Origin: a virus
Strand: one strand, 5' to 3'
Length of the DNA: 26,385 nt
IMG/VR virus record: IMGVR_UViG_3300010391_000037
Location: 1-26,385 of that record
Shown here: positions 1 to 26,385 of the stretch, in pieces
Numbering within the stretch: position 1 is the first letter of the stretch
Layout: every line of letters begins with the position of its first letter
Notes under the pieces: model-generated
Databases searched by the model: none
The model's input: only the letters and a program-made list of their open reading frames with translations
What the model was told of the DNA's origin: nothing
Translations under genes and position numbers: made by a program

Positions 1-224
1 ACCAGTTGCAGCCCGCCGCCACTTAGAAACACGAGGCTCCAGACCCACTCCGGCGCCACGGCTGCCATCTGCGAGGTGGCCCCGCCCGGATTGAATCGCG
101 TGATACCGGCCAGCAGGCAAACAGCCCACAGGAGCGCAATGGATGCGCTCACCGCCTCCAGCGTATCGGTGCGACTGAGCGCGGCCTGATACCTGAGTAG
201 CCGCTTATATAGTCCAAGCCACAT
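1..224 (-). CDS. Membrane protein, 3' part cut by window edge
   Basis: The reading frame is open from 224 to the window edge, giving about 74 residues without a stop. It begins MWLGLYKRLLRYQ and contains two hydrophobic stretches, around SIALLWAVCLLAGI (residues 29-42) and VWSLVFLSGGG (about 62-72), separated by a short polar loop. It lies 49 bases downstream of a holin-like gene at the end of the operon. A role in lysis or as an accessory membrane protein is therefore plausible but not shown. The ATG at 224 has AGGGGG about 6 bases upstream. In-frame ATGs at 248 and 260 are alternatives, and 248 is also preceded by a G-rich stretch. No family was recognised. Confidence 0.5.
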   Translation of the reverse strand, partial: MWLGLYKRLLRYQAALSRTDTLEAVSASIALLWAVCLLAGITRFNPGGATSQMAAVAPEWVWSLVFLSGGGLQL

Positions 225-273
225 ACTCGGCCCCCTGACTCTCTCCATGGTGGCCCCCATATCATGTGTGCGC

Positions 274-609
274 CTAGAGATTGAAAAGGCCCAGAACGGC
301 CTTACCGGCCGCTATTGTAGCGCTCTTGCCGTTTCTGATGGATTCGTACCCGAACACCGATAGCACCCAACCGCCGATGGCAAGGTCCACGAACTTATCG
401 GCGGCAAACGTTAGCCCCAGCGTCGCGCCCAGGGCCGCACCCAAGATAGCCAGGGGGGCAAGTACCAGGATGCAGACCAGCCCGTAGGCGGGACTCACGT
501 CGTCGCCCTTCACGAGCCAGGATTGCAAGAGCGGCTTTAGTGCGTACTGGAATACAGCCGAGGCGAACGCGGCCACCAGCGCCGTCGTCGTCAGTTGTCC
601 GGTTTCCAT
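274..609 (-). CDS. Putative holin-like small membrane protein
   Basis: This 111-residue protein has three hydrophobic segments, roughly residues 8-27, 42-66 and 71-88. A charged loop near VKGDD separates the first two and a short basic tail region contains RNGKSAT. Size, topology and position after the tail genes resemble phage holins, which permeabilise the host inner membrane at lysis. No specific holin family signature was recognised, so the call rests on topology and context. The start is well supported: TAAGGAGATAC lies directly before ATG 609, one of the strongest ribosome binding sites in the window. It begins 8 bases after the stop of the upstream gene. No endolysin gene is visible next to it. 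Confidence 0.5.
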   Translation of the reverse strand: METGQLTTTALVAAFASAVFQYALKPLLQSWLVKGDDVSPAYGLVCILVLAPLAILGAALGATLGLTFAADKFVDLAIGGWVLSVFGYESIRNGKSATIAAGKAVLGLFNL

Positions 610-617
610 GTATCTCC

Positions 618-905
618 TTACAGGTTTCTAACCTGAACCGTGATGGTGCGCTCGTCGGCCTCGCCATCAGAGCGCGTGATATGGTTCTTGGCCGTGTAAT
701 CCGTGTGGGCTACGCCGCCGGACAACTGCACCACGGCCACGCGGTTGCCAGGCCGGAGTGAGGCCCCCATTTTCGTAATGCCGGAGTCTACTGTCCAGGT
801 GCTGACGGTGATCGTCACGCCGGCCGGCAGGTTCTTCTGATCCCAGTCCACGCCAAACGTGCGATCTGCCCCTACGGCCTTCTCAAACGTCGGTATATCA
901 GCCAT
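618..905 (-). CDS. Small virion-associated beta-rich protein, unknown function
   Basis: This 95-residue protein has alternating beta-strand character: VDWDQKNLPAGVTITVSTWTV, then RVAVVQLSGGVAHTDYTAKN, ending DERTITVQVRNL. The pattern of a WxV strand followed by LSGG and an ITxSDGxxDERTI ending recurs in short proteins near phage tail genes. I take it as an Ig-like or accessory virion protein; the function is unknown. The frame stays open upstream, but that extension is low complexity and overlaps the upstream gene. ATG 905, with GGAGG a few bases before it, is the likely start. A nested palindromic repeat fills the space between this gene and the upstream one. Confidence 0.65.
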   Translation of the reverse strand: MADIPTFEKAVGADRTFGVDWDQKNLPAGVTITVSTWTVDSGITKMGASLRPGNRVAVVQLSGGVAHTDYTAKNHITRSDGEADERTITVQVRNL

Positions 906-940
906 GTTGCCTCCGTCCCCTCCGCCGGGGATGCTATACT

Positions 941-992
941 CGTGCCCACGCCACGTGTCCCCGCCCCGTGGCGGGGACGTGGCGTGGGCGTG
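941..992. repeat. Nested pair of 20-bp palindromes with 4-bp direct repeats
   Basis: The outer palindrome is 945-953 plus 982-988 with a central CGTG, which reconstitutes CCCACGCCACGTGGCGTGGG. It is bounded by CGTG at 941-944 and 989-992. The inner palindrome at 958-977 (TCCCCGCCCCGTGGCGGGGA, 8-bp arms) is bounded by CGTG at 954-957 and 978-981. These are copies of the centre of the outer palindrome. Removing the inner copy plus one CGTG restores a perfect 20-bp outer palindrome. The whole folds as a long GC hairpin in the gap between two genes. It is not followed by a T-tract on the transcribed strand, so it is a poor intrinsic terminator. Confidence 0.85.
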
Positions 993-1000
993 CGCTCTTT

Positions 1001-2623
1001 TCAGCGCCTCGCTAGGTAAATAAAGTCGTCTCCGGGAACGACGTAATCCAGGTCGTCCGCGGGCACCACAAAGGTAAAGTCGTCGACGGGCACAACGTAG
1101 GTATGCTCGGCGTCGGCGTAGAGCACCAGAGTTGCGACGAGGCAAACTCCGAAGACTTCCGCCGACGCGATGCTCACTACCACAATGGTCTGGGCGCCGG
1201 TAAGCGCAATAGTGGGAAGTCCCCACACTTCCGCGCTAACGACTCCCGCAGGCAAGATGAGAACCGCACCCGGCAATAGCGCTGCCAGCCCAAACGCCTC
1301 CGCGCTGGTAATCCCCGTGGGGCTGACCGTGACCGGGCCTGGCGTGAGTGCTGGTGTTCCGAAGGCCTCCGCGCTGCCAATGCCGGCGGGCGCGAGAGCA
1401 ACGCCTATAAACGCGGTGCCAAAGGTTTCACCACTGGCAATCCCGGAAGGGCTTACATTCACCGCCCCAGGAGTCAGGGCGGGTGTTCCCAAAGCCTCTG
1501 CACTGGCAATGCCTGTCGGGGTGATCGTCACGGCCCCCGGCGTCAATGCGGGCGTACCGAACGCTTCTCCTGTGGCTATACCCGTCGGCGATACCGTCAC
1601 AGCCCCAGGCGAGAGGGCTGGCGTGCCGAAGGCTTCTCCTGTGGCTATACCCGTCGGCGATACCGTCACCGCCCCAGGGGTGAGCGCCGGGGTCCCCAAC
1701 GCTCCCGCACTCGCAATGCCAGAGGGGGCCAGGGTAACCGCGCCCGGAGTAAGTACCGCCGTGCCAAATGCTTCAGCGCTGGCAATACCACTGGGAGAGA
1801 TGGTCTGTGCGCCGCCGCCCGCCGGTGGCTTCCCCACCACCATCTGAAAGCGCGGAACCCACAACAGGTCAAAGCGGGTGTCTGGGTCTACCTGGTGCTG
1901 GATTTCTGCCGCTGTCAGCGCGACGTTGTAGTACCGCACGTCATAGAAATGCTGGTCTTGGTTTAGCCAGCGGCCAATGTCAAACGGAGCCGTTGTATTG
2001 GCGAAAGAAGCGTCTGCGGCTGTCCCACTATCCCATGCCCAAGTCAATCTCCTGCCATTCAGATAAATCTGTGGAGTTCCTGCCGGAACCATGACAAAAG
2101 CACAATGGTAAAGAACACCCGTTACCAGATTAGCATCGGTGGACTCACCCGCACTATACAAAGCAGAGCCATCTGCATAGCCAAATGCTACGTATAACTC
2201 ATCGCCGTTCACCCAATGCGTTGCAATATCCCAACAGCGGTTATTACCCGTCGTTGACCACTTACCAATGATGCCATTGCTAATCGGCGCGTCAATGTAC
2301 TTCTGCCAACAGGTAACGGTGAATGGGTTTGCTCCTGGCTCCAGGAGCGCGTTGTCGGCTACGGTCACATGGCCGTCTGCGTTGTTTAAGTCAAGCGCAA
2401 ACCCCATCTCACTGGCGATGGGAGCCGCCGCGCCCAGGATTGAGCCATTCAGAACACCACTCTTACTGTATGGCCCCAGGTCATAGAGCGTGCCCTTCGC
2501 CGTCCGATTCAGCCGATGGTACATCGGCCACCAACCCACCAGGCCCCGATTCTGTATGGAATCGGGGCTACGGGCAAAGTCCTCTGGCGGCTTAGGGAAT
2601 CGCCACGCTCTATGCTGAGACAT
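1001..2623 (-). CDS. LamG-like tail/fibre protein with 23-residue repeats
   Basis: This 540-residue protein has three parts. Residues about 28-245 resemble a concanavalin A-like (LamG) sandwich: GLVGWWPMYHRL, then LDLNNADGHVTV, WDIATHW, IYLNGRRL, FDIGRWLNQDQHFYDVRYYN. That domain usually binds glycans. Residues about 273-500 hold about ten repeats of roughly 23 residues with core GIASAEAFGTPALTPGAV. The C-terminus has three short VVPxDD motifs (YVVPVDDF, FVVPADDL, YVVPGDDF). The protein is probably an adsorption or host-surface-binding component of the virion. Its ATG directly abuts the TAG of the upstream gene. It could instead be a decoration protein; virion location is inferred from context. 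Confidence 0.75.
   Translation of the reverse strand: MSQHRAWRFPKPPEDFARSPDSIQNRGLVGWWPMYHRLNRTAKGTLYDLGPYSKSGVLNGSILGAAAPIASEMGFALDLNNADGHVTVADNALLEPGANPFTVTCWQKYIDAPISNGIIGKWSTTGNNRCWDIATHWVNGDELYVAFGYADGSALYSAGESTDANLVTGVLYHCAFVMVPAGTPQIYLNGRRLTWAWDSGTAADASFANTTAPFDIGRWLNQDQHFYDVRYYNVALTAAEIQHQVDPDTRFDLLWVPRFQMVVGKPPAGGGAQTISPSGIASAEAFGTAVLTPGAVTLAPSGIASAGALGTPALTPGAVTVSPTGIATGEAFGTPALSPGAVTVSPTGIATGEAFGTPALTPGAVTITPTGIASAEALGTPALTPGAVNVSPSGIASGETFGTAFIGVALAPAGIGSAEAFGTPALTPGPVTVSPTGITSAEAFGLAALLPGAVLILPAGVVSAEVWGLPTIALTGAQTIVVVSIASAEVFGVCLVATLVLYADAEHTYVVPVDDFTFVVPADDLDYVVPGDDFIYLARR
1121..1807 (-). repeat. Tandem 69-bp repeats encoding GIASAEAFGTP units
   Basis: About ten in-frame units of roughly 69 bp encode the 23-residue repeats of the LamG-like protein. 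The units at about 1562-1599 and 1631-1668 share a 38-base identical stretch spaced exactly 69 bp apart, which indicates recent duplication. Outer units are more diverged, and one is shortened (GETFGTAFIGVAL). Copy number could vary by recombination. Confidence 0.85.
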
Positions 2624-3199
2624 CTACTGCAATTCCTGAACGATGGGGTCAAAGACAACGTGATGCTCTGCGCTATCGGTATGGAAAGTCGCGCCTGAAT
2701 TGTTCACAACCACCAGGCTACCATACCGCTCTGTTGGCATGAACACACCCACCTCGGCTACCTGTATCGTAGGAGTTGCCTGGGCGGTACAGACGAATGA
2801 GCCGATGAAGTCCAGTTGCTTCAACGACGCGGCCAGGTTAGAACTGTAACCCGCGTAGGCCGAATCTGCGCCGCTGACCGCACCGGCGTTGGCCGTGCCT
2901 GCTGTGGCAGATGGAGAAGGAGCCCAATACAGGTCTATTGTATTCCCCGCCGTAGGTGTGGCTCCTATCTCAAAGGCAGCCCGGACTTTGTAGGCAGCAG
3001 CGAACTTTGTGCCCAGGTCTACCTTTGTACTCTGGCGAGCCGCCCCGTTGGTCACACTCTCCAACAGGAGTTGCACCAGCGTCGGTGTAGCCTCGCGCAG
3101 GTCGTTGGCGGCTGTGGGTGCGAAGTCGGTAGCATCGCGGAGGCATATCTGCTCCGGTACGCCGTCCATGGGGGTGAGTAAAGTTTTGTTAGGAGACAT
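2624..3199 (-). CDS. Virion structural protein, unknown function
   Basis: This 191-residue protein starts MSPNKTLLTPMDGVPEQ and is beta-rich, with strands such as KVRAAFEIGATP, TIDLYWAPSPS, TIQVAEVGVFMP and GSLVVVNNSG. Proteins with the NTIDLYWAPSPS pattern occur near tail fibre genes of siphoviruses; the exact role is unknown. The start ATG at 3199 overlaps the preceding stop as TAATG and has AAGGCGG about 9 bases upstream, so I prefer it to a codon ten residues earlier. The stop abuts the LamG-like gene, consistent with co-translation of an adsorption or accessory tail set. Confidence 0.65.
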   Translation of the reverse strand: MSPNKTLLTPMDGVPEQICLRDATDFAPTAANDLREATPTLVQLLLESVTNGAARQSTKVDLGTKFAAAYKVRAAFEIGATPTAGNTIDLYWAPSPSATAGTANAGAVSGADSAYAGYSSNLAASLKQLDFIGSFVCTAQATPTIQVAEVGVFMPTERYGSLVVVNNSGATFHTDSAEHHVVFDPIVQELQ

Positions 3200-3612
3200 T
3201 ATTGTGCCGCCTTCGCCATAATAATCCAACCGACCTTGATTTCATCCCAGCCGAGTTCGGTGGCGCGGCTGATGGATTCATTGACCAGGGCGGCCAGGGC
3301 TGCAATTGTGGCGGAGCCCGCGCCGAAGATGGTAATAAACCGCGCCCGCGCCCGCTTGCCGGTGGATACGTAGACCGTGCCCATGTGAATCATATTCCAC
3401 ACTTCAGCCTGTAACGCATTGGTTAGGGCTGTGAACTCCGAAGCGATGGTCGCCTCGTAGATTTCGCTACCTTCTAGCGTGGCCCGTTCGCGCGTGCGGT
3501 TCTTGGTGTTGAGGCTCGCGGCTACCTGTGCATCCGTCATGCCCGCGTAGCCACGCCCCAGCGGGTCACTTGTGATTTCCGCTTTGAGTAAGAGCATATC
3601 CGGTTCGGTCAT
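3199..3612 (-). CDS. Conserved phage tail-region protein, unknown function
   Basis: This 137-residue protein has N-terminus MTEPDMLLLKAEITSDPLGRG followed by YAGMTDAQVAASLNTKNRTR. The DPLGRGYxGMTDxxVAxxLNxxNRxR pattern marks a widespread small phage protein found beside tail fibre and tube-like genes, with no settled function. The C-terminal half is helical (AALAALVNESISRATELGW). The protein starts at ATG 3612 with AAGGA and GGTGA upstream, and its TAA overlaps the next ATG by one base. It looks soluble, with no signal peptide. Assignment to the virion is inferred from position. Confidence 0.7.
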   Translation of the reverse strand: MTEPDMLLLKAEITSDPLGRGYAGMTDAQVAASLNTKNRTRERATLEGSEIYEATIASEFTALTNALQAEVWNMIHMGTVYVSTGKRARARFITIFGAGSATIAALAALVNESISRATELGWDEIKVGWIIMAKAAQ

Positions 3613-3628
3613 GTTTCACCGTCCTTGC

Positions 3629-4069
3629 TTACAACTTGAAGATGCGATTTGCCCCGTTGTCCCAGGTCACAGTAATATCACCCCCATTGGCCGTGATGGG
3701 CAAGCCGGTGGCTGTATCTATGAGGGCCACCAGGGGCGAGAGGGCATCGCTGGTGAGCGCCCGGTAAATGAGGATGTACTCAAAAGTGCCTGCCCCTACC
3801 GCCACGAACGTAATGTCGGCAGCATCGCAAACACCAGCAGCCGGGTCAGCAGGTACAACGACCACGCCATCGCCGAAACCCGTAGCCCCGCCGGCGCCGC
3901 CCTTCCGTGCACTGGTAGGTACATCATCCAGGAAATCGTGCGCTGCCAAATCCGGCGTATAGGTAGCGCTATCAACCAGGAAAGCCCGGAAGGTGTTGCC
4001 TCCGTTCTTCCACTGCAAGTCGCCCCGCGCGAACAGGTTGCGGGCGTTGTCGTATAATGCGTTTGCCAT
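3629..4069 (-). CDS. Conserved phage virion protein of the tail-fibre cluster
   Basis: This 146-residue protein starts MANALYDNARNLFARGDLQWKN and contains FRAFLVDSATYTPDLAAHDFLDDV, then a glycine-rich GGAGGATGFGDG turn and a beta-rich end, TVTWDNGANRIFKL. The motif of a short helix, then a DLxW segment, then RAxLVDxAxYTxxxxxHxFLxD, is common to small phage proteins in tail modules. These are often predicted to be virion components, but none is clearly characterised. The start ATG 4069 has AAAGGA upstream and the next gene follows after 16 bases. Confidence 0.65.
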   Translation of the reverse strand: MANALYDNARNLFARGDLQWKNGGNTFRAFLVDSATYTPDLAAHDFLDDVPTSARKGGAGGATGFGDGVVVVPADPAAGVCDAADITFVAVGAGTFEYILIYRALTSDALSPLVALIDTATGLPITANGGDITVTWDNGANRIFKL

Positions 4070-4087
4070 TATCTTCTGTCCTTTCTA

Positions 4088-4414
4088 TTACGTGCCCACG
4101 CCACGTGGCGTGGACGTGGTAGCCGGTGGCTGCGCGGCCCCGCCACCAGCCAGTAAGCGTTTGGCTTTCATTAGCCCGTTGACCTCGCCGCGTATGGCCT
4201 GCATCGCGTCCCGCGCCTCTTCCAGAAACTCGGTATACACCGTCACGTTGGCCTCTGCGGATTTCTGACTTTCCAACGCCTGTTGCAGGAGGCTATCTAT
4301 TATCTGCGTGGGGGTCATCGGCGCGGATGCGGTGGGTGGTTGTTCTGGTCTGGCGGATTGGGAGGGCAGATGTTCAGGCTCCGCCGGATCAGTCGGTTGG
4401 ATTGGTTTGGTCAT
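4088..4414 (-). CDS. Small proline-rich, coiled-coil protein
   Basis: This 108-residue protein has a proline-rich N-terminal third (PTDPAEPEHLPSQS and following). A central helical segment at about residues 34-88 (IIDSLLQQALESQKSAEANV, then EFLEEARDAMQAIRGEVNGL) is likely a coiled coil. The tail is Gly/Pro-rich. The final residues STPRGVGT are encoded by a 24-bp palindromic repeat insertion that keeps the frame and stop; without it the protein would end PPATT. ATG 4414 is chosen over GTG 4417 because GGAG lies 5 bases before the ATG but only 2 before the GTG. Function unknown; small coiled-coil proteins in this position may be chaperones or accessory fibre proteins. Confidence 0.6.
   Translation of the reverse strand: MTKPIQPTDPAEPEHLPSQSARPEQPPTASAPMTPTQIIDSLLQQALESQKSAEANVTVYTEFLEEARDAMQAIRGEVNGLMKAKRLLAGGGAAQPPATTSTPRGVGT
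4091..4118. repeat. 20-bp palindrome flanked by CGTG direct repeats
   Basis: The core is 4095-4114, CCCACGCCACGTGGCGTGGA, with a perfect 18-bp palindrome at 4096-4113. It is bounded by CGTG at 4091-4094 and 4115-4118. The 24-bp unit (core plus one CGTG) lies at the very 3' end of a coding sequence, just before its TAA. It contributes eight codons in frame. It shares its core with the copies at 941-992 and 21123-21150. Confidence 0.85.
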
Positions 4415-4448
4415 CACGTCTCCTTTTATTATCCAGTCTTATACTGGG

Positions 4449-4751
4449 TCAAGGTGTCGGCGTGGGCGTCGGCGTCGCGTAACTGTTGGGGAACCCACAG
4501 TTGCCCCACTGCGTGTTAGACCACGAGCCGGTCAGATCAGGGCTGCGCTTGTCCGAGTAGCCCGCCGTGTTGCCGTAGTCGCGACTGTCCTGTTCCGCCC
4601 CGGCCGCGTTATAGAGTTTAACCGTGCGCGTGCCGCTTGCCGTCGTCAGCGGCAAGGCCGTATCCGCCCGGAAGTACGCGTGCGCGCCCGGATAGACCAC
4701 CGCCCCGTAGGGCAGCGTATAGGTGTAGTTGGTGGAGCCAACGATGCTCAC
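4449..4751 (-). CDS. C-terminal half of a split lamin-tail domain
   Basis: This 100-residue frame starts at GTG 4751, which overlaps the TGA of the upstream gene (GTGA). The sequence YTLPYGAVVYPGAHAYFRAD, then TRTVKLYNAAGAEQDSRDYG, is the second half of a lamin-tail-domain fold. The first half, LRLNEVDYDP to QCIELYW, is the end of the upstream ORF. Reading this frame back across the junction gives AAERDQYYIVSIVGS, a sensible continuation. The two ORFs were therefore probably one coding sequence now separated by a -1 frame change near 4760-4785. The protein ends abruptly in a short Thr-Pro tail (TPTPTPTP), as if a linker lost its next domain. Independent translation by reinitiation is also possible. 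Confidence 0.6.
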   Translation of the reverse strand: MSIVGSTNYTYTLPYGAVVYPGAHAYFRADTALPLTTASGTRTVKLYNAAGAEQDSRDYGNTAGYSDKRSPDLTGSWSNTQWGNCGFPNSYATPTPTPTP

Positions 4752-7630
4752 GATGTAATACTGGTCACGCTCTGCTGCGCGGCCCCGCCCCAGTACAGTT
4801 CAATGCACTGGTCGCCTAACGTGACCTCACCGTCACCGTCATTGTCTATCGTCGGGTCGTAGTCCACTTCGTTCAGTCTCAGCGAGGAGAAAGGCGTCGC
4901 GGTGGGCGTATAGGTCGGCGTAAGCGTGGCCGTCGGCGTGCGCGTAATGGTCGGCGTCGGCGTGGCCGTCGCGGGCGTAGCCGTCGCGGTGGGTGTAACC
5001 GTCGGCGTTACCGTATAGGTTGGCGCGTACAACCGCGCCTCGTCCGTCGTCTGCCGCGTCACCACGATGGCAGTCGCGGTAGGCGTCGGTGTGACCGTAG
5101 GGGTCGGCGTTGGGTTCGTCCAGGCCAGCGAAAGGGAAGGCGGACTGCCCCCCGCGTCATCCAGTACTTCCGGGTCACGCGTCGTTGTCCCGCCAGACGC
5201 CCAGTAAACAATGACCACGAAACTATTGTCCCAACTCACGCCCGCCGTATCCAGCACCTCATTAAGCACGGTAGCGAAATCCGGCGTGGTATAGGTATTG
5301 CCCGCCGTCCACGCGCTGGGCGTGTAGGAGGCGGTCGTGGATGTGCGGGTGCGCTGCGATGGCTTGTTGGTCGTGCAGTCAAAGGTCACGGTGGTCGCGG
5401 TGTTTTGGCCCGCAATGGCGTCAACCATCGCTACGCTGGCCGCCGTGTTTGCCTTAAAGTCAATGGTAGCCGATGACAACTTGGCGGTACTGTTGGGACG
5501 GCTCACGCTGGTAAAGCGGTAGCCCGCGTAATAGATCTCGGAGCCGGAATAACCGAACTTCGCTTCTACCGTGGAGCAGGTCGCCCCCACGTCATAGGCA
5601 TCATCCGCGTTCGCGGCGGGCGTGTAGATCGCCGCCGCGTAGGTGGCCGTCGGCGTGACGGTGGGCGTCGGCGTGTTGGTAGGAGTCGGCGTATTGGTGG
5701 AGTAGGTCGTCGCCGTTGGTGTCGGTTGGTACTGCACTACCAATTTGGGCCGCTTGGCCGTGTCCAGGTTGCCTTTGCTCGCGAAGGCCCAACTGTCCTG
5801 TACCGCGCTATCATTGAAAGCGATGCGCACGCCATAGACCGGCGTACCGGCCACCACCTTCTGCACAAAGTCCAGGACGTTGATCTGCTTGGTCGCCGCC
5901 GGGGTCGCGTTGATGGAAACCGTCGCGATGGGCGTGCCCACGTCCGTCGTCCCCTTCGCGCCCGCCGTCTCCCAGTTAACCCCGCTGGCATACTGGTTCC
6001 AGGTCGCCCCGGCCTCCGTCCAGTCCTTGAGTACCGTCTCGGCCTTGATATTCCCTGTGCCTGCCGAACTTCCCACCGAGACCAGGTACAAATCCAGCGT
6101 GGCCGCCGTGATGGTCGTGTTGGCGGGCAAGTCCAGGCCGCAGAAGTCCAGGAGCATCGGTTGGTAGGAATCCGTCGCGTTGCCGCCCATCGTCACATTG
6201 TAGTTGCCGCCGTAGTTGTTGGTCGGGTTGTATTGGCTGAGGTGGGTATCCTCCATGCAGGTGTAGAGATTCACACCATAGATGTAGGTGACTGTAAGGG
6301 AGGGAGGCGTATTGGTTGGCGTCGGCGTCAGGGTCGGCGTCGGCGTGGGCGTCGGTTCAACGCCCGTCGCCTGGTATGCCCAACGCACGTAATCGGCCCA
6401 CATATCCTGCGCCAGGGTCGCGTTCTGCCAGCCGACGTATAGGCGGTTGGGGCGCGTGGCCCCGTTCAGCGTGTCAATCCCGCTTTGCCACAAGACCTGC
6501 GTCCCGTTCACCTTGAGCAGGATGTAACCCGCCGTGTCGTGGTAATAGACCTCCCACTCCAGGTTATACCAGATTCCCCCGCTCAGGGCCGCCATGCCAC
6601 TGTCAAAGTACGTGGTCGTGTTGGCGTAGTTATAGACGCTCAGTTTGTTGTCGGTGCGCAAGGTCGCGTACTGATGGTGCGTACCGCTCACCGATAAGAT
6701 CGCAAAGGCGGCGCTTTGGTCTACCGTAGCCGAGTAGCGGAACCACATCTGCACCTTGTTATAGTCGTCGCCGGTCGCGATGCCCTTATAGACAAAGCAG
6801 GTATCGGCGTTACTGGACGTCTTATCGCTCTGGTAAGAACCCGTGCCCTCGTTCTTGTTCGTAGTATCCAGCACCACGTCGCAGTTCGCGGGATTGGAAG
6901 CCGTCTTTGCCGTCCAGTTGCCCGGCACCGCTGCGTCATTAGTCTCTGAAAAGCCCCAGGTAGCCGCCGTGGGTGTCGGCGTCTTGGTGGGCGTGTTTGT
7001 TGGCGTCGGCGTCGGCGTGGCATCCCAGGTCACGTCCAGGATAGCCGCCTGCGCCGGGTAGGTGTCATAGAACTTAGGATCGTACTGCGTAGCCCCGGAG
7101 ACGTAGGTGGCGACGAGGGCGATGGTATTTGTCCAGCCTCCCTGCCCTACCACCTCATCTATGATGCTCTGGATGTCCGGGCTGGTGTAGGTCGTACCTG
7201 CCGTGAAGCCGGTTAAGGCCCAGTCCACGTAGGCCGTCGTCTTGGTGCGGCCCGATGGTTTGGCCGCCGAGGAGCCGCAACCGAAGGCGGCGGGACTGGC
7301 CGTCAACTCACCGTAGATACGTATCGTAAGGGCTGCACTGTTGGTCGTGTTCGCCACCAGTTTCAGGTAAGCCGCGCTCGCGCCGCTTGACCCCGCCGGT
7401 CTGGAAACCGACGTCCACCGCCAGCCCGCCGTAAGGTCCTCGCCGGATAGGTTGCCCACCTTGCTACTGACCGTCGTGCAGTTTGTGGTACGGTCATAGG
7501 CGTCATCAGTGTAGGCAGAGACGGAATACGCGGCGGCCCACACTCTTACAGGACGGTTGTTTCCCATCTGAGCCAAAAAGGCCAGCAAGATGAGGGCTAT
7601 CAGGATGACAGCAAAGCGCTTGACTTTCAT
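4748..7630 (-). CDS. Exported multidomain glycan-binding-like protein with Thr-Pro linkers
   Basis: This is a 960-residue protein. The N-terminus is a signal peptide: MKVKR, hydrophobic FAVILIALILLAFLA, then a likely cleavage after VWA. Domains in order: a DAYD domain (about 35-202, two conserved Cys), a ConA-like sandwich (225-421, paired Cys), a DNRLRE/CBM96-like beta-sandwich (448-634), a second DAYD domain (668-838), and the first half of a lamin-tail domain (916-960). Thr-Pro linkers join them. The DNRLRE match includes VLKDWTEAGATWNQY and YGVRIAFND. Such modules are typical of extracellular Chloroflexota proteins. No catalytic domain was recognised. ATG 7630 has AGGTG 5 bases upstream and is preferred over GTG 7636. 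The protein may be an exported surface-acting product rather than a virion part. Confidence 0.7.
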   Translation of the reverse strand: MKVKRFAVILIALILLAFLAQMGNNRPVRVWAAAYSVSAYTDDAYDRTTNCTTVSSKVGNLSGEDLTAGWRWTSVSRPAGSSGASAAYLKLVANTTNSAALTIRIYGELTASPAAFGCGSSAAKPSGRTKTTAYVDWALTGFTAGTTYTSPDIQSIIDEVVGQGGWTNTIALVATYVSGATQYDPKFYDTYPAQAAILDVTWDATPTPTPTNTPTKTPTPTAATWGFSETNDAAVPGNWTAKTASNPANCDVVLDTTNKNEGTGSYQSDKTSSNADTCFVYKGIATGDDYNKVQMWFRYSATVDQSAAFAILSVSGTHHQYATLRTDNKLSVYNYANTTTYFDSGMAALSGGIWYNLEWEVYYHDTAGYILLKVNGTQVLWQSGIDTLNGATRPNRLYVGWQNATLAQDMWADYVRWAYQATGVEPTPTPTPTLTPTPTNTPPSLTVTYIYGVNLYTCMEDTHLSQYNPTNNYGGNYNVTMGGNATDSYQPMLLDFCGLDLPANTTITAATLDLYLVSVGSSAGTGNIKAETVLKDWTEAGATWNQYASGVNWETAGAKGTTDVGTPIATVSINATPAATKQINVLDFVQKVVAGTPVYGVRIAFNDSAVQDSWAFASKGNLDTAKRPKLVVQYQPTPTATTYSTNTPTPTNTPTPTVTPTATYAAAIYTPAANADDAYDVGATCSTVEAKFGYSGSEIYYAGYRFTSVSRPNSTAKLSSATIDFKANTAASVAMVDAIAGQNTATTVTFDCTTNKPSQRTRTSTTASYTPSAWTAGNTYTTPDFATVLNEVLDTAGVSWDNSFVVIVYWASGGTTTRDPEVLDDAGGSPPSLSLAWTNPTPTPTVTPTPTATAIVVTRQTTDEARLYAPTYTVTPTVTPTATATPATATPTPTITRTPTATLTPTYTPTATPFSSLRLNEVDYDPTIDNDGDGEVTLGDQCIELYWGGAAQQSVTSITS
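4892..5117 (-). repeat. Thr-Pro linker repeats (GC-rich hexamer tracts)
   Basis: Tracts of ACGCCG/ACGCCC-type hexamers on the coding strand encode TPTxTPT linkers. Further tracts in the same gene lie near 5637-5730, 6308-6357 and 6967-7022, with a terminal one at 4452-4480. They join folded domains and are likely sites of recombination or misassembly. Confidence 0.8.
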
Positions 7631-7638
7631 GTTCACAC

Positions 7639-10600
7639 CTAACGCATTGTGTAAATTACGAAGGGCTTAAAACTAGAATACCGCCCACCGATGCGTACCA
7701 TGTCCGCAGATGCGGGATTCTGCAACCGTAGCAGCAGCCCGTAGTTGGCTGTCTGCCATTGCAGGGCCAGCGGGGTAATGGTCATCTGGATAAAGGCTCC
7801 TGCATCGGACACCTGATAGGAGGCATAAGGGTCGGGGTCGGTGTCCAGGTCGCCGTACGCGCCCGCCGTCTGCCAGTAAGCCCATGCCTCCGGCGGTTCT
7901 GCGCTGTGATACCACGCCCACCAGGTCGTGTACGCGCTAATCCAATTGCGCCGCGTCAAATAGACTTCCAGCACGGGGTCGGTAAAGTTACTGGCCTGGA
8001 CCGCAAACCGCACCTGGTCAAACCAGTAGTCCGAGACGATACTGTTGCTGCTGATTTGGCCCATGCTCGTCTGTGTGCCGGGGGCCGCCGAGTTGAGGGT
8101 GTCTATACCGGTCTGATAGACGTCCTCTTGCCCATCTACCAGCAGGCGATACCAACCTCCAGAATTAGCATGGTAGGCCGTGACCGTCACTTTATACCAG
8201 GTAGCCGCCGCGAGAGCCTCTGCCCCCGCGTAGGCGGTGCTGTTGCCGTAGTTGTACAACTGCAACTTGCCGTCTGAGCGCAGATTCAGGTAGTAGTCGT
8301 TGGCTGCACCAGAGCCAACAACCAGGGCTATACCATTGGAGGCGTCCAGCACGTCGTAGCGGAACCAGAACTGCGCCCTGGTATAGACCCCGCCCGCCAT
8401 GCCCGACTTCGTGACGTAGCAGGTCGTCGTGTTGTCGCTGCCCTTGTCGGCCTTGTAACTGCCCGTGCCCTGGTTGAAGATGACCGTATCCAGCACGATA
8501 TCGCAGTCGGTTGGGTTGGAGGCTGTCTTAGATGGCCACGTACCCGGCACCGCCGCGTCGTTGTTCTCAGAGAACGCCCAGGTCGGTTTTCCTTCCCAGT
8601 CCGAGACGTAGAGGTTCAAGACCGCCGCGTCCATGACGCCCGCAGGCACATTGAACAACAGGATGGCTTCGTCACCGGCCTGGATGCGGTTCGTGCCCTT
8701 CTGCAAGATATACACCGTGTCGGTGGGCAGGGCCGTCGCTGCGGGCGTGGACGTGCCGGGATTCGTGGTCGGCGTCGGCGTGACCGTGGGCGTCGGCGTG
8801 CTGACGGTGTACCAGGTCACTTCCAGGATGGCCGCCAAGTTGGAGTTGGTCTCGTAGTTGTAGGGCACGCGCTGACCGTTGGCCGATACGCCCTTGACCA
8901 GCATCACCAGGCTCCCATCCCAGGAGCCGCCCGCGTAGTCCAGGGCCTCATTGAGCGCCGAGGCGAAGTCGGGCGCCCAGTGCTCGTTTCCCGCTACCCA
9001 CGGTTCCGGCTGCCAGGCAGTGTAGGCCGTCGTGGTGGGCCGCGCGGATGGCTTGCCCGTGCCGCAGTCAAAGAGGGTTGTGGTGGAGGCCTTCTGCGCG
9101 TAGATGTTCAGCGTGATACTGTCACCGAGGGTCTCCTGGGCCACAAAATGCAGGAACGCGGTCTGCACGCGCGAGTTGGCGTCTGGTTTCGTGATACCGG
9201 AATACCTGAAGCCGGTCGTGATGTCCTCGCCCGGCACGCCGCCTATCTTGGCTGAAAGCGTGGTGCACCAGGACGTGCGGTCGTAGACGTCCGCCGCCGC
9301 GTTTGCCAGGTAGTAGGACTGTACGCCCGCGCTACCCGTTGGCCTGGGCGTCGGCGTGGGCGTGTTGGTTGGTGTCGGCGTCGGCGTCGCGGTAGGGCCG
9401 CCCGGCGTCCAGGTGGGCGTGCGCGTCGGCGTGCGGGTCGGCGTGGCCGATGGCGTCGTGGTCGGCGGGGTCGGCGTGAAGGTCGCCAGAGGCGCGCCGC
9501 CCTTGTTCGCGATGACCATGTGGATGTACTCGCCGCCTTGCGTTCCGCTGGACAGGGCATTGATGCGCAGGTCAAAGAAGTATTCGCCCCCGCTCCCCGG
9601 CATCGTCTTGGAACCAAAAACGTACTCACCGCCTAACAGTGCAAACTCCGAGCGCTTCCAATCGCCGCTATTTGTTTTTGTTACAGTACCGAGCGTTGTA
9701 ACTCCTGCGCCCGTCCAATACTGCACCGAGAAAGTGTCTGTACCCTGGTCAAGGTAGATGACGCTGATGTACACGTCGTACCCGTTCCCGCCCGGCCACC
9801 AGCCCTCCAGCAACGGGTCAACCGTCAGGTAGGCGCAGTTCGGAACCTTGCGGCTGTACGCGCTGAATTTGTTGACCTTGCCCGCCGCGCTTAACAGGTT
9901 CCCATACTCCGGCGAGATAATGGTCTTGTTGGGATCATCCGCATTGACGATGTACCAGACCGGCGTCGTCAGGCCGTCGCACGCGTCTGCGCCCATACCG
10001 GAGGGGGTGGTCGTGTCAATCTGGTCAAGCCACTGGAATAAGTTCTGGGCGCGCGTCAAGACACTCCCTCCCCAGTAGTCTTGATGGAAGGCCGTCCACG
10101 CCTCCGTGCTGGTGTCCGCGCGCCGGTTCGCCATCGGCAGCGTCACGCCCGTGCCGCCCGTCCACCAGATGCGCAGCGCGTTGTACCAGGAGGCCATGAT
10201 GCCACTCTGGTAGGGTTGCTCTGTCCATTGGCGCAGCAACCCGCAGCCGTCTATGCGCTGCCAGGCGCAGGTCAGGAGCATCCAGTAAGAGAACCATTCC
10301 TGCTTATAAACCGCCTGGCTGATTCCGCTTACTGCCGCCTCAGAGTAGATGGGGTGGGAGCGGCCTAGACAGCGCAGAGCATCGGCTAATTCCCCGTATT
10401 GAACGTAAGTGCAATCCTTGCGTTCCGTGTCCGCGCCGTAGGAGTATATCTGGTTCCAGGTATGGTTGTACCGTATGTTGTTCACGAAATAGCCGGGGTT
10501 CACCGTCTCGGTATAAAAGCCCCATTCGCTGCCGTAGGGTTGGGTGAGGATGTAGGAGACGATCATGTGACGTTCAATCGGGTCGGTAAAGTGCGGCGAG

Positions 10601-11316
10601 ATGATGTACAGCCGCTCCTTTCCATGCCCGTAGGTATTCCAGGCGTTTATGACCGCCTTGCCGTAATTCACCCAGGCAGTCTGGGCCGCCGTCGTGCCGC
10701 CCCACGCCGTCTTGTAGGCGTCGCCCTCCACGCCATCATCCGGGAACGCCTCGGAGTCCGCACCCAGTGCCGCCATGAGGATAACGTTAGGATTGTTCTG
10801 GTAGTGCGCGGCCAATTGCTGGATGAGCCAGGCTATTTCCGTCTGCAACCCGGAATTGGCGTAGTTTATCATCTGGAGACTGGGGTCAAGGGCCGACGTG
10901 ACGGGGTTGTACTCCGGGGCCACTGCCCAGTCCGGTGAACCATCATTGCAGTTGGTGGACTTGCGCAAGCCACCCGCGCACGCGCCCTGCCAGTAGGTCT
11001 GCTTGAGCATGACGGCCAACAGCACCTTGTTACCCGACGCGGTAACCCGGTCTATCGTTGCATCAATTCCCGCCAGGCTAAGGCCGCGCTTGGTCGGCTC
11101 TATGTCTTTCCAGTAGGGCCGTAGGTGAATGAACTCTATATTGGAGCGGTAACTGGCACTCTGCGCGTTGTTATCCGCCGCCGACGCTGACGACGTACCC
11201 ATGCCCGCCTTATAGCCCGTCAAACCCGTTCCGCCCGGCACGACGGCCTTTGCGGGCGAAGCGTCACGCGAAAGGGCCAGGAATAGCAACGCCAAAAACA
11301 GCATTAGTTTTTTCAT
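7639..11316 (-). CDS. Exported TIM-barrel glycoside hydrolase-like protein with binding domains
   Basis: This 1225-residue protein begins with a signal peptide: MKKLMLFLALLFLALSRDAS, likely cleaved after AKA. Residues about 40-450 look like a (beta/alpha)8 glycosidase-like domain. Candidate acidic residues are Glu189 in ALGADSEAFP and Glu326 in PIYSEAAVSG, spaced as in clan GH-A enzymes. A beta-sandwich follows (about 500-605, GYDVYISVIYLDQGTD, EYIHMVIANKGG), then a Thr-Pro linker (612-661), a DAYD domain (666-835), a second linker, and a DNRLRE-like domain (866-1225) interrupted by a ConA-like domain at 911-1114. The likely role is cleavage or binding of host surface polysaccharide. ATG 11316 overlaps the upstream TGA and places the signal peptide first. 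The hydrolase assignment is inference from fold-level pattern. Confidence 0.65.
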   Translation of the reverse strand: MKKLMLFLALLFLALSRDASPAKAVVPGGTGLTGYKAGMGTSSASAADNNAQSASYRSNIEFIHLRPYWKDIEPTKRGLSLAGIDATIDRVTASGNKVLLAVMLKQTYWQGACAGGLRKSTNCNDGSPDWAVAPEYNPVTSALDPSLQMINYANSGLQTEIAWLIQQLAAHYQNNPNVILMAALGADSEAFPDDGVEGDAYKTAWGGTTAAQTAWVNYGKAVINAWNTYGHGKERLYIISPHFTDPIERHMIVSYILTQPYGSEWGFYTETVNPGYFVNNIRYNHTWNQIYSYGADTERKDCTYVQYGELADALRCLGRSHPIYSEAAVSGISQAVYKQEWFSYWMLLTCAWQRIDGCGLLRQWTEQPYQSGIMASWYNALRIWWTGGTGVTLPMANRRADTSTEAWTAFHQDYWGGSVLTRAQNLFQWLDQIDTTTPSGMGADACDGLTTPVWYIVNADDPNKTIISPEYGNLLSAAGKVNKFSAYSRKVPNCAYLTVDPLLEGWWPGGNGYDVYISVIYLDQGTDTFSVQYWTGAGVTTLGTVTKTNSGDWKRSEFALLGGEYVFGSKTMPGSGGEYFFDLRINALSSGTQGGEYIHMVIANKGGAPLATFTPTPPTTTPSATPTRTPTRTPTWTPGGPTATPTPTPTNTPTPTPRPTGSAGVQSYYLANAAADVYDRTSWCTTLSAKIGGVPGEDITTGFRYSGITKPDANSRVQTAFLHFVAQETLGDSITLNIYAQKASTTTLFDCGTGKPSARPTTTAYTAWQPEPWVAGNEHWAPDFASALNEALDYAGGSWDGSLVMLVKGVSANGQRVPYNYETNSNLAAILEVTWYTVSTPTPTVTPTPTTNPGTSTPAATALPTDTVYILQKGTNRIQAGDEAILLFNVPAGVMDAAVLNLYVSDWEGKPTWAFSENNDAAVPGTWPSKTASNPTDCDIVLDTVIFNQGTGSYKADKGSDNTTTCYVTKSGMAGGVYTRAQFWFRYDVLDASNGIALVVGSGAANDYYLNLRSDGKLQLYNYGNSTAYAGAEALAAATWYKVTVTAYHANSGGWYRLLVDGQEDVYQTGIDTLNSAAPGTQTSMGQISSNSIVSDYWFDQVRFAVQASNFTDPVLEVYLTRRNWISAYTTWWAWYHSAEPPEAWAYWQTAGAYGDLDTDPDPYASYQVSDAGAFIQMTITPLALQWQTANYGLLLRLQNPASADMVRIGGRYSSFKPFVIYTMR
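9340..9480 (-). repeat. Thr-Pro linker repeat in the glycosidase-like gene
   Basis: A low-complexity tract encodes about 47 residues of TPTP, TRTPTRTPTW and TPTNTPTPTP type between the catalytic-like part and the DAYD domain. A shorter tract lies near 8761-8810. The composition matches linkers of exported Chloroflexota proteins. Confidence 0.8.
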
Positions 11317-12326
11317 GGCATCGGCAACTCCGTCGTCAGGGCTGCGTAGTACCACGTCCCGCTCACCTTCACGGCCAGGCGTGGGTTGCCGGGGTCGGTC
11401 TGGTCATCCACGCCTATCTGATAAACCTTTGTCGTACCGGAGCGGTCAAGACCAATAGCCGCGGCAACGGCATAAGTAGTGTTAAGCCCCGCCCCAAACT
11501 GGCCCGCATCCAGGCCGTCCAGGGTCGCCGGTGGCTTAAACGCGCCCAGGCCCAAGTCCAAGCCGTAGTTGGTGTTCATCTGCCACCAACTGAGACCCTG
11601 TGCCTGCGTAAAGTAAAGGCCGGGCAGATAAACACCCTCAAACCCCGATGCGGTCAGGTTCACCCCGCCCGCATTTGACCTGGTGAGCAGGAGAAACATA
11701 TTGTGCTGGATGTAACCGCCCGCGATGCTGTGGAAGCCTAGCCCCACCTCCGCAAAGTCATTGAGGCCATCACCTATGTCTGCCGTCAGGTAGGAGGAGC
11801 GTGACCCACCCGCCGTTCCTCCCACTACGTTGTAAGTCACCTGGGACAGGATGGAGTCGTAGGTGGCCCTGTCTGCGTTATACCAAGTTACGCCCCGGCG
11901 CAGAGTGGCGGGGGATGGAATGGAAGCGATGTCATCTACTACGTTGGCAGCCATCGTCAGGCCGTCGGCGTTCATCCAGGCGTCGTTATTGGTTCCCCAC
12001 ACGAAACGCCCATTGGGATAATCCCAGTAGCCCTGACGGATCTCGCCGGTAGCGGCGGTATAACGCCAGAACTCAAAACCGCGCGTCACGCCGCTATGGT
12101 TGGGCGGCGCGTACGTGCTCCACCAGGGGGAAGCCGGTTGCAGGTTCCACGCGTAGAGGCCGCTCCGCTGCCCGGAATTGTATGCCTGGCCTGCCAGCCG
12201 CAAGGCGCCGCCCTGCATTTCCCCCATCTGAGCATTGATTTGCGCCCATTCCCCGCTCAAGGTCAGCCGGTTTACGTTCAGTTCGCCGATGATGACCTTC
12301 GCCGCGATGTCCAGGTAGTAGGCCAT
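11313..12326 (-). CDS. Tail fibre / receptor-binding-like protein, C-terminal part
   Basis: This 337-residue protein starts MAYYLDIAAKVIIGELNVNR. After a short helical N-terminus it is aromatic and glycine-rich beta sequence (GFEFWRYTAATGEIRQGYWD, YLPGLYFTQAQGLSWWQMN, ending VSGTWYYAALTTELPMP). The likely role is a distal fibre or receptor-binding domain. The ORF overlaps the upstream fibre gene by 49 bases. Reading its frame upstream of the ATG gives QGEAQGK, which fits as a continuation of the upstream protein better than that protein's own arginine-rich ending. The pair may therefore be one interrupted gene. ATG 12326 has AGGG 4 bases upstream, so separate initiation is also possible. The TGA overlaps the next start as ATGA. 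Confidence 0.65.
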   Translation of the reverse strand: MAYYLDIAAKVIIGELNVNRLTLSGEWAQINAQMGEMQGGALRLAGQAYNSGQRSGLYAWNLQPASPWWSTYAPPNHSGVTRGFEFWRYTAATGEIRQGYWDYPNGRFVWGTNNDAWMNADGLTMAANVVDDIASIPSPATLRRGVTWYNADRATYDSILSQVTYNVVGGTAGGSRSSYLTADIGDGLNDFAEVGLGFHSIAGGYIQHNMFLLLTRSNAGGVNLTASGFEGVYLPGLYFTQAQGLSWWQMNTNYGLDLGLGAFKPPATLDGLDAGQFGAGLNTTYAVAAAIGLDRSGTTKVYQIGVDDQTDPGNPRLAVKVSGTWYYAALTTELPMP

Positions 12327-13348
12327 CTTGCCCTGCGCCTCGCCTTGGCGTTGAGGCCCTGGCGGTACATCAGCGTAATGAGCGGCTCTTCCAATTCAGG
12401 GTTGACGATGCCCGGCCCCGTCGCGGGCGACTTGACCTGCCAGAATACTTTGCCCGTATTCTCGTTGAACAGGAGCGACCACCAGGAACGTCCGGGCTGG
12501 TAGAACCACTGCTCGCCGTGCATCCAGGCCCCGCTCGGCAACTGCCAACGCCGGATGCGCAGTTCCGGCGAGCCGGGCAGCCCGACGGCCAATTCGCCCT
12601 CTATCCGGCTGTTGCCCAGGACGTGCAGCCGCCCCCGCAGGAAGACGTTGTCCGCGTACAGGCCCCATCCTGACGGCTGCAACTTCTGAATGGTGGGATC
12701 GCCGGGATAGTTCGCCGCTAGGCCATCTAATTGCCCAAGCCGGACCCGGATAGAAACCGCACCAACGCTGTCCGCCGTCCTCTCCAAAACGTCCAGGAAT
12801 GGCCTGTACGACTGGCCCGCCTGCGCGTCAATGGCAATGTAGCCCTGCCCAGACTTCGCGATGCTCACCACAGCCTGGTCCGCCAGGAACGATTTCGCAC
12901 CCAACCCGTCTACGTTGCGGATGACGGTATAGGAATAGCGGAAGGCCGCCAGAAAGAATGGGCCGGTCAAGACTTTCATCTTCTCCGCCGAGCCGATAGG
13001 CGGTTGGAACAGCAGAAACTCACCCACTTCCAACAGCGGCTCCCGCACGTAGATCGTCGTCTGCGCCGCGTCAATCGGCTCTACCAGGTGCGTGACGTGC
13101 GGCCCGAAGATGGTCCTGCCGCCCCAACCCATCAAGGAATCGCCCCGCGGTGTGGGAAACACAGACGATGGGTACTGGCTATTCTCATTCAGCGCCAGGA
13201 GACAGCCCGGCCGTGGCACCCGGTCGGCGTCAATACCGTCCACCTGGTCGGCGTTGCCCCCACCGCCAGCATAAACCACCGTCTGCCCGGCCACGCCGCT
13301 GGCCGCCACTCCGCGTACGTCAATGCGGCGCTGATATTCGTTCTTCAT
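12278..13348 (-). CDS. Tail fibre-like protein, N-terminal part
   Basis: This 356-residue protein starts at ATG 13348, overlapping the upstream stop (ATGA). It contains beta-rich modules: DAAQTTIYVREPLLEVGEFL, then YSYTVIRNVDGLGAKSF, then the phage fibre motif GWGLYADNVFLRGRLHVLGN, whose GYGLYADNVYLKG-type sequence is common in tail fibre and baseplate-distal proteins. ELRIRRWQLPSGAWMHGEQW follows. The last 19 residues (RRARWPTTWTSRRRSSSAN) are Arg/Ser-rich and unlike the rest. They are encoded where the next gene is read in another frame, suggesting a frame change near 12330-12346. It probably acts in host attachment, linked to the tail hub. Confidence 0.7.
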   Translation of the reverse strand: MKNEYQRRIDVRGVAASGVAGQTVVYAGGGGNADQVDGIDADRVPRPGCLLALNENSQYPSSVFPTPRGDSLMGWGGRTIFGPHVTHLVEPIDAAQTTIYVREPLLEVGEFLLFQPPIGSAEKMKVLTGPFFLAAFRYSYTVIRNVDGLGAKSFLADQAVVSIAKSGQGYIAIDAQAGQSYRPFLDVLERTADSVGAVSIRVRLGQLDGLAANYPGDPTIQKLQPSGWGLYADNVFLRGRLHVLGNSRIEGELAVGLPGSPELRIRRWQLPSGAWMHGEQWFYQPGRSWWSLLFNENTGKVFWQVKSPATGPGIVNPELEEPLITLMYRQGLNAKARRRARWPTTWTSRRRSSSAN

Positions 13349-13638
13349 GCGCCCTCAGATCGCTTCTGCAATTCTGCCACGTGCCCGCGCAGGGTACGCA
13401 ATTCGGCCATCTCATCCTCATACTTGAACGCGTCGGTGACAACCCATACAGGATCGTACCCGCGCTCTGCTGCCAGTTCCATGAAGCAACAGGCACACAG
13501 GAAACTTTCTTGGCTACCTTCATCGCCAGTGGGATTGTTGCGAATCACCGCGTTCCAGAGTTCGTTGGGCGCATACCACACCACATATTCACGGTTACAA
13601 CGTTGGCAAAGTAGTTCACGTGGCTCGCCCTTATTCAT
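13345..13638 (-). CDS. Small Cys4 zinc-binding-like phage protein
   Basis: This 97-residue protein has two CxxC pairs, Cys11/Cys14 (CQRC) and Cys48/Cys51 (CACC), likely to coordinate one zinc ion. Between them is the conserved-looking stretch WYAPNELWNAVI, and a helical, charged C-terminus (YEDEMAELRTLRGHVAELQK) may form a coiled coil. Similar small proteins with a YAPNxLWNxV core and two CxxC pairs occur in many phages without assigned function. The gene is locked between two tail genes by ATGA overlaps at both ends, so it is co-translated with the tail hub and fibre genes. It might be a fibre assembly factor; that is inference. Confidence 0.7.
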   Translation of the reverse strand: MNKGEPRELLCQRCNREYVVWYAPNELWNAVIRNNPTGDEGSQESFLCACCFMELAAERGYDPVWVVTDAFKYEDEMAELRTLRGHVAELQKRSEGA

Positions 13639-16505
13639 GCCGTCGGTGTCTCCAGCGCATAATCCGCGCCCTCAATCCGGTAGTTCACGCCCTCAAATAG
13701 CCAGGCTGCCTGCGCCAGATCGTAGGTAGCCCAGGTGGACGCATCGGTCTTGGGTAGCGTCGCCTCGTTGTCTGCCCAAGAAATCCGCACCTCGTCGTAG
13801 GCCGTGCCGCCCTTGCCATCGCTGTGGCTATAACTCAGGTATTTCAGCCAGCGGTGCGTGTGCCGGATGTGATGCGCGTGGCCGCTCAGAAGCGGCGTGG
13901 GCCGGTTGGCGGATCTCGCCACCGCGGCCAGCAATGCACCGTCGGTGCTCAGTTTGTTCAGGTTCGCCGCCGTGGGCTGGTCGCCATGAGTGAAGGTGGG
14001 CAGCGCGACCCACGAGGCGATCTTGGCCCCGCCGCCGTCCTCATAAGCCCAGTCCAGGCCAAAGTTCGTGTTGTCATCGCGCTTGCGATTGGTGTCGCCG
14101 GGGTCCTCGGCTACGTAATCCCGCTGCACGAAACACTGGACGTTCACCAGGTCAAGCGCCGTCCCGCCGGTGAGAGCGATGGATTTATCCTCAATCCACC
14201 CGGCTTTTAATAACGCGTCAACGCCGGCGGGCGTGTATTCGTATTGCACCGTCGCCATGTCGCCGCCGTTGCCGGTGGCCGTGCTGGTCACCAGAATCTT
14301 GATGCGCCAGGGCAGCCTCATGCCCAAATAGATGCTGTGCCTGATGCGCGCCTTGAGGGTGGCGTGCCGGTGGGTCATCAGCCCATACCACACCTGCATC
14401 CAGTTGGGCGGGAAGACATCCACGGCGCCGGAGCCGCCCTGGTGGCTCAGAAAGGGGAGCACCGGGTTGCGGGCGCGCGCATAGCACCACTCCATGCTAT
14501 CGCGCAGCAGATTCAGGTCAGCCGCCGCCGAGACATTCCCGTCCACAAACGTGGGCCAGGAGGGCGGTGTCACCGGCCAGGCGGAGTCAATCTGCTCGGC
14601 CAGTTCCACCACGTAGCCGTCGCCGCCGGTCATCTCTACGCTGTACATCGTACCCACGGCCAGGCCCAGGCTGTTGAGATCGGCCACGCCGCTCACCAAC
14701 GAGCCTGCGGCGATGGTGACGACGGTGACATTATTGACCTTGACCAGGACCGTCCCGCTGTTACGCTGGATCACGTAGCGCAGATAGCGGTGTTGGTGCC
14801 AGATGCGCCCGGCCCAGGGGTTGGAGGTGGAGCCATAGGCCACGTTCCAGTTGATGGCCGGCACGATCCCCATGGCCAGCCCGTGCACATAGTTAAGGTT
14901 TGCCACCAGCGTGCTCAGGTAGGCCGCCGTCAGCGTGTGGCCTGTGGCGGCATCGGGCAAATCCGTCCACGAGTCCTCAACAGTGCCGCCGTACCACAGA
15001 TAGGACGATCCTGCGCCCGTGCCCCATTTATGCGTGCCGATGATAAAATAGGAGGTCTTCTGCAGGAGACTGGCATCGTCTATCACGTCCAGGCCCATGG
15101 TGAACGGCTGCTTTGCGCCTAAACTGGCGTGGATGCCCAGGACAAGGCCCGTGCGGTCTGTGGATAATAGCCGCGCTTCCTGGATAGTGACCCGATCCCC
15201 CAACTCCAACTGCGGGAGGCCGGGCACGCCGTTGACGGTGTAGAGGGTGCGCGGGTTCACATAACGATCTGCCAGGAATGAGGCCAGCGCGGCCGCCTGC
15301 GCGCGCGTCTGGATGTAGGGGTTGCGCCGCACCTCCTTCGTGCGCGCGTGGGCCACCACGGAGGTACGGGTTTCCTTCACCTCGCCCGACGGATCGCCCA
15401 GGAGCGGCGTCCCTCGCACCTGGAACTTAGAGATGATGATGGCATGGTTAGCGTTGTTGTTAATCAGGTCACACTCGTAGCGCTGGGCAAATTTGTTTTC
15501 TGTGTTCGGGTCAATAGTTAGCGACGCGTCGCTGCGGTCGCCGGTTGCCAGGTGCACGATGTAATCGGTGTCATCGTCGTTGGTGCGGCGCGGCGTGAGG
15601 ATGCTCGTCGCGGGCCACTGCAAGCGCGCTATGAGATGGTGTGTACCGGAAGGCGGAATAGAAATCGGCTTGTCCAGCGCATAAATCTTTTGCGTGGGGC
15701 CTGCGACGCGCGGCGAGTATTCTACTGTTACCTCATTGAACACCTCCTGGGGGCGTTGTTCCGGCTGTACGTCAGAGAACTTACCGCGGGTGAGCGTATA
15801 CTGGCTAACCGTGTGAGCCGCGTGGGCCGTCCAGTGCGCGCCGTTCTCAAAGTGCAACTTCCCGGCCCAGTCAAAATAGAGGAAACCGCCCTCGGCTGCC
15901 GCGACGAGCACCATCTGCTCCCACACCGATTCGTCGTCCAGCCAACAATAGGGGATGATCTGCGTGCCGACGTCAAATATCTGGTCTCCCGCGCTGATGC
16001 TCACCAGGGCACAGAGTACCACCAGCCATTCATCGGTGCGTAGGCCAGTGTAAACGAAAGTAGTGGCTTTCTTCTGAATGATCGTCGCACTGCGGTCACG
16101 GCAGGTGAACGCGGCATCTCCCGCGCGCGTAGGCTCGCGGGGTATGTAGAGATAGCCAGTGAAGATGCGCAGGTTCTCGCCCTCAAAGCCGACGTAAATG
16201 CGGGTTGGCTTCAGGTAGTATTGCCCACCGCTGATTTGTGCATAGATGGGGGAGGCAGATTGAAACGGGGAATAGCGGCCACTGTCGTTATAGAAGACCA
16301 CCGTGGCCTCGGCGGCGTAGCCGGCACCCGGCTCGGTGATGGACTGTTCCGGCGCACCGAAGCGCCAGTCCCAGTCCAGGCTCTTGAGCCGGGCCGTCTC
16401 GTCCACGTAATTTACGCCGTCCCAGGCCACCTCAATCTGGTAGGATAGCGAGCGGATGGCCTTCTCGGCGTTGGTGGCGATGCTTGTTCCGGTGGTGTCC
16501 TGCAT
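13635..16505 (-). CDS. Tail hub / tip protein
   Basis: This 956-residue protein starts MQDTTGTSIATNAEKAIRSL. The N-terminal region (YQIEVAWDGVNYVDETARLK, later RYSPFQSASPIY, RIFTGYLYIPREPTRAGDAA) resembles phage tail hub and baseplate proteins. A middle region (ARTKEVRRNPYIQTRAQAAA, ASFLADRYVNPRTLY, LELGDRVTI) also matches tail-associated hub domains. The C-terminal half holds two similar segments, GTHKWGTGAGSSYLW and PTFTHGDQPTAANLNKL, suggestive of a domain that contacts fibres. The long in-frame extension upstream of 16505 overlaps the previous gene and is not protein-like, so ATG 16505 with AGGCG upstream is the start. It would form the distal tip after the tape measure and distal tail protein. 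Confidence 0.75.
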   Translation of the reverse strand: MQDTTGTSIATNAEKAIRSLSYQIEVAWDGVNYVDETARLKSLDWDWRFGAPEQSITEPGAGYAAEATVVFYNDSGRYSPFQSASPIYAQISGGQYYLKPTRIYVGFEGENLRIFTGYLYIPREPTRAGDAAFTCRDRSATIIQKKATTFVYTGLRTDEWLVVLCALVSISAGDQIFDVGTQIIPYCWLDDESVWEQMVLVAAAEGGFLYFDWAGKLHFENGAHWTAHAAHTVSQYTLTRGKFSDVQPEQRPQEVFNEVTVEYSPRVAGPTQKIYALDKPISIPPSGTHHLIARLQWPATSILTPRRTNDDDTDYIVHLATGDRSDASLTIDPNTENKFAQRYECDLINNNANHAIIISKFQVRGTPLLGDPSGEVKETRTSVVAHARTKEVRRNPYIQTRAQAAALASFLADRYVNPRTLYTVNGVPGLPQLELGDRVTIQEARLLSTDRTGLVLGIHASLGAKQPFTMGLDVIDDASLLQKTSYFIIGTHKWGTGAGSSYLWYGGTVEDSWTDLPDAATGHTLTAAYLSTLVANLNYVHGLAMGIVPAINWNVAYGSTSNPWAGRIWHQHRYLRYVIQRNSGTVLVKVNNVTVVTIAAGSLVSGVADLNSLGLAVGTMYSVEMTGGDGYVVELAEQIDSAWPVTPPSWPTFVDGNVSAAADLNLLRDSMEWCYARARNPVLPFLSHQGGSGAVDVFPPNWMQVWYGLMTHRHATLKARIRHSIYLGMRLPWRIKILVTSTATGNGGDMATVQYEYTPAGVDALLKAGWIEDKSIALTGGTALDLVNVQCFVQRDYVAEDPGDTNRKRDDNTNFGLDWAYEDGGGAKIASWVALPTFTHGDQPTAANLNKLSTDGALLAAVARSANRPTPLLSGHAHHIRHTHRWLKYLSYSHSDGKGGTAYDEVRISWADNEATLPKTDASTWATYDLAQAAWLFEGVNYRIEGADYALETPTA

Positions 16506-16515
16506 CTCATTTCGC

Positions 16516-16860
16516 CTAGACCTGTCTGAGCGTGAAGTCGCCGGTGTAGCGGCGGTTCTCCCACGGTATGTCAACCCGTGGCGACAATGAAAACTCATCG
16601 TCCTCAAAGACGACCTGGTAGGCCCCGCCCTCCAGGTCAATAAAACCGATGCTAGGGTTGTGGGAGAGAAACAGGCCGCGCAAAGTATCGTAATCAGCCA
16701 GCGTCCAGTAATCCCGGCCCACGCGCCAGCGGGTTTTCGTCCCGTAGATGTCCTTCTTAAAAGAGGCATCCATCAGGTCGTGTTTGCCTGCCGAATCAAA
16801 GATCGCCGACTCGCAGCGCTCCACGTCCAGGAGGACACCGGCCAGGCGGACGTAGGGCAT
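16516..16860 (-). CDS. Distal tail-like protein
   Basis: This 114-residue beta-rich protein runs from MPYVRLAGVLLDVERCESAI through YWTLADYDTLRGLFLSHNPS to DIPWENRRYTGDFTLRQV. Its place between the tape measure and the large hub protein is where siphoviruses encode the distal tail protein. The small size and the ending (RRYTGDFTLRQV) fit a reduced distal tail or tail-tip adaptor. No named family was recognised with certainty. The ATG overlaps the tape-measure stop by one base (TAATG), implying translational coupling, and the hub gene starts 10 bases after its stop. Confidence 0.6.
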   Translation of the reverse strand: MPYVRLAGVLLDVERCESAIFDSAGKHDLMDASFKKDIYGTKTRWRVGRDYWTLADYDTLRGLFLSHNPSIGFIDLEGGAYQVVFEDDEFSLSPRVDIPWENRRYTGDFTLRQV

Positions 16861-19256
16861 TACTGCGCCCCTCCAGGCTTGCGCGATTCATTCTGCTGGA
16901 TCCGCTCATAGACGCCGGGCGCGACCGCGTCGGCCAGGATACGCAGGAAGTTGGCATCGGTCAATGATTGCTTGATGCCGCCAACCAGGGTTGTACCCAC
17001 AGACATGCCGATCATTTTTAGCGTGTCGGCGCCTTGCTTTTTCATATCCGCGTCAAACGCCGTTTTAATCATGGCGCTGATGGGGTTGGCATTGAACGCA
17101 GCCGGCATTCCCGCGGTGAGGGCCGTGCCTGCGCCTGCGCCCGCACCTGTGGCCCCGCCGGTTGCCCCGCTGAGAGTATTCTGTAAGAGAGCCTGGTCAA
17201 ACACGAGGCCCTGGTCGCGGATGACTTGCTCCGCGTCTTTGTAGATTTGTGCCCAGTTAGCACGGTTTGTCAGTTGTGTTTTATATGCGTCCACCACAGA
17301 TTGCCAGGTGATTTGCTCTGGCATCATGCCCGCGTAGAATGACTTTTGCCAGTTGACGGCCCATGCCTTCACCGCCTGATCGCCCTGCGCGATGACGTCC
17401 GCGGGGGGCACGAACATCTTTGCCCAGGGGCTATCCATGCCCCGGTTAGCAATGTCGGCGACCCGCCGGGCGTTCTCGTCCCAGGTATCAATGTGCATCC
17501 CCATCTGGTCTAATTGGTTGGTGAAGTCCGTGCCTTGCGTGGGTTGGAAAATGCCCTCTATGTCAGAGCGCATCGCCGCAGCGGCTTTCTCAGCGTCAGC
17601 TTGCATCTGATCCCAGGCGCGTTTAGATGCGGAGGCGGCATCAGAATATCCCGTGCGAATGTCACCGTAGAACTTGTTGACCCAGGCATCCAGCAAGGCC
17701 ATCTGGTTAGCAAATTCCTCCGGGTTTACGAACTCTAAGGGTGCGATCTCTGCCCGTCGTCGCCGGTAATCTGCCAAGAAAGCCAGCATTTGCGTCTCAT
17801 TGATAAGCCCTTCGACTACCATGCTCGCCAATTGTCCCCGTACCCGGTCGCCGACCAATACAATCTCTTGTCTCATCTGTTGGATGGCGCTAACCACCTG
17901 CATGATCTGGCCGGGGAGACTCTGCACCCAACTATCAAAGGCGACTCCCATCTGCCATTGTGTTGCTTCCAATTGCGCAGATGCAACGTCCAACCTTTCC
18001 ACGCCGGACACCGCCACGTCCAACGATGGGGCGATCTCGCGCAGTTGGCGGTTGTACTCCCACATCCTTGAGTCATCAAAGGCTTTTTGATTTACCGCGG
18101 TGATCTCTTCCAGGGTAGCGGCGAATTCCCGCCCGGCGGTAGAACCCTGGGAGAGGCGGTCAATATATTGCGCTGAGCCGGTGGTGACTTCTCGCAACCC
18201 GGTCTGATAGCGCGCCAGGGACGCCACGCCGTCAATATACTGGCCGTTGACCTCGCCCAGCGTGGGGAGGTAACTCAGAAGGGCCTGGCGATTTTCCTCC
18301 GTCGCCTGCGCTGCATTGATCTGAGCCTGATAGTAGTCATCAATGTCCTGGCCCTCTTGTAGCATGGAAGGCCCTACCTGAGCGCCGGACTGCTGAGTTG
18401 CCACCACCATGTTATTCAGGGGCGATATTTCAAACTCCCTGGCCGCCTCCAACGTCTGGGCGATCCCCAGGGCCAGCGGAGCGAAACCTTCATTGAGCGC
18501 CTTAGCCGCATCGTCCTTGAGGTTGTTAAGGGCGGCCCCTAAGCGGGCATAGGCCACCGTGGCCCCGCCCGCGCCCTCAGTGCCCATTGCCATAATGTCG
18601 GCGGCGACAGCTTGTTTCTTTTGGAGTTCTGTCAAGGAGTCGGCGGTTACGCCCAACTTGGCTGCATACCGCGCGTAACTGGCCTCGCCCAAGCCCACAA
18701 TGGCGATGTTATCCAGGAATTGCGGGCTGTTCCGGCCAATTCCGATGTTCACCGCGTCAATAGATTCTAGGGCCGTCTTGCCAAGTTTCTCGCCCCGGCC
18801 AATCGCCACGGCCCATATGCGCGCCATCTCGTCGCTGCTGGTGGCTACCTGGAGCATGTATGCCTGGTTTGCCCTCAGCATCAGCTCGCTGTCGGAGAGC
18901 GCGCCTTTTGTCGCCGCGCGCAGGTTGTCCAGCGATGCCCCCGTGGTGCCAAAGAATCTGTTAAAGGCATTTTCTGTGTCTTCTATCCGCGCGCCCATTT
19001 TCGCCAGTTCAAAGGTAGCACCGGCAACTTGAACGCCCATGTATAATGCCCCACCAGCGACGCCATATCGCATCGCCTGACCGAGCATGGATGCCTGCGG
19101 GCTGAGCGCTTGCATTGCGCCGCCCAGCCCAGCCAGGTCGGTCTTGCCGGTACTGGCAAAGCCCTTCACCGAGCCGGATGCCTGTTTCAGCCCCTTTTCC
19201 AGATCGGCAATATCCGCGCCGACCTTCACTGCTAGTTGCGCCGCTGTGAGTGCCAT
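16860..19256 (-). CDS. Tail tape measure protein
   Basis: This 798-residue protein starts MALTAAQLAVKVGADIADLE. It is strongly helical, with KGLKQASGSVKGFASTGKTD, a hydrophobic glycine/alanine segment near residues 60-85 (GVAGGALYMGVQVAGATFEL), and a tape-measure core with SDSELMLRANQAYMLQ-like and EEITAVNQKAFDD helices. It sets tail length and is threaded inside the tube. By the rough rule of 0.15 nm per residue the tail would be near 120 nm; this is inference. The upstream extension to 19352 is out-of-frame chaperone sequence, so ATG 19256 is chosen. It starts 2 bases after the stop of the frameshifted chaperone. The position directly after the two chaperone frames is diagnostic. Confidence 0.9.
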   Translation of the reverse strand: MALTAAQLAVKVGADIADLEKGLKQASGSVKGFASTGKTDLAGLGGAMQALSPQASMLGQAMRYGVAGGALYMGVQVAGATFELAKMGARIEDTENAFNRFFGTTGASLDNLRAATKGALSDSELMLRANQAYMLQVATSSDEMARIWAVAIGRGEKLGKTALESIDAVNIGIGRNSPQFLDNIAIVGLGEASYARYAAKLGVTADSLTELQKKQAVAADIMAMGTEGAGGATVAYARLGAALNNLKDDAAKALNEGFAPLALGIAQTLEAAREFEISPLNNMVVATQQSGAQVGPSMLQEGQDIDDYYQAQINAAQATEENRQALLSYLPTLGEVNGQYIDGVASLARYQTGLREVTTGSAQYIDRLSQGSTAGREFAATLEEITAVNQKAFDDSRMWEYNRQLREIAPSLDVAVSGVERLDVASAQLEATQWQMGVAFDSWVQSLPGQIMQVVSAIQQMRQEIVLVGDRVRGQLASMVVEGLINETQMLAFLADYRRRRAEIAPLEFVNPEEFANQMALLDAWVNKFYGDIRTGYSDAASASKRAWDQMQADAEKAAAAMRSDIEGIFQPTQGTDFTNQLDQMGMHIDTWDENARRVADIANRGMDSPWAKMFVPPADVIAQGDQAVKAWAVNWQKSFYAGMMPEQITWQSVVDAYKTQLTNRANWAQIYKDAEQVIRDQGLVFDQALLQNTLSGATGGATGAGAGAGTALTAGMPAAFNANPISAMIKTAFDADMKKQGADTLKMIGMSVGTTLVGGIKQSLTDANFLRILADAVAPGVYERIQQNESRKPGGAQ

Positions 19257-19258
19257 CG

Positions 19259-19704
19259 CTATTTCCGCCTTGCCTTTTGCTCTACCGACATAATCAGCAA
19301 GTCCCGCCGGATGGTAGGCCAGGGGATACGCGCAAACTCCTCTGGCGTGCATTTATAGACCTGGGTGCGCAAGATAAACTCGGTGTACTCTGGCGGCTCC
19401 TCTACGGCCTGCGGGAGATCCGCCAGGTCGCCTGACTCAAGCCACAGGTACTCGGTCAGGCGCTGCTCTAGTTTTTTAGTTCATCGTACCCAAAAAACAG
19501 CCGCCAGAATTCGCGGTTGAGCAAGGCCCAGGAGCGCGCGGTCATATTGGCCTTGAACTGTTCCTCGTTGGTCTCGCCCACGCACTTGAGGATGAACGGG
19601 AGAAGGTCATTACGGGGCGCGTTGGCTTTCAATAGCGCCTCGGCCCTCTCCTTGTCGTCCCAGTTCAGTTTGTCCAGGTCCAGGGTATAGACCGGCTTAG
19701 GCAT
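19259..19704 (-). CDS. Tail assembly chaperone GT, made by -1 frameshift
   Basis: The product is read from 19704 to 19471 in the G frame, slips back one base on A-AAA-AAC, then continues from 19471 to the TAG at 19259-19261. The extension adds 70 residues: LEQRLTEYLWLESGDLADLP, then EEPPEYTEFILRTQVYKCTP, ending in SVEQKARRK. This frame has no good start of its own and fills the gap before the tape measure exactly, as in lambda-type G/GT chaperones. GT binds the tape measure and tail tube during assembly and is absent from the finished tail. The fused length, 148 residues, is short but plausible. The site, position and open extension frame make this one of the most secure recoding calls possible from sequence alone. 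Confidence 0.9.
19468..19704 (-). CDS. Tail assembly chaperone G
   Basis: This 78-residue protein starts MPKPVYTLDLDKLNWDDKER and contains a helical AEALLKANAPRNDLLPFILK segment and a terminal FWRLFFGYDELKN. It sits between the tail tube and the tape measure, the standard place of the G chaperone. The stop TAG comes directly after the slippery heptamer, so most ribosomes end here and a fraction make GT. ATG 19704 lies within the end of the tail tube gene (8-base overlap). In-frame codons further upstream would give an unlikely basic leader (MRSSARSRRAH). Confidence 0.85.
   Translation of the reverse strand: MPKPVYTLDLDKLNWDDKERAEALLKANAPRNDLLPFILKCVGETNEEQFKANMTARSWALLNREFWRLFFGYDELKN
19471..19477 (-). 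promoter_or_regulatory. A-AAA-AAC slippery site for -1 frameshifting
   Basis: On the coding strand the codons are CTA AAA AAC TAG, so the heptamer A AAA AAC is in the correct phase for tandem slippage and is followed at once by the zero-frame stop. The -1 frame is open for 70 codons to just before the tape measure start. A stop codon in the ribosomal A site next to the slip site would favour pausing. Confidence 0.9.
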
Positions 19705-20122
19705 GTGTGCCCTTCGTGATCTCGCCGATGACCTCAAAGTTCCAGTCCACCTTCATCGGTCCGGGCGAGTTGGCGTCAAACTCAACGGAGAAATCCTTGA
19801 GCAAGATGTTGCAAGCCCACGTCCAATCGCCGGTGCTCCCGCCCTTCGGCGTTCCCACCAAGGCCATCGCCGCGCCGTTTTTCCAGGCGGTATAAAGCTT
19901 GTCTATCGCCTCCCCGCTGACTTCGGTGTAGATGGCGCTGAAGACACCGTTGCCATCCTCTTTGCCCGCGACGCCGATGGAGCCAGCGCCCTGGAAGGTA
20001 TGGGTTTTGCCAATGGCTTTGGTCATCTTGATACTGATCTTGTTCTTAGAGCCACTGATGTCCACGCCGTCCAGGGTGACTTTCCCGTTGCTGCCTGAGA
20101 CAGCACCAGTTGTCTGTGCCAT
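19697..20122 (-). CDS. Major tail tube protein
   Basis: This 141-residue protein runs MAQTTGAVSGSNGKVTLDGV, DISGSKNKISIKMTKAIGKT, KEDGNGVFSAIYTEVSGEAI, ending KVDWNFEVIGEITKGTHA. The beta-rich tube-protein pattern, length and position directly before the chaperone pair and tape measure identify it as the tail tube subunit, which stacks in rings around the tape measure. The closing KVDWNFEVIG strand is typical of siphovirus tubes. ATG 20122 has GAGGT about 5 bases upstream. The gene ends inside the chaperone start. The call is inferred from gene order and fold pattern rather than from a unique motif. Confidence 0.85.
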   Translation of the reverse strand: MAQTTGAVSGSNGKVTLDGVDISGSKNKISIKMTKAIGKTHTFQGAGSIGVAGKEDGNGVFSAIYTEVSGEAIDKLYTAWKNGAAMALVGTPKGGSTGDWTWACNILLKDFSVEFDANSPGPMKVDWNFEVIGEITKGTHA

Positions 20123-20125
20123 GAG

Positions 20126-20356
20126 TTACCTCTTTCGCTTAACAGTTAGGGGCCGTTCCGGTTCGGGCTGCCCTTGCGATGCAGTTTCCACCTCGCGCGG
20201 CTGTTCTATCACCACGGGCTCCACCACCCGCCGCCGCATGAGAAGCCCGGCGGTATAGTCGTCCAGTTCCACCACCGCGCCCGGCTGCATCGTGCCTCCG
20301 GCAAAGTCCCCGGCGGAGGGGATAGTGAGCGGCGTCAACACGCGGTACTGGCTCAC
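20126..20356 (-). CDS. Small tail-region accessory protein
   Basis: This 76-residue protein starts at GTG 20356, which overlaps the previous stop as GTGA. It reads MSQYRVLTPLTIPSAGDFAG, then GAVVELDDYTAGLLMRRRVV, with a basic Pro/Glu tail ending KRKR. The pattern of a YxVLxPL strand followed by GxxVELDDxxAxxLxxRxVVEPV is common in short phage proteins next to tail-completion genes. The exact function is not established. It begins 3 bases before the tail tube gene in transcription order and is probably expressed in the same ratio. Confidence 0.65.
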   Translation of the reverse strand: MSQYRVLTPLTIPSAGDFAGGTMQPGAVVELDDYTAGLLMRRRVVEPVVIEQPREVETASQGQPEPERPLTVKRKR

Positions 20357-20697
20357 GCCGGGCGTACCTTGAACGCGCCGATGGTCGCGCCCGTCACCGC
20401 GTCCAAAAGGGTGTGCACGCGGCCATTGCCGTCATTAAAAATCTCCGGTGGGAAGGGGCCGATCTTCACGTCACCGGTGGTGGCCGGGATGGTGATGGCG
20501 AGATCAGCAATAGCCACACCGCGCACGGTCGCGGGTGTAGTGATGGTGAGCGTCTTCTGCGTGCCTGTATTCTTCACCTCCACGTAGGTGTTCCCATCGT
20601 TGGCGAAATCGTCGCCATCCGTTACCGTCGCCGCCGCGTAGGTGGGGGTGATCCCCGCCATTGAAACGGTCTGTACCGTCAGAACTGTTGGTGGCAT
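20353..20697 (-). CDS. Small beta-rich virion protein
   Basis: This 114-residue protein reads MPPTVLTVQTVSMAGITPTY, then DDFANDGNTYVEVKNTGTQK, TLTITTPATVRGVAIADLAI and IGPFPPEIFNDGNGRVHTLL. The NDGxTxxxVKNTxxxxxTxTIxTP and GPFPPxIFN patterns define a conserved small phage protein, probably a single beta-sandwich decorating the head or tail. Its role is not proven. ATG 20697 has AAGGAGAG directly upstream, a strong ribosome binding site. The start follows the terminator gene after 12 bases, and the stop is coupled to the next gene. Confidence 0.7.
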   Translation of the reverse strand: MPPTVLTVQTVSMAGITPTYAAATVTDGDDFANDGNTYVEVKNTGTQKTLTITTPATVRGVAIADLAITIPATTGDVKIGPFPPEIFNDGNGRVHTLLDAVTGATIGAFKVRPA

Positions 20698-20709
20698 TGC
20701 GCTCTCCTT

Positions 20710-21111
20710 CTAGGAGGTTACCAGGAGCCTGTACAGGCCCCCTTCGTGATAATAGACTTTGCCGTCTGAGTCTTCCGCATATTCCACGTCGCTCTCCCGC
20801 TGCAAGCCGATGGTCTTGTGACGATCCGAGCGCAGCGGTGAGCCGGTCAGCAGGGTGTTGATCGCATCGTCTATGGCCCCCGCCGTTTCCATAGAGGTTT
20901 CGTCGCCATAGACGACCTTGACCGTGTAAACCAGGTTACGCAGGAACTCGCCCTGGAAGACGTGATCCGAGAGGCCCGACTGTTTGCCGATGATGATGAA
21001 GGGCAGCGCCTGGCCGGGTCTTGCTCGTCGCATGAAGACGCCTGTCGTCGCGCCCAGTAGGAACGGATCGGGCTGCAGCCGGTCACGGATCAGTTTGTAG
21101 GCGGCGATCAA
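20710..21111 (-). CDS. Tail terminator-like protein (TTG start)
   Basis: This 133-residue protein is read as MIAAYKLIRDRLQPDPFLLG, LPFIIIGKQSGLSDHVFQGE, VYTVKVVYGDETSMETAGAI, DDAINTLLTG. The order of an N-terminal helix, a central PFIIIG strand and a DETxxETAxAIDDAI helix matches tail terminator or tail-completion proteins of the DUF3168 type, which cap the tube and meet the head. No ATG lies in the right place. TTG 21111 has GGAG 8 bases upstream, in a leader that is a copy of the one before the gene at 21568, so this start is preferred. The frame runs further upstream only through the leader and a palindromic insertion. Confidence 0.7.
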   Translation of the reverse strand: MIAAYKLIRDRLQPDPFLLGATTGVFMRRARPGQALPFIIIGKQSGLSDHVFQGEFLRNLVYTVKVVYGDETSMETAGAIDDAINTLLTGSPLRSDRHKTIGLQRESDVEYAEDSDGKVYYHEGGLYRLLVTS

Positions 21112-21112
21112 C

Positions 21113-21176
21113 TTAGGTACTCCGTATCCACGCCACGTGGCGTGGACGTAGTAGGTGTACTCACCCTGGTAGCAGC
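21113..21176 (-). repeat. Leader repeat copy 1, split by a palindrome
   Basis: On the coding strand this spans the end of the gp10-like gene, the stop TGA, TACACCTACTACG, the palindromic insertion, then GAGTACCT before the terminator start. Apart from the 24-bp insertion and a few substitutions it matches 21569-21605. It supplies the GGAG ribosome binding site of the next gene. Confidence 0.8.
21123..21150. repeat. 20-bp palindrome flanked by CGTA direct repeats
   Basis: The core at 21127-21146 is a perfect 20-bp palindrome, TCCACGCCACGTGGCGTGGA, bounded by CGTA at 21123-21126 and 21147-21150. The homologous leader at 21577-21580 has a single CGTA and no palindrome, so it represents an empty site. 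This locus gives the clearest evidence that the element was inserted with a 4-bp duplication. Confidence 0.9.
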
Positions 21177-21568
21177 CTTTCCATCGCGCTGATGAACGGT
21201 TGCCGCGCTTCCTCTGTGGCCGGCACGAACGCGGGCCGGGCCGCAACGTGCGCCCCGCCGAACTCCAACACCGGCGCGTACTCCTGGGGCGTGCTGATGA
21301 TCCCGGTCAGCCCATCATTCTCAAAGGTGGAGGCGACGCTATTGATTAAGGCTCCCATGTCCACCGCGGGCGCTTCACCGGGCGCGCTGGCAGTGTGGGA
21401 AACACTCTTGCGCACGTACGCCCGCCCATGCTTTGGCTCGGCCATTTTCGTCTTGATCCGGCCCTCAATCCAGAAAGTTGTGACTCCGACGATGCGCCGG
21501 GCGTTGCCGCGTGCTTCCTGCGACAGTTTCGGGAAGTCGTCAAAGATGATCTTGATCTCGTCTGTCAT
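21161..21568 (-). CDS. HK97 gp10-like head-tail/tail completion protein
   Basis: This 135-residue protein reads MTDEIKIIFDDFPKLSQEAR, then AEPKHGRAYVRKSVSHTASA, PGEAPAVDMGALINSVAST, and YAPVLEFGGAHVAARPAFVP. The motif order GRxYxR, SAPGEAPAxDxGxLxxS, YAxxLEFGxxxxxxRPAFxPA is characteristic of the HK97 gp10 family, which acts at the head-tail junction or in tail completion. Length fits the family. ATG 21568 has GGAG 5 bases upstream in the repeated leader, so it is preferred to upstream codons. It lies between the head-closure and terminator genes, as expected. Confidence 0.85.
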   Translation of the reverse strand: MTDEIKIIFDDFPKLSQEARGNARRIVGVTTFWIEGRIKTKMAEPKHGRAYVRKSVSHTASAPGEAPAVDMGALINSVASTFENDGLTGIISTPQEYAPVLEFGGAHVAARPAFVPATEEARQPFISAMERLLPG

Positions 21569-21605
21569 AGGTACTCCGTAGTAGGTGTATTCACCCTCGC
21601 AGCAA
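21569..21605 (-). repeat. Leader repeat copy 2, uninterrupted
   Basis: This leader holds the end of the head-closure gene, its TGA, and the run to GGAGTACCT directly before ATG 21568. It carries one CGTA where the sister leader at 21113-21176 carries CGTA, palindrome, CGTA. About 28 bases around the junction are shared, with one mismatch. Confidence 0.8.
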
Positions 21606-21959
21606 CACCACCGCGACCCGCGTCGCCGTCGCCCAGGCCCCGCCGGACATAGGGCCGATGACAGAGTAAACCACACTAGCGATCTCTATCTCGTCATCGT
21701 CCTGCACGTCCTGGCCGTGAGCGAACTTGATGACCCAGGCTGTGCGGCCCATCAGCCGTTCGGCCACCGGCGATTTCGTGGGGTTGCCCAGGAGCGAGCG
21801 GTTACAGGCCACGTTCTCGGCCACGAGCACCGGCGCGGTAGACTCGTTCTCCTGCCCCGCGCCCACCTGCACGGGCCGCCGGATGGTGGCCGTTTCGTTC
21901 AGGGTGCGATCCTGGGCCGCGCGCATGTTTGCCAGGCCGATGGCAGAGAGCATGGTCAT
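21591..21959 (-). CDS. Head closure-like protein
   Basis: This 122-residue beta-rich protein reads MTMLSAIGLANMRAAQDRTL, NETATIRRPVQVGAGQENES, VAERLMGRTAWVIKFAHGQD, VQDDDEIEIASVVYSVIGPM. An N-terminal helix, then TATIxRP, then a barrel with GQDVxxxDEIEI, matches the head-closure or stopper class that seals the connector. Position after the adaptor supports this. ATG 21959 overlaps the adaptor stop as ATGA, with AAAGG 8 bases upstream. An ATG two codons later is a minor alternative. The exact family name is uncertain. Confidence 0.7.
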   Translation of the reverse strand: MTMLSAIGLANMRAAQDRTLNETATIRRPVQVGAGQENESTAPVLVAENVACNRSLLGNPTKSPVAERLMGRTAWVIKFAHGQDVQDDDEIEIASVVYSVIGPMSGGAWATATRVAVVLLRG

Positions 21960-22390
21960 GGCCGCAACCTTTCATCATCTGGCACGTAACTATAAGGATC
22001 ATGCGGGCGTGTGATTTTATCTACCCCGATCCGGTAGTTGGGGTCGTAGGCCAGCGCGTCGGCATCGGCCAGTTTCAGCGCCGCCAGCGCTTGCTCGTGG
22101 ATCTGCGAGAGCGAATAAGAGGCTCCCGCTTCGGAGAAGTCATGTTGCGTTACCGTCGCCTGTACCACGGCGCGCCACGCCTCGCGCCGGGCCAGGGTCC
22201 TGAGTTTCTTGATATTGGCCGCGCCGGTCACAGAGGCGATAGCGCCCACGCCATACGCCAGCAGCGTCTCGCTCACCGCCTCGTCGTAGGCTGGGGTAGT
22301 CAGCCAGTCCAACATGCTTGCCACCGGCCCCAACACGCTCATCATGTAGAGCGATAGGGCCTCCTCGGTGTAAGTGATCGGCGCGGCCAT
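21956..22390 (-). CDS. Head-tail adaptor-like protein
   Basis: This 144-residue, mostly helical protein reads MAAPITYTEEALSLYMMSVL, then LTTPAYDEAVSETLLAYGVG, a helix KKLRTLARREAWRAVVQATV, and QIHEQALAALKLADADALAY. Helical proteins of this size, directly after the major capsid gene and before the head-closure gene, are usually the connector adaptor that docks on the portal. The sequence AYDEAVxETLLAYG with its paired helices fits that class. AAGGA lies 8 bases before ATG 22390. No specific family match was recognised. Confidence 0.65.
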   Translation of the reverse strand: MAAPITYTEEALSLYMMSVLGPVASMLDWLTTPAYDEAVSETLLAYGVGAIASVTGAANIKKLRTLARREAWRAVVQATVTQHDFSEAGASYSLSQIHEQALAALKLADADALAYDPNYRIGVDKITRPHDPYSYVPDDERLRP

Positions 22391-22408
22391 GTTCTAAGTC
22401 CTTTCCAA

Positions 22409-23467
22409 CTACGAGATGGTCGGGTCAGCCCACGTGCCACTCGCTGAGTAGAGCACGGCTCCGTTTGTGCGCGTCCACACGCCGATACCGTACTCCGCTT
22501 CCATGTACTGCGCGACCAGCGGGAAGGTGTCCAACGTGGCAGCGATGCGCAGGCCCTGCAGGGCCGTGGCTGCCCGCTGCCGAAAACAGAGCGGCTTGTT
22601 GGGGTCGGCGGCATCCCAGGCGAACGGGTAACTGGCGATGGCCCACGGCTTGACCCAGACCTCAGCGCCACTGAAGAGGCCGATGGCCCGGTTATCCAGA
22701 CGGCTGGTATCCAGAAGCGCGGGGCCGGTGTCCGTGACCCGGTAGACCACACGCGGATCCACGTAGGCCACAAAGCCGGTGAGGAGCCTGACCGCGGCTT
22801 CGTCTGCGCGCGCGATGGCCACGCGCACGCTATTGCCATGCCCGTGTTCAATGACGTCTTCAATGTTGGCGGTGAGGGCCGCGGCGGTGAGGGTAGCATT
22901 GGTGTTGTAGTGGTCGTGGGTTGTGCCGTCGTAAGCCTCGCCATTCGGCCCGTTGGGGATGGCCGCGCTATCGGCGTTGACCAGGCGTTTGACGGCCAGG
23001 GCCACGTTATCCACCAGGTGATCGGTGTGCGTGTAGTTCGTGCTCGCGAAGATCGCCCGCTTGATCTCCCTTTGAATGGCCCGCAAGTGCGCTTTCTCCG
23101 CGGCCTGCGTCATCATTGCCATGTCCGCCGGCGTCTTGGTCGCCATCCATTTCTGCGTCCAGCCGAGCGGGAACTGGAAGTTCTTCAGGGGGAAGCCGAC
23201 GGTTGCCCCGGTCACGGCTTTCTGCGTGGGCGCTCGCCCCAGTTCGTCCACTTCTATCATGTCGCCATCGGTAGAAGTGCCGTAGATGCGCTGCCGCTCC
23301 GTGGTAAGTTCCGCCATTTCGTTAACCATCTGGTTGACGATAGCGTTGTGGGCAGCGATATCAGCCGCCAATACCTGCTGGATCGTATCCAGGCCAAATT
23401 CTGCGACGCTCTGGAACCGGGCCGCCAGGAGGCTGCTGATGTCGTAAGTGCCTGTCACGTTTGCCAT
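22409..23467 (-). CDS. HK97-fold major capsid protein
   Basis: This 352-residue protein starts MANVTGTYDISSLLAARFQS. Its N-terminal helical arm (DTIQQVLAADIAAHNAIVNQ) is followed by FPLKNFQFPLGWTQKWMATK, a helix RAIQREIKRAIFASTNYTHT, and the core VRVAIARADEAAVRLLTGFV, YVDPRVVY, GAEVWVKPWAIASYPFAWDA. The ending has strands typical of the P-domain. Length, position after the scaffold and decoration genes, and fold pattern identify the major capsid subunit. GGAGAC lies just before ATG 23467. A separate scaffold gene upstream means the scaffold is not fused to the capsid protein. Confidence 0.85.
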   Translation of the reverse strand: MANVTGTYDISSLLAARFQSVAEFGLDTIQQVLAADIAAHNAIVNQMVNEMAELTTERQRIYGTSTDGDMIEVDELGRAPTQKAVTGATVGFPLKNFQFPLGWTQKWMATKTPADMAMMTQAAEKAHLRAIQREIKRAIFASTNYTHTDHLVDNVALAVKRLVNADSAAIPNGPNGEAYDGTTHDHYNTNATLTAAALTANIEDVIEHGHGNSVRVAIARADEAAVRLLTGFVAYVDPRVVYRVTDTGPALLDTSRLDNRAIGLFSGAEVWVKPWAIASYPFAWDAADPNKPLCFRQRAATALQGLRIAATLDTFPLVAQYMEAEYGIGVWTRTNGAVLYSASGTWADPTIS

Positions 23468-23480
23468 TTCAGTGTCTCCT

Positions 23481-24380
23481 TTATGCTACCCGGTAGCCCA
23501 AGACGTAGACGATGGCGTTGGGCTGAGTCGCGCCCGTGGCGCTGGTGACGCGCAGCACACCACCGGCGGCGATCTCGTGGTTGGCGTCGTTGATAGTGGC
23601 CGCCCTGACCAACGCCTGATCAGAGCCACTGGCGGCCATCGCGTCGGTGATGGCGTTGCCGGTAGATTTGACCTGGAGGGTCGTGGACGCCACACCCGCG
23701 CCCGTTAGCACGAGATGGGCGTCAATGACGCGGGTCTTGTGGGTAAGGGTGATGTCGGTGTCGCCCAGCGCGCCGGCGGCGATGTTGATCTGATGAACCA
23801 CCAGAAGGCCGCCGATGACGTTGACATTGGCGACCACCTTCGCCACCGTGCCGTCCAGGGAGGCAGTGGCGATTTTCGCCTGGGTGACGTTAGCCGCCAA
23901 AATCTTAACCGTCGTCACCGCGTCGGATGCCAGTTCCGTGGCGCTGATTGTGCCCGCACCGACGGTAGCCGAAACGAGGGGATTGGTTGCGCGGGTCACG
24001 CGAATGTCGGTCGCGGTGAGGACCTGGGCGCAGCCAAAGGCGTCGCCGGTCGTCGCCCCGTCATCCAGGCGCCCGGCGGTTGCGCCGAGATAGAGCACGT
24101 TGCCCGGCGTGAGACCCGTGCCATAGCGGAAGCGCGTGCCTACGCCGAACAGCGTGACCGGCTGCCCGGACTTGGCGGCGCGGCCCGCGAACCCGGCGAT
24201 TTCCGCCGCTTCATTGGCGGCCGTGGCGTTGCTCATCCATGCCTTGCCATCAGACGATTTGATGTAGCAAGGCGCTGCGAAGTCAATGTCCTCTCCGGCC
24301 AGGAGGTCAGGAATCTGCCCGGCGTACTGCGCCGTGCTCGCATCCAGACCGGCAAGGGCAGATCGTGTTACGAGTGCCAT
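23481..24380 (-). CDS. Capsid decoration-like protein with added C-terminal domain
   Basis: This 299-residue protein has two parts. Residues 1-135 (LVTRSALAGLDASTAQYAGQ, GEDIDFAAPCYIKSSDGKAW, TLFGVGTRFRYGTGLTPGNV, YLGATAGRLDD) match the DUF2190/decoration style of small capsid proteins. A helical-repeat spacer (TISATELASDAVTTVKILAA, NVTQAKIATASLDG) follows. It resembles trimeric-fibre coiled segments in which xIxxxxIxxxxVTxxKLAxxAVTxxKI repeats occur. The C-terminal region (GALGDTDITLTHKTRVIDAH to YVLGYRVA) is a beta-sandwich. This suggests a trimeric head fibre or decoration spike anchored to the capsid. Good AGGAAGGA precedes ATG 24380, and the major capsid gene starts 13 bases after its stop. 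Confidence 0.75.
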   Translation of the reverse strand: MALVTRSALAGLDASTAQYAGQIPDLLAGEDIDFAAPCYIKSSDGKAWMSNATAANEAAEIAGFAGRAAKSGQPVTLFGVGTRFRYGTGLTPGNVLYLGATAGRLDDGATTGDAFGCAQVLTATDIRVTRATNPLVSATVGAGTISATELASDAVTTVKILAANVTQAKIATASLDGTVAKVVANVNVIGGLLVVHQINIAAGALGDTDITLTHKTRVIDAHLVLTGAGVASTTLQVKSTGNAITDAMAASGSDQALVRAATINDANHEIAAGGVLRVTSATGATQPNAIVYVLGYRVA

Positions 24381-24399
24381 GTTCTAGTCCTTCCTCGCG

Positions 24400-24999
24400 C
24401 TAGATGCTGTGATAAGCAGCATCCTGGCGCTTCTTCTTGATTAGCTCTTCGTTCACTTCGGTGGCCGACGGTGCGCCCGGCTTTGGCGTCGGCGGGATCC
24501 CCCCGCCGCCAGTGACCTGCTTCACCAGGTAGGGCTTCGCTTTCGCCAGGGCTTCCACGGCCTTGTCCGCGCCCGTGACCGCACCGTCCGCACCGACCGT
24601 CAGTGTTGCCTGGTCAATCATGCGCCAGGCATCTTCCGGGTCTGCGAGGTTGGCTTTGGCAGCGGCGGTAAGTACGGCCCCGCGTGTGCGTTCTGTCTTC
24701 AGGGCCTCTTCTGCCGCTTCCCGCTTGACCTTTTCATCGGCGGCAGCGGCTTTAAGGCGCTCGGTTTCGGTCATCTCGGCCTGTTTCCGTTTCGCCTCGT
24801 CAGCCTCAAGCGCCTCCAACTTCTTGCGCCTTCCCGCCGATTCGTCGTTGGTGGCCTTCAGCGCGGCCCTGGTGCGCTCCAACTCTGCCTGTACCTCTGC
24901 CAGCGTTGGCGGGGGGGCCGATGGCGCTGGCGGTGCTGGTGGTATTCCGCCTGTCGGCGGTGCGGGAGGTGTTGTCATTCCGTTCGGTTCTGGTGGCAT
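24400..24999 (-). CDS. Capsid scaffold protein
   Basis: This 199-residue protein starts MPPEPNGMTTPPAPPTGGIP. A Pro-rich N-terminus (to about 30) is followed by a long coiled coil, LAEVQAELERTRAALKATND and KLEALEADEAKRKQAEMTET, with many Glu/Lys/Ala residues to about residue 110. The C-terminus is basic, ELIKKKRQDAAYHSI, as scaffolds often have for capsid binding. Composition, length and position before the capsid genes identify it as the scaffold that guides procapsid assembly and is then lost. The frame continues upstream to a GTG at 25059 without a ribosome binding site. The ATG at 24999 follows a GAGG at some distance and is chosen. Confidence 0.8.
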   Translation of the reverse strand: MPPEPNGMTTPPAPPTGGIPPAPPAPSAPPPTLAEVQAELERTRAALKATNDESAGRRKKLEALEADEAKRKQAEMTETERLKAAAADEKVKREAAEEALKTERTRGAVLTAAAKANLADPEDAWRMIDQATLTVGADGAVTGADKAVEALAKAKPYLVKQVTGGGGIPPTPKPGAPSATEVNEELIKKKRQDAAYHSI

Positions 25000-25060
25000 C
25001 TCGCCATTGTCCTCTCTGAGGCATCTCGCCCCGCGTGAAATATCGTTAGGGCATCTCACC
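24995..25060 (-). repeat. Three copies of an 11-bp GGCATCTCRCC repeat
   Basis: Copies lie at 24995-25005, 25020-25030 and 25050-25060 (25 and 30 bp apart). On the coding strand each reads GGYGAGATGCC and includes an ATG. The last in transcription order holds the chosen scaffold start. The first reads ATGCCCTAA and is closed at once. The meaning is unknown: duplicated initiation region, operator-like repeat, or chance. Confidence 0.6.
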
Positions 25061-25065
25061 CATGA

Positions 25066-25257
25066 TTACAGTGGTCTTATCTCGTCGGCCTTCCATGCGA
25101 CCTTGTCCCAATGGAACAGCCTCATATAGGCGTTGTAAAGAGCCACCTGCACACCGAAGTAGCGCAGGTCATACAGGAACGCGCTCCACCGGCTCCTGTG
25201 CTCCACGACTGCCCACCGGCCATTGCTAGTAGGGACAACTGCCAGGTGTTTACTCAT
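25066..25257 (-). CDS. Small protein of unknown function
   Basis: This 63-residue protein reads MSKHLAVVPTSNGRWAVVEH, RSRWSAFLYDLRYFGVQVAL, YNAYMRLFHWDKVAWKADEI, RPL. The centre is aromatic and moderately hydrophobic, but it carries too many charged residues to be confidently a membrane span. The start ATG overlaps the stop of the head morphogenesis gene as ATGA, so it is translationally coupled to it. No family was recognised. Small aromatic proteins between head morphogenesis and scaffold genes vary widely among phages. Confidence 0.6.
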   Translation of the reverse strand: MSKHLAVVPTSNGRWAVVEHRSRWSAFLYDLRYFGVQVALYNAYMRLFHWDKVAWKADEIRPL

Positions 25258-26270
25258 TGCACCAACTCCTTTAACCGTCTCACTTCTAGCCCTCGGCCCC
25301 AGGTATCATCGTGCGTCACCTTCGCCAGCCGCGTGAAGTCAAACTGCCCGGCCCTCCACGCCTCATACAACCCCTTGTTCTCGGCGTCCATCATCTCGCG
25401 CTGCTGGGCCGCGGGCAGCGATTTGAACCACTCTGCGCCGGTCTGCCATTCAAGGGGAGGGGCATCTATAAGCACTGCAATTTGTGTGCAGTGCCCTCCT
25501 ACGTGGTCCCACATCTCCGTACCGAGCGGAATAATCTCGCCATCGCGGGCAAGACAGGCCAAACAGGTACGCCCACTCTTAGAAGCGAGACGGCGATAAG
25601 ATTTTACTACCCCGCTCGCCCTGTATGACTCAGTGGTCGCCGTCCTATAAGCCCGCAACTGCTGGTCTTGGGCAATGACGCGGGCCCGCTCCAACCCCAC
25701 GCCGAACCCGTTCTTCATCGCCGTAGCCGTCTTGCGCGGGTTCCAGCCACCGGCGATCCCATCTATAAGCGCCTGGGTGAGACCGTCCACCGCGTCGGGC
25801 CAGGACTGAGCCAGCAAATCTCTGAACGGCGAGCCGTCAGACGCAGCGCCGATCATGGCTTCCAGCGCACCCACCGGCAACCGGTCAAATGCAACTCGTA
25901 TCCCAGCGTCGGCGGCTGCTGCCATCATGGTTTGCTCGGCGTTGTAAAGGCCCAACTGGATGTATTCGGCCTGGCTACGCTGAATCATCGGTAAGGCGTA
26001 GGCGTCGGTGTAGCGTTGGATCTCAATCTTCGCCTGTGCTAACAGAGATTTGTACCGATCCATGCGGTAGAGTTTCCATGCCGTGACCGTCTGCCCCGTA
26101 GCGCGCATGGTGGCGATCTCTTCGGCCAGGGCTGTCATCTGGCCGTCCAGCGCCGCCTCAATACCGAGCCAGCGGCGCGCCATCTCGGCGATCTGCACGT
26201 CCTCGCGGGCAAGGAGGCCAGCCTTAAACTCACGCGCCACACGAACTACGATAGGCTCACTGTTGGGCAT
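25254..26270 (-). CDS. Mu F-like phage head morphogenesis protein
   Basis: This 338-residue protein starts MPNSEPIVVRVAREFKAGLL. A helical N-terminal half is followed by the head morphogenesis region: ARVIAQDQQLRAYRTATTES, YRASGVVKSYRRLASKSGRT, Cys236/Cys239 (CLAC), ARDGEIIPLG, then His260-Cys261 in GGHCTQIAVLI. The pattern RTxTxxxYxxxxxxxYxxxxxxRTCxxCxxxDG and GHC is characteristic of phage Mu gpF-type minor head proteins. They act in early head assembly with the portal. The two Cys pairs and His suggest a metal site. Start ATG 26270 lies inside the end of the portal gene, with 14 bases of overlap, and a GC hairpin just upstream may affect initiation. Confidence 0.85.
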   Translation of the reverse strand: MPNSEPIVVRVAREFKAGLLAREDVQIAEMARRWLGIEAALDGQMTALAEEIATMRATGQTVTAWKLYRMDRYKSLLAQAKIEIQRYTDAYALPMIQRSQAEYIQLGLYNAEQTMMAAAADAGIRVAFDRLPVGALEAMIGAASDGSPFRDLLAQSWPDAVDGLTQALIDGIAGGWNPRKTATAMKNGFGVGLERARVIAQDQQLRAYRTATTESYRASGVVKSYRRLASKSGRTCLACLARDGEIIPLGTEMWDHVGGHCTQIAVLIDAPPLEWQTGAEWFKSLPAAQQREMMDAENKGLYEAWRAGQFDFTRLAKVTHDDTWGRGLEVRRLKELVQ

Positions 26271-26385
26271 TATTACCCCGCTCCGCGGGGTTGTCGTTCC
26301 CGCCTACCACCGGTTGAGCGCCTGGCTGCATCATCGCACCCCCGGCGGGGGGGGGGGGCTGCGCCCCGTTCCCCCCCTGCCCCTG
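26257..26385 (-). CDS. Portal protein, C-terminal fragment
   Basis: The frame is open from the window edge for 42 residues and ends PVVGGNDNPAERGNNAQQ before TGA 26257-26259. The sequence is a Gly/Pro/Gln-rich tail (QGQGGNGAQPPPPAGGAMMQ), as is common at portal C-termini. Its place directly before the head morphogenesis gene in transcription order is where phages encode the portal. The start and main domain lie outside the window. A 12-C run encodes the four prolines; it is prone to slippage and to sequencing error. No portal core motif is visible, so the call is from context. Confidence 0.6.
   Translation of the reverse strand, partial: QGQGGNGAQPPPPAGGAMMQPGAQPVVGGNDNPAERGNNAQQ
26275..26291 (-). 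promoter_or_regulatory. GC hairpin at the ribosome binding site of the head morphogenesis gene
   Basis: ACCCCGC and GCGGGGT form a perfect 7-bp stem around a 3-base loop, 4 bases upstream of ATG 26270. The likely Shine-Dalgarno bases (GGAG/GGGG) lie in the loop and 3' arm, so initiation may depend on ribosomes translating the portal end and opening the stem. It is in the portal coding frame and could be incidental. Confidence 0.45.

Follow-up and report, generated by a model that had tools for sequence, protein, structure and literature searches.

A 20-bp palindrome with matching YACG flanks at gene junctions of a tailed phage is a probable very small mobile repeat

We describe a 20-bp palindrome that lies four times, at three loci, at gene junctions of a tailed phage, each copy between two identical YACG tetranucleotides. 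It is probably a very small mobile palindromic repeat of the REP/SDR-like kind, inserted at YACG with a 4-bp target duplication and moved in trans. The sequence itself shows dispersed copies of one palindrome, 4-bp repeats matched to each site, an empty twin of one locus and the nesting of one copy in another; mobility in trans is what we infer. Short palindromic repeats are widespread, and the question of their movement has long stood open, in part since a clean-ended insertion is rarely caught. Matching flanks in four copies, one empty twin and one nested copy define a likely mobile unit, its target and its product, and the unit yields predictions i.e. 24-bp steps, YACG targets and targets in hairpin loops. 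It is well defined in structure and works like the SDRs, REPs and GC clusters; its mechanism is a proposal.

The window, i.e. the whole stretch of DNA that was analysed, is a 26,385-bp viral record in which PHROGs and Pfam scans revealed a tailed-phage structural module lying entirely on the minus strand (head morphogenesis, scaffold, major head protein, neck and tail completion, major tail, tail fibre-like and minor tail genes). By the gene list of this analysis 647 of the 26385 bases (∼2.5% of the window) are non-coding, and each of the three loci falls at a gene junction. Locus 1 is inside a 95-base intergenic gap, locus 2 comes directly before a stop codon, and locus 3 sits between the stop of gene 21161-21568 and the GGAG that belongs to the following gene, which is tail completion gp17-like. 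Together they hold four insertions, with a nested pair at locus 1 and one copy at each of the others (Table 1). On the gene strand all four units follow the formula YACG-YCCMCGCC-ACGK-GGCGKGGR-YACG, with the same YACG on both sides, i.e. a 20-bp palindrome with an 8-bp stem and a 4-base ACGK loop, making 24 bp net with the 4-bp repeat. The direct repeats match in every copy, being CACG three times (for the outer copy of locus 1 once the inner one is set aside) and TACG once, and vary between loci by one base only (C or T). An earlier note on this DNA had suggested surveying element lengths for multiples of 24, and in the window the net sizes added at the three loci were indeed 24, 24 and 48 bp.

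Table 1. Positions of the palindromic units, the empty twin junction and the coding sequence at locus 2.
Feature	Position	Strand	Gene-strand copy	Description
Locus 1, outer unit	941..992	-	CACG-CCCACGCCACGTGGCGTGGG-CACG	CACG repeats 941-944 and 989-992; perfect 20-bp palindrome split by nested unit
Locus 1, inner unit	954..981	-	CACG-TCCCCGCCACGGGGCGGGGA-CACG	Placed within the outer palindrome's loop, whose CACG it repeats
Locus 2	4091..4118	-	CACG-TCCACGCCACGTGGCGTGGG-CACG	CACG repeats 4091-4094 and 4115-4118 (CGTG on +); 20-bp palindrome 4095-4114; 24 bp net, in frame
Locus 3	21123..21150	-	TACG-TCCACGCCACGTGGCGTGGA-TACG	TACG repeats around perfect 20-bp palindrome
Empty twin of locus 3	21570..21595	-		One mismatch in 26, single TACG (21577-21580), without the 24-bp unit
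Small coding sequence	4088..4417	-		109 aa; last 8 residues, STPRGVGT, added by the unit; no homologue found

The best evidence for insertion is the empty twin of locus 3, a paralogous junction in the same molecule rather than an orthologous site of another phage. The filled junction, that of locus 3, is GGTGAGTACACCTACTACG-[TCCACGCCACGTGGCGTGGATACG]-GAGTACC and its twin is GGTGAATACACCTACTACGGAGTACC; apart from one base, only the 24-bp unit sets them apart, as the fixed 24-bp inserted element proposed in the earlier note would have it. With the inserted unit set aside, the adjacent junctions at 21570-21595 and 21117-21165 (minus strand) have in common GGGTGARTACACCTACTACGGAGTACCTA (stop codon, spacer and GGAG), which is a duplicated translation-start cassette. 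The junction motif of locus 3 was absent from 86 fetched related loci at up to 6 mismatches in 23. The twin, which only this one locus has, by itself shows a difference and not a direction, and an empty form could also arise if the repeats recombined and the unit was lost; insertion is the simpler reading because of the direct repeats.

At locus 1, what remains once the inner 24 bp are taken out is CACG-CCCACGCCACGTGGCGTGGG-CACG, where a perfect 20-bp palindrome has CACG repeats of its own, and the CACG repeated by the inner unit is exactly that contained in the outer loop. Locus 1 is one unit within the loop of another, giving a longer hairpin. The 52-bp stretch folds on the gene strand as one long hairpin (-45.8 kcal/mol, z -5.9).

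We propose that the 20-bp hairpin would insert at YACG sites at gene junctions of the tailed phage, leaving a 4-bp duplication (24 bp net), and that a host or other phage enzyme would recognise the hairpin, copy it and join it at YACG. The enzyme is placed in trans because 20 bp cannot encode one and no transposase is seen in the fragment: the Y1 transposase family PF01797 (Y1_Tnp) had no match in the 26-kb record, and neither the PHROGs scan of 20 window proteins nor the Pfam scan of 17 gave a transposase family, although the record may be a fragment and the enzyme could lie elsewhere. Recognition would probably be as folded single-stranded DNA during replication. Ordinary DDE transposases pair two ends in double-stranded DNA, for which a 20-bp unit would leave little room; recognition of a folded single strand is likelier, as happens with REP elements and IS200/IS605 enzymes (PMC8266576). 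The gene strand carries 337 YACG sites, 14 of which touch a gap or a stop (several of these created by the units themselves); copies in gene interiors may have been lost by selection or never made, so that survivors would be those between genes or at a stop codon. As a by-product the hairpin may add RNA structure at the junctions.

To our knowledge IS200/IS605-type enzymes do not leave target duplications, so that YACG would with them be a carried tag, or else the joining reaction would be a different one. A unit carrying its own YACG and inserting beside a YACG without target duplication would fit nearly as well as true duplication, and the two read alike here because the direct repeats give one T/C variant only. 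More tentatively, the hairpin could be a complete non-autonomous phage transposon that is read as folded DNA, makes a true 4-bp YACG duplication, nests in itself via its own loop and keeps reading frames by its 24-bp step; we hold this fuller version to be possible, short of likely.

It is unlikely that the unit is a REP-like element of an HUH (Y1) single-strand transposase such as RAYT, in which case the mobile part would be YACG plus hairpin (24 nt), placed 3' of a YACG target, and the repeat would be the element's own tag. REP elements, as described in the available parts of PMC3733652 and PMC8266576, are GTAG- or CGTC-tagged palindromes of 20-40 bp at gene ends and inside genes, some of them inserted inside other palindromes (T. 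roseum GTAG-23), and those of the CGTC type lack a dedicated transposase. The stem of 8 and loop of 4 found in the window are the sizes reported for CGTC-1 REPs (available part of PMC3733652), and IS200/IS605-type enzymes use tetranucleotides 5' of the palindrome (available part of PMC8266576). CGTC can be read across the repeat and the start of the palindrome in three of the four copies, and GTAG follows the unit on the plus strand at loci 2 and 3, although this is the 3' side, does not extend to locus 1 and is also seen at the empty twin. Directly 5' of the hairpin, where a GTAG REP or RAYT would have it, GTAG is absent on both strands in all four copies. The features given for CGTC REPs in the available part of PMC3733652 are an unpaired CGTC tag, a stem of 8-9, a loop of 4-5, A-T first and second stem pairs and a CCA tail, whereas the first pairs of the window unit are Y-R then C-G, CGTC occurs only across the repeat (CGCC in the remaining copy) and the CCA tail is absent. 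Also against a carried tag, its T/C variant agrees with the target at locus 3, and no Y1 transposase was found in the window. The terms 'target site' and 'duplication' each have 0 occurrences in the available part of PMC3733652; the window unit differs from the REPs in its few copies and in its direct repeats on both sides. As the tag features fail on both counts, we do not file the unit under GTAG or CGTC REPs.

Among other known systems, the small dispersed repeats (SDRs) of Nostoc and other cyanobacteria are reportedly dispersed, hairpin-forming sequences of ∼21-27 bp, inserted in each other and in genes, and have no known enzyme. The likeness to the window unit lies in small dispersed hairpins inserted in each other, whereas the sequences are not known to be related, and the window unit is in a phage, has a 4-bp direct repeat and is matched by an empty twin on its own molecule. 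PMC3116915 cites the SDR name. The palindromic GC clusters of yeast mitochondrial DNA are GC-rich, have a putative short target-site duplication, are present or absent at homologous sites and merge into larger palindromes (available part of PMC4478555). They thus resemble the window unit in palindrome, short duplication, filled and empty sites and combining units, but are 42 nt long (main family), use an AG target and are mitochondrial, and we claim no sequence relation. The mycobacteriophage elements MPME1/2 are very small mobile elements recognised via empty sites in relatives, MPME1 having 439 bp, inverted-repeat ends and a 6-bp addition at one end (available part of PMC3029335); both these and the window unit are very small and reside in phage genomes, the latter being about twenty times smaller than MPME1 and having no coding room. 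A search by title and start of abstract, with most subscription journals outside its scope, found no description of such hairpin units in phages, which is weak evidence of absence.

The hairpins might instead be fixed, non-mobile functional structures at gene junctions, such as a transcription attenuator, an RNA processing site or a protein-binding site. The position of all three loci and their good folding, strongest at locus 1, would agree with this, but the twin junction does without the unit, and a binding site would leave the exact 4-bp repeats and the nesting unexplained, making such a function improbable. Furthermore, the advantage of loci 2 and 3 over shuffles in folding is only moderate (locus 2, z -1.9 on the gene strand and -3.7 on the other; locus 3, z -3.3 and -2.2, respectively). 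As terminators the hairpins fare no better: loci 1 and 2 were not listed in a terminator scan of 1-5000, inspection of the sequence after locus 3 found no run of T on either strand, and no Rfam family was found for the hairpins. Promoters (1-5000 scan), tRNA and known RNA families were also considered as identities of the units and gave nothing fitting. Across the four copies the stem pairing holds in 32/32 cells and two pairs are changed on both sides; as support for the mobile unit this covariation is weak, being reached by 77 of 500 shuffles with only four sequences to compare.

Chance palindromes or an assembly artefact are a very remote prospect. Palindrome length alone is ordinary, as the 13 window hairpins in this size class fall inside the 8-23 seen over 30 shuffles. 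However, the family pattern, a degenerate 27-mer (ACGNCCNCGCCNCGNGGCGNGGNNACG), matched three times in the window and not once in each of 100 dinucleotide shuffles, this count leaving out the outer copy of locus 1, which is readable only with the nested 24 bp set aside. Direct repeats of 4 bp at a distance of 20 bp are found at 274 of 26357 window positions (∼1%), and such repeats flank 3/3 directly readable copies, and the fourth too once the nested copy is set aside; on pattern and flanks together we reject chance palindromes. The fragment is a single assembled contig, as an artefact would allow, but no two copies would be expected to differ, as they do here, had one stretch been mis-joined. 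As a control, the same palindrome core was found in 29 stretches of other viral contigs, several of them near-identical so that the rows are not all independent, and a direct repeat of at least 3 bp was present at 0/28 with readable flanks (the flank of L115, 7 bases from its contig end, was unread). The flanking repeats therefore go with the units of the window and not with such palindromes in general.

Locus 2 reads CGTG-CCCACGCCACGTGGCGTGGA-CGTG on the plus strand, at the 3' end of the small coding sequence, exactly as the earlier note had described. The minus-strand frame ends in PPATTSTPRGVGT followed by the stop, and when the 24 bp are removed its end becomes CTACCACGTAATAG, i.e. PPATT at the same TAA, confirming that the unit adds STPRGVGT. 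That these residues are a conserved C-terminal protein feature, the DNA match being secondary, is scarcely credible even though the frame is kept and the stop used, because like DNA persists untranslated at two places outside the gene list (intergenic at locus 1, and between the stop codon and the ribosome-binding site at locus 3), and no homologue was found that would show conservation; it is the DNA that is repeated rather than the peptide. The search for homologues of the 4088-4417 protein included frames upstream of the 3629-4069 homologue, compared in 20 of 21 loci (one was without) with a best E of 2.1, and as none was found orthologous empty sites of locus 2 are not to be had.

The earlier note had also argued that a fixed 24-bp size, by keeping the reading frame, lets such elements spread through dense operons with little harm. 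As stated this was not supported, since only one of the four insertions is in frame, at the last codon, and all loci are at junctions. Because the three loci are at gene junctions and non-coding DNA is scarce, survival of copies seems to depend on position, and tolerance of position accounts for it at least as well as frame keeping. Frame protection by the 24-bp step is offered as an idea, drawn from the single C-terminal case of locus 2, and a bolder extension would have ribosomes skip the locus 2 hairpin, leaving the first ACG codon and landing on the second. The high density that the earlier note read from three loci stands for this window (three loci with four insertions, locus 1 being nested) but did not carry over to the other records, 0/75 of which has a copy. 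These were searched for the 20-mer within 3 mismatches and comprise 75 related or comparison records (50 + 25; 52 viral via the head protein, 21 via the 3629-4069 protein and 2 bacterial genomes).

Other searches for members of the family gave similar results. Exact scans of viral contigs with five patterns returned 0, 0, 0, 11 and 29 stretches and no further member; the third of these patterns fits all three loci, the second matches only the inner unit of locus 1, and none of the 11 stretches has a complete stem with such repeats. One pattern scan of genome contigs, with a narrow pattern fitting only the inner unit of locus 1, gave 0 matches, and phage and plasmid collections gave chance-level matches only (E 5 or more). 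In samples of 299 and 296 genomes, 15 and 24 respectively had matches, all with 1-2 mismatches and at most 2 per genome, and the reversed-pattern control was similar; these genomes represent the phyla to which the records of L037 (Rhodocyclaceae contig) and L038 (Dietzia contig) belong, and have little bearing on the true host. Our searches of viral, genome, phage and plasmid sequences thus turned up the element in no other genome, and we make no claim of spread between genomes. The closest relatives have 69% identity in the head protein and ∼51% over the whole 3629-4069 protein, and as none is close enough no relative shows an orthologous empty site. The 3629-4069 protein has only 2 genome relatives (45-51% identity), too distant for naming a host. 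Against phages the window DNA gave only a 1% match, to Pseudomonas phages and within gene 3629-4069, and the DNA of the head region had no match to phages.

We also counted loose 20-bp palindromes with 4-bp repeats (7 or 8 of 8 pairs) across fetched loci totalling 1.05 Mb, leaving out the pieces of the window itself (L001-L004) and keeping near-duplicate contigs, and found 14 at length 20 and 1-8 at the other lengths from 16 to 32. This excess is not taken as evidence because coding repeats favour spans in multiples of 3, and a general class of such palindromes in related phages was rejected since the 14 cases are mostly imperfect and unrelated, several lying in duplicate contigs. One of the 14, in a relative with 62% head-protein identity, is a 28-bp perfect palindrome, CATG-AGCACCGCCGCGGCGGTGCT-CATG (L045:10261-10288), with the 20 plus 4 geometry and a different sequence. 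Two similar viral contigs (L117:1550-1569 and L123:5929-5948) hold the perfect palindrome TCCCCGCCACGTGGCGGGGA without flanking direct repeats. Also among the 14 is a likely terminator of a related phage, a strong hairpin with a T run after it (L044:6909-6936).

Two further features of the window concern its proteins. The region 4449-11355 encodes long proteins with TPTPTP-like linkers, and there are seven such stretches in the window; we take these to be associated with surface proteins of Chloroflexota, a possible host lead rather than a test. Within the minor tail protein gene 1001-2623, positions 1563-1700 form a repeat with a period of 69 bp and more than 22 identical bases, and homologues of the minor tail protein align in many shifted registers, so that it is a repeat-built tail protein.

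Follow-up and report, generated by a model that had tools for sequence, protein, structure and literature searches.

Can a palindrome of only 20 bp move as a mobile element? The question is raised by two adjacent phage genes whose leaders are near copies of each other, one carrying a 20-bp palindrome and an additional CGTA. The window analyzed here is the whole 26,385-base IMG/VR virus record IMGVR_UViG_3300010391_000037, a fragment carrying structural genes; scans of the window ORFs with PHROGs and Pfam identified head, neck, and tail genes in a block on the minus strand. Relatives of the capsid protein are found in Chloroflexota genomes (Ardenticatenaceae, other Anaerolineae, and Thermosporothrix) and in a few others, and the phage host is likely a member of Chloroflexota because the relatives of the major capsid protein reside in these genomes. 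Phage relatives identified via gene 3629-4069 share at most 52% identity, one short piece excepted, and no closer phage relatives were found via the tail-completion gene.

Filled and Empty Leaders

The two leaders are located 0.45 kb apart, with the following features:

21161, minus strand: stop codon of the neck gene, upstream of site 3
21123-21150, minus strand: site 3 (filled), comprising CGTA (21123-21126), the perfect palindrome TCCACGCCACGTGGCGTGGA (21127-21146), and CGTA (21147-21150), between the neck gene stop and the tail-completion gp17-like gene start
about 21112, minus strand: TTG start of the tail-completion gp17-like gene, downstream of site 3
21561-21597, minus strand: empty leader TGAATACACCTACTACGGAGTACCTATG, before the neck/tail-completion gene
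about 21568, minus strand: ATG start of the neck/tail-completion gene, preceded by the empty leader

On the minus strand, the filled leader reads TGAGTACACCTACTACG-TCCACGCCACGTGGCGTGGA-TACGGAGTACCTAAGTTG. Removal of 24 bp yields TACACCTACTACGGAGTACCTA (minus strand), which is identical at 21569-21589, and the two leaders differ by these 24 bp (palindrome plus CGTA) and one G/A difference. The matched leader begins at the stop codon upstream and ends immediately short of the start codon, with approximately 25 nt identical apart from that G/A position, and it occurs nowhere else in the window at ≤3 mismatches (0 expected). An earlier note on this DNA had described near-copy leaders of adjacent genes, one filled and one empty, and had counted a perfect 20-bp palindrome plus a duplicated CGTA as 24 bp; both descriptions are borne out, the former by the 24-bp removal and the latter at 21123-21150. 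Its reading of the pair as insertion with target duplication is supported by the four insertions, the nested copy, and the GH38 insertion described below, although the leader pair alone is inconclusive because a precise deletion between the CGTA repeats gives the same end states. Apart from the palindrome, a leader of about 25-35 bp, from a gene end to the next start, is duplicated before two adjacent genes (21113-21177 and 21561-21610).

The Palindrome Family in the Window

The palindrome belongs to a 20-bp family, YCCMCGCC-NCGT-GGCGKGGR, represented in the window by three sites and four insertions. The motif is located at 958-977, 4095-4114, and 21127-21146 (≤3 mismatches; 0.37 matches expected), and the first two sites have the following features:

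about 904, minus strand: ATG start of the Gp77-like adaptor gene, after site 1
941-992, minus strand: site 1, outer element, comprising CGTG (941-944), CCCACGCCACGTGGCGTGGG (945-957 plus 982-988), and CGTG (989-992), lying after the stop of ORF 1001-2623 and before the ATG of the Gp77-like adaptor gene
954-981, minus strand: site 1, inner element, comprising CGTG, TCCCCGCCCCGTGGCGGGGA (958-977), and CGTG, in the center of the outer element
4091-4118, minus strand: site 2, comprising CGTG, CCCACGCCACGTGGCGTGGA, and CGTG, in ORF 4088-4414

All four insertions sit between direct repeats of CGTR (YACG on the other strand), i.e., CGTG at 958-977 and 4095-4114 and CGTA at 21127-21146, and the left and right R agree in each window copy, including the CGTA copy. 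Identical 4-bp flanks surround 1.05% of random 20-mers of the window. Among its 16 near-palindromic 20-mers (≥7/8 arm pairs), three have identical 4-bp flanks and are exactly the family members, and the other 13 all lack them. A 5-bp repeat was also weighed, as the base preceding CGTR matches in some copies; the filled and empty leaders fix the length at 4 bp. The orientation of all CGTR repeats on the plus strand was discarded as evidence, this strand having 337 CGTR vs. 194 YACG.

All window copies are in or at gene junctions with the same coding strand: two sites separate a stop codon from the next start codon, and one falls within the last codons before a stop. At this last one, site 2, the 24 inserted bp add STPRGVGT in frame, immediately ahead of the TAA of ORF 4088-4414. 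These positions fit insertion followed by selection against damage.

Site 1 is an element inside an element. The plus strand at 941-992 reads CGTG-CCCACGCCACGTG-TCCCCGCCCCGTGGCGGGGA-CGTG-GCGTGGG-CGTG, in which TCCCCGCCCCGTGGCGGGGA-CGTG constitutes the inner 24 bp, inserted at the CGTG of the outer center. Deletion of the inner palindrome and one CGTG (24 bp) yields CCCACGCCACGTGGCGTGGG, which is again a perfect palindrome of this family and has CGTG on either side. This nested copy is the strongest evidence for insertion in the window, and it is the nested copy, together with the GH38 homologues without the insert, that gives the change its direction as an insertion.

Hairpin Structure

The palindrome can fold into an 8-bp stem with a 4-nt loop. 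On the coding strand, 40 of 40 stem cells pair (one as U-G), and two pairs are changed on both sides among the five distinct sequences, a small sample, whereas in slid controls, with the partner moved by 1-3 columns, 46-60% are paired and no double changes occur. The predicted folding energy is -14.5 kcal/mol for the isolated hairpin and -49.1 kcal/mol for the nested region. Neither an Rfam match for the element nor a terminator-like T run after the palindrome was found.

Copies in an Anaerolineae Genome

Among a sample of 396 genomes of its class, one Anaerolineae genome (G070) was the sole motif match. It carries two exact copies of CCCTCGCCACGTGGCGAGGG, which differs from the phage motif at the two sides of one stem pair, i.e., by a compensatory change. 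The flanks are CGTG/CGTG in one copy and CGTG/CGCG in the other. Both copies lie in frame inside genes and add PSPRGEGT (8 codons): copy one in the GH38N region of a GH38 alpha-mannosidase gene, and copy two in a gene whose protein matches beta-propellers of the PQQ and FG-GAP-like types, in which the insert was compared solely with the protein's own next FG-GAP-like repeat. The comparison of each locus with homologues lacking the palindrome, suggested in the earlier note, favors insertion in the GH38 gene: nearly all of 29 same-class homologues have an 8-residue gap exactly at PSPRGEGT; in the nearest (55% identity), RGED occupies four positions of the gap, and in one other two positions are occupied.

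Rarity of the Element

The element is very rare in the collections scanned. A motif scan of IMG/VR returned eight stretches, none with CGTR flanks and some being extended, terminator-like palindromes, and a whole-element scan of genome contigs, with a pattern that excluded the arm in G070, returned none. Looser free-arm scans returned 4, 2, and 103 stretches, which are chance matches, none of those read having 7/8 arm pairs. Outside the window, the leader pattern with a variable gap matched only four phage contigs, with a gap of 5 nt; the two that were read are near copies of each other and lack such a leader. No element was present in 39 whole phage records encoding capsid relatives, and G070 alone was convincing among the overlapping Chloroflexota samples at class (396 genomes) and phylum (400 genomes) level. 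The motif and element scans fix at least the central bases and apply to families with this core; one with another core would be missed, and records very close to the window may lie outside their coverage. A generic scan for palindromes with 4-bp repeats gave 15 vs. 11 in shuffles for 1.37 Mb of fetched DNA and 8 vs. 8 for 0.79 Mb; the palindrome density of the window is exceptional because fetched DNA gives this chance level. The motif search in phage and host contigs proposed in the earlier note thus led to the two copies in G070 but to no second phage with the element, and a related phage with an empty site at the orthologous position is therefore not available.

Origin of the Palindromes

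Insertion is well supported. With the insertion, its 4-bp direct repeat, the nesting, the compensatory stem changes, and the related pair in a Chloroflexota chromosome all directly seen, we consider the family very probably to be a non-autonomous mobile element of very small size, in which a 20-bp palindrome inserts beside CGTR with a net gain of 24 bp; this confidence attaches to mobile insertion and not to the class of enzyme. Counting against it, besides the failure to detect a mobilizing gene in the window or a second phage with the element, are the CGTG/CGCG flanks of one G070 copy and the RGED in the nearest GH38 homologue.

The same arrangement could arise with no dedicated enzyme, by template switching at replication between CGTG microhomologies flanking the palindrome or by precise slippage deletion between the CGTR repeats. 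Hairpins promote slippage, the flanking repeat is short and equal to sequence inside the palindrome, and the empty leader could be a deletion product, only end states being seen. This origin is nevertheless improbable, given that the boundaries are exactly 24 bp in every copy and that the left and right target base R agree throughout the window copies, the CGTA one among them; moreover, 4 bp is very little homology for long-range jumps to recur with the same boundaries each time. Two further observations point to insertion: a perfect element reappears once the nested copy is removed, and the insert is absent from nearly all GH38 homologues.

Alternatively, selection may keep the palindromes in junctions as functional sites, either operators (of which mycobacteriophage stoperators are an example) or RNA hairpins that control expression. 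A ribosome-binding site directly follows the hairpin at 21127, a position from which a role in expression is possible; moreover, all window copies are in or at junctions on one coding strand, and the stem is kept via compensatory changes. Yet neither an operator nor a hairpin needs an asymmetric direct repeat outside it, an operator would be destroyed by nesting, the G070 copies are inside coding sequence, and the T run and Rfam match are lacking, which leaves this explanation quite improbable. Coincidence or an assembly artifact is the least probable of all: palindromic DNA can cause sequencing and assembly errors, and the window is one assembly, but four insertions in different contexts and with different arm sequences have consistent flanks, each matching by chance in only about 1% of cases, and the family recurs in G070, an independent Chloroflexota genome.

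Proposed Mechanism of Mobilization

As a mobile element, the palindrome would insert next to CGTR, each copy ending between two CGTR repeats. The CGTG in its own center would be a target for further copies, which would explain the nested pair. Phage copies would survive where a gain of 24 bp, or eight codons, is tolerated, namely in gene junctions and at the very 3′ end of a reading frame. Mobilization would presumably occur in trans, by an enzyme encoded outside the window: PHROGs and Pfam revealed no mobilizing gene in this fragmentary record, with not every ORF scanned by both, and there was no Y1 match among the window ORFs scanned. The only Y1_Tnp gene of G070 is flanked by unrelated hairpins of the form AAGCCCGC..GCGGGCTT, with no family core in its locus. 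To our knowledge, no transposase moves a 20-bp element.

The most likely enzyme, named tentatively and at somewhat less than even confidence, is an HUH/Y1-type nuclease recognizing the hairpin as single-stranded DNA. With CGTR as the cleavage tag, and provided that this tag was the same at left and right, such a nuclease would leave precisely this product, on the model of REP elements (PMC3733652, PMC3116915). Otherwise, and held with slightly less confidence still, a staggered 4-nt cut with repair, including RNA- or cDNA-mediated insertion, may be responsible; this would be a simpler account of the duplication, although it comes without a candidate enzyme. Repair involving an RNA or cDNA hairpin has been discussed for mitochondrial GC clusters (PMC4478555). 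Against the nuclease stand the unrelated hairpins at the only Y1 gene of G070 and the CGTA copy: having CGTA on both sides, this copy is better explained by true target duplication than by a carried tag of the IS200/IS605 kind, as a carried CGTG would need a CGTA donor.

Relation to Known Systems and Significance

The element resembles cyanobacterial small dispersed repeats (SDRs), REP/RAYT elements, and mitochondrial GC clusters, and its features are compared here with those of each. SDRs of Nostoc and relatives, reportedly described by Elhai and colleagues in 2008, are said to be 21-27 nt in length, to show nested insertions and compensatory changes in their hairpins, and to have been proposed as recently mobile; we know of no enzyme for them. 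The 24-bp unit falls within this range, forms a hairpin with two stem pairs changed on both sides (n = 5), and is inserted in its own copy at 941-992. However, SDRs reside in cyanobacterial chromosomes, whereas the present family occurs in a phage and one Chloroflexota genome in few copies, with a fixed 4-bp CGTR repeat on both sides.

REP elements are 20-40 bp palindromes with a GTAG or CGTC tetranucleotide tag, intergenic and sometimes intragenic, associated with RAYT (Y1) transposases (PMC3733652, PMC3116915); CGTC-class REPs also occur without a known dedicated transposase (PMC3733652). The present element is likewise a short palindrome beside a tetranucleotide, intergenic and sometimes intragenic, but in place of a GTAG/CGTC tag at one end it is bounded by a direct repeat of CGTG or CGTA, with no dimers, very few copies, and no association with a Y1 (RAYT) gene among the scanned window ORFs or in G070. 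Yeast mitochondrial GC clusters are GC-rich palindromes with short direct repeats resembling target-site duplications and a hairpin under constraint; the best-studied is about 42 nt, and they have AG or ACT repeats, many copies, and an unknown mechanism (PMC4478555). A GC-rich palindrome between short direct repeats is shared, while the present family resides in phage and bacterial DNA, not in mitochondria, and has CGTR instead of AG or ACT repeats. The earlier note had named small dispersed repeats in cyanobacteria and GC clusters in fungal mitochondria as the nearest analogues.

Mobile regulatory cassettes of T4-type phages (promoter early stem-loops) are also small stem-loop units scattered between phage genes, although they are larger and carry an early promoter, and we know of no 4-bp target duplication or nesting in them. 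MITEs of DNA transposons are recognized by a target-site duplication and by terminal inverted repeats in common with an autonomous transposon; the present family has 4-bp direct repeats, and no autonomous partner was detected in the window, to which its search was confined.

Very small mobile palindromes are a known kind; what sets this family apart is its exact duplication of the 4-bp CGTR, its occurrence in a phage, and the combination of nested, filled, and empty states. As a candidate mobile DNA element it ranks with the smallest on record, and the movement of elements of 20-40 bp has yet to be explained for SDRs, REPs, and mitochondrial GC clusters alike. The exact target duplication, empty site, nested copy, and in-frame insertions pin down the product of transposition with single-base precision, which makes candidate enzymes directly testable. 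The phage copy suggests a route of spread; the family may conceivably, although with less than even confidence, represent minimal mobile DNA of a new class, with a 20-bp palindrome, a CGTR target, and a 4-bp duplication, that moves in trans in Chloroflexota and their phages and is possibly carried by phages between hosts.

Additional Repeats

Other repeats were observed in the DNA examined. Degenerate 12-bp repeats (GTCGGCGTGGGC-like) occur at 4450-9480 of the window, in the long reading frames 4748-7636 and 7639-11355. A related phage (L018:12260-12288) carries a 28-bp perfect palindrome, CATGAGCACCGCCGCGGCGGTGCTCATG, whose CATG flanks were considered as a target duplication and rejected, CATG belonging to the palindrome itself. 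In G070 (L175:1220-1438), three identical hairpins, AAGCCCGCAGAGCGGGCTT, are located at 100-bp spacing just upstream of its only Y1 transposase gene and look like a REP/RAYT-type array.
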